From Formosa algae (lineage in GTDB: Bacteria > Bacteroidota > Bacteroidia > Flavobacteriales > Flavobacteriaceae), in assembly GCF_001439665.1 (NCBI RefSeq), contig NZ_LMAK01000017.1:1-64000 (forward strand): a DNA stretch of 64,000 bases. Direction: 5' to 3'. Position 1 is the stretch's first letter; every line of letters begins with the position of its first letter. Positions 1 through 64,000 of this stretch are shown piece after piece. Under the pieces are notes generated by a model. It made no database searches. It saw only the letters and a program-made list of their open reading frames with translations, and was not told the DNA's origin. The translations under genes were made by a program, and so were the position numbers.

Positions 1-2
1 CG

Positions 3-182
3 TTAGATTTATATAAAAATATTAATAATAGAAATATATCACAAACAGAAAAGCATATTTTAATGGCTCATATTTTAGGGTGTAGCCAACAGGTAGCACG
101 AGAATTATTTAATGGAACTCAACAAAAACGAACACCTGTAAGAGAAGAAATTATAAATAAATACTTAGATACATTGAAATAA
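3..182 (+). CDS. Partial hypothetical protein (C-terminal end only)
   Basis: An open frame enters from the left edge and ends at TAA 180-182, giving about 59 residues. The visible part is polar, with a helix-rich stretch containing ILGCSQQVARELFNGTQ and a charged tail ending in NKYLDTLK. I do not recognise the family. Its position just upstream of an excisionase-like gene in a mobile element suggests an element-encoded protein. Its start and full length are outside the window. Confidence 0.5.
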   Translation, partial: LDLYKNINNRNISQTEKHILMAHILGCSQQVARELFNGTQQKRTPVREEIINKYLDTLK

Positions 183-276
183 GAGTGAATTGTGTAATAA
201 TATCTTTACACACTTTTTACACACATCTACTTCTTACAATAATATTGCATCATATTAATCTTAAAACATTAAAAAG

Positions 277-546
277 ATGCAAGTACAAATAGAACTACCA
301 ATCAGTTTCCTAAATGATATTGAGAAGATTAAGCAAGATTTAATCAATATTACAAAATCATATCAAGAAAAAGAAGAGCCCGCAGAATTTTTGTCGCGTC
401 AAGAGGTTGCAAAAATGCTTAAAATTGACTTGTCTAGCGTCCATAATTGGACTAAGAAGTCAATATTAGTATCTTATCAAATTGGAGGGCGTGTATATTA
501 CAAGCGTTCAGAGGTCGAAGCATCAATTATTAAACTTAATAAATAA
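277..546 (+). CDS. Excisionase-like helix-turn-helix DNA-binding protein
   Basis: This 89-residue protein has an N-terminal coiled-coil-like segment (about residues 1-35) followed by a winged HTH of the MerR/excisionase type. The HTH begins at LSRQEVAKML (about residue 39), continues through VHNWTKKSIL and ends with the wing-like GGRVYYKRSEVEASI. Such small proteins in Bacteroidota mobile elements usually bind DNA for excision or regulate element genes. It lies 94 bp after the partial gene and only 7 bp before the next start, so the two are probably co-transcribed. Family assignment is good; the exact role (excision or transcription control) is inferred. Confidence 0.75.
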   Translation: MQVQIELPISFLNDIEKIKQDLINITKSYQEKEEPAEFLSRQEVAKMLKIDLSSVHNWTKKSILVSYQIGGRVYYKRSEVEASIIKLNK

Positions 547-553
547 TAATTGT

Positions 554-928
554 ATGGCAACGCAAAACACACCTCAACAAATTACTCACATTTACAAAGA
601 AATAAACGAGGGTAAGTATAAAAGCGTGAAACATTACGAACTTCAAAAATGTAATGAAACACCTGTTTTTTCAACACTAATAAATATTAGTAGAAATCAA
701 AATTGTGCTCAATCTATGCCAACATTTTGGTTAAAGATTAGGGAGGGTAACAAATGGACTAATTACATTACAGGTCTATTTAGAACTTCAAAGCGTGACA
801 CCTATAAGGGAGATACACATCGCAAAACAAACCTTGTTATTTTTGACTTTTCAAGTAATGAAAGCATATTGACAATAACATACTTCAATAACTACTATAC
901 GAACGATTTAAGGAATATAATATACTAA
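554..928 (+). CDS. Hypothetical protein of the mobile element
   Basis: This 124-residue protein starts at ATG 554, seven bases after the HTH gene stop. An upstream in-frame start at 482 would overlap the HTH gene by 65 bases, so 554 is preferred. Visible features are a central segment with FWLKIREGNKWTNYITGLF and KTNLVIFDFSS followed by a hydrophobic-aromatic C-terminus. There is no signal peptide or membrane segment. I do not recognise the family. It is followed by a strong intrinsic terminator at 941-967, so the HTH-hypothetical pair forms its own transcription unit ahead of the replication gene. Confidence 0.6.
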   Translation: MATQNTPQQITHIYKEINEGKYKSVKHYELQKCNETPVFSTLINISRNQNCAQSMPTFWLKIREGNKWTNYITGLFRTSKRDTYKGDTHRKTNLVIFDFSSNESILTITYFNNYYTNDLRNIIY

Positions 929-940
929 CTAAAACAAAAA

Positions 941-967
941 AAAAGAGGAGTGTTCACCTCCTCTTTT
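941..967 (+). terminator. Intrinsic terminator after the HTH/hypothetical pair
   Basis: A perfect 10-bp stem (aaaagaggag, 941-950, with ctcctctttt, 958-967) encloses a 7-base loop. The stem ends in a short T-run, and the A-rich run before it would let it act in both directions. It lies 13 bases after the stop of the gene ending at 928. Confidence 0.8.
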
Positions 968-982
968 ATACGTTCAAATGTT

Positions 983-1006
983 AGGTATTTGTGGCAACGC
1001 ATACCT
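983..1006. repeat. Small hairpin upstream of the putative rep gene
   Basis: AGGTAT (983-988) and ATACCT (1001-1006) form a 6-bp stem around a 12-base loop that itself contains TTG/CAA. It lies 22 bases before the replication gene start and has no T-run, so it is not a terminator. It could be a replication-protein binding site or a leader structure; the function is unproven. Confidence 0.35.
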
Positions 1007-1027
1007 TAAAAACAAATTTAAAACATA

Positions 1028-2062
1028 TTGATTGATTATGTAAAAATATTGTTTAACAATGTAGATGTTAACTATCTATGTAGTTTACCTTTTCTAGATT
1101 TTGAAACGGTTGTAAACTCAAACACAGGCGAACTATCAACAAAGAAAACGGCAAATTATCATTTTTGTAAAATTGTTATTTACGAGAGTGAAATTGTTTT
1201 ATTTACTGGCAGTATTCATAAGTTTTATAATTCGATAAAAGAAGTAAAAGCACCCAATTATAAAGAAAATGGTACTTATAAAGGGTTTAATGGTAATCAA
1301 TTTAACATTAATAATATTATTGAAGTTAGACAGCACTTAAAGACTCTTTTTAACTGCAAACCTCATCAAATGATATTTCAAAATATAGAGTTTGGAATAA
1401 ATTCTACACCTGTTTTTAATCCTCAGTTATTTATAAAAGGGTTGTTGTTTCACAAGGGTAAATTATTTGAATTCAAATACAACGAACATTTTAGTCAAGT
1501 AAAACACCAGAGATATTTATTGAAAATTTATAATAAGTCAAACCAGTACCAAATGAAAGAAAACACTTTGCGTGTGGAACTAAAGATTATAAAAACCGAA
1601 TTTCTAAAAGAAACAGGAATAAGAACCTTTGAAGATGTTTCTGTACAAACTATGAATAAGGCAAAAGAATTACTTCTAAAAGCTTTTGATGAGGTTGTTT
1701 ACTATGACTACACGGTTGAAAAAAAGAATCTTACAGAACGTCAAAAAGTAAGTTTGAAATTATTTTCAAACCCTCGGTATTGGATTTATGAATTAAACCC
1801 AAAAGATAGAGACCGACCAAAAAAGAAATTGAAAGATTTTATACTAAAGTATTCCCAGAATTTACAAAGAGAAATAAGGCAAAATATAATAGTAAAGTGC
1901 GTAATAATTAACCGCCTTTCTGAACCCTCAAAATGTGTAATAATTAACACTTCAAATATAGGGTTAAACATTACTCATAAAGCACTTACAAAACATAATG
2001 AAAAACGCTCTATTACAGCAACTGTTTTAAGTAAAGAAAAAGATGAGGTAGTAACCACTTAA
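1028..2062 (+). CDS. Putative replication initiation protein, phage gene II/X-like
   Basis: This 344-residue protein begins at TTG 1028; there is no nearby in-frame ATG. The pattern recalls rolling-circle replication proteins of filamentous phages and small Bacteroidota elements: GSIHKFYNS (about 61-69), GFNGNQFNI (86-94), QNIEFGIN (118-125), LLKIYNKSNQY (164-174) and LRVELKI (181-187). The tyrosine/lysine of KIYNK is a plausible active-site segment. The C-terminus has a peptide repeat, KCVIIN, twice (about residues 288-307), encoded by a near-identical DNA repeat. The gene sits alone between a terminator and a small downstream gene cluster. If the family is right, it would nick origin DNA to start single-strand replication of the element. 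Recognition is from memory of the family, so confidence is moderate. Confidence 0.5.
   Translation: MIDYVKILFNNVDVNYLCSLPFLDFETVVNSNTGELSTKKTANYHFCKIVIYESEIVLFTGSIHKFYNSIKEVKAPNYKENGTYKGFNGNQFNINNIIEVRQHLKTLFNCKPHQMIFQNIEFGINSTPVFNPQLFIKGLLFHKGKLFEFKYNEHFSQVKHQRYLLKIYNKSNQYQMKENTLRVELKIIKTEFLKETGIRTFEDVSVQTMNKAKELLLKAFDEVVYYDYTVEKKNLTERQKVSLKLFSNPRYWIYELNPKDRDRPKKKLKDFILKYSQNLQREIRQNIIVKCVIINRLSEPSKCVIINTSNIGLNITHKALTKHNEKRSITATVLSKEKDEVVTT
1894..1948 (+). repeat. Direct repeat inside the putative rep gene
   Basis: Two near-identical copies, AAAGTGCGTAATAATTAAC (1894-1912) and AAATGTGTAATAATTAAC (1931-1948), start 37 bases apart inside the 3' part of the coding region and encode the repeated peptide KCVIIN. 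The core TGTGTAATAAT also occurs at 191-201, ahead of the HTH gene. They could be protein-level repeats or iteron-like binding sites. Confidence 0.55.
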
Positions 2063-2118
2063 AAAAACGGAATACAATTTAAAATTAATTCAATCTAAAG
2101 TAGATAAAAATAGAAATT

Positions 2119-2406
2119 ATGCCTAGACCTAAAGGAATATCAAAAACAGGTGGACGTAAAAAAGGAACACCAAATAAATTTACTGGAAATGCTAAACAAT
2201 GGTTATCTCAATTAATAGAAAACAACTGTTTGCAAATGGAAAAAGATATAAAAGCCCTAGAACCTAAAGAACGTTTGCAAATCTTAGAGAAGTTTATGCA
2301 ATACACTATACCTAAAATGCAAAGTATTCAAACAAAAGTTGATTTCAACCAATTAACAGATGAACAGATAGAAAACGTAATTAATGAAATAACTAAAGAT
2401 ATATAA
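2119..2406 (+). CDS. Small basic protein with GRKKGTPNK motif
   Basis: This 95-residue protein starts at ATG 2119. It opens with a basic, glycine-rich stretch, MPRPKGISKTGGRKKGTPNK, followed by a helical acidic domain ending in TDEQIENVINEITKDI. The GRKKGTPNK segment is common at the N-terminus of small phage-type proteins, including some annotated as terminase small-subunit-like, and probably contacts nucleic acid. No catalytic motif is visible. Its stop (TAA 2404-2406) is one base from the next start, so the two are translationally linked. An element-specific DNA-binding or packaging role is possible but unproven. Confidence 0.6.
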   Translation: MPRPKGISKTGGRKKGTPNKFTGNAKQWLSQLIENNCLQMEKDIKALEPKERLQILEKFMQYTIPKMQSIQTKVDFNQLTDEQIENVINEITKDI

Positions 2407-2407
2407 T

Positions 2408-2704
2408 ATGAGAATAAAAATAACAAAAGACCTTAGAGAAGAAATTTTATTGACCTTGAAAAACGATTGTTTTGAGGTTTTCAGTGATAGTAAATTATGT
2501 CCTATTTTTGAAATACATTATGAATTTTACAAAGTATTTAAGCAATCTAGAAAAACTGATATAAGTAGAGAGAGTAAAGTTGAGTTATTACAATGGATAA
2601 AGAAAGGGTATATTGAAACAGAAAATTCTGTTTTCGCTAATGAGGTTAAACATCCTACTTTTTTAGAAATAATGATTACTGCAAGTCAAGTTGATGAAGA
2701 TTAA
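2408..2704 (+). CDS. Hypothetical protein, last gene of the element
   Basis: This 98-residue protein starts at ATG 2408, right after the preceding gene's stop. It is probably soluble and mostly helical, with no membrane segment or recognisable catalytic motif; visible stretches include LREEILLTLKNDCFEVF and ELLQWIKKGYIETEN. I do not recognise the family. It is the last gene before the candidate attachment region (2705-2800), a usual place for accessory cargo or small regulatory genes in integrated elements. Confidence 0.55.
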   Translation: MRIKITKDLREEILLTLKNDCFEVFSDSKLCPIFEIHYEFYKVFKQSRKTDISRESKVELLQWIKKGYIETENSVFANEVKHPTFLEIMITASQVDED

Positions 2705-2721
2705 TAGCCTTTTTTAGATTT

Positions 2722-2740
2722 ACCGTACATAAACCGTACA
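2722..2740 (+). repeat. Direct repeats ACCGTACA, possible integrase arm sites
   Basis: ACCGTACA occurs at 2722-2729 and again at 2733-2740, an 11-base period of one helical turn, between the last element gene and the tRNA 3' end. Tandem short repeats in this position are typical of tyrosine-integrase arm-binding sites. No integrase gene is inside the window to confirm it. Confidence 0.4.
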
Positions 2741-2761
2741 AAAACTAACTGTATAAAAATC

Positions 2762-2797
2762 ATAAACCTTGTTAATCAATCGATTAACAAGGTTTAT
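2762..2797 (-). terminator. Terminator of tRNA-Leu (16-bp perfect inverted repeat)
   Basis: ATAAACCTTGTTAATC (2762-2777) and its exact complement (2782-2797) form a 16-bp stem with a 4-base loop. It begins three bases beyond the tRNA discriminator base. On the minus strand it is followed by a T-rich tract (complement of about 2752-2761). It should end tRNA transcription and may also shield the element from read-through. Confidence 0.75.
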
Positions 2798-2799
2798 AG

Positions 2800-2881
2800 T
2801 ACTCAAGGTGGGAATCGAACCCACACTCCCGAAAGAACTGGATTTTGAATCCAGCGCGTCTACCAATTCCGCCACTTGAGC
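2800..2881 (-). tRNA. tRNA-Leu(CAA)
   Basis: Read on the minus strand, the sequence has the leucine tRNA start GCTCAAGTGGCGGAATTGG, an anticodon stem CTGGA/TCCAG with loop TTCAAAA giving anticodon CAA, a variable arm (TTCTTTCGGGAG) and the T-arm GTGGGTTCGATTCCCAC. The acceptor stem is GCTCAAG with CTTGAGT, a G-T wobble at the end. The 3' CCA is not encoded, as is common in Bacteroidota. Its 3' end faces the mobile element, making this a plausible integration target. Confidence 0.93.
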
Positions 2882-2964
2882 AAATACATAGAAGCAATAT
2901 TCTAAGAAGATGCAAAAATAATTCATTTTTATTTAAACTTCCTAAAAAATAGAGCATATAATTC

Positions 2965-2994
2965 TTTTGTAGTTAAAATAATTGCCTAAATTTG
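2965..2994 (+). promoter_or_regulatory. Bacteroidota-type promoter for prs-rplY
   Basis: A -33 element TTTTG (2965-2969) is separated by 17 bases from a perfect -7 box TAAATTTG (2987-2994). This is the best full promoter match in the window. Transcription would begin near 3000, giving a leader of about 48 bases before the prs ATG at 3048. It argues against an earlier TTG start at 2982. Confidence 0.7.
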
Positions 2995-3047
2995 CAGCCA
3001 AATTAAAACACCAGAAGTGTTTAATCCTAATAAACAACACGTTACAC

Positions 3048-3983
3048 ATGCCTTTAACTGAAGCTAAAATATTTACCTGTAATCAAAGTAGGGAATTAGC
3101 AGAGAAAATTGCTGCTTCCTATGGTACACACCTTGGAAATGTTATTACCTCTACCTATAGTGATGGTGAATTCCAGCCTTCTTATGAAGAGTCTATTAGA
3201 GGGACACGTATTTTTATTATTGGTTCTACACACCCTGGACCACAGAATTTAATGGAAATGTTGTTAATGATTGATGCTGCTAAACGTGCATCGGCAAGAC
3301 ACATTACCGCAGTTTTACCTTACTTTGGTTGGGCAAGACAAGACCGTAAAGATAAACCTAGAGTCCCTATTGCAGCCAAATTAGTTGCTAAAATGCTTGA
3401 AACAGCAGGTGCTACTCGTATTATTACTATGGACTTACACGCCGATCAAATCCAAGGGTTTTTCGAAAAACCAGTCGATCACCTTTTTGCTTCCACAATC
3501 TTTTTACCTTATTTAAAATCCCTAAACTTAGATAACTTAACCATTGCATCTCCAGATATGGGAGGTTCTAAACGTGCTTATGCGTATTCTAAAGCTTTAG
3601 AAAGCGATGTTGTTATTTGTTATAAGCAACGTGCTAAGGCCAATGTTATTTCTTACATGGAATTAATTGGAGATGTTACAGGTAAAAATGTTGTTTTAGT
3701 TGATGATATGGTTGATACCGCTGGTACATTAACTAAAGCAGCAGATTTAATGATGGAACGTGGTGCATTAAGCGTAAGAGCTATTTGTACGCATCCTATT
3801 TTATCTGGAGACGCTTACGAAAAACTAGAAAAATCTAAATTACAAGAATTAATAGTAACAGACTCTATTCCTTTAACACAAAAAAGCGATAAAATTAGAG
3901 TACTTACTTGTGCCGATTTATTTTCTGCAGTGATGCAAAATGTACACTACAACAAATCAATCAGTTCAAAATTCGTCATGTAA
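3048..3983 (+). CDS. prs: Ribose-phosphate pyrophosphokinase
   Basis: The enzyme makes PRPP from ribose 5-phosphate and ATP for nucleotide, histidine and NAD synthesis in the cytoplasm. The 311-residue length fits the family. Visible motifs are the N-terminal YSDGEFQ segment, the metal/ATP segment around TMDLHADQIQGFF and the PRPP-binding loop VVLVDDMVDTAGTL. The ATG at 3048 is chosen because the promoter -7 box overlaps the region of an earlier TTG. Only 29 bases separate it from rplY and no terminator intervenes, so the two are probably co-transcribed, an arrangement I recall from other Flavobacteriia. Confidence 0.96.
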   Translation: MPLTEAKIFTCNQSRELAEKIAASYGTHLGNVITSTYSDGEFQPSYEESIRGTRIFIIGSTHPGPQNLMEMLLMIDAAKRASARHITAVLPYFGWARQDRKDKPRVPIAAKLVAKMLETAGATRIITMDLHADQIQGFFEKPVDHLFASTIFLPYLKSLNLDNLTIASPDMGGSKRAYAYSKALESDVVICYKQRAKANVISYMELIGDVTGKNVVLVDDMVDTAGTLTKAADLMMERGALSVRAICTHPILSGDAYEKLEKSKLQELIVTDSIPLTQKSDKIRVLTCADLFSAVMQNVHYNKSISSKFVM

Positions 3984-4012
3984 ATACAATTTAATACTTA
4001 ATATAAATAAAA

Positions 4013-4624
4013 ATGAAATCAATTACAATCAACGGATCTCTAAGAGAAAGCGTGGGCAAGAAAGCAACAAAAGCCTTACGTAATGCTGGTCAGGTTCCTT
4101 GCGTATTATACGGAGGAGATAAACCAGTTCATTTTACAGCAGAAGAATTGGCATTCTCTAAACTTGTATACACACCAAATGCGCATACAGTTGTAATTAC
4201 TTTAGCTGGTGGGGAATCTTTCAATGCTATTATGCAAGACATTCAATTTCACCCAGTGACTGATAAAATTATACACGTAGATTTCTATCAAACTTTTGAT
4301 GATAAAGAAATCTCTATGGACATTCCTGTTACTTTTATTGGTAACTCTCGTGGTGTTAAAAATGGTGGTGTTTTACGTAAAAACAAACGTAGCTTAAGAG
4401 TAAAAGCTCTTCCTGCTAACTTACCAGATTTTATCGAAGCAGATATTACTCCGCTTAAAATTGGTGGTAAATTATACATTACAACTTTAGAAAACGAAGC
4501 TTACAAATTTATGCACCCAGATAACACTGTGGTATGCCAAGTAAGACGTTCTAGAGCTGCAATTATTGAAGATGATGAAGAAGATGAAGCAGAAGCTACT
4601 CCAGAAGCAGCAACTGAAGCATAG
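4013..4624 (+). CDS. rplY: 50S ribosomal protein L25 (general stress protein Ctc type)
   Basis: This protein binds 5S rRNA in the large ribosomal subunit. At 203 residues it is the long TL5/Ctc form: an N-terminal L25 domain with [14 protein letters not shown] (about 23-36) and VDFYQTF (about 92-98), then a C-terminal beta domain (about 100-185). The tail is strongly acidic and alanine-rich ([10 protein letters not shown] and onward), as often seen in Bacteroidota L25. It follows prs by 29 bases and is closed by a terminator at 4645-4676. Confidence 0.96.
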
Positions 4625-4644
4625 TCTATAGTTCTATAAATATT

Positions 4645-4676
4645 AAAAAGCATTCTGTTTTCAGGATGCTTTTTTT
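4645..4676 (+). terminator. Intrinsic terminator after rplY
   Basis: AAAAAGCATTCTG and CAGGATGC plus T-run form a stem of about 13 bp with one G-T wobble and a 4-base loop, ending in seven T residues. It closes the prs-rplY unit 20 bases after the rplY stop. Confidence 0.85.
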
Positions 4677-4701
4677 ATTTTAGCAAAAATTTAAACACAC
4701 T

Positions 4702-5334
4702 ATGTTCGGCTTATTTAAAACACTTTTTAAATCGAAACATCCGAGTATAGATCCTCATCAAGACACTATGAAGAAATTTTTAATTGTTGGCCTAGGAAAT
4801 ATTGGTGATACTTACGAAAATACCCGCCATAATATCGGCTTTAAAATACTAGATCATTTAGCTAAAGTAGAAGGCTTAACTTTCGAAACTCAAAAATTAG
4901 GCGATATTACAACCTACAAATTTAAGGGAAGAACCTTTATACTACTTAAACCTAGCACGTTTATGAATTTAAGCGGGAAAGCTGTACTATACTGGATGAC
5001 CAAAGAGAATATTCCCTTAGAAAATCTATTAGTAATAACAGACGATTTAAATTTAGAGTTTGGCAGTATCCGTCTTAAAGGCAAAGGTAGTGATGGTGGC
5101 CACAACGGTTTAAAAGATATTCAGGCAAAATTACAAACTACCAAATACAATCGTTTTAGATTTGGTATTAGCGATGCTTTTAGTAAAGGTAGACAAATAG
5201 ATTATGTTTTAGGAGAATGGACCATAGAGGAAAACGACAAATTACCAGAACGTTTAGACCAATCTATAGCCCTAATAAAATCTTTTGGTACAGCTGGTAT
5301 TAATAATACAATGAACACTTTTAATGGCAAGTAA
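4702..5334 (+). CDS. pth: Peptidyl-tRNA hydrolase
   Basis: Pth frees tRNA from peptidyl-tRNAs that drop off the ribosome. Key motifs are VGLGNIGDTYENTRHNIGF, whose histidine is catalytic, KPSTFMNLSG with the substrate-binding asparagine, ITDDLNLEFG with the conserved aspartate, and GSDGGHNGLKDI. The core domain starts at an internal ATG (4768). The ATG at 4702 adds a 22-residue basic N-terminal extension, which I recall as common in Flavobacteriaceae, so it is kept, but the start is not certain. The gene is alone between the rplY terminator and a protease promoter. Confidence 0.95.
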   Translation: MFGLFKTLFKSKHPSIDPHQDTMKKFLIVGLGNIGDTYENTRHNIGFKILDHLAKVEGLTFETQKLGDITTYKFKGRTFILLKPSTFMNLSGKAVLYWMTKENIPLENLLVITDDLNLEFGSIRLKGKGSDGGHNGLKDIQAKLQTTKYNRFRFGISDAFSKGRQIDYVLGEWTIEENDKLPERLDQSIALIKSFGTAGINNTMNTFNGK

Positions 5335-5388
5335 ATTTTATCCATTAACCTTTCATTTACACAAAAAACCATACCTAAGCTCACCATT

Positions 5389-5416
5389 AATCACAAAATC
5401 AAATATATTTGTGATT
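5389..5416 (+). promoter_or_regulatory. -7 box inside an inverted repeat upstream of the M43 protease
   Basis: A -7 box TATATTTG (5404-5411) lies 28 bases before the protease ATG. It overlaps the right arm of a 9-bp inverted repeat, AATCACAAA (5389-5397) and TTTGTGATT (5408-5416). A repressor or activator bound to this palindrome would sit directly on the promoter. The promoter is a sequence match; the operator role is inferred. Confidence 0.45.
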
Positions 5417-5439
5417 ATCACTACCTAATATCCTAACAT

Positions 5440-7431
5440 ATGAAAATTTTTACTTTTAAATTATTTATGCTTTGTGCTATAATATCCCTTAGCACACAAG
5501 CACAAAACTCTAATGAAGCAATTTCTCCTGAAGATGGCGAACAGTGCGGTTTTATCGCTAGTGAAAACAGACTCCGTGAAAAAAACCCATACCGCTTAAG
5601 TAACGAACAGTTCGAAAACTGGATTGCTCCTAAGATAGAGCAAATTAAAAATGAAAGATCTTCAACACCAACAGAAAGAGCCATAATTACCATTCCTGTT
5701 GTTGTTCACGTCATTCATAATGGAGATGATTACGGGGTAGACGAAAACATTACAGATAGCCAAGTACAATCTCAGTTAACAGTAATGACAGAAGATTTTA
5801 GACGTATGGCTGGAACTCCTGGTTTTAACGATAATCCAGCTGGTGCAGATTTAGAAATAGAATTTGTTTTAGCCCAACAAACTCCAGACGGCTGCCCTAC
5901 AAACGGTATTAATCGTGTAGATATGGGACAAGAAAGTTGGAGCACCGCAGATATAGACGATATTGTAAAACCAACAACCATTTGGGATCCTACACAATAC
6001 ATGAATATGTGGTCTATTACTTTTACAAGAACAGATTTATTAGGATACGCACAATTTCCTTCAGAATCTGGATTAGAAGGTTTAGATGGATTTACTGACG
6101 ATTCAGATACCGATGGTGTTGTATGTAGATACAATTCTTTTGGTAGTGAAGATTATAACGATGGTTCTTTCAATTTAAGTGCACCTTACAACAAAGGAAG
6201 AACAATGACTCACGAAGTTGGTCACTTTTTAGGTTTAAGACACATTTGGGGTGATGGTGATTGTACTGTTGATGATTATGTAGACGATACACCTTTAGCA
6301 GCAAGCTCTAATAGCGGATGCCCTGTAATAGATACTTGTCCTGGCGAAGTAGATTCTGAGGTGGTTTACGACATGGTAGAAAACTACATGGATTATACTA
6401 ACGATGAGTGTATGAATGTATTTACTGAAGGTCAAAAAGACAGAGTTTTAGCTGTATTAGAAAACTCTCCAAGACGTAAAGGTTTAGTTACATCTAACAA
6501 AACAGAAGCTCCAGCCCCTGTAGATAACGACCCAAGTATTACATTAGTAGATATAAATGTTCCTGCTTGTGGATCTGAAGTTTTAGCAACAGTAGAATTA
6601 ACTAATTACGGAACAACAACATTAAACTCTTTAGTAATAACATCTGTAATTAGCGATGGAACAACTTCAGATTATAATTGGACAGGAAACATTGCTGCAG
6701 GCGCATCAGAAACTATTACACTTCCAGCAATTACAGTAACCAGCATAGATTTTACATACAGCATTAGTATTAATAGTCCGAATGGAACAACAGATGCTAG
6801 AACATGTAATAACGATGTTTCTGAAAGCTTACAGATGACGACTGTTTACGCTTCAACAACAGCAATTACATTAGATCTTAAAACAGATTTAGAAGGTGCT
6901 GAAACCACTTGGGAATTCTTAAACAGCAACAATGAAGTTATTAAGCAAGGTGGAGGAAATTACTTTGGTAACCTTAACATAACCGAAACGTTTGAAGTAA
7001 GTAGCGACGAATGTTACACATTTGTAATTTACGATACTGGTGGAGATGGTATTTGCTGTTCTAACGGAGAAGGCTACTACACATTATCTACAGATGATGG
7101 TACAGTTATTTACTCTGGTGGTGATTTTACATCTGAGGATAGAATAAACATTTCTACAAAAACTTTAGCCGTTACCGATAAAGAATTTGCAGCAGGTATA
7201 TCGCTTTACCCGAATCCAACTAGAGATATTTTGAATATTAAACTAAGTAATTCAAGTGAATTACCTACAAAATATCAAATTTATAATATGCTTGGCCAAG
7301 TAGTTAAGCAAAAACAAATCAGTGCTACTACAGATTTAAGCGTTAGCACATCTGAATTACAATCTGGTTTATATTTTATAAAACTTACTAATGCAGTAAA
7401 TGCAGTGTCTTTACGATTCATTAAAGAATAA
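5440..7431 (+). CDS. Secreted M43-family zinc metalloprotease with T9SS sorting domain
   Basis: This 663-residue protein has a signal peptide (about residues 1-21, cut near STQAQ). The propeptide/catalytic region contains the extended zinc motif HEVGHFLGLRHIWGDGDC (about 260), in the HExxHxxGxxH form of M43 (pappalysin/cytophagalysin) peptidases, and a downstream ENYMDYTNDEC Met-turn. A beta-rich middle region follows (about 365-590) with VELTNYGTTTLNSL and GGDGICCSNGEGY. The C-terminal about 75 residues form a type A type IX secretion sorting domain, starting SLYPNPTRDILNI and ending LYFIKL...FIKE. The protein is probably exported through the T9SS and degrades proteins outside the cell. It converges with a second T9SS protease. 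Confidence 0.92.
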   Translation: MKIFTFKLFMLCAIISLSTQAQNSNEAISPEDGEQCGFIASENRLREKNPYRLSNEQFENWIAPKIEQIKNERSSTPTERAIITIPVVVHVIHNGDDYGVDENITDSQVQSQLTVMTEDFRRMAGTPGFNDNPAGADLEIEFVLAQQTPDGCPTNGINRVDMGQESWSTADIDDIVKPTTIWDPTQYMNMWSITFTRTDLLGYAQFPSESGLEGLDGFTDDSDTDGVVCRYNSFGSEDYNDGSFNLSAPYNKGRTMTHEVGHFLGLRHIWGDGDCTVDDYVDDTPLAASSNSGCPVIDTCPGEVDSEVVYDMVENYMDYTNDECMNVFTEGQKDRVLAVLENSPRRKGLVTSNKTEAPAPVDNDPSITLVDINVPACGSEVLATVELTNYGTTTLNSLVITSVISDGTTSDYNWTGNIAAGASETITLPAITVTSIDFTYSISINSPNGTTDARTCNNDVSESLQMTTVYASTTAITLDLKTDLEGAETTWEFLNSNNEVIKQGGGNYFGNLNITETFEVSSDECYTFVIYDTGGDGICCSNGEGYYTLSTDDGTVIYSGGDFTSEDRINISTKTLAVTDKEFAAGISLYPNPTRDILNIKLSNSSELPTKYQIYNMLGQVVKQKQISATTDLSVSTSELQSGLYFIKLTNAVNAVSLRFIKE

Positions 7432-7450
7432 CAGATACAATTAGTTCTAA

Positions 7451-7490
7451 AAAAAAGAGGCTTGAATGGTATTTAAGCCTCTTTTTTTTT
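7451..7490 (+). terminator. Intrinsic terminator of the M43 protease gene
   Basis: AAAAAAGAGGCTT (7451-7463) pairs with AAGCCTCTTTTTT (7475-7487) around an 11-base loop, with a T-run to 7490. It lies 19 bases after the protease stop. Confidence 0.88.
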
Positions 7491-7641
7491 GTTTAAAATC
7501 TACACAACAGAATCTATTTTAAACTAAATAAAAACTAAAATTTCAAAGGGAATAGGCTGGTCTAAAAAGGCTAAACTACTAGAGTTCATAATCTGTATTT
7601 CTACTACTAGAATAACGAGACAGCACACAGTAATCCATAAA

Positions 7642-7675
7642 AAAGGTTGTCTAAAACACATATCAGACAACCTTT
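7642..7675 (-). terminator. Intrinsic terminator of the reprolysin-like protease gene
   Basis: AAAGGTTGTCT (7642-7652) and AGACAACCTTT (7665-7675) form an 11-bp perfect stem. On the minus strand it is followed by a T-run (complement of the A-run near 7638-7644). It closes the minus-strand protease gene ending at 7701. Confidence 0.85.
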
Positions 7676-7700
7676 ATCATTTATAAATTTAAAGCACTAC

Positions 7701-10700
7701 TTACTCTATAACTATTTTCTTAATCGTGCTTTGCGTTCCGTTTGTAACTTTTAATACATACAATCCAGAAGCCAAATGTTCTACATTAATACGCTGACTA
7801 AAGGTATAACTACTTTGATACGATTTCGCATAAACTTGTCGTCCTCTTATATCATACATTACAAGATTAACATCTTGATCTGAAGTTGCAGATAACGATA
7901 CAGTAAATGTTCCGGTATTAGGGTTTGGCCAAATTTTAAAATCATTAAAATCAGTCGTTTCTACACCTAAAGTTTGCTGTACAATTAAATTATAATCTTC
8001 TACTTCCCCATCAAATTCGGTCTCACAAGAATCTGGATTGGTTCTATATTTAGTACTCACTCGCATAATTGTATGCTCACTTAAAACAGCATCATCAGGT
8101 ACAGTAATCTCTAAAGGAGAATTTGCTGCAAGTCCGTTAGTAACATTAGCAGCTTCACCTAAATCATAAAATTCATTATCATCATCAAAATCACAATCGT
8201 TATTCCAATCAATCCAAACAGCAGTTCTAGTTACATAATTTCCAGACGTATTTACATATACAGATATTGGATAAGTTTCGCCGCGCTTTACATAATTTGT
8301 TAGAGATGTATAATCGCTATACCCTGTTTTTCCAGAGGAATTATCTACACTATTAAAGACTACTCGAGTTGTAGAAGTTTGTAGTACGAGTAGAGTATCT
8401 GTTCCATAAGAGTCGCAATGCGTACACGCAGTGCTAGTAAAACTGTAGCTTTCTGAATTTTCGCTAACATCACAATCGTTTATAGCACGTACTCGCCAAT
8501 AATAAGTTGATAAAGCTTCTAAAGCTGTTAATTCATATTGCGTTTCTGTAACAATATATGTTAAAACATCTGAAGAAAAATCTGAAATTGTTGATAATTC
8601 TAATTCGTATTCCAAAGCATCCTCGGAAGCATCCCAAGTTAACATCGTCCCTTCAGAAATGTTTGAAGCATTATTTTCAGGACTCAACAACTTCGGAGAT
8701 TCAAGATCTGACGATACGACATCTACGGAGGCAATAACAGTAGTTGTTAAAGCATTTGCTGTTCCAGTAATATTCACATCATAAACTCCCACAGCATTCT
8801 GAGTAAAATTTGTCAGCGTTAAAATCACATCTGTATCGACCGTTGCAGATACTGGACTAAAGGTGGCTATAACTCCCGATGGTAAATTTGAAGCACTAAA
8901 AGTTGTTAGCTCATCAAATCCAGACACAGTAGTATATTTAAATGGAAGTTCTAAACTTGTAACATTTGCACAAACAGTATACAACGGATCTTGATCTATT
9001 TGTTCTAGAATAAAAATGGGATCGGATTCTGAAATACTAAAATCAGCATCAGAGATATCATAGAAAATATTATCTGCTGCTTCAACCAATAATCTACAGT
9101 TATCACTTTCGTAATCTGGAACTATAATCGTTTCTAAACCATCGTTATCTACGTTTTCTGCTAAGGTTATCGGATAGGTTAATCCGCCGTCTAAAGATAA
9201 TTTAATAATAACTGTACTACTATTAATTGGGGCAGTATTAGTTTCTCCAACGGTCCAAGTTACCTCACGAGACATGCCTACATACCACGACGTTGATTCA
9301 TTTGGATAAGTAACTTTAAACGGAGTCCCATCAACAACAGTTACCGTCATTAAATCTGTATCAACTTGACCAATACCAATAGGAAAACCACTTCCATTAT
9401 CTCTAACGGTTAAAGCAAAATTTAAAGTTCGCGCTACCGAAGGTGTCACTTCCCAAGTTGGAGTAAGATTACCATCTACAACATCACTCAAACTTGGCAT
9501 ATACCGATCAGGAGAATCTGTTGGTAATATCGAGCGATACATCGGACCAACATCCCAAGTAGATTGAGGTGCACCGTCTGAAGGCGCACGTTCGGGATCG
9601 TTTTGAGACCAATTATATGTTAAAGTAGACGTTCCATCTACATCAGATGCTTCTCCATGTAAAACAAATGGCGTAGACACAGGAATAGTATAATCTTGAC
9701 CTGCATTTGCAACAGGTGCAGTATTGCCTAAAACGGTTTCTTCAGCACATGTACTTACACCTCCGGCCTGTATATTTTCAGAAATATCGCGAATGTTTAC
9801 ATAGTTAAAATGTGCATCAGAATTATCTTGAACATTATTTACACCACATATACCCGCATATCCCATAATAGAACTTCCAGAGGCTGGCTCTACTTCAGAG
9901 ATTCCATTTCCAGATCGTGCACAAGTATTCATGGTATGCCATGCTCCAAATTGATGCCCCATTTCATGAGCCACATAATCAATATCGAAAGCATCTCCTG
10001 TAGGATTTGTAGATCCTGTATATCCACGTCCTTTAGAGACTTCATTTGTATAAGGCGCAACAGCATCTACACATACACAACCTATACAACCAGAATTTCC
10101 GCCGTTAGATGTATTAAAATTATGCCCAATATCGTATAAAGATTCGTCGCCTAAGGTTGAAGAGATAACCTCTTGAGTTTTACTGTTAAATTCTGTATCC
10201 CAAGGATCAGTATCTACATCGTAATACAGCAACTCGTCGTTTCTATTTATTAAAGATAATGTTATACCCAAATCGCGTTCATAAATTTCGTTTACACGGT
10301 TTATGGTAATAACCATTTGTGCCAATATATTAGCTTTCTTCTCTACATCTGTACCATCGCCAGCAAAAAGAGCACCATAGTCTGCATTACAACTTAACGC
10401 TAAACGGAAGGTTCTTAAAACACTATCGTCTGTGTTGGAACGCTGAGATGCTGTATCAGATTTTAAAGATTCCAAGTTAATATTATCCTCGGTTAAACAC
10501 TCAAAGTCTTGCGCATCTATACCCAAAGCCGTTCTATTGTATACCATATAAGTATCTCCAGCTACAGTTTGCGGATCTATAAATTCTGAACTTCTTTGTC
10601 CTGAAAGCGAAAATCCATGCAATCCATTTTGGGTAATACTAAATCGCATAGTTGCCGTTTTATCATCTACACCAATAGCTTTATACGTTTTAATATCTGG

Positions 10701-11036
10701 AAATTTAGCAGCAAGTTCTGGCTGCATTATGGAAGATTCTGTAACTTCAAACTGCTGAAATGTACCGTCTGACATTGGAAAATCTATAATTTCACCAGAT
10801 GTATTTCTATGGTTATCGCTTAAAGGAGCCTGAGATAATGCTGCTCTAAAAGTATCCAAATCCAATTCAAAAACCTGATAAGAAGAAGGATGAGTTTTTC
10901 GACTTAACACTTCTGAAGTTGTTCGAGACGCAGATGAGTTTTTCCAAAAATTTGATTGAGATTGTGCAAAAAGGACGCTTACATGAAGAGACACTATTAA
11001 AAGCAAGAAAAGCTTCTTTGCGCTAAGGTATTTCAT
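7701..11036 (-). CDS. Secreted reprolysin-like zinc metalloprotease, multidomain, T9SS
   Basis: This protein of about 1,111 residues has a signal peptide (MKYLSAKKLFLLLIVSLHVS...), an N-terminal propeptide, and a catalytic domain with HEMGHQFGAWHTM (HExxHxxGxxH; about residue 358) and the Met-turn SSIMGYAGICG. After it come a PKD/cadherin-like region starting PVANAGQDYTIP, beta-sandwich domains, a fibronectin type III-like domain (YYWRVRAIND), a GEVED-type domain and a C-terminal T9SS sorting domain (FKIWPNPNTGTFTVSL to the end). It probably acts as an extracellular protease. In-frame ATGs also exist at 11054 and 11072. A -7 box at 11083-11090 would leave almost no leader for 11072, so the start before the signal peptide is chosen. 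Confidence 0.9.
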   Translation of the reverse strand: MKYLSAKKLFLLLIVSLHVSVLFAQSQSNFWKNSSASRTTSEVLSRKTHPSSYQVFELDLDTFRAALSQAPLSDNHRNTSGEIIDFPMSDGTFQQFEVTESSIMQPELAAKFPDIKTYKAIGVDDKTATMRFSITQNGLHGFSLSGQRSSEFIDPQTVAGDTYMVYNRTALGIDAQDFECLTEDNINLESLKSDTASQRSNTDDSVLRTFRLALSCNADYGALFAGDGTDVEKKANILAQMVITINRVNEIYERDLGITLSLINRNDELLYYDVDTDPWDTEFNSKTQEVISSTLGDESLYDIGHNFNTSNGGNSGCIGCVCVDAVAPYTNEVSKGRGYTGSTNPTGDAFDIDYVAHEMGHQFGAWHTMNTCARSGNGISEVEPASGSSIMGYAGICGVNNVQDNSDAHFNYVNIRDISENIQAGGVSTCAEETVLGNTAPVANAGQDYTIPVSTPFVLHGEASDVDGTSTLTYNWSQNDPERAPSDGAPQSTWDVGPMYRSILPTDSPDRYMPSLSDVVDGNLTPTWEVTPSVARTLNFALTVRDNGSGFPIGIGQVDTDLMTVTVVDGTPFKVTYPNESTSWYVGMSREVTWTVGETNTAPINSSTVIIKLSLDGGLTYPITLAENVDNDGLETIIVPDYESDNCRLLVEAADNIFYDISDADFSISESDPIFILEQIDQDPLYTVCANVTSLELPFKYTTVSGFDELTTFSASNLPSGVIATFSPVSATVDTDVILTLTNFTQNAVGVYDVNITGTANALTTTVIASVDVVSSDLESPKLLSPENNASNISEGTMLTWDASEDALEYELELSTISDFSSDVLTYIVTETQYELTALEALSTYYWRVRAINDCDVSENSESYSFTSTACTHCDSYGTDTLLVLQTSTTRVVFNSVDNSSGKTGYSDYTSLTNYVKRGETYPISVYVNTSGNYVTRTAVWIDWNNDCDFDDDNEFYDLGEAANVTNGLAANSPLEITVPDDAVLSEHTIMRVSTKYRTNPDSCETEFDGEVEDYNLIVQQTLGVETTDFNDFKIWPNPNTGTFTVSLSATSDQDVNLVMYDIRGRQVYAKSYQSSYTFSQRINVEHLASGLYVLKVTNGTQSTIKKIVIE

Positions 11037-11082
11037 AAATTTAATCTTTTCCATTACGTATATAAACCGCATTTTAATGCCA

Positions 11083-11090
11083 CAAAATTA
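11083..11090 (-). promoter_or_regulatory. -7 box TAATTTTG of the reprolysin-like protease gene
   Basis: The minus strand reads TAATTTTG, a full match to the Bacteroidota TAnnTTTG -7 box. Predicted transcription begins near 11076, about 40 bases before the chosen ATG at 11036. No clear -33 TTTG was seen. Confidence 0.45.
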
Positions 11091-11213
11091 TGGTCTTTGT
11101 AAAAACATGACGTAGCTTTGCTTTACTTTGCGTATTATCTTATAAACGTTTACTTTAAGATGTGCTAAAATAAACCTTTTTAACAATCAATTAACGATTA
11201 CTCTTTATAATAA

Positions 11214-12155
11214 ATGGAAAAAGTCAGAAACTTTAACAATCTAGACTCCAAGATTTCAACAGTAGTAACCATAGGCACATTTGACGGTGTGCATTTAGGG
11301 CATCAAAAAATATTAGAACGCCTTGTAAATACAGCAAACGAAACACATTTAAAGTCGGTTGTACTCACTTTTTTTCCACACCCAAGAATGGTGCTTCAAA
11401 ACGATGCCAATATAAAATTAATTAATACTATTGAAGAACGTAGCGCTATTTTAGAACAATCTGGAGTAGATTATTTGTGCGTTCAAAAGTTTACAAAAGA
11501 GTTCTCGAGATTACCTGCAGAAGATTTTGTTAAAAAAATTCTCCTAGAGCAATTACAAGCAAAACGTGTTATTATTGGATACGACCATCACTTTGGTAGA
11601 AATCGTTCTGCCAACATAGACGATTTAAGAAAGTTTGGAGAGCTTTACGGTTTTGAAGTTGAAGAAATATCGGCAGAAGATGTAGATGAAGTGGCTGTTA
11701 GTTCTACTAAAATTAGAAAAGCTTTAGCCGATGGAGCTATTGAAAAAGCAAACACTTATTTAGGCTATCCGTTTTGCCTTAATGGTACTGTTGTGAAGGG
11801 CAAACAAATAGGACAACAATTACAATATCCTACAGCAAATTTAAAAATTGAAGAAGCCTATAAACTCATTCCTAAACACGGCGTTTATGTTGTAAAATCT
11901 GAAATTGAAAACAAAACTGTTTTCGGCATGATGAATATTGGAAACAATCCAACCATTTCTGATAGCACAAAACAGCATATAGAAATTCATTTCTTTGACT
12001 TTAAAGCCAATTTATACGACACCGCATTAAAGATTGACATGTTACACAGACTTAGGGACGAAAAAAAATTCGACTCTATCGAGGCGCTTAAGCATCAACT
12101 ACAACAAGACCAAGCAGATTCCCTACACTTCATTTCTAAATTAAATGATAAATAA
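11214..12155 (+). CDS. ribF: Bifunctional riboflavin kinase/FAD synthetase
   Basis: The enzyme converts riboflavin to FMN and FMN to FAD. Its 313 residues match the family. The N-terminal adenylyltransferase domain has TIGTFDGVHLGHQKIL (about 20-35), the HIGH-like nucleotide-binding motif, then YDHHFGRNRSA and SSTKIRKAL. The C-terminal kinase domain (about 180-310) has GKQIGQQLQYPTANL and GVYVVK. Its last 11 bases overlap the start of the next gene, an HTTM membrane protein, so the two are translationally coupled. Confidence 0.96.
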   Translation: MEKVRNFNNLDSKISTVVTIGTFDGVHLGHQKILERLVNTANETHLKSVVLTFFPHPRMVLQNDANIKLINTIEERSAILEQSGVDYLCVQKFTKEFSRLPAEDFVKKILLEQLQAKRVIIGYDHHFGRNRSANIDDLRKFGELYGFEVEEISAEDVDEVAVSSTKIRKALADGAIEKANTYLGYPFCLNGTVVKGKQIGQQLQYPTANLKIEEAYKLIPKHGVYVVKSEIENKTVFGMMNIGNNPTISDSTKQHIEIHFFDFKANLYDTALKIDMLHRLRDEKKFDSIEALKHQLQQDQADSLHFISKLNDK

Positions 12156-13458
12156 ATTTCTCTTTAAACATATAGACAATTCTGCCTTAATTATTTTCAG
12201 AATTATTTTTGGGCTCTTGTGTTTTTTAGAAACGGTAGGAGCCATTTTTACAGGCTGGATTAAAAGAACTTTAATAGATCCAGATTTTACATTTTCTTTT
12301 ATTGGTTTAGAATGGCTACAACCATTGCCCGGTAATGGTATGTATTTTTATTATGGGTTTATGGGTGTACTTGGCTTATGTATTATGGTAGGCTACAAAT
12401 ACAGATGGAGTACTATTTTATTTACTGCACTTTGGGCTGGCACTTATTTTATGCAAAAAGCGTCTTACAATAATCACTATTATTTATTAATTCTGCTAAG
12501 CGGATTAATGGCCATACAACCGGCACATAAATACATGTCTTTCGATGCGGATGCAAATCCGGATATAAAACAAAATTCTATGCCACAATGGTGTAGTCTG
12601 GTTTTTATATTGCAAATGTTTATTGTGTATACCTACGGTGCAATTGCTAAAATATATCCCGATTGGTTAAACACCACTGTAATCGAAGTACTTATGAAAG
12701 GGAAAGCTAATTATATTTTAGTTGGAGATCTTTTACAACAAAAATGGGTGCATTACTTTTTAGCCTATGGAGGGATTTTATTCGATGGTTTAATTATTCC
12801 GTTACTACTTATAAAACGTACTCGAAAAATTGCTTTTTTAGCCTCTATATTCTTTCACTTATTTAATTCATTTATTTTTCAAGTAGGTATTTTCCCTTAC
12901 TTATCGTTGGCATTTGCTTTGTTTTTCTTTGAACCAAAACAAATTCACGACCTCTTTTTTAAAAACAAAAAACCCTTTTACAATGCTGGGGAAGTGATTA
13001 TTCCAAAATATAAAAATGTAGCACTTGGAGTAATGGGTATGTATTTTGTAATACAATTAATACTTCCTATAAGACAGCATTTTATACAAGATAATGTGTT
13101 GTGGACAGAAGAAGGGCATCGTTTATCGTGGCGTATGATGTTACGTATTAAAAGAGGACAAGCAACATACACTATAAAAAATCACACAAAAAACACGGTA
13201 GAACAAGTACGCTTGAAAGATTATTTATCGCATAAACAAAGAGGATTAGCATCTAGTAAACCCGATGTAATATGGCAATTTTCGCAACACTTAAAATCAG
13301 TTTACGCTGCAAAAGGCGATTCTATTTCTGTGTATGTTAATGCCCGAGTTAGTGTAAATGGAAGACCTGCAAAACAGCTTATTAAACCCGATGTAGACCT
13401 TGCCAATGTAGAATGGTCTCCGTGGAAACATAGCGATTGGATTTTACCTTCAAAATAG
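12145..13458 (+). CDS. HTTM domain membrane protein (gamma-carboxylase-like)
   Basis: This 437-residue protein belongs to the HTTM group, membrane proteins related to vitamin K-dependent gamma-carboxylase. The first about 290 residues form a multipass helical domain with FRIIFGLLCFLETVGAIF, KASYNNHYYLLILLSG and YTYGAIAKIYPDWL, a pattern I associate with this group. A soluble C-terminal domain (about 300-437) follows. The ATG overlaps ribF by 11 bases, so it is translated with ribF. The substrate is not known, and the coupling to FAD synthesis is suggestive but proves no redox role. A stem-loop at 13528-13553 ends the unit. Confidence 0.82.
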   Translation: MINKFLFKHIDNSALIIFRIIFGLLCFLETVGAIFTGWIKRTLIDPDFTFSFIGLEWLQPLPGNGMYFYYGFMGVLGLCIMVGYKYRWSTILFTALWAGTYFMQKASYNNHYYLLILLSGLMAIQPAHKYMSFDADANPDIKQNSMPQWCSLVFILQMFIVYTYGAIAKIYPDWLNTTVIEVLMKGKANYILVGDLLQQKWVHYFLAYGGILFDGLIIPLLLIKRTRKIAFLASIFFHLFNSFIFQVGIFPYLSLAFALFFFEPKQIHDLFFKNKKPFYNAGEVIIPKYKNVALGVMGMYFVIQLILPIRQHFIQDNVLWTEEGHRLSWRMMLRIKRGQATYTIKNHTKNTVEQVRLKDYLSHKQRGLASSKPDVIWQFSQHLKSVYAAKGDSISVYVNARVSVNGRPAKQLIKPDVDLANVEWSPWKHSDWILPSK

Positions 13459-13517
13459 GTTTATATTTTATTTCTTTCAACCTAAAATCTTATTACTTTT
13501 GCTGTTAATTAAGTTTC

Positions 13518-13553
13518 ACCCTGCGTTAAGGATTGCAGCGGCATCCTTTTTTT
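13518..13553 (+). terminator. Conserved-looking hairpin/terminator after the HTTM gene
   Basis: AAGGAT (13528-13533) and ATCCTT (13543-13548) form a short stem around TGCAGCGGC, followed by seven T residues. The stretch ACCCTGCGTTAAGGATTGCA plus AGCGGCATCC resembles an intergenic element I recall as recurring in Flavobacteriaceae. By structure it can act as a terminator. The wider family link is from memory and unchecked. Confidence 0.55.
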
Positions 13554-13592
13554 ACTTGTATTGTGTTTTCCTAAATTTTTCGGATATAACTA

Positions 13593-13611
13593 TAGTGTAT
13601 TAAATACACTA
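13593..13611. promoter_or_regulatory. 19-bp perfect palindrome upstream of serS
   Basis: TAGTGTATT (13593-13601), a central A and AATACACTA (13603-13611) form a perfect palindrome 85 bases before the serS start. A second hairpin, TTCTTGTT/AACAAGAA (13655-13674), lies in the presumed leader. A dimeric regulator could bind the palindrome. No TAnnTTTG box is perfect here (TACCTTGT at 13623 is the nearest). Confidence 0.4.
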
Positions 13612-13695
13612 CAAACACTCTTTACCTTGTAAAAAAGATATAGCGAAAAGCCTGTTCTTGTTAAAAAACAAGAAACGCCCAAATTAAAAAACAAG

Positions 13696-14967
13696 ATGTT
13701 ACAAATACCATTTATAAGAGATAATAAAGATCGTATTATCGCCAATTTAGCCAAGAGAAACATTGATGCTACAGACATGATTGCTGAAGTATTAAACCTT
13801 GACGAAACACGTAGAAGTACACAAGCTCAATTGGATAATACGTTAGCAGATGCAAATACTTTATCCAAAGAAATTGGGAACTTGTTTAAAAGTGGTGAAA
13901 CCCAAAAAGCAACCATTTTAAAAGGAAAAAGTGGCGCTTTAAAAGAACTATCTAAAGAATTAACAGAAACGTTAAACGACACTTCTGAAGCTTTAAACCA
14001 GTTACTTTATAAAATTCCAAATGTACCAAACGATAGTGTTCCTGCAGGAAACTCAGAAGACGATAATGAAGAAATTTTTAGAGCTGGAGACATTCCTAAA
14101 TTATACGATGGTGCTTTACCGCATTGGGAATTAGCAAAAAAATACGACATTATAGATTTTGAGCTAGGAAACAAAATTGCAGGTGCTGGATTTCCTGTAT
14201 ATAAAGGGAAAGGTGCGCGCTTACAACGTGCTTTGATCGCTTACTTTTTAGACAAAAACACTGCTGCTGGCTACACAGAATACCAATTACCACATTTAGT
14301 TAACGAAGCTTCAGGCTTTGGTACAGGACAGTTACCAGACAAAGAAGGACAGATGTACCATGTAACAGCAGACAACTTATATTTAATTCCGACTGCAGAA
14401 GTACCAGGAACTAACATTTTTAGAGATGTGGTTTTAAACGAAAGCGATTTACCAATTGGTATTACAGGTTATACGCCTTGTTTTAGACGTGAAGCAGGAA
14501 GTTATGGTGCACATGTTAGAGGTTTAAATAGATTGCACCAATTTGATAAAGTTGAAATTTTACGTGTAGAGCATCCAGATGATTCTTACAAAGCATTAGA
14601 TGGTATGGTCGCTCATGTAAAAACTATTCTTGAAGATTTAAAATTACCTTACAGAATTTTAAGATTATGTGGTGGCGATTTAGGATTTACATCTGCATTA
14701 ACTTTCGATTTTGAAGTGTTCTCTACGGCACAAGATCGTTGGTTAGAAATTTCATCTGTATCTAATTTTGAAACTTTTCAGGCCAATCGTTTAAAATTAC
14801 GTTTCAAGAATAAAGAAGGTAAAAATGAATTGGCGCATACTTTAAATGGAAGCTCTTTAGCTTTGCCTAGAGTTTTAGCTGGAATTTTGGAGAATTGCCA
14901 GACAGAGAGCGGAATTGTAATTCCGGAGGTTTTGGTCCCTTATACAGGATTTTCAATAATAGACTAA
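13696..14967 (+). CDS. serS: Seryl-tRNA synthetase
   Basis: This class II synthetase charges tRNA-Ser. Its 423 residues fit the family. The N-terminal coiled-coil arm (about 25-105) is followed by the catalytic core: motif 2 as TPCFRREAGSYGAHVRGLNR with the HQFDKVE segment after it, TSALTFDFEV, and motif 3 as LAHTLNGSSLALPRVLAGIL near the C-terminus. It stands alone, with a 237-base upstream region holding a palindrome and a hairpin and a 437-base gap downstream. Confidence 0.97.
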   Translation: MLQIPFIRDNKDRIIANLAKRNIDATDMIAEVLNLDETRRSTQAQLDNTLADANTLSKEIGNLFKSGETQKATILKGKSGALKELSKELTETLNDTSEALNQLLYKIPNVPNDSVPAGNSEDDNEEIFRAGDIPKLYDGALPHWELAKKYDIIDFELGNKIAGAGFPVYKGKGARLQRALIAYFLDKNTAAGYTEYQLPHLVNEASGFGTGQLPDKEGQMYHVTADNLYLIPTAEVPGTNIFRDVVLNESDLPIGITGYTPCFRREAGSYGAHVRGLNRLHQFDKVEILRVEHPDDSYKALDGMVAHVKTILEDLKLPYRILRLCGGDLGFTSALTFDFEVFSTAQDRWLEISSVSNFETFQANRLKLRFKNKEGKNELAHTLNGSSLALPRVLAGILENCQTESGIVIPEVLVPYTGFSIID

Positions 14968-15404
14968 ATTGTCTTTTTGAATTAATTTTCCTACAAAACA
15001 AGGCGGGAAAACCATAATAATTTCGATGAAATACAAACAAAGTACGTTGTTCAACGAAAATATTAAGTTTAATTTTGATTTTTAGATAATTCTTTAGAAG
15101 TTCGTACAAGCGGAAATAATTACAGTTTTTGAAAAGACTAATATTTAGGATCAAAAACAGTAATTATTTATAGTTTTAAATAAAAAATGACCTGTTGAAA
15201 TTGATATAAAATTCAGTTTAAATATTTCATTTAAAATATAAAAAAACCCAACAAAGTAATTGAATCATACTTAAATTGACAGTAGATTAATAGCACTCTT
15301 ATTTTGGTTGGTATAAATGCCTGATTTTTATCAGGCATTTTTCTTACTCCTATTTTTCTTTTGTTTTATGTACTTCCCTATCTTTACAACAACCCAAAAG
15401 AACT
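14968..15404 (+). other. Intergenic region after serS with a long inverted repeat
   Basis: No gene is supported in these 437 bases. The notable content is an imperfect 17-bp inverted repeat at 15116-15132 and 15151-15167 (one mismatch, 18-base loop) and a terminator at 15315-15342 that lies about 350 bases after serS. The space between could be a long 3' untranslated region or encode an untested small RNA. A weak promoter-like TATCTTTA sits at 15379-15386, 18 bases before the TPR gene. Confidence 0.5.
15315..15342 (+). terminator. Intrinsic terminator in the serS-TPR gap
   Basis: AAATGCCTGAT (15315-15325) and ATCAGGCATTT (15330-15340) form an 11-bp perfect stem with a TTTT loop and a T-run. 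It points on the plus strand, although no gene ends close by. Confidence 0.85.
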
Positions 15405-17192
15405 ATGAGATTTATATTTGTTTGTTGTATGCTTTTAAGTTTTTGTATGTTTTCGCAAGAAAAGCAAGAATACGATACTGCCAAATTATATTTTAAAAAT
15501 GGTGATTTTGAAAAAGCGCTTATCTCCTATCAAAAGCTTACAGATAAAAGTCCGAATAATACCAATTATATATTAGCTCTTGTAGAAACCTATCAGCAAT
15601 TACAACAATACAAAGCAGCTGAAGTGTTTTTAACAGAAACCATGACACGAATTAAATATCCGTCCTTCTTGGTAGAATTGGGTTATAATTTTCAGCTTCA
15701 AGACAATTTACCTAAAGCCAACGAAAATTATAAAAAAGCGGTGTCTAGCATAGAAGTAAATACAAGTTTTGTGTATACCGTTGCTAAACAGTTTGAATCG
15801 CATTCACTATTAGATTATGCTATACAATGCTACGAGAAAGCCATGTCTTTAAATAGTGAGGTCGATTTTACCATGCAGTTATCTCGTATTTATGGCGAAC
15901 AGGGAGATATTGAAAAAATGTTTATTAGCTATGTTGATTTTATTGAACAAAATCCGTTGTACAAAGAGAATGTAAAACGCATTTTTAGCGATTTTATAAG
16001 TGAAGATCCTTATAACGACAATAACAGCATACTTAGAAAAGCGTTACTGAGAAAGATTCAACAAAACCCAGATCTAATCTGGAACGAATTATTAAGTTGG
16101 TTGTTTAGTCAGCAGAAAGAATTTAACAAAGCATTTGCTCAAGAAAAAGCAATTTACAACAGACTTCCTGAAAGTTTAAACCGGATGGAAAATTTAGCAT
16201 CTATTGCGACAAATGAAGAAGATTACGATACCGCTACAACCATTTACAATTACATTATTGAAACCTCTCAAGATGTTGACACGCAACTTAGAGCGCATTA
16301 TAGTTTACTACAATTTAGAACCCTATTAGCCACAAAAAAAGAGTACAAAAGGATACAATCCGATTACTTAAAACTTTTTGATACTTACGGAACATTAACA
16401 CAAACTCTAGACCTTCAGATTGCTTATGGGCATTTTTTAGCATTTAATTTGCATCAAACCAAAGAGGCAGAAACCTTTTTAAAAGCTTCGCTTAATCAGA
16501 ATTTAAAAGATACTCAAACTGCCAAAATCAAGCTAGAATTAGCAGATATTTTAGTCTTACAAGAAAAATTTAACGAGGCGCTTATTTACTATACACAAAT
16601 ACAACGTAGTTTAAAAAATAGCACCATATCTCAAGAAGCCAGATTTAGGGTTGCAAAAACCAGTTATTATAAAGGCGACTTTAAATGGGCCGAATCTCAA
16701 TTAAACATTTTAAAACAATCGACTTCGCAATTAATAGCCAACGATGCATTAGATTTAAAGTTACTTATATCTGATAATAAGTATGAAGATTCTACACAAA
16801 CTGCACTGAAACTATATGCCAAAGCCGATTTGTTAGCCTATCAAAACAAACCCTTAGAATCTATTATTGTATTAGATACATTATTGGCAAATCATGGCGC
16901 AGAACCTATAGCAGAACAAGCCCTTTATAAACAAGCGCTGTTATATAAAACTCAAAAAAACGAGATTAAAACTGAACAAAATTATTTACAATTAATAGCG
17001 AATTATCCGAATGGTTTATTGGCAGACGATGCGTATTTTAATTTAGCAGAATTATACAACAAGGTGCTTAATTTACCCGAAAAAGCAAAACCACTTTACG
17101 AACATATTATTTTCAACTTTGCTGATAGCATCTATTTTGTAGAAGCCCGATCGCAATTTAGAATGTTACGTGGCGATGCTATAAACCAATAA
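15405..17192 (+). CDS. Exported tetratricopeptide repeat protein
   Basis: This 595-residue protein has a signal peptide (about residues 1-18, ending FCMFSQ) and then helical repeats to the end. Clear TPR-like units include YDTAKLYFKNGDFEKALISY (about 23-42), YAIQCYEKAMSLN, DYDTATTIYNYIIETS and, near the C-terminus, NPLEKAKPLYE-type repeats with LADDAYFNLAELY. TPR proteins of this form scaffold complexes in the periplasm or outer membrane; the partner is unknown. Three bases separate its stop from the next gene, a GNAT acetyltransferase, so the two are probably one operon. Confidence 0.85.
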   Translation: MRFIFVCCMLLSFCMFSQEKQEYDTAKLYFKNGDFEKALISYQKLTDKSPNNTNYILALVETYQQLQQYKAAEVFLTETMTRIKYPSFLVELGYNFQLQDNLPKANENYKKAVSSIEVNTSFVYTVAKQFESHSLLDYAIQCYEKAMSLNSEVDFTMQLSRIYGEQGDIEKMFISYVDFIEQNPLYKENVKRIFSDFISEDPYNDNNSILRKALLRKIQQNPDLIWNELLSWLFSQQKEFNKAFAQEKAIYNRLPESLNRMENLASIATNEEDYDTATTIYNYIIETSQDVDTQLRAHYSLLQFRTLLATKKEYKRIQSDYLKLFDTYGTLTQTLDLQIAYGHFLAFNLHQTKEAETFLKASLNQNLKDTQTAKIKLELADILVLQEKFNEALIYYTQIQRSLKNSTISQEARFRVAKTSYYKGDFKWAESQLNILKQSTSQLIANDALDLKLLISDNKYEDSTQTALKLYAKADLLAYQNKPLESIIVLDTLLANHGAEPIAEQALYKQALLYKTQKNEIKTEQNYLQLIANYPNGLLADDAYFNLAELYNKVLNLPEKAKPLYEHIIFNFADSIYFVEARSQFRMLRGDAINQ

Positions 17193-17195
17193 TAC

Positions 17196-17717
17196 ATGTA
17201 TATATCTTCCACAGCCCGTTTATACTTAAGCGAGTTAAACACTAACGATGCCCCTTTTATTATAGAATTATTAAACACACCTAATTGGCTAAAATTTATT
17301 GGAGATCGTAACATACATTCCATTAAAGATGCCGAAGATTATATTACAAATCACCACATAAAAAACTATCGCGAAAACGGTTTTGGGTTTTATAAACTAC
17401 AATTAAAATCTGATCCTTTAAAAACTATTGGGTGTTGCGGCCTAATTAAGCGACCAGAACTTGATGGCGTAGACATTGGATTTGCATTTTTACCAGAATA
17501 CGAAGGCAAAGGTTTCGGCTTTGAATCGGCTTCAGAAATTTTAAAATTAGCTAAAACAAAATTTAACCTCAAAGAGATTATCGCCATAGTTGCACCTGAC
17601 AACCCGAATTCTATTAAATTACTTGAAAAACTCGGACTAACCTATCAAAAAAAGATTACACCATTTGCAGATGGAAAGGAATTACTACTGTTATCTAAAA
17701 TCTTGAATAAGAACTAA
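17196..17717 (+). CDS. GNAT family N-acetyltransferase
   Basis: This 173-residue protein looks like a RimJ/RimL-type GNAT: LYLSELNTNDAPFIIELLNTP at the start, GCCGLIKRPELDGVDIGFAF in the core, the acetyl-CoA loop region PEYEGKGFGFESASEIL (about 108-124) and the C-terminal NPNSIKLLEKLGL helix. It is probably a cytosolic acetyltransferase of a protein N-terminus or small molecule; the substrate is unknown. It follows the TPR gene by three bases. Its stop overlaps the stop of the convergent fucU pseudogene. A decayed related GNAT tail lies at 18302-18415. Confidence 0.88.
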   Translation: MYISSTARLYLSELNTNDAPFIIELLNTPNWLKFIGDRNIHSIKDAEDYITNHHIKNYRENGFGFYKLQLKSDPLKTIGCCGLIKRPELDGVDIGFAFLPEYEGKGFGFESASEILKLAKTKFNLKEIIAIVAPDNPNSIKLLEKLGLTYQKKITPFADGKELLLLSKILNKN

Positions 17718-18144
17718 ACTATAGGGGTTACACCTTTTTTCAGGATAATATTGCCATATTTAGCTGTTTCTCCTGTTACCACTACCGCATACGCTTTAGT
17801 AGTACGCTCGTAAAAAGCAAAACGTTCTATATGTTTAATTTCGGGAGCGTCTGGATATACACTTTGTATACTTTTTAAGTATTTGTTTTGCACATCCTCA
17901 TCAAGGGAATCTCCACAGCAGCCATCATCATTAAAGGCGACGGGTCGTAACTGTCTAACATAAAAAGTGGTAAAACTCCAGTTAATAAATCCGGAATCTT
18001 TACACCATCTAACCTTAAAACTTTAGTGTTATAGGTATACGCAGGAAAATGCGCATCGGCAAAGACAATTTCTTCACCATGTCCCATTTCGGCTAATACT
18101 TTTAATAATTCTGGACTAATTAAAGGAGAGATTCCGATTAACAT
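17714..18144 (-). pseudogene. fucU: Frameshifted L-fucose mutarotase (RbsD/FucU family)
   Basis: The first part, from ATG 18144, reads [19 protein letters not shown]...FADAHFPAY...PLFMLDSY...MMAAVE, a clear FucU sequence. After about 17910 the frame breaks, and the matching C-terminal half continues in another frame: [12 protein letters not shown], then IERFAFYERTTKAYAVV and TGETAKYGNIILKKGVTP, ending at TAG 17714-17716. Restoring 1 base (or 4 bases) gives a protein of about 143-144 residues, normal for the family. The enzyme would interconvert L-fucose anomers. No other fucose gene is nearby. The break may be real or a sequencing error; all other family residues look intact, suggesting it is recent. 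Confidence 0.85.
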
Positions 18145-18301
18145 GGGTTTATTTTTTAATTATTCTAATGCCTTATTCTTTACATAAATAGTTCTTCTAA
18201 AAAATATTCAGTGTAACAAGAATCATTTCAAAATTAATTAAAAATGGACTATAATCTATCTAAATACATTAATTTATTGATGTATATCTATTCTGCGCAC
18301 A

Positions 18302-18415
18302 ACTAATAGCGATTGCATTAAATTTCTTAAAAAAATAGGCCTAACTTACCAAAAAACAGGAATTCATTTTGTTCGTGGCGATGAGTTGTTGTTATTTGCA
18401 AAAAATTCAATTACA
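18302..18415 (+). pseudogene. Remnant of a second GNAT acetyltransferase (C-terminal end)
   Basis: Translated in the frame of the following DUF4286 gene, this stretch gives TNSDCIKFLKKIGLTYQK and then HFVRGDELLLFAKNS. It matches the end of the intact GNAT at 17196-17717 (PNSIKLLEKLGLTYQK ... DGKELLLLSK). An in-frame stop lies shortly upstream and the rest of the gene is missing. The copy is diverged rather than identical, so it is probably a decayed paralogue, not a fresh duplication. Confidence 0.6.
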
Positions 18416-18742
18416 ATGTATATTTATAATGTAACCTCTAATGTTAGTGATGCTGTGCACGATACCTGGATCACTTGGATGAAACAAGAGCATATTCCGC
18501 AAGTGCTTGCTGTTGGCACCTTTTACGAAGCCAAACTGACTCGCGTTCTTGTAGAAGAAGAGATGGGAGGTAAAACCTATTCTGTACAATACCGCGCAAA
18601 AACACGCGAAGATTTAGATAGATATTACACACAATTTGCAGAAATACTACGTACCGAAGCTTTAAAAAAATTCGGAGAAAATGTACTCGCTTTTAGAACA
18701 GAACTAGAAGTTGTAGATGTGTATAGCGTAACCAAACATTAA
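18416..18742 (+). CDS. DUF4286 family protein
   Basis: This 108-residue protein starts MYIYNVTSNVSDAVHDTWITWMK, the pattern of DUF4286. These are small soluble proteins with a ferredoxin-like, dimeric alpha-beta barrel appearance, often near rsmA in Bacteroidota as far as I recall. The function is unknown. An upstream in-frame TTG at 18386 would add residues that belong to the GNAT remnant, so ATG 18416 is preferred. Only five bases separate it from rsmA. Confidence 0.85.
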   Translation: MYIYNVTSNVSDAVHDTWITWMKQEHIPQVLAVGTFYEAKLTRVLVEEEMGGKTYSVQYRAKTREDLDRYYTQFAEILRTEALKKFGENVLAFRTELEVVDVYSVTKH

Positions 18743-18747
18743 TTTAG

Positions 18748-19533
18748 ATGACAGTAAAAGCAAAAAAACATTTAGGACAACATTTCCTTAACGACGAATC
18801 TATTGCTGAAAAAATAGCAAATACCCTCTCTTTTGAAGGGTATAAAAATGTTTTAGAAATTGGTCCTGGAATGGGTGTTTTAACTAAATATTTGCTTGAC
18901 AAGCCTACTAAAACTTATGTAGTAGAAATCGATTCTGAATCTGTAGAATATTTAAAAGTTAACTATTTAAATTTAGCAGATCGGGTTATTGAAAAAGATT
19001 TCTTAAAATACGATATTGACGAAGTATTCAAAGGCGAATCGTTTGCTGTAATCGGAAATTACCCGTATAATATTTCCACACAAATTGTGTTTAAAACCTT
19101 AGAAATGCGGGATCAAATCCCAGAATTCTCAGGCATGTTTCAAAAAGAAGTTGCACAACGTATTTGTGAAAAGGAAGGGAGTAAAGCTTATGGTATTTTA
19201 TCGGTATTAACACAAGCATTTTACGATGCAGAATATTTATTTACCGTACCGCCTCAGGTATTTAATCCGCCGCCAAAAGTAGACTCTGGTGTATTGCGAT
19301 TAACTCGTAAAAAAGACTATAGTTTATCCTGTAACGAGGCCATGCTTTTTAAAGTAGTTAAAGCAGCGTTTCAACAACGCAGAAAAACACTTCGTAACAG
19401 TTTAAAAACATTCAATCTATCGGATAGTTTAAGAGAAGATAGTATCTTTGGTAAACGTCCGGAACAACTTTCGGTAGCGCAATTTATTACGCTTACAGAA
19501 CGCATAGAAAACGACCTTAAATCACAAAATTAG
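18748..19533 (+). CDS. rsmA: 16S rRNA dimethyladenosine transferase
   Basis: RsmA (KsgA) dimethylates two adjacent adenines near the 3' end of 16S rRNA. The 261-residue protein has the N-terminal [11 protein letters not shown], the SAM-binding [16 protein letters not shown] (about 36-51), the catalytic NYPYNIS (about 106-112) and the C-terminal domain with RRKTLRNSL. It is the second gene of a DUF4286-rsmA-mgtE cluster; its stop TAG shares one base with the GTG start of mgtE. Confidence 0.97.
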
Positions 19534-20906
19534 TGGAGGAAAACGACGACAATATTCAGTTTAAAATAAGTGACGAACTTATTGAAAATGTGGAGCAATT
19601 AATTGAATCTAAAGATGATGTAAACATCTTAGACCTTTTAAATGACTATCACCACGCTGATATTGCCGAAATTCTGGAAGAAACAGACATAGAGCATGCC
19701 ACCTATGTAATTAAACTTTTAGATAGCGAGAAGACATCTGAGGTGTTGATGGAATTAGATGAGGATACTCGTGAAAAAATTCTTGACAGCCTTTCTGCTA
19801 AAGAAATTGCAGAAGAAATTGAAGAATTGGATACCGATGATGCGGTAGACATGATTTCAGAATTATCGGATGACCGTCAGCAACTCGTAATCGACCACAT
19901 AGAAGATCAGGAACACGCACAGCACATTAAAGACCTATTGCGTTACGACGATAATGTAGCAGGTGGATTAATGGCCAAAGAACTTGTAAAAGTTAACGAA
20001 AACTGGACCGTTACCCAATGTGTTAAAGAAATGCGTGCACAAGCCGAAGAGGTTACTCGAGTGCATTCTATTTATGTGGTAGATGATAATCACAAACTTA
20101 TAGGTCGCTTGTCTTTAAAAGACTTATTAATAGCTTCGCCACGAGCTCACATCTCAGACGTGTATATTCCTAAAGTAGATTATGTGTATGTTACTGAAGA
20201 TGTTGAAGAAGTTGCCAATATTATGCAAAAATACGACTTGGAAGCCATTCCTGTAGTCGATAAAAATCATATCCTTTTAGGTCGCATTACCATTGATGAT
20301 ATTGTAGATGTTATTCGAGAGGAAGCCGAAAAAGACTACCAACTTGCTGCCGGTATTACACGAGATGTTGAAGCCGATGATAGCATTTGGAAACTGACTA
20401 AAGCCCGTTTACCTTGGTTATTAATTGGTATGTTTGGAGGTTTAGGTGCAGCAAGCATTATAAATAGTTTTAGTGGCGCTATGGGCGACTATATTATTCT
20501 ATTAAGCTTCGTGCCACTTATACAAGCAACCGCCGGAAATGTAGGGGTACAATCGTCTGCTATCGTCGTTCAAGGTTTAGCCAACAACACTATGGATAGT
20601 AGTTTAATGAGACAATTATTTAAAGAATTCACACTTGGATTGGTTAATGGTTTGGCCATTGCCTTAATAGCTTTATGCGTAACCCATTTTGCTTTTGGTA
20701 CACCGTATACTGTATCTATTACCATTGGTTTAGCACTTATCGCCGTAATTGTTATGGCTGCGTTAATTGGCACATTTATACCTATTATTTTAGATAAACG
20801 CGGCATCGATCCCGCTGTAGCCACTGGACCATTTATTACCACGAGTAACGATGTTTTTGGGATACTAATCTACTTTTTAATTGCTAAAGCCATGTTAGGT
20901 TTTTAA
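19533..20906 (+). CDS. mgtE: Magnesium transporter MgtE
   Basis: MgtE is a dimeric Mg2+ channel of the inner membrane gated by cytosolic Mg2+. The 457-residue protein has an acidic N domain of helical repeats (about 1-130), two CBS domains (about 135-265, with VHSIYVVDDNHKLIG and AIPVVDKNHILLGRIT) and a C-terminal five-helix membrane part starting near LPWLLIGMFGG, including QATAGNVGVQSSA. The start is GTG, overlapping the rsmA stop by one base, so the two are translationally coupled. Confidence 0.95.
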   Translation: MEENDDNIQFKISDELIENVEQLIESKDDVNILDLLNDYHHADIAEILEETDIEHATYVIKLLDSEKTSEVLMELDEDTREKILDSLSAKEIAEEIEELDTDDAVDMISELSDDRQQLVIDHIEDQEHAQHIKDLLRYDDNVAGGLMAKELVKVNENWTVTQCVKEMRAQAEEVTRVHSIYVVDDNHKLIGRLSLKDLLIASPRAHISDVYIPKVDYVYVTEDVEEVANIMQKYDLEAIPVVDKNHILLGRITIDDIVDVIREEAEKDYQLAAGITRDVEADDSIWKLTKARLPWLLIGMFGGLGAASIINSFSGAMGDYIILLSFVPLIQATAGNVGVQSSAIVVQGLANNTMDSSLMRQLFKEFTLGLVNGLAIALIALCVTHFAFGTPYTVSITIGLALIAVIVMAALIGTFIPIILDKRGIDPAVATGPFITTSNDVFGILIYFLIAKAMLGF

Positions 20907-20975
20907 TCTGATTTTGGTCAAAAAAACTTAAAAATGAGAGTAAACAAATCGTTTAATCGGTAACACAAAAGTTCG

Positions 20976-20983
20976 TAAATTTG
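20976..20983 (+). promoter_or_regulatory. -7 box TAAATTTG upstream of the 2-hydroxyacid dehydrogenase
   Basis: A perfect TAnnTTTG match lies 20 bases before the ATG at 21004, in the only noncoding gap between mgtE and this gene. A clear -33 TTTG was not found. Confidence 0.45.
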
Positions 20984-21003
20984 CACTCTAATTTCTCAGT
21001 ACT

Positions 21004-21942
21004 ATGAATATTCTTCATTTAGATAGTAATCATCCACTTTTAAAGCAACAGTTAACCGATTTGGGATTCACCAATCACGACGATTTCACATCGACTAAAT
21101 CAGAAATTGAAGCTAAAATTCATGAATACGATGGCATTATTATTAGAAGTCGTTTTACTATTGATAAGCAATTTCTAGATGCTGCTACACACTTAAAATT
21201 TATAGGTCGTGTTGGTGCTGGTTTAGAAAACATAGATTGCGATTATGCAGAATCTAAAGGCATCTATCTCATATCTGCGCCCGAAGGCAATAGAAATGCT
21301 GTAGGCGAACACACCTTAGGCATGCTTTTATCGTTATTTAACAAACTTAATAAGGCTGATCAGGAAGTCCGCCAAGGACAATGGTTACGCGAAGCCAATC
21401 GTGGGTTAGAGTTAGACGGAAAAACGGTTGGTATTATTGGCTACGGTAATATGGGAAATGCATTTTCTAAAAAACTACGCGGATTTGATGTGAATGTGTT
21501 GTGTTACGATATTAAAGCTGGTGTTGGCAATGAAAATGCCAAGCAAGTAGATTTAAAAACCTTTCAAAATGAAGTAGACGTGGTGAGTTTACATGTTCCA
21601 CAAACACCACGAACTCAAAACATGATTAATGCAGAATTCATTGACGGATTCAAGAAACCGTTTTGGTTTTTTAATACAGCCCGAGGAAAAAGTGTAATCA
21701 CTTCCGATTTGGTTTCAGCATTAAAATCAGGACAAATTTTAGGCGCAGGATTAGATGTTTTAGAATACGAAAAAGCATCATTCGAAAACTTATTTACTGC
21801 AAACCATATGCCTGAAGCTTTTCAATATTTAATTGAAGCAGAAAATGTTTTACTAACGCCTCATGTTGCCGGATGGACCATTGAAAGCAAAGAAAAGTTA
21901 GCACAAACTATCGTAGATAAAATTCAAAAAAAATTTACGTAA
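21004..21942 (+). CDS. D-isomer specific 2-hydroxyacid dehydrogenase
   Basis: This 312-residue NAD-dependent dehydrogenase has the family layout: substrate domain with IIIRSRFTI and GRVGAGLENID, NAD-binding GIIGYGNMGNAF (about 142-153), the catalytic arginine in FFNTARGKSV, and the histidine in TPHVAGWT near the C-terminus. It could be a phosphoglycerate dehydrogenase, but no serine-pathway neighbour is present and there is no C-terminal ACT domain, so only the family is assigned. It is followed by two small unrelated genes on the same strand. Confidence 0.9.
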   Translation: MNILHLDSNHPLLKQQLTDLGFTNHDDFTSTKSEIEAKIHEYDGIIIRSRFTIDKQFLDAATHLKFIGRVGAGLENIDCDYAESKGIYLISAPEGNRNAVGEHTLGMLLSLFNKLNKADQEVRQGQWLREANRGLELDGKTVGIIGYGNMGNAFSKKLRGFDVNVLCYDIKAGVGNENAKQVDLKTFQNEVDVVSLHVPQTPRTQNMINAEFIDGFKKPFWFFNTARGKSVITSDLVSALKSGQILGAGLDVLEYEKASFENLFTANHMPEAFQYLIEAENVLLTPHVAGWTIESKEKLAQTIVDKIQKKFT

Positions 21943-21979
21943 CTTTAAGCTATCTTAACCATAGCTTAACAATAACTTA

Positions 21980-22432
21980 ATGACCTACATTGCCGAAACT
22001 CCTGAAGATTATATAAAAAAACTTCCTGAGAAGCGCAAAGCTGCAATATCTAAATTACGACAAGTCATTTTAGACCATTTACCAAAAGGCTTTCAAGAAA
22101 CCATGAGTTATGGGATGATTGGTTATGTGGTTCCTCATAAACTTTACCCCCGCGGCTACCATACCAATCCAGATTTACCGCTACCTTTTATAAATATTGC
22201 TTCCCAGAAAAACCATATAGCCCTATATCACAACGGCATTTACGCAGATGACTCCCTTTTAAAATGGTTTACATCTGAATACCCAAAACACACCAAATAC
22301 AAATTAGATATGGGCAGAATTTGTATACGATTTAAAAAAATAGACGATATTCCTTATGATTTAATTGGAGATTTAGTGTCTAGAATGACTCCCAAACAAT
22401 GGATTAAATTATACAAAAGCACTCTAAAATAA
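21980..22432 (+). CDS. DUF1801 domain protein
   Basis: This 150-residue protein has the YdhG/DUF1801 pattern: ETPEDYIKKLPEKRKAAISKL at the start, FQETMSYGMIGYVV in the middle, then IALYHNGIYA and RICIRFKKIDDIPYDLIGDLV. The proteins are small and soluble with an SRPBCC-unrelated alpha/beta fold; no enzymatic activity is established. It starts 37 bases after the dehydrogenase and may be co-transcribed with it. Confidence 0.85.
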   Translation: MTYIAETPEDYIKKLPEKRKAAISKLRQVILDHLPKGFQETMSYGMIGYVVPHKLYPRGYHTNPDLPLPFINIASQKNHIALYHNGIYADDSLLKWFTSEYPKHTKYKLDMGRICIRFKKIDDIPYDLIGDLVSRMTPKQWIKLYKSTLK

Positions 22433-22490
22433 TTTAAATTTCTACCTACTTTAAACTTGTAAACTATAAAATTAACAACAATAAGAAGAT

Positions 22491-22877
22491 ATGAAAAAAC
22501 GTGTAACAGGATTAGGAGGTATTTTTTTTAAATCTGAAAACCCAGAAGCTACAAAACAATGGTATGGCAAACATTTAGGTTTACCGGTAGACGACTATGG
22601 ATGTTCCTTTTGGTGGAAAGATAAAACTGGAGCAGATTGCTCCACACAATGGTCACCGTTTAAAGAAGATACCGCATATTTTAAGCCCAGTGACAAACCT
22701 TTTATGATGAATTTTCGCGTTGAAAATTTAGTAGAGTTATTAGAAACACTAAAGGCAGAAGGCGTCACTGTAGTTGGTGAAATAGAAGAATACGATTACG
22801 GAAAATTTGGTTGGATTCTAGATCCGGAAGGTCTTAAAATTGAACTTTGGGAACCGATTGACTCTGCTTTAAAGTAA
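22491..22877 (+). CDS. VOC family protein (glyoxalase/dioxygenase fold)
   Basis: This 128-residue protein shows one complete VOC unit with two beta-alpha-beta-beta-beta modules: GIFFKSENPEATKQWYGKHLGL at the start and FGWILDPEGLKIELWEP at the end. The final ExW-type segment and the early metal-position residues suit a metal-binding fold. The substrate cannot be told from the sequence. It ends with a strong bidirectional terminator shared with the convergent AsmA gene. Confidence 0.88.
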   Translation: MKKRVTGLGGIFFKSENPEATKQWYGKHLGLPVDDYGCSFWWKDKTGADCSTQWSPFKEDTAYFKPSDKPFMMNFRVENLVELLETLKAEGVTVVGEIEEYDYGKFGWILDPEGLKIELWEPIDSALK

Positions 22878-22903
22878 TTTATTTTTTAAGCTCAATATTA
22901 TCA

Positions 22904-22946
22904 AATAAAAAAAGCTGAAGATGTATAACCTTCAGCTTTTTTTATT
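22904..22946. terminator. Bidirectional terminator between VOC and AsmA genes
   Basis: A 17-bp perfect stem (22904-22920 with 22930-22946) encloses a 9-base loop. The core is AGCTGAAG/CTTCAGCT flanked by A- and T-runs, so it can end transcription from both sides. Confidence 0.92.
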
Positions 22947-22984
22947 TGAATTATAAATGAGCTCTATTTAGGACTATAGTAGAT

Positions 22985-25657
22985 CTAATCTCCTGTATTA
23001 GTCTCTTCTTTTTTCTTTCCGAATAAGCCATTTAATAAATTATCGGCAGCTTTCTTTATGTTATCTGTAGTTACAGAATCTTTAGTTTTTGTTGCTGCAT
23101 CAGTCGTTACTGTAGTACTATCTTTAGAACTGTTTGTTCCTAAAAAATTGCTTAAAGCATCCTTTACTTTCGTACTCCCTTCATTTAAAAGTTTGTCTTT
23201 CTGCATTTCGACTAATTTATTGGTTAATGCCGTTGCAGTAGCACTTAAATCTGTAGTAACCGATGGACTACCAACATTTCCACCAATATTTGCTGTAACA
23301 GGTACAGAAATGTTTTCTGCTTCAGCATCGTTTAATTTTGATAATAAACTTTGAGCTTCTTTTCCTAGATATTTGGCAGGCACATCGAATGTAGCGTTAT
23401 AATTTAAAGTCTGATCAAAACCATGACTTCCAGCAACCTGAACATCTATATCTTTAAATTTAAGATTAAACGGTTTTACATTCACTTGCCCATTATCAAA
23501 TGTTAAGGTTGTATTTATTTTTTTAGTTTCTCCTTCATTAAAATTTAAAAACTCTAATCGATCTACCAATGTACTCAACACTTTACTATCTTCAGAATCG
23601 ACATCGCTTACTAGAATTTCTGCCAATGCATTTCCCGAAAGTGTACTCAAGTTTGGGGTAAATTCATTACTTAAATCTCCTTTTATTTCAAAGTTAGAAT
23701 TTAAAACACCTTGAAAAGCTTGAGCTATTGGCGCTAGAGCTTTCAACATATCTAACCCTTTAAAAGATTCTGCCATATCAAAACTTTGCATCCCCAATTT
23801 CACATCAAACGTTGGGGTTTCAGCTTTGGTAGACACCGCTCCATTTAATGCTATTTGTCCTCCAAATATGCTCGATTTAAAATCTTTTAAGGTTACGGTT
23901 TCATCTTTTACAAGTAAAGATCCTGACGCATCTTTTAACGTTAAATTATCGTATAATACGGTATTGGCTTTTGCAACGATAGTAGCGTCTAAAAATGCAG
24001 GAATTTTTATGGCTTCAGTAGTATTCATTTCTGAAGTTGACTCTGTTGTTGTTTTATTTGCGTCGGTATCCTCAGGATTTTCGCTTTCAGTCATAAAATC
24101 GTTAAGCGCAAACCTGTTAGAATTTAAAGTAAAGTTACCTTTTAGCAATTGGTCGTTAAACATATAACCCAATAAATTATCTATAGATCCTTTTGCAGAC
24201 AGATCTGTTTGTCCGGTTTTTGCTTCAAACGTATTTAAAGTAACATTCTGGGTGTTGAATGTTAATCCAGCTTTAGATATTTGAATTGGATTTGTTAGAT
24301 CTTCAGAATTGAATTCAAAACCACTTAATCCTAACGATCCACTATTTTTAGTGTCTTGATAGCGACCATCTTCTATAGCTTTCATATCGAATGCCGTTGC
24401 AATGTTAGCATCTAAAACACCTTGCATTTGTTGTTCTACATCAAAAGGATAAGCTTGTGATAGATTTCCTAAATTAATACGTCCTTTTAAGTTTGCATTA
24501 ACCAATGGATTTCCCATTAGATTCTTAATATTAGCACTAGCACTAAATACATCTTGTGCAATCTTAAACGTTAAGGCATTTATATTAACATAGGTATTTT
24601 CTAATAACCCAGTCTCGTTAGCAATCTTAGTATCTATGGTGATATTAGATACCGATTGTGGTAAATCTGGATATTTAAACGATGCATTATTTGAGGTAAT
24701 ATCTATATTAAATTTAGGAATATGCGTATCGTCTACAGTACCGTTAAAATTTCCTTGCACTACAAAATCGCCTGTAGTATTTACATTTTCTATCTCTTTA
24801 GAATATTCTTTTGGAATTAAAGCTAAGAAGTTTTTAAAATCTGATGATGGCGTTTTAAACGTAATGGCTACATCCTGACTGTCGTCATTCAACTTCACAT
24901 TTCCATCAAAAACCAATTCTAATTGATTAATTACAGCTTTATTTTCTAAAAACGTATATATGTTTTGTTCTAAATCTACACCCAATTTAGCATCTAACGT
25001 TACAGGTGTGTCTTTAAAATAATTGGTACCATCCATATCAAAAGATACGAGTCCGCTGGTTTTAGTATCCAGTTCCGATTTTACTGCAGAAAGGTCTCCT
25101 GTACCGGAATGATTAAAATCGTTTAATTCAAAATACATTTTTCCCTGCTCGTCGTAATATTTAATTTGAGAATTGGAGATGTCGTAATTCTGAATAGACA
25201 AAGACACTGTACTCGCTGGAGTTTCTGACGTTGTTACAGGAACTTCTGTTCCATCCTTTTTAGCAATATCGTAATTTACATTACCATCTTCATCTATAAG
25301 AATATTAACAACCGCTCCATCTATACTGAATGAATTTACAGTATACGATTCACCTTCGCTATTAAAAATTTGCATAAACGGCACGCTAATATTTGCGCTT
25401 TTTGCAGCAACTAACGTTTTGCCAGCAAATGTTCCGGTATTTAAAATACTCATGTCGTTTACAGAAACTGTAACTTCTGGAAAATTTCTTATAAAACTAA
25501 TATCTGCATCTGCAAAATCGAATTCTGCATCAATATTTTTATTAACCGTACTTTTTACAATATCAAGTATTTTTCCTTCAAATATAAAGGGAGCTGCTAT
25601 TAAGAAAACAATCAGTAATCCAATTACAATTCCTACTATTTTAAGTGTTTTTTTCAT
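22985..25657 (-). CDS. AsmA family protein
   Basis: This 890-residue protein has one N-terminal membrane anchor (about residues 7-28, IVGIVIGLLIVFLIAAPFIF) and a long periplasmic part of repeating beta-strands. AsmA-type patterns are FIRNFPEVTVSVNDMSI near residue 55, repeated INLGNLSQAYP and LSGNALAEILVSDVDSED segments, and a Ser/Thr/Lys-rich C-terminus. Such proteins are thought to bridge the periplasm and move or organise lipids for the outer membrane. Specific function in this organism is not known. It is transcribed alone. Confidence 0.9.
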   Translation of the reverse strand: MKKTLKIVGIVIGLLIVFLIAAPFIFEGKILDIVKSTVNKNIDAEFDFADADISFIRNFPEVTVSVNDMSILNTGTFAGKTLVAAKSANISVPFMQIFNSEGESYTVNSFSIDGAVVNILIDEDGNVNYDIAKKDGTEVPVTTSETPASTVSLSIQNYDISNSQIKYYDEQGKMYFELNDFNHSGTGDLSAVKSELDTKTSGLVSFDMDGTNYFKDTPVTLDAKLGVDLEQNIYTFLENKAVINQLELVFDGNVKLNDDSQDVAITFKTPSSDFKNFLALIPKEYSKEIENVNTTGDFVVQGNFNGTVDDTHIPKFNIDITSNNASFKYPDLPQSVSNITIDTKIANETGLLENTYVNINALTFKIAQDVFSASANIKNLMGNPLVNANLKGRINLGNLSQAYPFDVEQQMQGVLDANIATAFDMKAIEDGRYQDTKNSGSLGLSGFEFNSEDLTNPIQISKAGLTFNTQNVTLNTFEAKTGQTDLSAKGSIDNLLGYMFNDQLLKGNFTLNSNRFALNDFMTESENPEDTDANKTTTESTSEMNTTEAIKIPAFLDATIVAKANTVLYDNLTLKDASGSLLVKDETVTLKDFKSSIFGGQIALNGAVSTKAETPTFDVKLGMQSFDMAESFKGLDMLKALAPIAQAFQGVLNSNFEIKGDLSNEFTPNLSTLSGNALAEILVSDVDSEDSKVLSTLVDRLEFLNFNEGETKKINTTLTFDNGQVNVKPFNLKFKDIDVQVAGSHGFDQTLNYNATFDVPAKYLGKEAQSLLSKLNDAEAENISVPVTANIGGNVGSPSVTTDLSATATALTNKLVEMQKDKLLNEGSTKVKDALSNFLGTNSSKDSTTVTTDAATKTKDSVTTDNIKKAADNLLNGLFGKKKEETNTGD

Positions 25658-25885
25658 ATTAAAATAATTTACTAATTATATTTTAGCATTGCATTTTGTC
25701 ACAAAAATGAGGCCTTTTTCAGACTTCTTTAAGGACTTTAATATAAGTTTATCTATTTGTGCAAAATTGAGAATATGCTGCTATAATTTCAAGTGTTTCA
25801 ATTCTTTTTTTTTTAATTAAGAACATACAAAAGAACAGAAATAATCACGAACATCAGGATGTTTTTGACCTGATTATTGACTCTA

Positions 25886-25915
25886 TTAAAAAAGACCATC
25901 TTTACAGACAGTCTT
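25886..25915 (-). terminator. Terminator of the OlsF-like gene
   Basis: On the minus strand AAGACTGTC and GATGGTCTT form a 9-bp stem with two G-T wobbles around TGTAAA, followed by a T-run. It lies 38 bases after the stop of the gene ending at 25953. Confidence 0.6.
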
Positions 25916-25952
25916 CTTATTTATTATCTATTAAAAATTATTAAACTTTCAA

Positions 25953-27791
25953 TTAGGTTGCTTGTTCACCATTTGAAAACTTGCGCTCCAACTCCGCCTG
26001 AAATTCTTCCATTACAGGACGCACAGTACTTTCTGGCAAATCTTCAATTTTAATATACATTAAACCATCTACCGCATTATTAAATAATGGATCGACATTA
26101 AAAGCTACTAATCTGGCATTTTGTTTGATATACTTTTTAAGCAATACAGGTAATCTTAAATTCCCTGGTTCTACCTCATCAATAATTTTGTCGAATTTAT
26201 TTAAATCGGCTTCTGTAGCATCAAAAACAAAGTCTTTATCTGCATCTTTTAGCTTCACTTTAAATTCTTTTTTAGGATGCACATATTGCGCCACATACGG
26301 ATCGTAATAATGAGATTTCATAAACTCAATCATTAACGATTTTGAAAAGTTTGAAAACTGATTACTAATACTAACTCCTCCAATTAAATATTTATGTTCT
26401 GGAAAACGCAATGTTGTATGTACAATACCTCTCCAAAGCAAGAAAAGTGGCATGGGTTTTTGCTGAAATTCTTTAATGATAAAAGCGCGTCCCATTTCTA
26501 TAGACTCGCTCATCATTTTATGTAATTCTGGTTCGAAACGGAATAAATCTTGAAGATAAAATCCATCAATACCATATTTTTTAAATATCTCAGCCCCTAA
26601 TCCCATGCGATAAGCCCCTGCAATAACTTTTTGCTCGTCGTCCCACAAAAACATATGGTGATAATAACTATCAAACTTATCTAAATCTATAGACTCGTTA
26701 GTCCCTTCTCCAATCTCACGAAAAGTAATTTCGCGTAAACGTCCTATTTCACGAAGAATTGTAGGCATATCGCTCGAAGATGCTAAGAACACCTCGTAAT
26801 TTTTACTTTGTAGTAACCTACAGTCTAAATCGCGTAATTGCTTAACCTCTTCTTCCATTAAAATGGCATCTCCAGGCGTAACAATACGTTTAGGTGCTTT
26901 AGTTGCCTTTAAATTTATGGTAGACGCTAAACTTCTAAGAATGGTCGATTTTTCTTCGAAGGCATTCGCCAACATATACGTTTTACGTCTTAAAAACTCA
27001 CTATATTCTGGTAAGGTTGAAAATTCTTTTTGGTCTGATACCGGAATAGGTTTCCCGATTCTTACTTTAATAACACGTCGTTTTTGAGTAAGTACTTCTG
27101 AGGGTAATTTTGCTGTTCTTAAGGTATCGTTTAGCTTAGAGATTTCGTAAAACAACTTGCTGTTTTTAGCATGAAAATAAATAGGAACTACAGGAACCTC
27201 TGCACGTTTTACTAATTTTAAAGCTGTGGCTTCCCAAGGTTTATCTACAACCAATTTCCCTTCACGATATGTAGAGACTTCACCAGCAGGAAACAATCCT
27301 AACGGGTGTCCTTCTCTTAAATGTAATAACGCTTGTTTAAAACCTGTAACACTAGATTTTACATCTTTTCGATCTTCAAACGGATTAACAGGCATAATAT
27401 ATGGCTGCAAAGGCTCGATACGGTTCAGTAAAAAATTGGCCATTATTTTAAAGTCGTCGCGTTGTTCTAACAACAACTTAAGTAGTAAAATACCGTCTAT
27501 ACCTCCTAAGGGATGGTTAGACACTGTAATAAATGCACCGTTTTTTGGTAATCGTTTTAAATCTTCTTCTGGAATCTCAAATTTGATATCAAAATGCTCT
27601 AAAATACGATCTAAAAACACTGTGTTTTCTAAGTGTTTATTTTCAAGGTAAAAGTCATTTATTGCAGAAATTTTTAAAACCTTCATTAAACTCCAGCCCA
27701 CAAAAGTGCCTAGAAAGCCCAATTTATCTAAATTGATAGCACTTGCGACTTCATTTGCAGTTACTAATCCCTTTTCATCATTTTTCGCCAT
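25953..27791 (-). CDS. olsF: Bifunctional acyltransferase, OlsF-like (PlsC plus GNAT-type)
   Basis: The 612-residue protein has two acyltransferase domains. The N-terminal one (about 50-270) is PlsC-like, with SNHPLGGIDG (about 91-100), a spaced form of the usual HX4D, and LFPAGEVS. The C-terminal one (about 310-560) looks like an OlsB-type N-acyltransferase: REITFREIGEGTNESIDLDKFDSYYHHMFLWD and AGAYRMGLG. OlsF enzymes of this layout make ornithine lipids, N-acylating ornithine and then O-acylating lyso-ornithine lipid. Both domains are intact, so the call is likely, though substrates are inferred. It lies 22 bases after aspartate kinase on the minus strand. Confidence 0.75.
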   Translation of the reverse strand: MAKNDEKGLVTANEVASAINLDKLGFLGTFVGWSLMKVLKISAINDFYLENKHLENTVFLDRILEHFDIKFEIPEEDLKRLPKNGAFITVSNHPLGGIDGILLLKLLLEQRDDFKIMANFLLNRIEPLQPYIMPVNPFEDRKDVKSSVTGFKQALLHLREGHPLGLFPAGEVSTYREGKLVVDKPWEATALKLVKRAEVPVVPIYFHAKNSKLFYEISKLNDTLRTAKLPSEVLTQKRRVIKVRIGKPIPVSDQKEFSTLPEYSEFLRRKTYMLANAFEEKSTILRSLASTINLKATKAPKRIVTPGDAILMEEEVKQLRDLDCRLLQSKNYEVFLASSSDMPTILREIGRLREITFREIGEGTNESIDLDKFDSYYHHMFLWDDEQKVIAGAYRMGLGAEIFKKYGIDGFYLQDLFRFEPELHKMMSESIEMGRAFIIKEFQQKPMPLFLLWRGIVHTTLRFPEHKYLIGGVSISNQFSNFSKSLMIEFMKSHYYDPYVAQYVHPKKEFKVKLKDADKDFVFDATEADLNKFDKIIDEVEPGNLRLPVLLKKYIKQNARLVAFNVDPLFNNAVDGLMYIKIEDLPESTVRPVMEEFQAELERKFSNGEQAT

Positions 27792-27796
27792 GGTCG

Positions 27797-27804
27797 CAAA
27801 TGTA
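27797..27804 (-). promoter_or_regulatory. -7 box TACATTTG just upstream of the OlsF-like gene
   Basis: The minus strand reads TACATTTG, matching TAnnTTTG, ending five bases before the ATG at 27791. If used, transcription would begin at or next to the start codon, giving a leaderless or near-leaderless message. It may instead be a chance match in the short gap after the aspartate kinase gene. Confidence 0.35.
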
Positions 27805-27813
27805 GTAAATTGT

Positions 27814-29061
27814 TTATTTAGTTACTATTTGTAACGTGTCTTGTGTACGCTGTTGTAATAGTATGTTTTTGTTTTTTGTAAATGAATCTGTAGCGTCAGT
27901 AACGTAATGTCTTACAGTGTATAAAGCCACATTAGAAACATGTGAGACTTTATAAGTAACGCGAAATTGCTCTAAAACGTGTTCTAAATTATTAAAAACA
28001 TCTTCTACACACACAGAAAAGCTAATGGCTGAATTCTGAATTAAGTCGACTTTCATTTTAAAGCGATGTAAAATATTAAAAATATCGCTAATATTTTCTT
28101 CTACAATGTAAGAAAAATCTAAAGACGAAATACATATTAATATCTGTTGTTTTTTAACAATATAACACGGTACTTTTGGACTAATTCCTAAACAGGAATT
28201 GACTACAGTACCCTGAGCTTCTGGATTTAAAAACGATTTTACATACAACGGAATACCTCTACGCTGTAAGGGCTGCAAGGTTTTAGGATGAATGACACTG
28301 GCACCATAAAACGCTAATTCGATAGCTTCTGTATAAGACAATTGTGCTAACAGTTGGGCGTCTTTAAAGTATCTAGGATCGGCATTAAGTACGCCTGGTA
28401 CATCTTTCCAAATGGTAACACTTTCTGCACGTAACGCATAGGCAAAAATGGCAGCGGTATAATCGCTTCCCTCACGTCCTAAAGTAGTTGTATTTTTAGA
28501 ATCACTTCCTAAAAAGCCTTGCGTTATAAAAACCGTATTTTGGTTTGCTAAAATTGAAATCTGTCGCTCTGTAACCTCCCAATTCACAGTAGCTCGCCTA
28601 AAGTTTGCATCTGTATGTATATAATTACGCACATCTAACCAAGTAGTGTTCAGGCCTATTTTGTTTAAGTATGCACTCACTATAGCTGTTGAGAGCAGCT
28701 CGCCAAACCCAATAATCTGATCGTAAACAAAGTCATAATCGGTAGACGTATTGGTTTTTAAAATCGTTTTTAACTCATTTATATAATTTAAAACGACATT
28801 AAATATAGGATGGTTTTTATCTGAAAACAGATCTGAAATTATGGTTTCATGAAAATCTGAAACCACATGAATAGAAGCATTCAATTCAGATTTCGAATAC
28901 AAATAATTAGAGACAACAGCCTCTAAAGCGTTTGTAATCTTTCCCATTGCAGATATGATTACAACAGGATATTCATTAGAGTAATCTTTTAAAATTGCAG
29001 ACAAGTTTTTAACCCCTTCGGCATCTTTTACAGAAGCACCTCCGAATTTAAATATTTTCAT
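27814..29061 (-). CDS. lysC: Aspartate kinase
   Basis: The enzyme phosphorylates aspartate, the first step to lysine, threonine, methionine and diaminopimelate. The 415-residue protein is monofunctional. Motifs are KFGGASVKDAEGVKNL at the N-terminus, GFGELLSTAIVSAYL, TLGREGSDYTAA and VPGVLNADPRYF. A C-terminal ACT-like regulatory region (about 300-400) is present. Its start is adjacent to the stop of a GNAT gene with no gap, and the OlsF-like gene follows 22 bases later, so the three may form a transcription unit. Which amino acid inhibits it cannot be told. Confidence 0.93.
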   Translation of the reverse strand: MKIFKFGGASVKDAEGVKNLSAILKDYSNEYPVVIISAMGKITNALEAVVSNYLYSKSELNASIHVVSDFHETIISDLFSDKNHPIFNVVLNYINELKTILKTNTSTDYDFVYDQIIGFGELLSTAIVSAYLNKIGLNTTWLDVRNYIHTDANFRRATVNWEVTERQISILANQNTVFITQGFLGSDSKNTTTLGREGSDYTAAIFAYALRAESVTIWKDVPGVLNADPRYFKDAQLLAQLSYTEAIELAFYGASVIHPKTLQPLQRRGIPLYVKSFLNPEAQGTVVNSCLGISPKVPCYIVKKQQILICISSLDFSYIVEENISDIFNILHRFKMKVDLIQNSAISFSVCVEDVFNNLEHVLEQFRVTYKVSHVSNVALYTVRHYVTDATDSFTKNKNILLQQRTQDTLQIVTK

Positions 29062-29541
29062 TTACAACTTATCAATGTAATTCTTTATGGCTGCTTCGTT
29101 TAATTGCACAACATCCCAATCCCGTAACACGGTTGCTCCTTTGCTTTCGTAAAAAGCAATTGCTGGTTCGTTCCAATCTATAACCTCCCAATTAATACGT
29201 TTCGCGCCTTTACTATGTCCATATTTAACAACTTCGTTTAGCAAAGCAGTTCCCACTCCAGTACCTCTATAGGCTTCATTTACAATTAAATCTTCTAAAT
29301 GAATAATAGGTCCCTTCCAAGTCGAATAACGATTATAAACCAAAGCAATACCTTTTATTTCTCCTTCAATTTCTGCTACAAAACATGTAAATAATGGGTG
29401 CGCTCCAAAACCATCGCGTTCCAAATCGCTCACTGTAACTTCTACAGCTTCAGGCTCTTTTTCGTAAATGGCTAATTCGTAAATAAGTTCAAGTACGCCT
29501 GCCATATCTTCAATTTTGGCTGGTCTTATTTTAATATTCAT
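29062..29541 (-). CDS. GNAT N-acetyltransferase (diamine acetyltransferase-like)
   Basis: This 159-residue protein has the GNAT fold: KIRPAKIEDMAGVLELIYELAIYE, GIALVYNRYSTWKGPIIHLEDLIV, the acetyl-CoA loop EAYRGTGVGTALLNEVV (about 94-110) and NEPAIAFYESKGA. The WKGPIIHLEDL pattern resembles spermidine/thialysine acetyltransferases, which act on polyamines or related amines, but the substrate is inferred only by likeness. The stop abuts the start of aspartate kinase, so they are co-translated from one message. Confidence 0.88.
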   Translation of the reverse strand: MNIKIRPAKIEDMAGVLELIYELAIYEKEPEAVEVTVSDLERDGFGAHPLFTCFVAEIEGEIKGIALVYNRYSTWKGPIIHLEDLIVNEAYRGTGVGTALLNEVVKYGHSKGAKRINWEVIDWNEPAIAFYESKGATVLRDWDVVQLNEAAIKNYIDKL

Positions 29542-29654
29542 AATAATGCTTTAAGTCATCAAATATATGTAAAATGAATGGATTATAATTTTGACTCAAA
29601 CGTTATAGTTTAACAAAAAACACGATATTTGTAAAAAACAAACATTACCAACAA

Positions 29655-30665
29655 ATGTCAAAACAGAACAAAACACTAGGTGAATTTATTATCGAAAACC
29701 AAACCGCTTTTAAATACACCACAGGAGAGTTAACACGATTATTAAATTCTATCCGATTAGCTGCTAAAGTTGTAAACCACGAAGTGAATAAAGCAGGATT
29801 AGTAGACATCATAGGTGCTGCTGGAGATGTAAACATTCAAGGTGAAGACCAACAAAAACTAGATGTTTACGCTAATGATATTTTTATACAAACACTAAAA
29901 AAACGAAATATTGTTTGTGGTATTGCGAGTGAAGAAGAAGATGATTTTATCACTATTAACAGTCAAGATTCTAACAACCAAAATAAATACATTGTATTAA
30001 TTGATCCTTTAGATGGATCTTCTAACATTGATGTAAACGTTTCTGTAGGTACCATTTTCTCGATTTACAGACGTGTTACTCCTGTAGGAACTCCTGTTAC
30101 TATTGAAGATTTCTTACAAGAAGGTCACCAACAAGTAGCAGCTGGTTATGTTGTTTACGGAACCTCTACCATGTTAGTATATACTACTGGAGCCGGTGTA
30201 AATGGTTTTACATTAAACCCTGCAATTGGAACCTTTTACTTATCGCATCCAGATATGTCGTTCCCTGAAGATGGTCAAATTTATTCTTGTAACGAAGGAA
30301 ACTACATTCATTTCCCTCAAGGTATAAAAGATTACATTAAATATTGCCAAAAAGAAGAAGGCGACAGACCGTATACTTCTAGATACATTGGATCTTTAGT
30401 ATCCGATTTTCATAGAAACATGATTAAAGGTGGTATTTATTTATACCCTAAAAGTTCTAAAAACCCACAAGGTAAATTGCGTTTATTATACGAATGTAAT
30501 CCTATGGCATTCTTAGCAGAACAAGCTAACGGAAAAGCCAGCGACGGTTTTAGACGTATTATGGACATTAAACCAACAGAGTTACACGAACGTGTGCCTT
30601 TTATATGCGGAAGTAAAAACATGGTTGAAAAAGCCGAAGAGTTTGAACGCAACGCAAAACAATAA
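29655..30665 (+). CDS. fbp: Fructose-1,6-bisphosphatase class 1
   Basis: The enzyme removes the 1-phosphate of fructose 1,6-bisphosphate in gluconeogenesis. The 336-residue length fits class 1. Motifs are the metal-binding ASEEEDD (about 94-100), the signature [20 protein letters not shown] (about 115-134) and the C-terminal substrate segment [20 protein letters not shown]. It is monocistronic between two divergent or convergent genes and ends in a strong terminator. Confidence 0.97.
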
Positions 30666-30670
30666 TTTCA

Positions 30671-30712
30671 AATAAAAAAAGCGAGCATTATTAAATGCTC
30701 GCTTTTTTTATT
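30671..30712. terminator. Bidirectional terminator between fbp and the TerB gene
   Basis: A 19-bp perfect stem (30671-30689 with 30694-30712) has a 4-base loop; the core is GCGAGCATT/AATGCTCGC flanked by A- and T-runs. It serves both convergent genes. Confidence 0.92.
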
Positions 30713-30731
30713 ATTAGAAGAAAGTAAATGC

Positions 30732-31160
30732 TTACTTCTTCATTTTTTTCATTTCTGCAACAAACGTTTCTAAATCTACGTCGTTTTCTACTAGTTCTAA
30801 AGACTTTTCTACAATAGCTCTGTGATTAGAAGAAAAACCTAAACCAAGACACATTTTACGTAGTAAAGTAATTTCACTTTCACCATTTATATGGTCTAAA
30901 TTTACCATACGTGCCAAATCGTATAAACGCTCTAAACGCTTATCATATTCTACAGGAGGATTAATTGGGTGAGATTTATAATCAATTAAAATCTGTTCGT
31001 AATCCTTTTCATTTATGTGTAAATTAGTAGCTACGCGATCTAAAAATGCACGCTCTTCTGCCGAAATAATACCGTCATCCATAGCCACATGTACTATCGC
31101 CGCAAAATGATCTTTATTACGTTCTGTAAATCCGCTACCAAATAATTTTGAATAAGACAT
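30732..31160 (-). CDS. TerB family tellurite resistance-like protein
   Basis: This 142-residue protein is all-helical, with the TerB-type acidic segment HVAMDDGIISAEERAFLDRVA (about 27-47) and a second copy of the EF-like pattern NGESEITLLRKMCLGLG. TerB domains bind divalent metal ions through acidic residues and occur in several stress-related contexts. No other ter genes are nearby, so tellurite resistance is a family name only. It is probably a lone cytosolic protein. Confidence 0.87.
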   Translation of the reverse strand: MSYSKLFGSGFTERNKDHFAAIVHVAMDDGIISAEERAFLDRVATNLHINEKDYEQILIDYKSHPINPPVEYDKRLERLYDLARMVNLDHINGESEITLLRKMCLGLGFSSNHRAIVEKSLELVENDVDLETFVAEMKKMKK

Positions 31161-31312
31161 ATCTTTTATTTTTTGAGGCGACTAATATAAATAAACTTTA
31201 ATTGTTAATAAATTTAATTATCAGTAAATTTTCTTAATAAATTTAATAAAAATTCAATTATCAATCCTTTTTAATTTCATAAATCGTTAACATTATTTAT
31301 AAACACATGCCC

Positions 31313-31320
31313 TATATTTG
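31313..31320 (+). promoter_or_regulatory. -7 box TATATTTG of mfd
   Basis: A perfect TAnnTTTG match lies 16 bases before the mfd start codon at 31337, giving a predicted leader of about 10 bases. It supports the TTG start. Confidence 0.5.
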
Positions 31321-31336
31321 CAAAAAATAAATTGCC

Positions 31337-34300
31337 TTGAGTAAAAATAACCTCTTGCAAACATTTGCACAAACTTTGCAAACGCAAAATTTGCAACTTG
31401 CCATTTCTAAAAGTGAAAGTAAAACGGTTTTAAAAGGTCTTGTAGGCTCTTCGTTTTCTTTAGTGATCGCCGAAGTTTTTAAATATGCAGAAAAACCTTT
31501 CTTATTAATTTTTAATGATAAAGAAGAAGCGGCCTATTATTTAAACGATTTAGAACAGTTATTAAACACTAAGGATGTACTCTTTTATCCTGGAAGTTAC
31601 CGCAGACCTTATCAGATTGAAGAAACCGATAATGCTAACGTATTATTACGTGCCGAAGTTTTAAACCGAATAAATTCGCGTAAAAAACCAGCCATAATCG
31701 TTACATATACCGATGCGTTATTTGAAAAAGTTGTTACCAAAAAAGAGTTAGAACGCAACACCCTTAAAATTGCAGTAAACGATAATCTATCTATAGATTT
31801 TGTAAACGAAATTTTATTTGAATATAAATTTAAACGTGTCGATTTTGTAACCGAACCTGGAGAATTTTCTGTCCGTGGTGGTATTGTAGATGTATTTTCT
31901 TTCTCTCATGACGAACCTTATCGTATAGAATTTTTTGGAGACGATGTGGACAGTATAAGAACGTTTGATGTAGAAACGCAACTCTCTACAGAACAGATCA
32001 AGAAAATTAGCATTATTCCAAATGTTGAGAACAAACTTTTAGACGAAAGCCGCGAAAGTTTTCTAAAATATATGTCGTCCAAAACGGTTGTATTTTCTAA
32101 AAACAGTCAGTTATTATTTTCAGGAAGTGATGTCCTTTTTGGCAAGGCTGAAGAGGCTTTCGAGAATTTAAATTCCGATTTAAAACACGGCACACCAAGC
32201 GAGTTATTTTGCAATTCAGAACTTCTTAAAAAACAACTTTTAAAATTCACAGTCGTAGAATTTGGGAGCGGTTATTATTTCACCAAAAGCATAGATACTG
32301 GGATTGTTTTTAACACGACACCTCAGCCTTCATTTAATAAACAATTCGACCTTTTAATAGACGATTTAAATAGCAATCACAACAAAGGGTTTACAAATTA
32401 TATTGCCTGTGTAAGTGAACAACAAGCGAAACGTTTTCACGATATATTTCAAGACATTGAACAAGGTGTGTCTTATCAAACCATAGTACTTTCATTACAC
32501 CAAGGATTTGTAGACCACACTAATCAAGTGGTGTGCTATACAGACCATCAAATCTTTGAGCGTTATCATAAATTCAGTCTTAAAAATGGATATGCAAAAA
32601 AGCAATCCATCACTTTAAAAGAACTGACCAATCTTGAAATTGGCGATTATGTAACCCACATCGATCACGGTGTAGGACGTTTTGGCGGACTTCAAAAAAT
32701 AGATGTTGAAGGCAAAAAACAAGAAGCCATAAAACTAATTTATGGGGAGCGCGATATTTTATATTTAAGTATACACGCGTTACACAAAATTACCAAGTTT
32801 AATGGTAAAGATGGTAAGCCTCCAAAAATTCATAAACTAGGTAGTAACGCATGGAAAGTCTTAAAGCAAAAAACAAAAACGCGTGTTAAAGAAATTGCCT
32901 TTAACCTGATTAAACTATATGCCAAACGTAAGTTAGAAAAAGGCTATCAATATAATCCAGATAGCCATTTACAACACGAACTAGAAGCCTCTTTTATTTA
33001 CGAAGACACGCCAGATCAAAGCACCTCTACTGCCGATATTAAAAACGACATGGAAAGCGAACGCCCTATGGATCGCTTAGTTTGTGGCGATGTTGGATTT
33101 GGAAAAACAGAAGTTGCCATTCGTGCAGCCTTTAAAGCGGTAGATAATGGTAAACAAGTGGCCGTTTTGGTACCAACAACTATTTTAGCATATCAGCATC
33201 ATAAAACCTTTAGAGAGCGTTTAAAAGACTTCCCCGTTACGGTAGATTATGTTAACCGATTTAGATCGGCTAAAGAAAAGCGCGACACATTAGAGCGTTT
33301 GGAGAAAGGACATGTCGATATTATTATTGGAACCCATCAACTGGTTAACAAAAGTGTTGTTTTTAAAGATTTGGGCTTATTAATTGTAGATGAAGAACAA
33401 AAGTTTGGAGTTGCTGTAAAAGAAAAACTTAAGACTTTAAAAGATAACGTAGACGTACTTACATTAACTGCGACGCCAATTCCTAGAACGCTTCAGTTTA
33501 GTTTAATGGCTGCTCGAGATTTATCGGTAATTACAACACCTCCACCTAATCGTTACCCTATTGAAAGTAATGTAATTCGTTTTGAAGAAGAAACCATTCG
33601 TGATGCTGTGAGTTATGAAATTCAGCGTGGCGGACAGATTTATTTCATTCATAACCGTATTGAAAACATTAAGGAAGTTGCCGGTTTAATTCAGCGCTTG
33701 GTTCCCGATGCTAAAGTAGGTATTGGTCACGGCCAAATGGAAGGTAAAAAATTAGAAAACCTGATGCTTGCTTTTATGAATGGTGATTTTGATGTACTAG
33801 TAAGTACAACCATTGTAGAAAGTGGCTTAGATGTCCCGAACGCCAACACCATTTTTATAAATAATGCCAATAATTTTGGATTGAGCGATTTACACCAAAT
33901 GCGTGGTCGTGTAGGACGAAGTAACAAAAAAGCATTCTGTTATTTCATCACACCAGAATATTCTTCTATGACAGCAGATGCCAGAAAACGTATTACCGCT
34001 CTGGAACAATTTACAGAGTTAGGAAGCGGATTTAATATTGCCATGAAGGATTTAGAAATTCGTGGTGCAGGAGATTTATTAGGAGGAGAACAAAGCGGAT
34101 TTATAAATGATATTGGATTTGACACCTATCAGAAAATTTTAAATGAAGCCATTGAAGAATTAAAAGAAAACGAGTTTAAAGATTTATATCCAGAAGAAGA
34201 AGGTAAGCCTAAAGAATACGTTAAAGACATCACTATAGATACCGATTTTGAATTGCTTTTCCCAGACGATTATGTAAATAATATTGCCGAACGTTTAAAT

Positions 34301-34684
34301 CTGTATACACAGCTAAACCAATTAAAAACTGAAGACGAATTAATAACTTTCGAGAAAGAACTTACAGACCGTTTTGGTGAATTACCAATACAAGTTGTAG
34401 ACCTCTTAAATAGTGTACGCGTAAAATGGCTTGCAACAAAAATTGGAATTGAGAAACTCGTTATGAAACAAGGTAAAATGGTTGGCTATTTTGTGAGCGA
34501 TCAAAAAAGTTCATTCTACCAAAGTTCTAGTTTTACCAACGTTTTAAAATTTGTACAAACCAATCCAAGAGCATGTAAAATGAAGGAAAAACAAACTCGT
34601 GCAGGACTTCGTTTATTACTTACCTTCGACAATATTAAATCTGTAAAACAGGCCTTACTTGCCCTAAAACCTATTTTAAATTAA
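31337..34684 (+). CDS. mfd: Transcription-repair coupling factor Mfd
   Basis: Mfd pushes stalled RNA polymerase off DNA and recruits UvrA for repair. The 1,115-residue protein has the N-terminal UvrB-homology region (about 30-200, with LFYPGSYRRPYQIEETDN), the polymerase-interacting domain (about 430-500, with IGDYVTHIDHGVGRFGG), the RecG-like helicase core with Walker A GDVGFGKTEVA and DEEQ box VDEEQKFGV, VSTTIVESGLDVPNANT, and a C-terminal TRCF domain. The TTG start follows an in-frame stop just upstream and a -7 box 16 bases before. It is followed by a thioredoxin-like gene 7 bases later. Confidence 0.97.
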   Translation: MSKNNLLQTFAQTLQTQNLQLAISKSESKTVLKGLVGSSFSLVIAEVFKYAEKPFLLIFNDKEEAAYYLNDLEQLLNTKDVLFYPGSYRRPYQIEETDNANVLLRAEVLNRINSRKKPAIIVTYTDALFEKVVTKKELERNTLKIAVNDNLSIDFVNEILFEYKFKRVDFVTEPGEFSVRGGIVDVFSFSHDEPYRIEFFGDDVDSIRTFDVETQLSTEQIKKISIIPNVENKLLDESRESFLKYMSSKTVVFSKNSQLLFSGSDVLFGKAEEAFENLNSDLKHGTPSELFCNSELLKKQLLKFTVVEFGSGYYFTKSIDTGIVFNTTPQPSFNKQFDLLIDDLNSNHNKGFTNYIACVSEQQAKRFHDIFQDIEQGVSYQTIVLSLHQGFVDHTNQVVCYTDHQIFERYHKFSLKNGYAKKQSITLKELTNLEIGDYVTHIDHGVGRFGGLQKIDVEGKKQEAIKLIYGERDILYLSIHALHKITKFNGKDGKPPKIHKLGSNAWKVLKQKTKTRVKEIAFNLIKLYAKRKLEKGYQYNPDSHLQHELEASFIYEDTPDQSTSTADIKNDMESERPMDRLVCGDVGFGKTEVAIRAAFKAVDNGKQVAVLVPTTILAYQHHKTFRERLKDFPVTVDYVNRFRSAKEKRDTLERLEKGHVDIIIGTHQLVNKSVVFKDLGLLIVDEEQKFGVAVKEKLKTLKDNVDVLTLTATPIPRTLQFSLMAARDLSVITTPPPNRYPIESNVIRFEEETIRDAVSYEIQRGGQIYFIHNRIENIKEVAGLIQRLVPDAKVGIGHGQMEGKKLENLMLAFMNGDFDVLVSTTIVESGLDVPNANTIFINNANNFGLSDLHQMRGRVGRSNKKAFCYFITPEYSSMTADARKRITALEQFTELGSGFNIAMKDLEIRGAGDLLGGEQSGFINDIGFDTYQKILNEAIEELKENEFKDLYPEEEGKPKEYVKDITIDTDFELLFPDDYVNNIAERLNLYTQLNQLKTEDELITFEKELTDRFGELPIQVVDLLNSVRVKWLATKIGIEKLVMKQGKMVGYFVSDQKSSFYQSSSFTNVLKFVQTNPRACKMKEKQTRAGLRLLLTFDNIKSVKQALLALKPILN

Positions 34685-34691
34685 AACATTC

Positions 34692-35993
34692 ATGAAAAAA
34701 TTAATATTAGCCCTAGTCTTACTTCCAACTTTAGTCTTTGCACAGCATAAAATTTCAGGTACGTTTTCTCCTGCAAAACAATTTAAAGCAGCTCTATTAT
34801 ACAAACTAGAGCCTGCCAAAACAGTCTACATTAACAACACCACCATTGTAGATGGTCGCTTTGAAATGCTGTTAGATGCTTCTGTAAAACCGGGTATGTA
34901 TCGCATAGTTTATGCATTACCTCAAGATCAATATAATTTCGATTTTATTTACAATAATGAAGATGTTGTTTTCGATTTTAATGCAAACAAAGGCATGTCT
35001 TTTCAAGCGTCTAAAGAGAATATTTTACTAAACAATTACAAACACGAAATGTATGTTGTTAAAGGTAAAATTAACACCCTTTACAGTGATAAAGACATAG
35101 ACAAAGCCGAATATACTGCCTGTATAAAAGAATTAAAAGAGATACAAGAAAAAGCAGAACAAGCGTCTAAAGACATGTTAGCATATGATTTTATTAAAGC
35201 TAGCAGAACTTACACACCCAATACTTTTGAAGATGCTGCAACCTACTTTAATAATTATAAAACCCATTATTTTAATCCGATAGATTTTAGTAATCCGGTA
35301 TTACAACGTTCAGGATTCTTAATGGATGCCGCTATAAAATACATCTACACCTTTGTTGATAATGGGCACAAAAACACATCTTATAAAAACAATATAGATG
35401 ATGTTGTGCGTATAACTTCAAAAGAAAAAGCGATTCAGAAATCAATTTTAGAATCGTTATGGAATCAATTTAAAAATAAAAACAATGAAGAGGTTACCAA
35501 TTACATTGCCTCACAACACCTTCAGAAATTATTAGATCCTGTTAAAGACGAAATTCTGTTGTCTGACATGAAAGCATTTCAGAATACTGCTATGGGCGCA
35601 ACAGCTCCAGATTTCTCTTGGCCTTCTAAAATGGGCAGTACTAAACTAAGTGAGCTTAGCGGAAAAGATTTTTATATTGTCACATTTTGGAGTAGCACCT
35701 GTTCACATTGTTTAGCAGAATTACCAGTTTTAAAGACGTATTTAAGCAACAAAAAGAACATTCAGGTTTTAGCTGTAGGGCTAGAAGACGAACGTGAAAA
35801 TTGGGAAAAAACCATTGTAGATTATCCGGATTTCACTCAAATTTACGGGTACAATAAATGGGATAATCCTATTCCTATTGCTTATGGTATTTCAAGTACA
35901 CCATCGTTTTTTGTATTAGATAAAGACAAGAAAATTGTTGCTAAACCAAATGATGTAACAGCTTTAACAGCCTACTTAGACTCTCAAAAATAA
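34692..35993 (+). CDS. Exported TlpA/thioredoxin-like protein with an N-terminal DUF4369-like domain
   Basis: This 433-residue protein has a signal peptide (about 1-17, cut near VFAQ), an N-terminal beta-rich domain (about 20-120, resembling DUF4369), a helical linker, and a C-terminal TlpA-like thioredoxin domain (about 295-430). The active site is FWSSTCSHCLAELPVL (CSHC, about residue 335). Such proteins act in periplasmic disulfide exchange, often reduction for metal or cytochrome maturation; the partner is unknown. It starts seven bases after mfd and is closed by a terminator. Confidence 0.85.
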   Translation: MKKLILALVLLPTLVFAQHKISGTFSPAKQFKAALLYKLEPAKTVYINNTTIVDGRFEMLLDASVKPGMYRIVYALPQDQYNFDFIYNNEDVVFDFNANKGMSFQASKENILLNNYKHEMYVVKGKINTLYSDKDIDKAEYTACIKELKEIQEKAEQASKDMLAYDFIKASRTYTPNTFEDAATYFNNYKTHYFNPIDFSNPVLQRSGFLMDAAIKYIYTFVDNGHKNTSYKNNIDDVVRITSKEKAIQKSILESLWNQFKNKNNEEVTNYIASQHLQKLLDPVKDEILLSDMKAFQNTAMGATAPDFSWPSKMGSTKLSELSGKDFYIVTFWSSTCSHCLAELPVLKTYLSNKKNIQVLAVGLEDERENWEKTIVDYPDFTQIYGYNKWDNPIPIAYGISSTPSFFVLDKDKKIVAKPNDVTALTAYLDSQK

Positions 35994-36022
35994 AAACTAG
36001 ATATTTACTAAATAGCATTAAA

Positions 36023-36065
36023 AAGCAAAAAGCTGAGCAATAATAAATTGCTCAGCTTTTTGCTT
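36023..36065. terminator. Bidirectional terminator after the TlpA-like gene
   Basis: A 19-bp perfect stem (36023-36041 with 36047-36065) with a 5-base loop has the core AGCTGAGCAAT/ATTGCTCAGCT and flanking A- and T-runs. The converging GNAT gene ends 22 bases later. Confidence 0.92.
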
Positions 36066-36086
36066 ATCTACAGGATATATATAATG

Positions 36087-36773
36087 TTATTTCTTGTTAT
36101 ACAACCACCAATTCATATCTCTGGTTAATTTATAACCTAATTTTTCATAGATTGAAATAGCCAAGTTTCCTTTATTTGTATGTAAAATAGGTGTCTTATT
36201 TTCTTTTAAAATGTCTTTTGTAACATGAGAAATTAATTGTTTAGACAGCCCTTTTCTTGTATAATTAGGATGTGTTACAACTGCACTAACCTCTATAAAA
36301 AGATTAGTTTGCATACGCTGACCAGCTATTGAAACTAACTTACCATCCTTAAAAACACCAAAATATTTACCCATATTAAAAGTCCTTTTCTGATAAAAAC
36401 CAGGCATGACCATCCAAATTAAATCATAAATTTCATCAAGATGTGTTTCATCTAACAATACAATCTGTTCTGTTATTAAAACATCAGTCAATGTATTTAA
36501 AACCATCTGACAACCATCAATTTTTTTCTCTAAACGGACTTTATTATTATCTATTAAAGGAGTTTGATCTTCTGAAACAAAGAAAAATTTATCACATTTT
36601 TTTGAATATTCACTTGAAGCTTTCGCTGTTTTCTCTTCTTCAAAAAAAGCCCCAAACGTACAAATCTCAGGATCATAAAATTGTACACCATCAAATTCAA
36701 TCGCAAATTTTTTATGAGTTTCTTTTAATGCATACCAAACTGGATTTTTTAATTGCTGATCTAAATCTATCAT
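36087..36773 (-). CDS. GNAT family N-acetyltransferase
   Basis: This 228-residue protein has a C-terminal GNAT domain (about 110-225): MGKYFGVFKDGKLVSIAGQRM, EVSAVVTHPNYTRKGLSKQLISHV (acetyl-CoA site) and GNLAISIYEKLGYKLTRDMNWW. An N-terminal domain of unknown function (about 1-105) precedes it, as in FR47-like acetyltransferases. The start ATG at 36773 is chosen because the longer frame begins with 15 residues of no family likeness. The substrate is unknown. It is single, minus-strand, and shares a terminator with the TlpA-like gene. Confidence 0.8.
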   Translation of the reverse strand: MIDLDQQLKNPVWYALKETHKKFAIEFDGVQFYDPEICTFGAFFEEEKTAKASSEYSKKCDKFFFVSEDQTPLIDNNKVRLEKKIDGCQMVLNTLTDVLITEQIVLLDETHLDEIYDLIWMVMPGFYQKRTFNMGKYFGVFKDGKLVSIAGQRMQTNLFIEVSAVVTHPNYTRKGLSKQLISHVTKDILKENKTPILHTNKGNLAISIYEKLGYKLTRDMNWWLYNKK

Positions 36774-36876
36774 TATAATGAATTGAATATTTAAAAAGCC
36801 TGAATAAGCAAAGGCCATGCGCTTTTATACAATGGCAAATTTAAAGAACATCTTTAGTTTTAGTATCAGATTAAGG

Positions 36877-36910
36877 CAAAAAAAAGCTGAACAGCATATT
36901 GCTGTTCAGC
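36877..36910 (-). terminator. Terminator of the sulfatase-racemase unit
   Basis: On the minus strand GCTGAACAGCA and TGCTGTTCAGC form an 11-bp stem (36886-36910) followed by a run of eight T residues (complement of 36878-36885). It lies just after the racemase-like gene. Confidence 0.88.
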
Positions 36911-36943
36911 CTAACAAAATTGTTTACTATAACATAAACAAAC

Positions 36944-37747
36944 CTACTCTTTTAAAATATAATCGACTCCAGATTGGGAGTGAATTTTAGTGGTATCAAA
37001 AATGGGAACTTTTAAGTCGTCCTTAAAAATCATTAAAGGAAATTCTGTACAGCCTAAAATTACGCCTTCTGCACCATCATCTATCATCTCATTTAAAACA
37101 CTTAAGACATACTTTTTAGACTCAGGCTTAACTTCGCCATACGTTAATTCTTCAATAATAATTCGATGTAATTCATCTATTACTTTATCGTCTTCAGGCA
37201 CAAGAACATCTAAACCATTATCTTCAATTCTTTTTGTAATAAAATCTTCTGTCATGCTATATTTAGTTCCAATAAAGCATACTTTTTTTAAAGCCTTTTC
37301 ATGAATGGCTTTTGCTGTAACATCTGCAATATGAATGACAGGAAAATCCAATTGATCTTGTACTGAATTGTATACTTTATGGGGTGTGTTTGCACAAAAC
37401 ATAACCGACTGTGCTCCTGCCTTATTTAAACTTATAGCTGCAGTGGTTAACATATTTGCAATAGAATCCCATTTATCTTCTCTTTGAAAACGGTGGACCT
37501 CAGCTTGATTAAGCGTATAAACTAATAATGGTGGATTTGTATTATTACCAAAATGATCGTTTACCGCCTGATTGATTGTACTATAATAATCTAAGGTAGA
37601 ATGCCAAGACGTTCCGCCTATAAGTCCTAATGTATTCATTTTAGGTTGTTTTACTTCTAATTTTACTGGATCTGTAATAATGTGTTTTTTTGGAACGCTA
37701 TAAGACGTAAGTCCTATAAATAACAGTCCGTACATGTATTTTTTCAT
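36944..37747 (-). CDS. Aspartate/glutamate racemase family protein with N-terminal hydrophobic segment
   Basis: The core (from about residue 37) is a YgeA-like racemase: MNTLGLIGGTSWHSTLDYY, FCANTPHKVYNS with the first catalytic cysteine (about residue 120) and VILGCTEFPLMI with the second. The 267-residue frame begins with 36 extra residues including a hydrophobic run (about 5-17) resembling a signal peptide or membrane anchor, unusual for this family. An internal ATG at 37639 would give the standard cytosolic enzyme. It follows the sulfatase by 13 bases, so the two are one operon in the SusC/D locus. A racemase acting on an amino acid released from a substrate is possible but unproven. Confidence 0.82.
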   Translation of the reverse strand: MKKYMYGLLFIGLTSYSVPKKHIITDPVKLEVKQPKMNTLGLIGGTSWHSTLDYYSTINQAVNDHFGNNTNPPLLVYTLNQAEVHRFQREDKWDSIANMLTTAAISLNKAGAQSVMFCANTPHKVYNSVQDQLDFPVIHIADVTAKAIHEKALKKVCFIGTKYSMTEDFITKRIEDNGLDVLVPEDDKVIDELHRIIIEELTYGEVKPESKKYVLSVLNEMIDDGAEGVILGCTEFPLMIFKDDLKVPIFDTTKIHSQSGVDYILKE

Positions 37748-37760
37748 ACTTTATATTAGC

Positions 37761-39326
37761 TTACAAAGTGCTAAAACCTGCTTTTAACTCTTGAGATAAT
37801 TGCTGGATTAACGCTTTATGTTCTGTTTGATTTGCAATATTATAATTCTCCTGATCATCCTGTTCATGATCGAAAAGTTCTGTCCCAATTAAAGCCCCTT
37901 TTTCTTTTGTATCGGCATTCCACAAATACCACTCGACATAACGGTAACGATCTGTTCTCATGGTATACCCCATTCGCTCTTCTTCTCTGTCTTTAAGCGG
38001 ACCATATCTTCCTAGTAAAAACTGACTGTAAGCAGCGTTTTTCACTTTAGCATCTGGGTCTTTTAAAAGTGGCTTTAAACTTGTGCCTTGTAAATAGTCT
38101 GGCACATTAAAACCTGTAATATCGCAGAGTGTAGGATACACATCTACAAATTCTGTTAAAGCTTCACTCATTGTGCCTTTAGCAGCGACTTGATTTCCGC
38201 TAATAATTAAAGGCACTCTAGCATCTATTTCGTAATTGGTTTGTTTTCCCCAACCATTATGCTCGCCAAGCTTCCAACCATGATCTCCCCAAAGTACAAC
38301 AATGGTGTTATCTTTAAGCCCTAAACGGTCTAATTCGTCCATAATTCTACCTATTTGCGCATCTATATAGGAGACACAAGCATAATAAGCATGTTTAAGT
38401 TCTCTTTGTTTGTCTTCGTCCCAAGGTTCATCTATAGGATATGGTAAATTCTTTTTAGCATCTATATATCCTCTAAGTTCGGCATCTCCGTGAACAGCAT
38501 AATACGGGCTATCTTTGGGCTGAAATTGATTATCTGCTAATTTAATATCTTCTCTATTATACATGTCCCAATACTTTTTGGGAGCATTAAAAGGCAAATG
38601 TGGTTTATAAAAACCTACAGATAAAAAGAAAGGTTGATTTTTTGATTTTAATTCGCTTAATTTTTTGATTGCCATTGTGGTTTGAGCGCCATCATAATAA
38701 GCATCATCGTCTGCAAGTCCCATCTCACTAGATCGGGTTTTTGAATAGATAAAACCATATTTATCAAATTTAGCTCTACCGGCTTTTAAACGTTTTAACT
38801 CTAGCTCTTTTTGCTCTATAATATTATCTTGGTTTACGTAAACGGCATCTGGATCGAAAGGAAATCCGTCGACATGTAAATACTCATTCCAGGCCAAAGA
38901 ATCCTGTAATGTATTATGAAACGTTTTACCTAAACCTACACTGTAATATCCATTATTTTTAAAAAATTGAGGTAAAGAAACCAGGTCGGGCATTTGGTCT
39001 CTAAAGTGTGTTCTTAAATCCCAAACCTGAGTAGAGTCGGGTCTTAAACCCGTCAATAAACTTGTTCTAGAAGCTGTACATACCGCTTGTTGGCAGTAGG
39101 CACGATTAAAGACAACACCATTAGAGGCTAATTTGTCAATATTAGGAGATATTACGTCGCTATTACCATAACACCCCAACTCTGGTCTAAGATCATCTAT
39201 AGGGATAAATAAAATATTTGGCCTATTGATGTCTATATTTACTGCTTTAGTGTCTGCTTTTTTTTCGCATCCACTTAAAATCACAATAGCTATTAATGTA
39301 AAGTAGTTAAATATATTTTTTTGCAT
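37761..39326 (-). CDS. S1-family sulfatase, iduronate-2-sulfatase-like lipoprotein
   Basis: This 521-residue protein has a lipobox ending at Cys20 (IVILSGCEKK), so it is probably anchored in the outer or inner membrane. The sulfatase core has PIDDLRPELGCYG with the calcium aspartates, the signature QQAVCTASRTSLLTGLRPDS (about 77-96) whose cysteine is converted to formylglycine, and GDHGWKLGEHNGWGKQTNYE. The Cys-X-Ala-Ser-Arg form departs from the usual Cys-X-Pro-Ser-Arg. It resembles iduronate-2-sulfatases (S1_7). It probably removes sulfate from an algal or animal polysaccharide. Co-transcribed with the racemase-like gene. Confidence 0.88.
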   Translation of the reverse strand: MQKNIFNYFTLIAIVILSGCEKKADTKAVNIDINRPNILFIPIDDLRPELGCYGNSDVISPNIDKLASNGVVFNRAYCQQAVCTASRTSLLTGLRPDSTQVWDLRTHFRDQMPDLVSLPQFFKNNGYYSVGLGKTFHNTLQDSLAWNEYLHVDGFPFDPDAVYVNQDNIIEQKELELKRLKAGRAKFDKYGFIYSKTRSSEMGLADDDAYYDGAQTTMAIKKLSELKSKNQPFFLSVGFYKPHLPFNAPKKYWDMYNREDIKLADNQFQPKDSPYYAVHGDAELRGYIDAKKNLPYPIDEPWDEDKQRELKHAYYACVSYIDAQIGRIMDELDRLGLKDNTIVVLWGDHGWKLGEHNGWGKQTNYEIDARVPLIISGNQVAAKGTMSEALTEFVDVYPTLCDITGFNVPDYLQGTSLKPLLKDPDAKVKNAAYSQFLLGRYGPLKDREEERMGYTMRTDRYRYVEWYLWNADTKEKGALIGTELFDHEQDDQENYNIANQTEHKALIQQLSQELKAGFSTL

Positions 39327-39441
39327 AATTATTATTACATAAAATTTAATACTTGCTATTCGTGTTTATTTTCAATCTTATCTTATTACCAATAAGACTG
39401 TTTTTAAACTTTTATAGACATATTTATTTCATTAAATTATG

Positions 39442-39529
39442 GTCAGCTAGTAATTATAAAATCCAGTTTTATCTCATAAGTATTTAAAAGACATTGACTA
39501 ACTAAAAAAATAAAATATCACTAGCTGAC
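39442..39529 (-). repeat. Inverted repeat between susD and the sulfatase gene
   Basis: GTCAGCTAGT (39442-39451) and ACTAGCTGAC (39520-39529) form a perfect 10-bp pair with a 68-base loop in the 224-base gap. It could fold at the 3' end of the susCD message and limit read-through into the sulfatase gene, or be a binding site. No T-run follows, so it is not a clear terminator. Confidence 0.4.
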
Positions 39530-39550
39530 TATAAATTAGCGTTTCAAAAT

Positions 39551-40990
39551 TTATTTTTCGAACCACATAGGATCTTCTATAGTTACTTCCGTAGGTATGT
39601 TTATGTTAGCTGCAGCTTCATTGCTAGAATATGTATATCTTCTAATTACATCTGTTGCACCAGAAAGGTTTGGAATATCGAAATCTACCGACTTGGTTCT
39701 TTTCCATAAGTTCCACGCTTCTATACCATTACCAAATAAAGAGATATAATGCTGGTCGTTTATATAATCTAGTGCTTCATCTGTTGTTAGTGTAGATAAA
39801 TCTGGTAAGCTTGCTATATACGTATCTTTATCTGTTTGAGCAATCTCCCCCAAGGAACCATCATAATAATCTAAAGACAACGTAACACCTTCAATAAACC
39901 ATGTGTTAGCTTGAGCTAAACCTCCTGAAATGTATCCATTTGCAGCAGCATCTGCCAATAAAAAATAGGTTTCTGATGCTGTTGAGTACCTGTCGGGTGT
40001 ATCTGCTTGAACATTATCTACATTAATTTTTGAAATATATGCAACACCTGTATACCCTTGAATTATTCCTGCATACACACCATTGATATTCAGATCAAAA
40101 TAGGTTGCTCTACGAGGATCATCTAAATCGTTCATAAGGTCTACAAGTGGCTTTCCTGCATACCATAAATTAATGTTTCCACCCCAATAATTATTTATGA
40201 AAGTATATTTAGGATTTTCATTACCAATTTCAGAACTGTATTGTAATTTAGCTTCCTGTTCGTTAGTTAGAATTAACGCGCTGTTTGCTACTTCTTGAAG
40301 CCTATCAGAAACTTCTGTAGGTTTTATATTTGCCATAAACATGAGCATTTTTAACTTAATAGAGTTTGCCCAACGAATCCATGCTTCTTTATCGCCTTCA
40401 AAAATTAAATCATCAACAATATCAGAGTCTACATCTTGTTCTAAAATGGCAATAGCTTCATCCATTAAAGTTACAATTCCTTCCATTACCGTTTCTTGAG
40501 AATCAAACTCTGGATATGGATATTCTGCAGGATTTCCTGCTTGGGTAAATGGAACTTCTCCCCAGACTTGCGTGATGTTAGAATAAATAAACCCCTCTAA
40601 TATTTTTGCTTGAGCAGTAATATATACATCATCTGGGTAATCTGTTTCAACTAATAATTCTACTAAAGATAAATTTTTTAAACAGGTTGTATACCAATTT
40701 GTCCATGCATTATTTACTGAAGGAACTCCAAGTGTATATCTACTTCTGCTAAGCCAGGTACCGCCACTACCGGCCCATTGTTGCGCATGCATATTAGAAC
40801 CTGCAAATTCAATAACTCTTTGCGAAGACATATTTACAATTACCTCAGGAAATAAAAGATAAGGTGGTACTGATGTTACTGCTAATGGATCTTCATTAAT
40901 ATCTGTTATATCATCAGTACATCCGTTTAAGCTGAATGTAATTATCGATAATAAAAATAAATACTTTGCTTTTATGATTGTATTCTTCAT
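39551..40990 (-). CDS. SusD/RagB family nutrient-binding lipoprotein
   Basis: This 479-residue outer-membrane lipoprotein has a lipobox around Cys24 (FSLNGCTDD) and the SusD-like start DITDINEDPLAVTSVPPYLLFPEV. The rest is helical with TPR-like parts; AQQWAGSGGTW and EAWIRWANSIKLKMLMFMAN match the SusD-like_2 type (PF12771-like). It should form the lid over the SusC channel and bind the substrate outside the cell. Its start is 12 bases after the SusC stop, so susC-susD is a two-gene unit. The ligand is unknown. Confidence 0.92.
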   Translation of the reverse strand: MKNTIIKAKYLFLLSIITFSLNGCTDDITDINEDPLAVTSVPPYLLFPEVIVNMSSQRVIEFAGSNMHAQQWAGSGGTWLSRSRYTLGVPSVNNAWTNWYTTCLKNLSLVELLVETDYPDDVYITAQAKILEGFIYSNITQVWGEVPFTQAGNPAEYPYPEFDSQETVMEGIVTLMDEAIAILEQDVDSDIVDDLIFEGDKEAWIRWANSIKLKMLMFMANIKPTEVSDRLQEVANSALILTNEQEAKLQYSSEIGNENPKYTFINNYWGGNINLWYAGKPLVDLMNDLDDPRRATYFDLNINGVYAGIIQGYTGVAYISKINVDNVQADTPDRYSTASETYFLLADAAANGYISGGLAQANTWFIEGVTLSLDYYDGSLGEIAQTDKDTYIASLPDLSTLTTDEALDYINDQHYISLFGNGIEAWNLWKRTKSVDFDIPNLSGATDVIRRYTYSSNEAAANINIPTEVTIEDPMWFEK

Positions 40991-41001
40991 CTTTTTCTTA
41001 T

Positions 41002-44000
41002 TTAAAATTTAACGTTTACACCAAACCCAATACTACTTGTTGAAGGCAAACCATTATATTCTATACCTCCTCCATTACTACTTGAGCCAAACAAATTTGT
41101 TTCTGGATCAATATGAGGAATACTCGTATTAAAAAGAGCTAAATTTCTTCCTTGTAGACTAAATCTTAAAGCATTAAAAGGTATCTTTTCTAACTGTTTT
41201 TTATTCAATGAATAAGATAAAGCTATCTCTCTCCATTTTATATAAGTAGCATCAAACGTATTACTTTCATGAATCCTAGCGGCAGAATAGTTAGACCAAT
41301 AACTTTGAACGCTTGGTATTGGTGTTGTGTTTTCAGAGTAAGTACCATCTCCGTTATCAACAAAGGTATTTGGATCTACAAAAAGTGTTTCTCTATCTAC
41401 AGCCGTTTCTGCAGCCAAACCGCTGGTTCTTAAATTAGATACTGTTTGCGAATACAAAACACCGCCTTCTTTCCAATCAAAAGTTGTGGAGAGCCTCCAC
41501 CCTTTATAACTAAATACAGAAGTAAGCCCCATTGTGAAGTCTGGCATTATATCACCTAAGCGTTCTGTATTACCTTCATAACGTAAACCCGTACTACCTA
41601 CTAATATCTGATCTTCGATAGTATTACCATTTTCATCTACAGCTCTAGCAAATCGATTTCCATATAGACCAATACTTTCTCCTTGTCCGGCAGCTACTGT
41701 TAAACCATTATAGGTACTTGCCATAGTATATGTATCTAAATCCCCTAAATCTTCAATAATGGTTTCATTGGTTGTGAAATTGTAATTTAAGTCCCATTTA
41801 AACCCTTTAGCTCTAATTAATTTTATTCCTAATTGTAATTCAAAACCTGTGTTTGATATTTCTCCTAAATTAGTCCATGCTGAACTATATCCTGTTGAAG
41901 CGGGAGTAGATAATGCTATAATTTGATCAGTAGTACTCGTCTTATAATACGTTGCATCTAATGTTAATCTGTTTTTAAAAAACCCCAATTCAACACCTAT
42001 TTCTTTACTTAATTGATTTTCTGGTTTTAAAGTTGCATTTGGCAGTGAATTTGGACCAGAAAAAGCAAGCTGACCATCAAAAGGGAATGTTCCACTTGTA
42101 CTAAATTGTCCGTACCAACTTGATTGAGGATAATACAAATAATCTAATTGATATGCGCTTGTATCACCTCCTACATTTGCCCAATTCCCTCTTAATTTAC
42201 CATAACTTAAAATATTGCTGTCAATTTTAAAGGCATCAGTAAAAACAAAACTTAAAGCTACAGATGGATAGAAATAACTATTAGCACCTTCTGGTAATGT
42301 AGAAGACCAATCGTTTCTTGCGGTTGCATTTAAGCTAAGCCATTTTTTATAAGTCATTGTAAAATCTCCAAAAGCTCCAAAAATGCGTGTTTGAGAATAA
42401 TTGTTAAAAGGAACATTACTTTCTACATTACCTGGATCAAAAAGCTCAGGGATGGTAAGAGTTGTACCAATATTACCAATAACATCAGTGGTTTGTTGAT
42501 TCCATTGTACACCTCCTCTTAAAGTAACATCAAAATCTTCAAAAGAATTATCATAAGTTGCTAAATAATCTAGAGTTACTTCATTTCTACTAGTCGTAGA
42601 TTGTCTGTAATTACCATCAAGAAGCCCTATAGTTCCTTTGTGATTATTTCTAAAATATTTTGTATTGTAAGTATCATACCCCACTCTTCCTAACATAGAA
42701 AAATGATCTATAGGCTTATAAGTAAAAGCAACGTTCCCAAAAAATCTTTCGGTATCAGCTGTTCTTTGATTTTCATTAACAATCCAATACGGGTTATTGG
42801 TTCCATCAGCATCAACAGGAGCTAGCTGTGTTACACCATCGTCGGCTACCCATGGCTTAAAAACATCTAAATTAGTAACTCTTGGTAAAGTATTTATAAT
42901 ACTTGTTAATACATTAGGGTCATTTGCTCCTGTTGCCACTGCACCTTCTATAGCTGTATTAATATAATTTACGCTGAATTCAGAACTCAACTTATCGGAG
43001 AATTCAGAACCTGATTTAAGTCCTAAATTCAATCTATCAAGAGACGATCCTGGTAAAATTCCTTCTTTCGAACTATAAGAAGTACTAACTCTATAATTAT
43101 TTTTTCCTTCGTTTGAAGTTCCTGAAATTGAAAAACTATGTACCCTAGTTGAACCTAAATCATAAAAATCTTTTTGAAGATCTGGATTCGCTTCAAAGGT
43201 TTGTAAATTACCGGCATAATCTGTGTACGTTGTTCCGCTTGAAATTGCAGGTCCCCAACCTTTAGAAGCGTTTTGTATATTATCGCCATCAGCCTCATTA
43301 TAAACTCCTAGACTACCTGGGCCATAACTGTTTTGAAAATCTGGAAGTCGTAGAGGGTTATCAAAACGCATTGTTGAGCTATAAGTAATGGTTGCACCCT
43401 TTCCTTTTCCTTTTTTAGTAGTTACCACAATAACACCATTAGATGCTCTTGAACCATATAAAGCAGCAGCAGACGCTCCTTTAAGCACTGTTAGCGTTTC
43501 AATATCGTCTGGATTAATATCTTGGGCTCTGTTTCCGTAATTTGCTCCTCCTGATATATCACCGTCAGAACTATTACTATCAGATATAGGAACCCCATCT
43601 ATTACCCATAAGGGATTATTATCTCCAAATATACGAGTAAGCCCTCTTACTGTTATCTTTGTAGAAGTCCCCACTCCTCCACCTCCGCCGGTAATCTGAA
43701 CACCAGACAGTTTACCTTGTAATGCTTGAATAGGATCGGTTTCTCTTGCTTCTTCGAAGTCTTCGGCCTTTACTGTACTCACAGCATATCCTAATGTTTT
43801 TTCAGCACGTTCTATCCCCATGGCAGTCACCACAACCTCATTAAGGGCTTCTGCATCTTCATATAACGTAACGTCTATTTTTGTAGACATACCAATAGTT
43901 TTTTCTTGATCTCCCATACCTAAATAAGAATACACGAGAACTTGCCCTTGATTTGCCTTAATAGAATAATTACCATCAAAATCTGTTTGTACACCTGTCC

Positions 44001-44157
44001 GAGTACCTTTTATCATAACCGTTACTCCTGCAACAGGAATATTGGATTCGTCTATCACCTTACCCGTAATATGATTTTCTTGCGAATATATATACTGAAT
44101 ACATCCGAATTGAATCGTAATAAAGAAGATTAATAATTTGAAGATTTTTGTTTTCAT
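41002..44157 (-). CDS. SusC/RagA family TonB-dependent outer-membrane transporter
   Basis: This 1,051-residue transporter has a signal peptide (about 1-25, cut near IYSQ), a carboxypeptidase-like N-terminal domain (about 28-105, ITGKVIDESNIPVAGVTVMIKGT), a TonB box-like NEVVVTAMG (about 110), a plug domain (to about 240; LQGKLSGVQI, PLWVIDGVP and AALYGSRASNGVIVVTTKKG) and a 22-strand beta barrel to the end. It imports oligomers captured by SusD using TonB energy. A conserved regulatory region precedes it (44255-44353). Confidence 0.95.
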   Translation of the reverse strand: MKTKIFKLLIFFITIQFGCIQYIYSQENHITGKVIDESNIPVAGVTVMIKGTRTGVQTDFDGNYSIKANQGQVLVYSYLGMGDQEKTIGMSTKIDVTLYEDAEALNEVVVTAMGIERAEKTLGYAVSTVKAEDFEEARETDPIQALQGKLSGVQITGGGGGVGTSTKITVRGLTRIFGDNNPLWVIDGVPISDSNSSDGDISGGANYGNRAQDINPDDIETLTVLKGASAAALYGSRASNGVIVVTTKKGKGKGATITYSSTMRFDNPLRLPDFQNSYGPGSLGVYNEADGDNIQNASKGWGPAISSGTTYTDYAGNLQTFEANPDLQKDFYDLGSTRVHSFSISGTSNEGKNNYRVSTSYSSKEGILPGSSLDRLNLGLKSGSEFSDKLSSEFSVNYINTAIEGAVATGANDPNVLTSIINTLPRVTNLDVFKPWVADDGVTQLAPVDADGTNNPYWIVNENQRTADTERFFGNVAFTYKPIDHFSMLGRVGYDTYNTKYFRNNHKGTIGLLDGNYRQSTTSRNEVTLDYLATYDNSFEDFDVTLRGGVQWNQQTTDVIGNIGTTLTIPELFDPGNVESNVPFNNYSQTRIFGAFGDFTMTYKKWLSLNATARNDWSSTLPEGANSYFYPSVALSFVFTDAFKIDSNILSYGKLRGNWANVGGDTSAYQLDYLYYPQSSWYGQFSTSGTFPFDGQLAFSGPNSLPNATLKPENQLSKEIGVELGFFKNRLTLDATYYKTSTTDQIIALSTPASTGYSSAWTNLGEISNTGFELQLGIKLIRAKGFKWDLNYNFTTNETIIEDLGDLDTYTMASTYNGLTVAAGQGESIGLYGNRFARAVDENGNTIEDQILVGSTGLRYEGNTERLGDIMPDFTMGLTSVFSYKGWRLSTTFDWKEGGVLYSQTVSNLRTSGLAAETAVDRETLFVDPNTFVDNGDGTYSENTTPIPSVQSYWSNYSAARIHESNTFDATYIKWREIALSYSLNKKQLEKIPFNALRFSLQGRNLALFNTSIPHIDPETNLFGSSSNGGGIEYNGLPSTSSIGFGVNVKF

Positions 44158-44480
44158 ACACAGTTGTTTTTATTATAAAATCACCTTAAATATGATCACA
44201 TTAGAATTTAACTTTTCGTTAAACAACATTATGAGAATATTAACAGATGAAGTATAAAACAACTAAAAAACCTTTAAACACGGGGGTTTTAAAGGTGTAC
44301 ACTTATACTACACTAAGACTTGCAGCAAAATTTTTGTGAGAAATAAAATAAAAGGGCAGTAAATTGTTAAATTATTTATTTTATGCAGACAATCTATAAA
44401 AATTGACACCTTATAAAATCAATACATATGTTAAAAGCGTATGAAATATTAAAAGGCAAAGACAAATTAAGACCGTTATA
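44158..44480 (-). other. Intergenic region upstream of susC
   Basis: No gene is supported in these 323 bases between susC and the regulator gene. The conserved three-block element lies at 44255-44353, with a 9-bp inverted repeat (ACCTTTAAA/TTTAAAGGT, 44270-44296) between its first two blocks. A near -7 box (minus strand TAATGTTG, 44223-44230) lies between the element and the susC start. No clear terminator for the regulator gene was seen. Confidence 0.5.
44255..44353 (-). promoter_or_regulatory. Conserved three-block regulatory region before susC (copy A)
   Basis: Three blocks on the plus strand, TAAAACAACTAAAAA (44255-44269), GTGTACACTTATACTACA (44295-44312) and a 22-base block beginning TTTTGTGAGAAAT (44332-44353), recur upstream of the secreted hydrolase gene at 47049-47147. 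Spacers of 25 and 19 bases are identical while their sequences differ. Genes downstream are on the minus strand. The pattern suggests a shared multi-site operator and promoter. Its protein is unknown, but the TPR-HTH regulator between them is the natural candidate. Confidence 0.75.
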
Positions 44481-45914
44481 TTATATACTTTTTATCCAAG
44501 TATAAATATTTTCGTCTTCTGGTATATTAAGTTTTTTACGCAACCTGTATTTTTTGGTTTGCACTGTTCTTGGCTGAATATTTGTGAAGCATGCAATATC
44601 TTTTGATGAAAAATTAAGCCAAATCATAGCGCATAAAGTTAATTCTGTATTCACCAATTTAGGATTTACCTTTAATAAGTTTGCACAAACGTGGGGATAA
44701 ACTTCTTGAAAACGGATAAGAAAAGACGGATCGTTAGTTTTAGCCAACCCGACAACTTCTTCAAAGGCTTCATTTAATTGCTGTTTTAATTTTTCGCTTT
44801 CAAGCTGTTTTTGCTTTAATAATCTTTCTTTTTCTTCAACAATTCTAAGTCGTTTTTTTCTGTAGTAATACACAATTACAAGTACTGAACCCACAAATAA
44901 GAATACCACAGTAACAATAAGCACACTATATTTTTTTTCTTGCTGCTTATAGCCACTTTCTTGCTCGGTTAAGAAGTTACTAATTACACTCCCAATATTT
45001 TTATTATAACGTAGGTTTAAGCTATCTGTTAAAACACTATATTTTAGTAAATATTCATGAGATCGATCTTCATCTTCTAATTGAGAGTAGGTTTCTGAAA
45101 TTAATTTATAAGCCAACTGAACATTATCTAAAACTCTAACACTTCTAGAAATCTCTATAGACTTTTCATACAGACATATTGCCTCTTCGTAGTTTCCGAT
45201 GGCTTTATTATAATTGGCTTCGGCTTGCAATACTATAGATTTATGATATTCTGAAATATTACGCACTTGCATTAACCTTTTACTCTTATTTAAGTAGGCT
45301 CTTGCAGAATCTATATTTTTATCTTTCTTTAAATAATAATTTGCAACAACCGCGTACTTAAACGGGTTTTTCCTGATTTTAATAGCCTTGTGAAGATAAA
45401 CTAATGTTGAATCTAATTTATAAGGCGTATTTGTAAAGGCATCTGCTTTATTGATGTATAGAAAAGACAATAAGTAATCGTAATCGGGAAGTAATTTTTT
45501 ACAGAGATTAATACTCTCATTATAATACTCTATAGATTTATTATTGATTTTTAAAGCAGCATAATTTCTTGCATAGTTAGCCAAAACCCTAACTTTTAAA
45601 TCAAGATTTTCATTTTCATCTATTAAGTTATCTGCTAAATCTAAATACCGTAAACTTTCTAAATGTTCACCAAATGTGCATAAAATATTTGCGATACGTA
45701 TATACGTAACTGAGACAGTATAGACATCGTTATTTTTTTTGGCACTTTCTACAATATCAATATTTAAAAGTAGAGCTTCTTCAAAAAGTCCTTTTTTAAT
45801 TAAAGAGTTTTCTTCTTTTATCCAATCTTGATAATTTGTTTTTTGCTCTTGCAAATTCCCGTAAGTAGAGGAAACAACCAAAAAAAATAATATAGTAATA
45901 TATAGGCCTCTCAT
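44481..45914 (-). CDS. TPR-containing membrane regulator with LuxR-like HTH
   Basis: This 477-residue protein has a signal peptide (about 1-19), periplasmic TPR repeats (about 30-310; e.g. ESLRYLDLADNLI, NKSIEYYNESINLC, NYEEAICLYEKSIEI), one membrane helix (about 327-348, VLIVTVVFLFVGSVLVIVYYY), a coiled coil (about 350-385) and a cytosolic LuxR-type HTH at the C-terminus (LTLCAMIWLNFSSKDIACFT, then RTVQTKKYRLRKKLNI). Such proteins sense a periplasmic signal and activate nearby nutrient genes in Bacteroidota. It lies between the hydrolase and susC genes, both preceded by the same three-block element, so it is the likely regulator. Direct binding is inferred. Confidence 0.85.
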   Translation of the reverse strand: MRGLYITILFFLVVSSTYGNLQEQKTNYQDWIKEENSLIKKGLFEEALLLNIDIVESAKKNNDVYTVSVTYIRIANILCTFGEHLESLRYLDLADNLIDENENLDLKVRVLANYARNYAALKINNKSIEYYNESINLCKKLLPDYDYLLSFLYINKADAFTNTPYKLDSTLVYLHKAIKIRKNPFKYAVVANYYLKKDKNIDSARAYLNKSKRLMQVRNISEYHKSIVLQAEANYNKAIGNYEEAICLYEKSIEISRSVRVLDNVQLAYKLISETYSQLEDEDRSHEYLLKYSVLTDSLNLRYNKNIGSVISNFLTEQESGYKQQEKKYSVLIVTVVFLFVGSVLVIVYYYRKKRLRIVEEKERLLKQKQLESEKLKQQLNEAFEEVVGLAKTNDPSFLIRFQEVYPHVCANLLKVNPKLVNTELTLCAMIWLNFSSKDIACFTNIQPRTVQTKKYRLRKKLNIPEDENIYTWIKSI

Positions 45915-45935
45915 TTATACAATAACTCCAATCAT

Positions 45936-45990
45936 TAAAAAAAAGTATGATACAGAGTAAAAATACTTACTTTGCAACATACTTTTTTAT
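45936..45990 (-). terminator. Possible terminator after the hydrolase gene
   Basis: On the minus strand AAAAAAGTATG and CATACTTTTTT (arms 45978-45988 and 45939-45949) can form an 11-bp stem with a 28-base loop, followed by T residues. It lies between the hydrolase stop and the regulator start, so it may partly or fully separate the two genes. Confidence 0.45.
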
Positions 45991-46044
45991 ACAAAAAAAT
46001 AATTATTTAGTCTTTTTATGAGATTACTCTATAAATTACACCTT

Positions 46045-46935
46045 TTAATTTCCTTTTCCCAATAATTCTATCCACTGGTCCGCATAACCAATGTTTCTAA
46101 CCCCATTTGAATGTCCTTTTTTGCCTTCTGGAACAGGAAGACTAAACGGATAAATATGATCTTCTGGAATCTGCATAGCTTTATAAGATGCGTCTATAAC
46201 TTTAGCCATTGGCTCGGTTACATGATAGGTTCCATACCATAAATTAGAAGGAGTCACACTTTCGTTAGAATACCATCCTGCGATTTTCTTTTTGGCAGAA
46301 TAATCCCATCCACCAGAAAAATCTATTACTCTAGCCACAAGATGTTCTTTTGCTATAAAAGCAGCCATTCCACCACCTTGAGATTGTCCTGAAACTGCAA
46401 TTTCGCTCCATTTTAGCTTACCGTTTTCTAAATACTTTTCCCAATGTCCGTTCTTATCTTCTTCTGAAAGATAGATTAGTAATTTCGTTAATCTGTTTAC
46501 TATAGCATCGTGAGCTTGATCTTCTATAAGTGGAAAATCGTTAGTACCATAAATACGCATCGTCCTAAAATCACTGGTGCATTTAGAATTTTTCTCTAAA
46601 TTTTTGCCTTTACAAATTTGAGCTACTGCTGGTGTGTTTATATAAGACAGGTTAATAACTTGATAACCTTGATGCACTGCGACAGAAAACAAGCTCTTAG
46701 GTCCTCTAGTTGCTATGCCGTTTGTACCTGGTAAAAACAACAAAAGCTTTCCTTGCTCTGCAGCTTGATTATAAACAACTAAATGAGGAGTATTAGCCTC
46801 TTTAATTCTAGAGTCCGTTTTAGCCGGTTCTATATTTAAAACAGTATATCCATTAGGAAATTGATATTCTGACTGAGCGAAATTTTGATTGTGAAAGCAC
46901 ACAATAAGCATTAATAAAAGAAGCTTTTTTACCAT
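46045..46935 (-). CDS. Secreted alpha/beta hydrolase (BPSS1187-like)
   Basis: This 296-residue protein has a signal peptide (about 1-21, cut near NFAQ). The alpha/beta-hydrolase core has LLLFLPGTNG (oxyanion strand) and the nucleophile elbow SGQSQGGGM (serine about residue 186). A histidine in EGKKGHSNG near the C-terminus is a likely third member of the triad. I recall the BPSS1187 family as looking like this, but the substrate is unknown; an esterase acting on acyl groups of the polymer handled by this locus is possible. Preceded by the three-block element at 47049-47147. Confidence 0.78.
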   Translation of the reverse strand: MVKKLLLLMLIVCFHNQNFAQSEYQFPNGYTVLNIEPAKTDSRIKEANTPHLVVYNQAAEQGKLLLFLPGTNGIATRGPKSLFSVAVHQGYQVINLSYINTPAVAQICKGKNLEKNSKCTSDFRTMRIYGTNDFPLIEDQAHDAIVNRLTKLLIYLSEEDKNGHWEKYLENGKLKWSEIAVSGQSQGGGMAAFIAKEHLVARVIDFSGGWDYSAKKKIAGWYSNESVTPSNLWYGTYHVTEPMAKVIDASYKAMQIPEDHIYPFSLPVPEGKKGHSNGVRNIGYADQWIELLGKGN

Positions 46936-47370
46936 AATATGTTTACTTGATTTTTAAAAAATAAATTTGAAAAACAGGAATCTAAATCTTTAAAAATAGC
47001 TAGCAGGCAAAACCAATGTTTAATCTGCTTGTATCTTTTTATTCCTGTTAAAACAACTAAAAATTAATTAAAACTAGACATTTTTAACGTGCACACTTAT
47101 ACTACAGCCTATGTAAACGCATGACTTTTATGAGAAATGAAATAAAACGACATTAAAATCCGTTTATCCCTATTTTTTACAGAATATTTTAAGCAACATA
47201 ATAACAGTTAAAATTAGCAATATCTCTAATACAACAGTTAAATTGTAATTAAAAACGGGTTATTATAAACGTTACACAAATAATAAGCATCTAATATTCG
47301 CAAAAAGCTTAACTCCAAACCGCCATAATTCGTATATAGTTATGGTCATTTAAAAGTCATCATTAAATTT
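46936..47370 (-). other. Intergenic region upstream of the secreted hydrolase gene
   Basis: No gene is supported in these 435 bases. The second copy of the three-block element lies at 47049-47147, ending about 113 bases before the hydrolase ATG. Beyond it the sequence is AT-rich, with AACAGTTAAA repeated near 47204 and 47232 and a short hairpin CCATAA/TTATGG near 47322-47346 that has no T-run. The remaining sequence shows nothing else I can name. Confidence 0.5.
47049..47147 (-). promoter_or_regulatory. Conserved three-block regulatory region before the hydrolase gene (copy B)
   Basis: Blocks TAAAACAACTAAAAA (47049-47063), GTGCACACTTATACTACA (47089-47106) and a 22-base block beginning TTTTATGAGAAAT (47126-47147) repeat those before susC. 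They match at 15/15, 17/18 and 20/22 bases, with spacers again of exactly 25 and 19 bases. Spacer sequences are not conserved, which is typical of protein-binding sites held at fixed geometry rather than of a recent duplication. Confidence 0.75.
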
Positions 47371-48333
47371 TTAAGACACCACATTTTGAGCTTCACCATT
47401 TATATAGGTTTCAACATTATTTACAGCAATCTGCAAACAACGACGTCTAGCCTCTAACGGTGCCCAAGCAATATGGGGTGTAATGATACAGTTTTTAGCT
47501 CCTAATAGTGGGTTTTCCGAAACGATAGGTTCTTCCGAAACCACATCAACTGCTGCTCCTGCAATTTTTTCAGACTCGAGTGCTTCTGCTAAATCGGCTT
47601 CCTCAACCAATCCGCCACGAGAGGTGTTTATTAAAAATGCGCTAGACTTCATTTTAGAAAGGGTTTCAGCATTAATAATTCCTGCAGTATCGGGAGTCAT
47701 CGGGCAATGTAAGCTTACAAAATCTGAAGCTTGCAACAGTTCATCTAAAGATACAAAACGACAGCTTTCTGTGTCATATTCAGGATACACCGTTCTATTA
47801 TATACCAAAACATTTAAACCAAACGCCTGAGCTAGGGCTGCTGCAGCTTTTCCTATTTGTCCGAAACCAATAATTCCTATGGTTTTGCCCTCCAATTCAA
47901 TAAGCGGACTATTCCAAAAACAAAAGTCTTTAGAGTTCTCCCATTGTCCAGATTGTACTGCAGCATTATGGTCGCCTACATGGTGACATAATTCCAACAC
48001 CAACGCCATAGTAAATTGGGCTACCGAAGCTGTACTATAGGCCGGTACATTTGTTACCGTTACACCTTGTTCTTTTGCTGCATCTACATCTATAATATTA
48101 TAACCCGTAGCCGTAACGCCTATATATTTTAAATTTGGTAACTGCGTTAACATCGCTTTTTGTAATGGAATTTTATTTGTAATAACAGCATCTGCATCTC
48201 CTATTGCATCGCGTATTGAGGCTTCATCAGACTTTATACGTTCGTGAATAGTAACATCTACCAAATCTTTTAAAGCGTCCCAACTTAAATCTCCAGGATT
48301 TAAAGTATAACCATCTAATACAACTAGTTTCAT
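47371..48333 (-). CDS. D-2-hydroxyacid dehydrogenase (glycerate dehydrogenase-like)
   Basis: This 320-residue NAD(P)-dependent enzyme has YIGVTATGYNIIDVDAAKEQ (substrate loop, about 72-91), GIIGFGQIGKAAAALAQAFG (nucleotide binding, about 149-168), the catalytic arginine in INTSRGGLVEE, and ITPHIAWAP with the histidine near the C-terminus. It resembles hydroxypyruvate reductases/glycerate dehydrogenases. It is a separate paralogue from the dehydrogenase at 21004. It lies upstream of the hydrolase locus but its own role is not linked by sequence. Confidence 0.9.
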   Translation of the reverse strand: MKLVVLDGYTLNPGDLSWDALKDLVDVTIHERIKSDEASIRDAIGDADAVITNKIPLQKAMLTQLPNLKYIGVTATGYNIIDVDAAKEQGVTVTNVPAYSTASVAQFTMALVLELCHHVGDHNAAVQSGQWENSKDFCFWNSPLIELEGKTIGIIGFGQIGKAAAALAQAFGLNVLVYNRTVYPEYDTESCRFVSLDELLQASDFVSLHCPMTPDTAGIINAETLSKMKSSAFLINTSRGGLVEEADLAEALESEKIAGAAVDVVSEEPIVSENPLLGAKNCIITPHIAWAPLEARRRCLQIAVNNVETYINGEAQNVVS

Positions 48334-48387
48334 TTTATTCTAAATTTTATATGATTCTTATGTTCTTTAATTCAATATTACATGCTT

Positions 48388-48747
48388 TTAAAAATGATAA
48401 AATGCATTTTCTAAGTGTTCCAACTCAAATTTAGTTTTGGTTTTTACTATTGCGATAATATCAAAACGGACTTCTAAATCTAGATTATTGCTTGTAATAT
48501 AAGCATCAACAGCGGTAACCAATCTCTGAATTTGTTTGGGTTTTACAAAATCCTGCGGGTCTCCAAAGAACGAAGACGAACGTGTTTTAACTTCTACCAC
48601 AGCAAGCATATCGTCTTTCTGAGCTAAAATATCGACCTCAGCTTTTTGATATCGGTAATTGCGTTCTAAAATCTGATAGCCTGTATTCTGCAGAAAATCG
48701 ACAGCCATATCTTCACCTAATTCACCAAGTTCATTATGTTTCGCCAT
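48388..48747 (-). CDS. YraN family (UPF0102) endonuclease-like protein
   Basis: This 119-residue protein has the YraN pattern GELGEDMAVDFLQNTGYQILERNYR, VDILAQKDDMLAVVEVKTRS and a conserved aspartate before EVKTR. The D...ExK arrangement is a PD-(D/E)XK nuclease-like fold; the family is thought to act on nucleic acids, with function not settled. It ends about 55 bases beyond the dehydrogenase start and is transcribed on the minus strand. Confidence 0.93.
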   Translation of the reverse strand: MAKHNELGELGEDMAVDFLQNTGYQILERNYRYQKAEVDILAQKDDMLAVVEVKTRSSSFFGDPQDFVKPKQIQRLVTAVDAYITSNNLDLEVRFDIIAIVKTKTKFELEHLENAFYHF

Positions 48748-48903
48748 GATTTAAAAATCTTAATACATTTCAATTTACAAGTTAATCATTAATCTTTTTT
48801 TAAAAGACTAACCGTTCTCAAATCTTAATTCTCAATTAAAAAAGCACAATAGTCTCAAGACGACTTTATGCTATTTTTAATAAACGAAACAAGCTCAAAT
48901 CCG

Positions 48904-48911
48904 TATATTTG
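48904..48911 (+). promoter_or_regulatory. -7 box TATATTTG of the S9 peptidase gene
   Basis: A perfect TAnnTTTG match ends at 48911. Predicted transcription begins near 48917, so an ATG at 48933 gives a short leader while 48921 would leave almost none. Confidence 0.5.
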
Positions 48912-48932
48912 AGTTGTATAATGAACATAAAA

Positions 48933-50840
48933 ATGAAGAAATTAATCTTAATCTTAACAGTCTTGATTACTAGCAATTTATCGACAGCTCAAAACGTAAT
49001 GAACCCAGAACTCCTTTGGAGTGTAAAACGTATTAGCGTCATGGGGCTTTCGCAAGATGGCGCACAACTTTTTTACAGCGTAAAAATTCCAAACATTGAA
49101 AACAACAATTACGACACCTCATACTTTAAAATTCCTGTTGATGGTGGTAAAGCTGTAGAAATTAAAAAAGAAGATGTTTCAGTGTCAGACAAAAACATTT
49201 CGCCTGACGGTGCTTACAAACTCTTCCATAAGTCGGTGCATTTAGAAGATATTAAAGCGACAGACATCTACAAAAACTTGGATAAAGCAGATGCTTTTGT
49301 GTTTACCGATTTAGATAATCGCCATTGGGATACGTGGAGCGATGGCTCTTACGAACATGTATTTTACAAAAAAGCGGATGCCGATGATGAGTCTGCTACA
49401 GACATTATGCCTAACGAACCTTACTACACACCGCAACGTCCGTTTGGCGGAGACGAAGACTATATTTGGTCGCCAGACAGTAAAAGCATTTACTATGTGA
49501 GTAAAAAATTAAAAGGAAAAGCCTACGCGACGAGTACCAATACCGATATCTACAAATACGATATTGCGACTAAAACCACGACTAATATTACTGAAGATAA
49601 TAAAGGTTACGACACCAATCCTGCATTTTCTAGCAAAGGTGCTTTAGCTTGGACGCAAATGAAAACCGATGGTTACGAAAGTGATAAAAATGATATTGTT
49701 GTACTAGAAAACGGCATCAAACAAAATCTAACGCAGCAATGGGATGGAACGGTTAATAATTTTACTTGGAGTAAAGATGGAAAGCATGTGTTTTTTACAG
49801 CGGCTGTAGATGGAACCATTCAGCTATTTGTAGTAAACTATCCAGGTAAAAAACGCATTGCTCCAGTAGTGAAACAATTATCTGAAGGCCAATTTGATGT
49901 TAGAGGTATTGTTGCTGAACTAGATGATAAGTTAATTGTAACGCGTGGCGATATGAATCAGGCGAGTGAAATTTATGCCTTTACTTTTAAAGACAAATCT
50001 TTTAAACAACTCACCACTGTTAACGATGAATTTTATAGCACATTAGATTTACCTAAGGTTGAAAAACGTTATGTTACCACTACCGATAATAAACAAATGT
50101 TAGTGTGGGTTATTTTACCGCCTAATTTCGATGCAACCAAAAAATATCCAACTTTACTTTATGCACAAGGTGGACCACAATCGCCTTTATCTCAATTTTA
50201 TTCGTACCGATGGAATTTTCAACTTATGGCGTCTCAAGGCTATATTATTGTAGCACCTAACCGTCGTGGAATGCCAGGACATGGTGTTGAGTGGAATGAA
50301 GCTATTAGTAAAGATTGGGGTGGCCAAGTGATGGACGATTACCTATCTGCTATAGATGATGTTGCCAAAGAACCGTATGTAGATAATGACAGATTAGGAG
50401 CTATTGGCGCGAGTTACGGTGGATATTCTGTATTTTATTTAGCGGGAATTCACAACAAGCGTTTTAAATCTTTAATTGCTCATGATGGTGTTTTCGATAC
50501 CAGAACTATGGCTGGAACCACTGAAGAATTATTCTTTGTAAATCATGATTTTGGTGGTCATTATTGGGACAAATCTAATGCTACTGCTCAAAAAGCTTTT
50601 AATGAATTTAATCCGGTAACTCATGTTGACAAATGGGACACACCAATATTAATTATTCAAGGCGGAAAAGATTATCGTGTACCTATCGAGCAAGGTTTAG
50701 CAGCATTCCAAGCAGCACAATTACGAGGAATAAAAAGTAAATTATTGTATTTACCTGACGAAAATCACTGGGTATTACAACCTCAAAATGCTTTAGTTTG
50801 GCAACACGAATTTTTTAAATGGCTGAAAGAGACCTTATAA
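48933..50840 (+). CDS. S9 family prolyl oligopeptidase-type peptidase
   Basis: This 635-residue protein has a signal peptide (MKKLILILTVLITSNLSTAQ). A beta-propeller region (about 30-360) is followed by an alpha/beta-hydrolase catalytic domain. The serine motif is GASYGGYSVFYLAG (about 497), with ILIIQGGKDYRVPIEQG for the aspartate and PDENHW for the histidine. It is a dipeptidyl-peptidase/acylaminoacyl-peptidase-like enzyme, probably periplasmic. ATGs exist at 48921 and 48933; the later one is chosen because the -7 box at 48904-48911 leaves too little leader for the first. Confidence 0.93.
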   Translation: MKKLILILTVLITSNLSTAQNVMNPELLWSVKRISVMGLSQDGAQLFYSVKIPNIENNNYDTSYFKIPVDGGKAVEIKKEDVSVSDKNISPDGAYKLFHKSVHLEDIKATDIYKNLDKADAFVFTDLDNRHWDTWSDGSYEHVFYKKADADDESATDIMPNEPYYTPQRPFGGDEDYIWSPDSKSIYYVSKKLKGKAYATSTNTDIYKYDIATKTTTNITEDNKGYDTNPAFSSKGALAWTQMKTDGYESDKNDIVVLENGIKQNLTQQWDGTVNNFTWSKDGKHVFFTAAVDGTIQLFVVNYPGKKRIAPVVKQLSEGQFDVRGIVAELDDKLIVTRGDMNQASEIYAFTFKDKSFKQLTTVNDEFYSTLDLPKVEKRYVTTTDNKQMLVWVILPPNFDATKKYPTLLYAQGGPQSPLSQFYSYRWNFQLMASQGYIIVAPNRRGMPGHGVEWNEAISKDWGGQVMDDYLSAIDDVAKEPYVDNDRLGAIGASYGGYSVFYLAGIHNKRFKSLIAHDGVFDTRTMAGTTEELFFVNHDFGGHYWDKSNATAQKAFNEFNPVTHVDKWDTPILIIQGGKDYRVPIEQGLAAFQAAQLRGIKSKLLYLPDENHWVLQPQNALVWQHEFFKWLKETL

Positions 50841-50932
50841 AACGCTTTTACGTTAACCCAATCTTGATACTATTTTTATATTACATCACGATTTAAATGA
50901 AATAAGTAAAAGACATAAAACAAGATAAATGT

Positions 50933-51241
50933 ATGGGTGGTACAGTTCAAATAAAATGTCCGAATTGCGGAATATACAATACCAATGCAGACCATTGTTC
51001 GAACTGTGGCACCTTATTATCTTATAAAAAACGACGCGAACTCGCTCATAAAGCACAAGAAGAAAAGCGAAAGGAACGTCAGGCGGCCCAAAAAGCAGCA
51101 TCACCATCTTGGATAGAATCTGGGAAAAACAGTAAATATTTAGTCGTACGCCTTGGCGCTCAATTTTTTAATGGTATCGTGGTGGTGGTTATGGCCATTG
51201 GTGCCTTTTTTGCTTGGCTATTCACCTTTTTAGCTGCATGA
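50933..51241 (+). CDS. Zinc-ribbon protein with a C-terminal membrane segment
   Basis: This 102-residue protein starts with two CxxC pairs, CPNCGIYNTNADHCSNCG (about 9-26), forming a zinc ribbon. A charged lysine/arginine-rich helix follows (about 33-58) and then one membrane helix (about 78-98). The function is unknown; such proteins often sit at the membrane as adaptor or regulatory parts. Its stop overlaps the next start by four bases (ATGA), so the next gene is translationally coupled. Confidence 0.75.
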   Translation: MGGTVQIKCPNCGIYNTNADHCSNCGTLLSYKKRRELAHKAQEEKRKERQAAQKAASPSWIESGKNSKYLVVRLGAQFFNGIVVVVMAIGAFFAWLFTFLAA

Positions 51242-51591
51242 GGATTGTAAAACAGCCGTTATTTTTATTAGCACTAGCAATTGCTAGTTTTATTTACTTT
51301 GCCAATATTTTCCAGTTACAACTTCCCGATTGGATTAGTTTTTATGTGAACGATGCGTTATGCATGCCCATAGTGTTATCATTCTGCTTATTAGGCGTTC
51401 GTGTGATTAAGAAAAATTCCGAATTGTATTTACCAGTATTTCCTATACTGTTACTAACCGTGTTTTATGCCGTATTTTTTGAATACTACTTACCAAATTG
51501 GAATCCAAGATACACAGCAGATTTGATTGATGTTGGGCTTTACGCTTTAGGTAGTTTGGTGTTTTATAGGTTTCAGAAGAGATTGTATTAA
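51238..51591 (+). CDS. Small multipass membrane protein
   Basis: This 117-residue protein has about four membrane helices (LFLLALAIASFIYFANIF, ALCMPIVLSFCLLGVRV, FPILLLTVFYAVFFEYYL and LIDVGLYALGSLVFY). I recall similar short flavobacterial proteins carrying an automatic 'magnesium citrate transporter' label, but no transport motif is visible here, so I leave it unassigned. It begins in the stop of the zinc-ribbon gene, suggesting the two proteins work together at the membrane. Confidence 0.7.
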   Translation: MRIVKQPLFLLALAIASFIYFANIFQLQLPDWISFYVNDALCMPIVLSFCLLGVRVIKKNSELYLPVFPILLLTVFYAVFFEYYLPNWNPRYTADLIDVGLYALGSLVFYRFQKRLY

Positions 51592-51661
51592 ATGAAACAA
51601 TTATTTAATTTGAAAATGTAGCAATTTGAAGATTTAAAAACACAGTATAACCAAGACTCAT

Positions 51662-52282
51662 TTAATATTTTGCCAAATATTCAATAACTTCATCTTGATT
51701 AAAATACCAAATATCAATATTCAACTCTTTTGCAATATCAATTGATTGCTTAAGCGTGCTCTTACTAATTCTTTCTTCACATTTAGGTGCTGTATCAATA
51801 ATCAACATACCAATCCCAATTAATTTACCAAACTTAATTTTTGTTTCTTCATATTGCGCTTTTAGTTTAAATAAATCATTTTTAATCTCACTAAAAACAA
51901 GTCTATTATAATGACGTTCTGAAGCTTTTATTTCTAGAGAATAAAGCGTTTTTTTTAAAGTATTTTTGAAATTTCTTCTTCTCCAGTCAGAATTTATAGA
52001 TTTTTCATAGACACTTATATCCGGTATAATCTCCAAATCTATGGATTGAAATTTAATGTTTTTTTTGCGAATTCTTTCTTGGAGAAATTCAGTTTGACAA
52101 TTCTCAATACACGTTTTTACATTCATTCCTATTTGTGAAATAGGGACCTTCCCTTTTGTTCTTAAAATCGAATAAACCATAGCTTGATAATGCAGTTCCG
52201 AACCTAAGACAGTCCGACACTCATTAACAATTGTAGAGTAAGAATTATGAATTGAATTTTGTATTTCTATCTTAGATGTCAT
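51662..52282 (-). CDS. Orphan PD-(D/E)XK nuclease-like protein
   Basis: This 206-residue protein has SELHYQAMVYSILRTKG (about 28-44), IIPDISVYEK (about 85-94) and, 29 residues further, SLEIKASER (about 115-123), then NDLFKLKAQYEE (about 135-146) and GIGMLIIDTAP. The order PD...E-x-K followed by a DLxKL helix is the layout of PD-(D/E)XK-fold proteins. It is on its own, with no methyltransferase or other defence genes near, and lies between two unrelated genes in an AT-rich stretch. It may be horizontally acquired. Function is unknown. Confidence 0.55.
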   Translation of the reverse strand: MTSKIEIQNSIHNSYSTIVNECRTVLGSELHYQAMVYSILRTKGKVPISQIGMNVKTCIENCQTEFLQERIRKKNIKFQSIDLEIIPDISVYEKSINSDWRRRNFKNTLKKTLYSLEIKASERHYNRLVFSEIKNDLFKLKAQYEETKIKFGKLIGIGMLIIDTAPKCEERISKSTLKQSIDIAKELNIDIWYFNQDEVIEYLAKY

Positions 52283-52355
52283 ATTCCATTCTACAAGTCA
52301 ATACTGTTTATAATCGATATAAAATTCTAATTTTATAGAAAACCTACCAAAATTC

Positions 52356-53384
52356 CTACTCCTTAAACACTAAAGTCGATCCACTTTTTTCAACCTTCAA
52401 TGTCACTGTACTACCAAAAATTAAAGCACGATTATCTTTTTCGTGTCCTGCAGGCATATTAAACGCCACAGGAAAATCATATTCAGCAACTAATTCTAGT
52501 ATTATTTCTTCAATAGTTTGACCAAAAGGAGTTGGATTTTTTCTCACTTTACTCATATCTCCCACTAAAATCCCTTTACAATGTTCAAAATAACCTGCTC
52601 GTTTTAGACTCTGTAACATACGATCTATATGGTAAGCATATTCTCCTATTTCTTCAATAAAAAGTATTTCTCCAGATGCATCGATACTAGTTTCCGACCC
52701 AAGCATCGTGTGTAATAAAGTTAAATTCCCTCCTGTAATTGGAGCAGTAACCATACCTGGTTTATTATAATTGGACCCTTTTAAACTGTAGGATATTTGT
52801 TTTCCGAAAATAGCATCTTTAAAAGTAGAAATTGTTTCAGCAATAGTCGTTTCATCATTAGGTAGACTCACACACATCATGGCGTGCATGGACTCATAAC
52901 CTAAATTATGAATTTGATTATGAATAGCAGTAATATCAGAATACCCAATCACCCATTTTGGCTGTAGCTTAAACTTTGCATAATCTAGCTTATCAATCAT
53001 ACGAACGGTTCCATAACCGCCACGCGCACACCAAATGGCTTTAATTTTCGGGTCGTCTAAAGCCCACTGGAAATCTGCAGCACGCTCATCATCGGTCCCT
53101 GCAAAATGTCCGTTTTGATTAAATACATTTGGTCCAACTACCGTTTGTAATCCCCAACTCTTAAACAACTCACGTGCACGTTCTATCACATCATATTTAT
53201 TTCTTAACACACCAGAAGGAGCTACAATAGCCACAGTATCTCCAGCTTTTAAATACGGAGGTTTTATATACGTTTTAGGCGAATTCATTAAAGATGGAGC
53301 TGAAGATTGTTGTGCCATTATCGGACTAATATTTAAACTGAAAACAATAAAAAATAGGGCTAAAAAAATTCTATTAAGAGACAT
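52356..53384 (-). CDS. ldcA: S66 family LD-carboxypeptidase
   Basis: This 342-residue protein has a signal peptide (about 1-24) and the S66 serine peptidase fold. ARGGYGTVRMIDKLDYAKF and VIGYSDITAIHNQ hold the catalytic serine (about 146), FIEEIGEYAYHIDRML a conserved glutamate, and NMPAGHEKDNRALIFG the histidine. LdcA enzymes trim the terminal D-alanine from tetrapeptides of recycled peptidoglycan. MccF-like enzymes of the same family are an alternative, but a signal peptide favours a cell-wall role. It is divergent from metG. Confidence 0.87.
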   Translation of the reverse strand: MSLNRIFLALFFIVFSLNISPIMAQQSSAPSLMNSPKTYIKPPYLKAGDTVAIVAPSGVLRNKYDVIERARELFKSWGLQTVVGPNVFNQNGHFAGTDDERAADFQWALDDPKIKAIWCARGGYGTVRMIDKLDYAKFKLQPKWVIGYSDITAIHNQIHNLGYESMHAMMCVSLPNDETTIAETISTFKDAIFGKQISYSLKGSNYNKPGMVTAPITGGNLTLLHTMLGSETSIDASGEILFIEEIGEYAYHIDRMLQSLKRAGYFEHCKGILVGDMSKVRKNPTPFGQTIEEIILELVAEYDFPVAFNMPAGHEKDNRALIFGSTVTLKVEKSGSTLVFKE

Positions 53385-53438
53385 AAAAAGTGCTTTTGGT
53401 AAAAATACATTTTTTTTCTAAATGGTTAATGAAATGCG

Positions 53439-53446
53439 TACTTTTG
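53439..53446 (+). promoter_or_regulatory. -7 box TACTTTTG of metG
   Basis: A TAnnTTTG match lies 23 bases before the metG ATG at 53470, so predicted transcription begins near 53452. It supports that ATG over the in-frame ATG at 53422. Confidence 0.5.
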
Positions 53447-53469
53447 TGCCTTTAAAACAGAAACGAGAC

Positions 53470-55521
53470 ATGTCTAAAAGATATACCATTACAGCAGCGT
53501 TACCATACACCAACGGACCAATACACATTGGCCACTTAGCCGGTGTTTACGTACCTGCAGATATTTATGCACGATATTTACGCTTAACAGGAAACGATGT
53601 TCTTTTTATTTGCGGAAGTGACGAACACGGCGTACCTATTACTATTAAAGCGAAAAAAGAAGGTGTAACACCACAAGATATTGTAGATAAATATCATGCG
53701 ATTATTAAAACATCGTTTGAAGATTTTGGTGTCTCTTTTGATAATTACTCGAGAACTTCTGCAAAAATTCATCATGACACGGCTTCAGAATTCTTCACCA
53801 CTTTATACGATAAAGGAGAATTTACTGAAGAAACTACAGAGCAGTTGTACGACGAAGAAGCGAATCAATTCTTAGCAGACCGTTTTGTAACGGGAACATG
53901 CCCAAAATGTGGAAACGAAGAAGCTTATGGCGACCAATGTGAAAAGTGCGGAAGCAGTTTAAACGCTACAGATTTAATTAATCCTAAATCGGCTATCACA
54001 GGAAATGTACCGACTTTAAAACAAACCAAACACTGGTTTTTACCTTTAGATAAGCATGAAGACTTTTTAAAAGATTGGATTTTAAAAGGGCACAAAAAAG
54101 ACTGGAAACCTAATGTTTACGGACAAGTAAAATCTTGGATTGACGATGGATTAAGACCTCGTGCCGTAACCCGCGATTTAGATTGGGGAATTCCTGTGCC
54201 TGTAGAAGGTGCCGAGGGAAAAGTATTGTATGTTTGGTTTGATGCACCTATTGGTTACATCTCGTCTACCAAAGAATGGGCGGCTCGCGAAGGAAAAGAT
54301 TGGGAACCGTATTGGAAAGATAAAGACACCACGTTAGTGCACTTTATCGGGAAAGATAATATTGTGTTTCACTGTATTATTTTCCCTGCTATGCTAAAAG
54401 CTGAAGGCTCTTATATTTTACCAGAAAATGTACCTGCTAACGAATTTTTAAACTTAGAGGGTAACAAATTATCGACCTCCAAAAACTGGGCCGTGTGGTT
54501 ACCAGAATACTTAGAAGATTTTCCTGGACAACAAGATGTATTGCGTTATGCCTTAACAGCAAATGCTCCAGAAACTAAAGATAACGACTTTACTTGGAAA
54601 GATTTCCAAGCTAGAAACAACAACGAATTGGTTGCTATTTTCGGAAACTTTATTAACCGCGTAGTGGTTTTAACAAATAAATATTACAACGGTGTTATCC
54701 CTACACCTGGTGATTTCTCAGACATAGATGAAGAAACTTTAGCCGCATTAAAAGCATATCCGTCGGTAATTTCAAGTTCTATAGAACGCTACCGTTTCCG
54801 TGAAGGAAGTCAGGAGTTAATGAATTTAGCACGTCTTGGAAATAAATATCTAGCAGACGAAGAGCCTTGGAAAAAAATTAAAGTAGATGAAGCTCGTACG
54901 CAAACCATCATGTTTGTAGCGCTTCAAATAGCATCAGGTTTAGCAACACTTTGCGAACCATTTTTACCATTTACTTCAGCTAAATTAAAAGGCATTTTAA
55001 ACCTTTCAGATGAAAATACTTGGGATAGCATTTCAACTAAAGAAGTATTAGTTCCGGCTGGACATCAAATAGGAAAAGCTGAATTACTATTTACTAAAAT
55101 TGAAGATGATACCATTCAAAATCAATTAGATAAATTAATTGCAAGTAAAAAGGCAAACGAAGCAGCAAACAAAGTTGTTGAACCTCAAAAAGATACCATC
55201 ACTTTCGACGATTTCTCTAAATTAGATTTACGTGTTGGCACGATTTTAGAAGCAGAGAAAATGCCGAAGGCTAAAAAACTACTGGTTTTAAAAGTAGACA
55301 CCGGACTAGATGTAAGAACTATTGTTTCTGGAATTGCAGAAAGTTTTAAACCGGAAGATGTTGTTGGTAAACGTGTAACGGTATTGGTAAACTTAGCGCC
55401 AAGAGCGTTACGTGGTGTAGATAGCGAAGGCATGATTTTAATGACTGAAACTGCTGAAGGCAAATTGGTTTTCGTTAATCCTGATGAAAAAGGAGTGACA
55501 AACGGATTGCAAATTAGTTAG
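53470..55521 (+). CDS. metG: Methionyl-tRNA synthetase
   Basis: This class I synthetase charges tRNA-Met. The 683-residue protein has the HIGH motif in [13 protein letters not shown] (about 10-22), a zinc knuckle [18 protein letters not shown] (about 142-159), a KMSKS-like KLSTSKN (about 335) and the anticodon-binding helical domain. A C-terminal EMAP/Arc1-type tRNA-binding domain follows (about 590-683; [36 protein letters not shown]). The start is chosen from the HIGH-motif position and the upstream -7 box. Confidence 0.97.
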
Positions 55522-55557
55522 GCGGTTTTCCATATAAACCTTTTAAACTAGAATATT

Positions 55558-56316
55558 ATGATAAAAAAAATAGTGCCATTTTTAATGATTGCCGTTTTAA
55601 TTGTGAGTTGTAAAACAAATAAAAACGCAGCACTTAATTCAGATAATAGTATGTCTAATTTAGATTGGAATGGTACTTACGTGGGTACAACGCCATGTGC
55701 CGATTGCGAAGGTATAAAAACTGTAATTACGCTAAATAACGATTTAACGTTTACTAAGAATACTCAGTATTTAGGAAAATCGACAGATGTTTCTACCGAA
55801 AACGGTTCTTTTTCTTGGAATAAAGCAGGGAACACAGTGACTTTAAAAACAGACACGGCGTCTAACGATTATTTTGTTGGAGAACACACACTGACGCATT
55901 TAGATTTGAATGGAAAGAAAATCACAGGAGACTTAGCCGACAAATATATTTTAAAACAACAAGGCGCAGATACTTTAAAAGACTTGCCTTGGAAGTTAGT
56001 TGAACTTAGAGGTAAAGTTATTGAAAATGCACCTAAGCAGCCTTATTTAATACTAGGCGCAGCAGACAATCGTGTAAGCGGAAACACTAGCTGTAATGGG
56101 TTTGGAGGCGAATACGAGTTATTAGAAGGCAACCGTGTAAAATTCTCTAAAATGATGCACACCATGATGGCGTGTCCGAATATGACCATTGAAAATGAAT
56201 TTATGCAAGTGCTTGAAATGGCAGACAATTATACTCTAGTAAACGGTGTACTAAACTTAAACAAAGGTCGCATGGCGACTATGGCAAAATTTGAAATAGA
56301 TTACTTTGTAAACTAA
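55558..56316 (+). CDS. NlpE-META fusion lipoprotein
   Basis: This 252-residue lipoprotein has a lipobox around Cys18 (AVLIVSCKTNK). The first domain (about 35-130) is NlpE-like: WNGTYVGTTPCADCEGIKTVITL with the CADC copper/lipoprotein motif. The second (about 140-250) is a META/HslJ-like domain: LPWKLVELRGKVI, GNTSCNGFGGEY and MMACPNMTIENEF. In other bacteria NlpE and HslJ/META domains respond to envelope and motility stress. It follows metG by 36 bases and ends in a terminator. Confidence 0.86.
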   Translation: MIKKIVPFLMIAVLIVSCKTNKNAALNSDNSMSNLDWNGTYVGTTPCADCEGIKTVITLNNDLTFTKNTQYLGKSTDVSTENGSFSWNKAGNTVTLKTDTASNDYFVGEHTLTHLDLNGKKITGDLADKYILKQQGADTLKDLPWKLVELRGKVIENAPKQPYLILGAADNRVSGNTSCNGFGGEYELLEGNRVKFSKMMHTMMACPNMTIENEFMQVLEMADNYTLVNGVLNLNKGRMATMAKFEIDYFVN

Positions 56317-56343
56317 ACATTTTTTACCAAAAATTATACATTT

Positions 56344-56379
56344 AAAGACCTCACTAATTATGATTAGTGAGGTCTTTTT
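56344..56379 (+). terminator. Intrinsic terminator after the NlpE-META gene
   Basis: AAAGACCTCACTAAT (56344-56358) pairs with ATTAGTGAGGTCTTT (56363-56377) around a 4-base loop, with a T-run after it. It is a 15-bp perfect stem. Confidence 0.9.
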
Positions 56380-56483
56380 ATTTTGCTTCACTTTGGACTT
56401 ATAAATGGCATTATAATTTTCAAAAAACAAAATGTGTTTCAGTCGAAGACCTTATCTTTACAATCTATTTTCAAAATTAAAAT

Positions 56484-58607
56484 ATGTCTATTCTAAAATA
56501 TATTATTTCACAAACTCAACTTCCTGAAACCGGTGTAAAAAACACTTTAAAACTCTTAGAAGACGACTGTACCATTCCGTTTATTTCGCGCTACAGAAAA
56601 GAATTAACAGGAAACTTAGACGAAGTACAAATTGCAGATATTGTAAAATATAAAGAAGCTTTCGAAACGTTAGAAAAAAGAAAACTAACCATTTTAAAAG
56701 CCCTTGAAGAACAAGACGTTTTAACTCCCGAACTTCAGAAAAAAATTGAATCTACAACAGATTTAATAACGCTAGAAGACATCTATCTCCCCTATAAAAA
56801 AAGCAGAAAAACGAAAGCGGAAAAAGCAAGACAATTTGGCTTGGAACCTTTGGCTAAAATTATAATGAGCCAGAATGCAAACGACGTAGAATCTATTGCT
56901 TTTAAATATGTAAAAAATGATGTTGCATCAGTGGAAGATGCTCTAGAAGGTGCACGTCATATTATTTCGGAATGGATTAATGAACGCACAGATATTAGAA
57001 ATAACATCCGCTATCAACTCGACCGTTATGCAACCATTACAACCAAAGTGGTTAAAACAAAAGCAGAAGATGAAAAAGCTCAAAAATTCAGAGATTATTT
57101 TGATTGGACCGAAGCACTAAGTCGTATTCCGTCTCATAGATTATTGGCCATTTTAAGAGCAGAAAAGGAAGGGTTTATTCGTGTAAAAATCGCGATTGAT
57201 GACGATGCAGTTTTAGCAAAAATGGAAAACCGCATCATCCGTTCCCGTAATGCTTGCGCAGATGAAATTACTACAGCTATAAAAGATGCTTACAAACGTT
57301 TGTTGTTACCTGCTTTAACCAATGAAGCGCTTCAGAAAGCAAAAGATAAAGCAGACGAATCTGCAATACAGGTTTTTGCAAAGAATTTAAAACAATTATT
57401 GCTAGGTTCACCTTTAGGAGAAAAGCGCGTTTTAGCCATCGACCCTGGATTTAGAACTGGTTGTAAAATTGTGTGCTTAGATGCGCAAGGCGATTTAAAA
57501 TATAACGAAACCATTTATCCGCATCCACCTAAAAATGATGCCACGGGAGCGATAAAAAAAATAAGCACCATGGTTGAAGCCTATAAAATTGAAGCCATTG
57601 CTATTGGTAACGGTACGGCTTCTAGAGAGACCGAAACTTTAATTCGCAGAATTCATTTTAAAACCGACATACAAGTATTTGTGGTTAGTGAAGCTGGTGC
57701 TTCTATCTATTCGGCTTCAAAAATTGCACGAGACGAATTTCCAAATTACGATGTCACCGTAAGAGGTTCTGTTTCTATTGGTCGTCGCTTACAAGACCCG
57801 CTTGCCGAATTGGTTAAAATCGATGCTAAATCTATAGGTGTTGGACAATATCAGCACGATGTGGACCAGTCTAAACTAAAAGGCAGTTTAGATTTAGTGG
57901 TCGAAAATTGTGTTAATGCCGTTGGTGTAAACGTAAACACAGCGAGTACATCTTTATTAAGCTATGTATCGGGAATTGGACCAAAACTAGCCGAAAATAT
58001 TGTGAATTACAGAACTGCACACGGTGCATTTGCGACACGTACGGCCATAAAAAAAGTACCGCGTTTAGGAGATAAAGCCTTCGAACAAGGTGCTGGTTTT
58101 TTAAGAATTAAAGATGCTAAGAATCCGTTAGACGATTCTGCAGTACATCCAGAACGTTACGACTTAATAAAACGAATGGCAAAAGATGCTGGTAAAAGCA
58201 TTTCAGAATTAATCGGAAATTCGACCATCCTTCAAAAGATAAACTTAAACTCCTATTGTTCAGACACTATTGGATTACCTACGTTACAAGATATAATTAA
58301 GGAATTAGAAAAACCAGGATTAGATATTAGGCAACAAGCCAAAGTCTTTACGTTTAATCAGGATATTAAAACCATCGCAGATGTTACCGAAGGGCAATTA
58401 CTTCCAGGAATTGTAAACAACATCACCAATTTTGGGTGTTTTGTAGATATCGGAATTAAAGAAAGTGGTTTGATACATATTTCAAATTTAGCTGATGCTT
58501 TTGTGAGTGATGTGAGTGAGCATGTTAGTTTACATCAGCAAATTATTGTTAAAGTGTTAGAAGTAGATGTCGCCCGAAAACGCATTCAACTTAAGCTCCA
58601 TAAATAG
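56484..58607 (+). CDS. tex: Tex family RNA-binding transcriptional accessory protein
   Basis: Tex acts in transcription and RNA handling; its loss affects toxin or stress genes in several bacteria. The 707-residue protein has the N-terminal HTH-like region, YRKELTGNLDEVQI (about 38-51), the YqgF-like nuclease fold with LAIDPGFRTGCKI (about 315-327), a helix-hairpin-helix region with LLSYVSGIGPKLAENIV, and a C-terminal S1 domain (about 635-705; GIVNNITNFGCFVDIGIKESGLIHIS). It is separated by one base from the HDAC-like gene. Confidence 0.96.
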   Translation: MSILKYIISQTQLPETGVKNTLKLLEDDCTIPFISRYRKELTGNLDEVQIADIVKYKEAFETLEKRKLTILKALEEQDVLTPELQKKIESTTDLITLEDIYLPYKKSRKTKAEKARQFGLEPLAKIIMSQNANDVESIAFKYVKNDVASVEDALEGARHIISEWINERTDIRNNIRYQLDRYATITTKVVKTKAEDEKAQKFRDYFDWTEALSRIPSHRLLAILRAEKEGFIRVKIAIDDDAVLAKMENRIIRSRNACADEITTAIKDAYKRLLLPALTNEALQKAKDKADESAIQVFAKNLKQLLLGSPLGEKRVLAIDPGFRTGCKIVCLDAQGDLKYNETIYPHPPKNDATGAIKKISTMVEAYKIEAIAIGNGTASRETETLIRRIHFKTDIQVFVVSEAGASIYSASKIARDEFPNYDVTVRGSVSIGRRLQDPLAELVKIDAKSIGVGQYQHDVDQSKLKGSLDLVVENCVNAVGVNVNTASTSLLSYVSGIGPKLAENIVNYRTAHGAFATRTAIKKVPRLGDKAFEQGAGFLRIKDAKNPLDDSAVHPERYDLIKRMAKDAGKSISELIGNSTILQKINLNSYCSDTIGLPTLQDIIKELEKPGLDIRQQAKVFTFNQDIKTIADVTEGQLLPGIVNNITNFGCFVDIGIKESGLIHISNLADAFVSDVSEHVSLHQQIIVKVLEVDVARKRIQLKLHK

Positions 58608-58608
58608 T

Positions 58609-59514
58609 ATGCTAAAGATTGCTTATCATCCCTATTATAATCATCCGCTTAAAAAAGGACATCGGTTTCCTATGGAAAAATATGAACTTTTGCAGTTGCA
58701 ATTGATGTATGAAGGGACTTGTGCCGAAGAGAATTTCTTTGAACCTGAACTGTTACAAAATCATAAGCAAATTTTAGAAGTTCATGATGCTGAATATTTT
58801 TACGATTTATTAAACCTAACACTCAGTCATCAGGCGGCACTTAAAATTGGCTTTTTATTAAGTGAACGCTTAATAGCGCGTGAAATATGTATAGCTTCAG
58901 GGACTTTACAAGCTACTGCTTATGCACTTCAATACGGTATTGCCATGAATATTGCCGGAGGCACACATCACGCCTACTCTAGCCACGGCGAAGGCTTTTG
59001 CATGTTAAACGACCAAGCTATAGCAGCCAAACATATATTAGACCAAAATATTTCTAAACGGGTACTTATTGTCGATTTAGATGTGCACCAAGGTAACGGC
59101 ACAGCAGAAATTTTTCAGGACGAGCCACGTGTATTTACCTTCTCAATGCATGGTAAAAATAATTACCCGTTTGAAAAAGAACAAAGCGATTTAGACATTG
59201 AACTGGATGACAACACAAACGACGCAACGTATCTAGAGATTTTAAAACAGACCTTACCCAAATTAATAACCGAACAACAACCCGATTTTATATTTTATTT
59301 ATGTGGTGTAGATGTTATTGCTTCTGACAAATTAGGAAAATTAGGACTCTCTATTGCGGGATGTAAAGCGAGAGATCGATTTGTTTTAGAAACGTGTAAA
59401 CGCCATGAAATTCCAGTTATGTGTAGTATGGGTGGCGGATATTCTCCAGATATTAAAACCATAATAGAAGCCCATACCAATACATTTAGATTAGCACAAG
59501 AACTTTACTTCTAG
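58609..59514 (+). CDS. Histone deacetylase family hydrolase
   Basis: This 301-residue protein has the class II HDAC-like fold: the catalytic segment GGTHHAYSSHGEGFCMLND (His120-His121), and zinc ligands Asp158 and His160 in VDLDVHQGNGTAEIF, with GVDVIASDKLGKLGLS and GGGYSP later. Bacterial relatives act on acetylpolyamines or acetylated proteins; here the substrate is unknown. The ATG at 58609 follows the Tex stop by one base, and the tandem genes are probably co-transcribed. Confidence 0.92.
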   Translation: MLKIAYHPYYNHPLKKGHRFPMEKYELLQLQLMYEGTCAEENFFEPELLQNHKQILEVHDAEYFYDLLNLTLSHQAALKIGFLLSERLIAREICIASGTLQATAYALQYGIAMNIAGGTHHAYSSHGEGFCMLNDQAIAAKHILDQNISKRVLIVDLDVHQGNGTAEIFQDEPRVFTFSMHGKNNYPFEKEQSDLDIELDDNTNDATYLEILKQTLPKLITEQQPDFIFYLCGVDVIASDKLGKLGLSIAGCKARDRFVLETCKRHEIPVMCSMGGGYSPDIKTIIEAHTNTFRLAQELYF

Positions 59515-59676
59515 AAGCAACACAACCTTTTACTAATCAGACTTATAAAACATATTTTTAAATATCTGATGTAAATTTAAAATCAGGATAACATACCATT
59601 AAACACAGATTATTTAGTATCAATTTTATAAAAATTAACAGCATATTTTTACTCGCTTTTTTATAATAAAATTGTT

Positions 59677-60564
59677 ATGACAAAACCTAGAATAGCTCTT
59701 GTAGTCGGAATAATATGCATTTCTATATTTCCTGTATTAGTGCGTTTAAGTTTAACGCCAGGATTAATCTCTGCATTCTACAGAATGGCCATTGCCTCGG
59801 CTATCATTTTGCCTTACGTGTTAATCACTAAACAATTAAAAATTCCCTCAACCAAAATGTTGCTTTTAGCATCCCTTTGTGGAGTCGTTTTTGGTTTAGA
59901 TGTTGGCGTATGGAACATTGCTATTCAGGAATCTTCTGCAACACAAGCCACCCTATTAACCAATTTATCTCCTGTTTGGGTTGGTATTGGAGCCTTTTTA
60001 TTTTTAAAAGATAAACCCGTTCGCAATTTTTGGATTGGCACTGTAATCGCTATTATTGGAATGGTGACTTTAGTTGGGTTTCAGTTTTTTATTAATTTAG
60101 ATTTCGACTTAGCTTTCTTTTTCGCCATATTATCTGGCATGTTATATGCCGTGTATATGTTAACCAGCAAGACGGTTTTAGAAGAGACAGATGTGTTAAC
60201 GTTTATGACTATTAGTGTGGTGTCTTCTGCCATGGCATTAGGACTTTTAAGCCTAATGATGGGACAACCGTTTAGCGGATTTTCGAACATGGGATGGCTT
60301 GTTCTACTTATTCAAGGTCTTATTTGTCAGTTGTTAGCTTGGTTACTTATTAGTTATGCTACGAAACATATGCGAGCTACACGAGTTTCTGTAAGTTTAT
60401 TAGGGCAAGCCATCTTAGCGTCGATTTTAGCTTGGATTTTCTTGAATGAAACCATTACATTACAAATGATGATTGGAGGAATAATTCTCCTTTTTGGTAT
60501 TCGTATTACCTTTTACACAAAATATATATCTTTATTTAGAATCTTTAAAAAAGGAAAACATTAA
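59677..60564 (+). CDS. DMT family transporter (EamA)
   Basis: This 295-residue protein has about ten membrane helices in two EamA repeats. The first half includes LVRLSLTPGLISAFYRMAIAS and QATLLTNLSPVWVGIGAFL; the second begins near FFAILSGMLYAVYMLTSK and has AWLLISYATKHMRATRVSV. EamA proteins export or import metabolites such as amino acids; substrate unknown. It is the only clear small-molecule exporter in the window. Confidence 0.93.
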   Translation: MTKPRIALVVGIICISIFPVLVRLSLTPGLISAFYRMAIASAIILPYVLITKQLKIPSTKMLLLASLCGVVFGLDVGVWNIAIQESSATQATLLTNLSPVWVGIGAFLFLKDKPVRNFWIGTVIAIIGMVTLVGFQFFINLDFDLAFFFAILSGMLYAVYMLTSKTVLEETDVLTFMTISVVSSAMALGLLSLMMGQPFSGFSNMGWLVLLIQGLICQLLAWLLISYATKHMRATRVSVSLLGQAILASILAWIFLNETITLQMMIGGIILLFGIRITFYTKYISLFRIFKKGKH

Positions 60565-60597
60565 GTGTTTTTATTAAAGACGAAACAGTTTTATCTA

Positions 60598-60605
60598 TAA
60601 CTTTG
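60598..60605 (+). promoter_or_regulatory. -7 box TAACTTTG of the ferritin gene
   Basis: A perfect TAnnTTTG match lies 16 bases before the ferritin ATG, giving a short leader. No -33 TTTG was found. No Fur-like palindrome was recognised near it. Confidence 0.45.
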
Positions 60606-60621
60606 TTAAAAACGAAATAAT

Positions 60622-61140
60622 ATGTTATCAAAAGTTATAGAAGACGCTCTAAATAAACAAATTAGAGTAGAGGCAGAATCGTCTCAAATATATTTGGCCA
60701 TGGCCTGTTGGGCCGAAGTAAAAGGTTTAGAAGGTGTATCTAATTTTATGTACAAACAATCTGATGAAGAGCGTGAGCATATGCTAAAACTTGTAAAGTT
60801 TGTAAACGAACGCGGAGGACATGCCTTTATTTCTGAATTAAAAGCACCAAACGTAACCTTTAAATCTTTTAAAGAGATGTTTGAAATGTTATTCAAGCAT
60901 GAGGTGTTTGTTAGCGAAAGCATTAATGAATTGGTACATATCTCTCTAGAACAGCGCGATTATGCTACTCATAATTTCCTACAATGGTATGTTGCAGAGC
61001 AGATTGAAGAAGAAGCTATGGCCAGAACCATTTTAGACAAAATTAATTTAATTGGAGACGACAAAGGTGGATTGTATTTATTTGATAGAGATATTGATCA
61101 AATTACAGTGAGTACAGCCTCGACAATTAGTCCGGAGTAA
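60622..61140 (+). CDS. ftnA: Ferritin
   Basis: This 172-residue protein has the ferroxidase ligands of bacterial ferritin A: Glu17 in RVEAE and the EREH segment with Glu50 and His53, then Glu94, Glu127 and Glu130 in later helices as AEQIEEEAMA. It forms a 24-subunit cage that stores iron as a mineral. No bacterioferritin-type heme methionine was seen. It stands alone with its own -7 box. Confidence 0.93.
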   Translation: MLSKVIEDALNKQIRVEAESSQIYLAMACWAEVKGLEGVSNFMYKQSDEEREHMLKLVKFVNERGGHAFISELKAPNVTFKSFKEMFEMLFKHEVFVSESINELVHISLEQRDYATHNFLQWYVAEQIEEEAMARTILDKINLIGDDKGGLYLFDRDIDQITVSTASTISPE

Positions 61141-61180
61141 ACTTTAACAATTAATCTTATTTAGATTAAGTAAAAATAAT

Positions 61181-61188
61181 TATTTTTG
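61181..61188 (+). promoter_or_regulatory. -7 box TATTTTTG upstream of the small Cys-rich gene
   Basis: A TAnnTTTG match lies 28 bases before the TTG start at 61217, suggesting the small gene has its own promoter independent of ferritin. Confidence 0.4.
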
Positions 61189-61216
61189 GAACCTAAACAA
61201 CTAACAGACATTAGTT

Positions 61217-61402
61217 TTGGGCAAGAAAAAAGACAAGAAAGTTAAAAAGAAAGAACTTAAAAAAGCAAAAGCAGTTTTACTAAATGCTGGAGTTAAAGTC
61301 TCTAGTAAATGCAAAACTAAATGTTGTGATAAATATTTAAAGTCTGAAAAGAAACGCTGTAGTAAATGTCCGTGTTTCGATTTGCTTCAAAAAGTTGCAT
61401 AA
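61217..61402 (+). CDS. Small lysine- and cysteine-rich protein
   Basis: This 61-residue protein opens with a lysine-rich run (GKKKDKKVKKKELKK) and then has six cysteines: CKTKCCDKYL and CSKCPCFDLL. That arrangement suits metal binding, perhaps of zinc or iron. The start is TTG, with its own -7 box and a terminator, so it is probably real. I recall short Cys-rich flavobacterial proteins of this kind but not a named family. Function is unknown; being next to ferritin is only suggestive. Confidence 0.65.
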   Translation: MGKKKDKKVKKKELKKAKAVLLNAGVKVSSKCKTKCCDKYLKSEKKRCSKCPCFDLLQKVA

Positions 61403-61405
61403 ATA

Positions 61406-61440
61406 TAAAAAGCCTCAAAATTTAAATTTTGAGGCTTTTC
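61406..61440. terminator. Bidirectional terminator between the Cys-rich gene and ppc
   Basis: AAAAGCCTCAAAATTT (61408-61423) is directly followed by its complement AAATTTTGAGGCTTTT (61424-61439), a 16-bp palindrome with T-runs on both strands. It serves both convergent genes. Confidence 0.9.
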
Positions 61441-61461
61441 TGTTTTTATGTCATTCTGCTA

Positions 61462-64000
61462 TTAAGCCGAATTTCTACTCGCATTAATATTTCCGAATAA
61501 TGAACGTGTGACTAAGGCTTCATAAATTTTAATTTGCTCCTCGTCTCTAACTTCTGCTTTTTCTAATTCTTGAATCTTTCTTAAAGCAAATTGCTGAATG
61601 GTTAACAATGGTAAAACAATAGCTTCTCTAATTTCAATAGACGCTTTACCAGCAGGCTCATCTTCCATTAGTTTTTCATAGCCTGTAAGTTTTAAAAGTA
61701 ACCCTTTTGTAAGCTCATACTCTGCATGAATAATTCTCCAAAAATCGCCAAACTCAGCATCATCTGCCATGTACTTAGTTAAATCGAAGAACGATTTAGA
61801 AAGCGACATCATACTGTTTTCAATTAGCGTTTTAAAGAAACTAGAAGATTTGTAAAGCGCTATAACTTTATCAAACTCTCCGGCTTCATCATATTTCTTT
61901 AATGCTGTTCCTACACCAAAGAATCCTGGTACGTTTTGTTTTAATTGGCTCCAAGACCCTACAAAAGGAATGGCTCTTAAATCTTCAAAAACTAAAGCAT
62001 CAGACTTACCACGTTTAGACGGACGACTACCAATATTTGTTTTAGCATAGTATTTTAACGTACTCATACGCTCTAAATACGGCACAAACATCGGGTGATT
62101 TTTAAAGTCGACATATGTTTTTAAACTAATTTCGGCTAAATCATTCATTACAACAGTATTGTCTTCAGACATGGCTGCATTCGTATCGTTTAAACGGTTA
62201 TAAATTCCCGAACTAATTAATTGTTCTAAGTTATATTGAGACGAATCTAAAGTTCCGAAATTAGAACTAATGGTTTGTCCTTGTATAGTCAATTGCACTT
62301 CTTTATCTTCAATTGTAGGTCCTAAAGAAGCATAGAATTGGTGTGTTTTTCCTCCACCACGTGCAGGAGGTCCACCACGACCATCGAAGAATAACACGGT
62401 AACATCATATTTTCTAGATATTTCTGTTAAACGTTCTTTCGCTTTAAAGATTGCCCAGTTTGCCATTAGGTATCCTCCATCTTTTGTACCATCAGAGAAT
62501 CCTAACATTATGGTTTGTCTGTTTCCTCTAGATTTTAAATGCGCACTATAAGCAGGATTTGTATACAATTCCTCCATCACTAAATGGGCATTTTTTAAAT
62601 CGGTAATCGTTTCAAATAACGGACCAATATCTACCGTTAATTTATCATGGAACGCTACTAATTTCAACATAGCAAACAACTGCATTACGTTTAAAGTGGT
62701 TTGGTTGTTACTAATAATATATCTATTTGCAGCTTGTTCACCATTATGATCTTGGATTTGCTTAATCGCAACCATAGAGTTTAAGGTCTTTAATACATCT
62801 TCTCCTTCGAAAATTGACATATCTACAGCGCCTTCTACTTTAGATAAAATAGCAACTTGTTCTTCTTGCGATAAACTGTTGTAGTTTGCTGGAAAAATAT
62901 CACTTCCAGAAGCAATCAATGTATCCACCATATCTGTAAATACCTGATCGTGCGCACGGCTATCTTGTCTGATATCTAAAGCAGCAAAATGGAATCCGAA
63001 TAATTTTATTTTATTAATAAAACTTTGCACTTCTGTCACGTAAAGTGATTGGTGCTTTTCTATTAATGTTTCTTTAATTAAATGTAATTCCGACTCTAAC
63101 TCTTGTAAAGAAATAATAGAGTTGTCTTTAACATCTATCATTTGTTTGTATAACTTCTCTTCAATTAAAGAGATACGCTCTTCTACACCTGTAAATGTTA
63201 ATCTACGTTTTAAACGGCGTGAATCACGATAGTAGTTTTTTATTACAGTTTGCTTTAAACGATCGGCAACTTTTAATGTAATTTCTGGAGTTACGAACGG
63301 GTTTCCATCACGGTCTCCTCCTGGCCAGAATCCGATATTTAAAATATCATTATCTATTTCCTTATTATCAAATATATTTTGTTGAATATAATCGTATATA
63401 GATCCAAACGAATAATAAAACACATTTTCTAGATACCATATTAAACTAATAGCCTCATCGTAAGGTGTTGGTTTTGTATGCTTATAAAAAGGTGTTTTTC
63501 CTAATTGCGCTAACAAATCGTTTATTAACAACAAATCGTTTTCTTGGATGGCCGTTGTTAAATCAGTTATAATTCCTAAAACAGAACCTGGATAGAATTG
63601 CGTTGGATGCGCTGTAAGTACAATACGTACTTTAAATTCTTCAAGATATTGTTTTAAGAGTTCTGTTCTATTTTCAGAGCTCGCCGTTTCTTTTAAACTA
63701 CGCAATGTACCAATACCTTCCATGTTATTTACAACTGGGAAAGCAGCATCTTCAATAGCATCAAATAATACGACTTGTCTTTCTATATATTGAATAAATC
63801 TGAATAATAAATTTATTTGACTTTCATCTGAGCGTCTCGCTTGATATTTCTCAAAAAAAGACTCAACAATCGTTGTGGGATTATCTCCATTTTTAAACCC
63901 TTTTTCACATGTTTCATGAAAAAGTGGTAATAAAACACCCGTTTTTGTAATCGAGTCAAACGGTAACGTCATGAAAATACTATTGTATATCTGATACTTA
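61462..64000 (-). CDS. ppc: Phosphoenolpyruvate carboxylase (5' end outside the window)
   Basis: The enzyme makes oxaloacetate from PEP and bicarbonate to refill the TCA cycle. Motifs are VLTAHPTQFYPGS (about residue 117 from the first in-window ATG), with the catalytic histidine, GFWPGGDRDGNPF, and FFDGRGGPPARGGGKTHQFY with the catalytic arginine and glycine loop, all intact, then a C-terminal helical domain. An ATG exists at 63970-63972, but the frame stays open upstream to the window edge. The extra residues KYQIYNSIF just before MTLPF match the pattern I recall of longer flavobacterial PEPC starts, so the true start is beyond 64000. Confidence 0.96.
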   Translation of the reverse strand, partial: KYQIYNSIFMTLPFDSITKTGVLLPLFHETCEKGFKNGDNPTTIVESFFEKYQARRSDESQINLLFRFIQYIERQVVLFDAIEDAAFPVVNNMEGIGTLRSLKETASSENRTELLKQYLEEFKVRIVLTAHPTQFYPGSVLGIITDLTTAIQENDLLLINDLLAQLGKTPFYKHTKPTPYDEAISLIWYLENVFYYSFGSIYDYIQQNIFDNKEIDNDILNIGFWPGGDRDGNPFVTPEITLKVADRLKQTVIKNYYRDSRRLKRRLTFTGVEERISLIEEKLYKQMIDVKDNSIISLQELESELHLIKETLIEKHQSLYVTEVQSFINKIKLFGFHFAALDIRQDSRAHDQVFTDMVDTLIASGSDIFPANYNSLSQEEQVAILSKVEGAVDMSIFEGEDVLKTLNSMVAIKQIQDHNGEQAANRYIISNNQTTLNVMQLFAMLKLVAFHDKLTVDIGPLFETITDLKNAHLVMEELYTNPAYSAHLKSRGNRQTIMLGFSDGTKDGGYLMANWAIFKAKERLTEISRKYDVTVLFFDGRGGPPARGGGKTHQFYASLGPTIEDKEVQLTIQGQTISSNFGTLDSSQYNLEQLISSGIYNRLNDTNAAMSEDNTVVMNDLAEISLKTYVDFKNHPMFVPYLERMSTLKYYAKTNIGSRPSKRGKSDALVFEDLRAIPFVGSWSQLKQNVPGFFGVGTALKKYDEAGEFDKVIALYKSSSFFKTLIENSMMSLSKSFFDLTKYMADDAEFGDFWRIIHAEYELTKGLLLKLTGYEKLMEDEPAGKASIEIREAIVLPLLTIQQFALRKIQELEKAEVRDEEQIKIYEALVTRSLFGNINASRNSA

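Follow-up and report, generated by a model that had tools for sequence, protein, structure and literature searches.

The window (the whole stretch of Formosa algae DNA that was analysed, 64,000 nucleotides) holds, from 36944 to 46935 on the minus strand, a conserved cassette of genes for a BPSS1187-family hydrolase, a regulator, SusC/SusD, a sulfatase, and an Asp/Glu racemase. A second sulfatase has been added to the cassette in other genomes. Two copies of a three-block element, both also on the minus strand, lie before the hydrolase gene and before susC, as listed here in 5' to 3' order on that strand.

47126..47147, minus strand: block 1 of the hydrolase promoter (TTTTATTTCATTTCTCATAAAA), from sequence
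47089..47106, minus strand: block 2 of the hydrolase promoter, the predicted operator, TGTAGTATAAG/TGTGCAC with half-sites 11 bp apart, from sequence comparison
47049-47063, minus strand: block 3 of the hydrolase promoter, from sequence
47049..47056, minus strand: predicted -7 box of the hydrolase promoter (TTGTTTTA, TAnnTTTG type), inside block 3
46045..46935, minus strand: secreted BPSS1187-family alpha/beta hydrolase, the first target gene
45938..45988, minus strand: U-tailed, terminator-like hairpin between the hydrolase and regulator genes (-18.8 kcal/mol, z -5.7)
44481..45914, minus strand: regulator with TPR, transmembrane helix, coiled coil, and NarL/LuxR-type HTH, a predicted activator
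44332..44353, minus strand: block 1 of the susC promoter, from sequence
44295..44312, minus strand: block 2 of the susC promoter, the predicted operator, TGTAGTATAAG/TGTACAC, from sequence comparison
44255-44269, minus strand: block 3 of the susC promoter, from sequence
44255..44262, minus strand: predicted -7 box of the susC promoter (TTGTTTTA), inside block 3
41002..44157, minus strand: SusC/RagA TonB-linked outer membrane protein
39551..40990, minus strand: SusD-like_2 lipoprotein
37761..39326, minus strand: sulfatase, a conserved neighbor downstream of susCD
36944..37747, minus strand: Asp/Glu racemase family protein, a conserved neighbor

From 5' to 3', the element consists of block 1 (20 of 22 bases identical between the copies), a 19-base spacer, block 2 (17/18), a 25-base spacer, and block 3 (15/15). 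These identities and spacer lengths, reported in an initial annotation of the DNA, were matched exactly on recheck, and its observation that the spacing is constant while the spacer sequences of the two copies are unrelated was borne out. In the window, block 2 had two matches with ≤3 mismatches (0.07 expected) and block 1 had two matches (0.04 expected); block 3 alone was weak, with 6 matches at ≤2 mismatches versus 2.6 expected. Copies of block 2 without a mismatch occur exactly twice in the whole 4.29-Mb genome, and the second half-site of the hydrolase copy is degenerate (TGTGCAC). The predicted transcription starts are near 47044 for the hydrolase promoter and near 44250 for the susC promoter. 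The hairpin at 45938-45988 on the minus strand is probably a partial terminator and could limit read-through into the regulator gene.

Eighteen sites from 11 genomes (the founding set) were aligned without gaps from -70 to +110. The conserved columns were AA at -20/-19, the operator at 1 to 18, TTTT at 44 to 47, and TT at 55 and 56, and column conservation downstream of the operator was above that of all 2000 permutations. Block 2, the best-conserved part of the alignment, is composed of two half-sites 11 bp apart (TGTAGTA-n4-TGTAnnn), with TGTA at operator positions 1 and 12. Block 1 was kept in the genus only, with the exception of the A-tract at its 3' end, and possibly has an A-tract/UP-like role. 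Positions -20, 1, 12, 44, and 55 are separated by nearly whole helical turns, and this constant spacing lends support, at the level of sequence, to the proposal in the initial annotation that the element is read from one face of the DNA at fixed helical phase. A palindromic reading of GTGTACAC was rejected because the palindrome is lost in other genera, which have TGTAACC, TGTAGACC, or TGTATCCC there.

The -7 box of flavobacterial sigma-A promoters, TAnnTTTG, is located at -12 to -5 (PMC9723704). A degenerate version of this box, YWnnTTTR, started at position 50 or 51 in 14 of the 18 founding sites, compared with a mean of 0.8 at other offsets, and the window's own copies have the box in this degenerate form only. 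A weak -7 box starting at operator position 51 would put the operator near -62 to -45. A scan with the sigma-70 consensus gave a promoter-like count equal to that of shuffled sequence, and a terminator consensus scan found none. Since YWnnTTTR was derived from the founding sites themselves, the box was retested on independent loci.

To obtain independent loci, 386 genomes of the order were searched with the HTH domain of the regulator. About 150 relatives turned up; they are spread over 40 genomes, most of which belong to one other family, and a single genome has as many as ten. In the test set from this second family, 40 loci holding 49 regulators, the tandem repeat TGTNRTA-n4-TGTNRTA (≤1 mismatch in 12 defined positions) was present 47 times, compared with 11.6 in shuffled sequence. 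A -7 box, called at ≥5 of 6 matches to TAnnTTTG, was located at offset 51 in 25 of the repeats and at offset 52 in 10 (35 of 47), versus an average of 1.1 per offset. These offsets indicate that block 3 carries the -7 box and that block 2 is the operator, with the operator centered, by this sequence comparison, ∼53 bases before the predicted start. Thus, the suggestion that the three blocks are three sites for one protein did not hold: block 2 is the operator, block 3 holds the -7 box, and block 1, its A-tract apart, is conserved in the genus only. The operator variants TGTGATA and TGTCATA kept the layout in the second family. The T-tract at 44 to 47 was discarded as a general feature, because the second family has its T-run at 24 to 29, near the -33 position. 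Ten of the 36 second-family promoters precede the regulator itself, and the rest mostly precede genes for secreted or small HTH-like proteins. About half of the second-family loci had no clear site with the TGTNRTA half-site; some of the loci without such sites have other 11-bp repeats (TGATGTA, ATACGTA, ATAGGTA) with a box at 51. Searches for the operator plus the box returned only the known loci and one more place in the F. algae genome and five relatives and, in six second-family genomes, one place each, all near a listed regulator.

The protein encoded between the two copies of the element starts with a signal-peptide-like stretch, followed by TPR repeats, a single likely membrane helix, a long helix, and, at the C terminus, an HTH domain of about residues 380 to 477. 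Pfam detected only TPR_12 and GerE, with the GerE match (E 3.7e-4) below the curated Pfam cut-off; no histidine kinase, receiver, or AraC-type domain was detected with Pfam, and no ATPase domain was found in the protein. In NCBIfam, the HTH matched only the BT3442 family, and weakly. The computed AlphaFold2 model of the HTH domain had a pLDDT of 94.6, and the structural matches listed for it were NarL/LuxR-type HTH proteins (Z 6.0 to 7.6 over ∼60 residues), which points to a GerE-type HTH fold for the C terminus. The HTH domains of the founding regulators were 68 to 91% identical to that of the window, their sensor parts were variable, and recognizable TPRs were missing from two of them. The Galbibacter and Sinomicrobium regulators (L052:3761-4612 and L053:3584-4453) are ∼285 amino acids long with no recognizable TPR domain, and have kept the HTH and the sites.

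In the 397 genomes searched in the family, GTGTAGTAYAARTGTANACC matched nine places when 1 mismatch was allowed; seven of these adjoin a regulator gene (6 genomes), and the other two are inside one coding sequence of one fragmented genome. With the exception of one coding-sequence match, operator sites in the family scan were confined to regulator-bearing genomes. Close relatives of the hydrolase are present in 7 other genomes. G014, G119, G173, and G348 preserve the gene order hydrolase, TPR-HTH, susC, susD, sulfatase, with block 2 before susC in all four and also before the hydrolase gene in the congener G014. The genomes with the SusD orthologue are precisely the five that have the whole cassette. 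There is no hydrolase-side copy of the operator in Tamlana, Aureibaculum, or Flavivirga. The case of a related genome with the same operon but no element, which the initial annotation had named against its own reading, did not arise: related genomes with the operon keep the element before susC, and its hydrolase copy is missing in some. No operator site was present at the hydrolase loci of G335, G229, and G370, which have neither the regulator nor SusC/SusD, or in the congener G245, which does not have the cassette.

More relatives of the regulator were found in Formosa, Algibacter, Flavivirga, Galbibacter, and Sinomicrobium, at loci with one or two sites each that flank the regulator gene or its neighbor. 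One of the seven regulator-side matches to GTGTAGTAYAARTGTANACC, in G222, adjoins a diverged TPR-HTH gene, next to genes for a META-domain-like lipoprotein and another secreted protein, with no SusC. In G257, which was outside the motif-building set, TGTAGTATCTATGTAATACC is directly after the regulator gene. The site is also present at regulators without SusC/SusD (L051, L052, L053, and L043). Because the site is kept with the regulator where SusC/SusD is absent and is lost from hydrolase-only loci, it follows the regulator gene and not the operon, which supports the proposal that the TPR-HTH protein is the likely reader.

The shared operator/promoter layout suggests that the hydrolase gene and susC belong to one regulon, as proposed initially. 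Both proposed members, hydrolase and SusC/SusD, were retained, and the regulon as first drawn was incomplete: prediction adds at least one gene, which encodes a secreted LamG-domain protein. At the site before this gene (C6:79977 in the F. algae genome, C1:2027671 in G014), the same operator recurs, the spacer is again 25 bases long, with a sequence that has diverged from one species to the other, and the box TTAATTTG is at 50; the encoded secreted protein combines a Laminin_G_3 domain with a type IX secretion tail. Elsewhere in the genome, the full architecture was found only at this third site, and the blocks were not scattered genome-wide at unrelated genes, the case that the initial annotation had named against its own reading. 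Other copies of block 2 with 2 or 3 mismatches in the F. algae genome (C4, C21, C56, C82, and C6:132072) were rejected, being in coding sequence or without the architecture, and no such promoter was found at the loci of five other HTH paralogues in this genome.

A genus-conserved 11-bp repeat, TGTAGT-n5-TGTAGT, is present at L084:4347 and L085:4073 (C7:40346 in the F. algae genome and C1:3253072 in G014, where the second half is TGTAAT). The repeat at C7:40346 is closely followed by the ATG of a small secreted-protein-like gene; the repeat was rejected as a further target since there is no -7 box at 51.

The reading that we favor, with a probability of about 0.83, is that the element works as an activator-dependent promoter and that its activator is the membrane-anchored TPR-HTH protein whose gene lies between the hydrolase gene and susC. 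A pair of NarL/LuxR-type HTH domains would sit head to tail on a single face of the DNA, each contacting one half-site of block 2, and would recruit RNA polymerase to the weak TAnnTTTG-type -7 box at the end of block 3; the promoter has no conserved -33 box, and we infer activation rather than repression. The periplasmic TPR domain would presumably sense a substrate-derived signal, upon which the regulator may turn on the susCD-sulfatase-racemase genes and the distant gene for the secreted LamG protein. The hydrolase promoter would serve the hydrolase gene and, by read-through past the hairpin at 45938-45988, the regulator gene itself, likely a positive feedback. In the second family, the regulator gene often has such a site directly ahead of it.

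It has to be considered whether block 2 could itself be the core promoter of a special or the main sigma factor, with TAYAWRTG as the -7 box and the later blocks in the leader RNA. Block 2 is the best-conserved block, and TAYAWRTG at its positions 6 to 13 does resemble TAnnTTTG, slightly more than block 3 does in the founding set (means of 4.5 versus 4.1 of 6). However, its positions 10 and 11 are W and R rather than the consensus TT, and it is not typical of a core promoter to have 18 conserved bases and an 11-bp direct repeat or to be restricted to regulator loci. The second family has a better -7 box at 51 or 52, downstream of operator variants that keep the layout, and a core promoter in block 2 therefore seems unlikely.

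Nor does control at the RNA level, in which the spacer and T-run would form a leader terminator or attenuator switched by RNA structure, agree with most of the sites. Two Tamlana genomes have a perfect hairpin with T6 (z about -4), and the susC copy of the window has a stem (z about -2.5), but the remaining 15 sites have no unusual hairpin (z -0.9 to +1.0). A leader hairpin was rejected as a conserved feature, unusual hairpins being present in only 3 of the 18 sites. There was no Rfam match in the region, and the spacing is conserved while the spacer sequence and its pairing are not, which makes RNA-level control extremely unlikely. The Tamlana hairpin, a perfect GC-rich one with T6 that lies within the 25-base spacer at L047:5627-5643 and at the same place in L048, may be a terminator that was added there. 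The element might instead be the operator of another regulator, such as a global one, with the TPR-HTH gene a bystander in a conserved cassette. This is very unlikely, because the site stays with the regulator across two families while all other genes change, is absent from genomes without the regulator, and has half-sites that change together with the HTH from one paralogue to the next.

Base 5 of the half-site agreed with the residues of the recognition helix in all 38 regulators with assigned sites: where the helix has Lys-Lys-Tyr/His, the base is mostly G (22 of 22 regulators), and where it has Arg-Lys-Asn in the corresponding place, the base is mostly A (16 of 16). In the tree of regulators, this match rests on one or two independent changes and is thus a strong lead, not proof, that a few recognition-helix residues dictate the letters of the half-site.

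Membrane regulators that combine a sensor with an HTH are common in Bacteroidota. To our knowledge, operators are known for few of them, and the membrane TPR/HTH family is largely unstudied. MalT of Escherichia coli, an activator that binds direct repeats head to tail, shares with the proposed regulator a helical-repeat sensor, a LuxR-type HTH, and direct repeats. However, MalT is a cytoplasmic STAND-class ATPase, whereas in the window regulator no ATPase domain was found and a membrane helix is predicted. NarL/FixJ-type response regulators, whose usual sites are inverted repeats, share the fold of the DNA-binding domain (LiaR, DosR, VraR, and RcsB; Z up to 7.6 among the matches listed) but differ in that no receiver domain was found in the window regulator, and sequence identity is ∼20%. 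SusR-like regulators of Bacteroides are likewise specific to Bacteroidota, control SusC/SusD loci, and have their HTH close to the carboxy end, and the sections of the source that deal with them predict direct-repeat operators on one helix face with a nonconserved spacer (Ravcheev et al. 2013, PMC3878776). Compared by description, the centers of their repeats lie 67 or 77 bp from each other, versus 11 bp between half-sites here, and those sections (PMC3878776) do not describe SusR as a TPR protein, as the window regulator is. The hybrid two-component systems (HTCS) of Bacteroides, as described in the same sections, also join a membrane sensor to a DNA-binding domain and have direct-repeat operators, on average 21 bp apart, but they have AraC-type, kinase, and receiver domains, none of which was found here, and the repeat here is 11 bp (PMC3878776). 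Repeat length, HTH type, and locking to the promoter all differ from these SusR-like and HTCS predictions, as far as the source describes them (PMC3878776). The operator architecture appears to be undescribed in the open papers searched.

On balance, we lean toward a modular code in this Flavobacteriales TPR/LuxR-HTH family: tandem 7-bp half-sites at an 11-bp pitch, locked ∼33 bp upstream of the -7 box, with letters set by a few recognition-helix residues and up to ten paralogues per genome, each of which would control its own neighboring surface-protein or uptake genes. As the layout recurs beside dozens of related flavobacterial regulators, it amounts to a predicted, testable DNA code for the family. 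With a predicted operator, promoter position, and specificity code, targets could be read from sequence and single-base tests could be designed. The comparison also shows how one such regulator came, depending on the lineage, to a sulfatase SusC/SusD locus or to a place next to unrelated secreted proteins.

The second-family loci L125-L164 have up to ten TPR-HTH paralogues per genome, several of them as tandem pairs, which adjoin secreted proteins starting with an SQVGINTxTP-like stretch. Their half-sites vary by paralogue (TGTAGTA, TGTAATA, TGTCATA, TGTGATA, TGATGTA, ATACGTA, and ATAGGTA).
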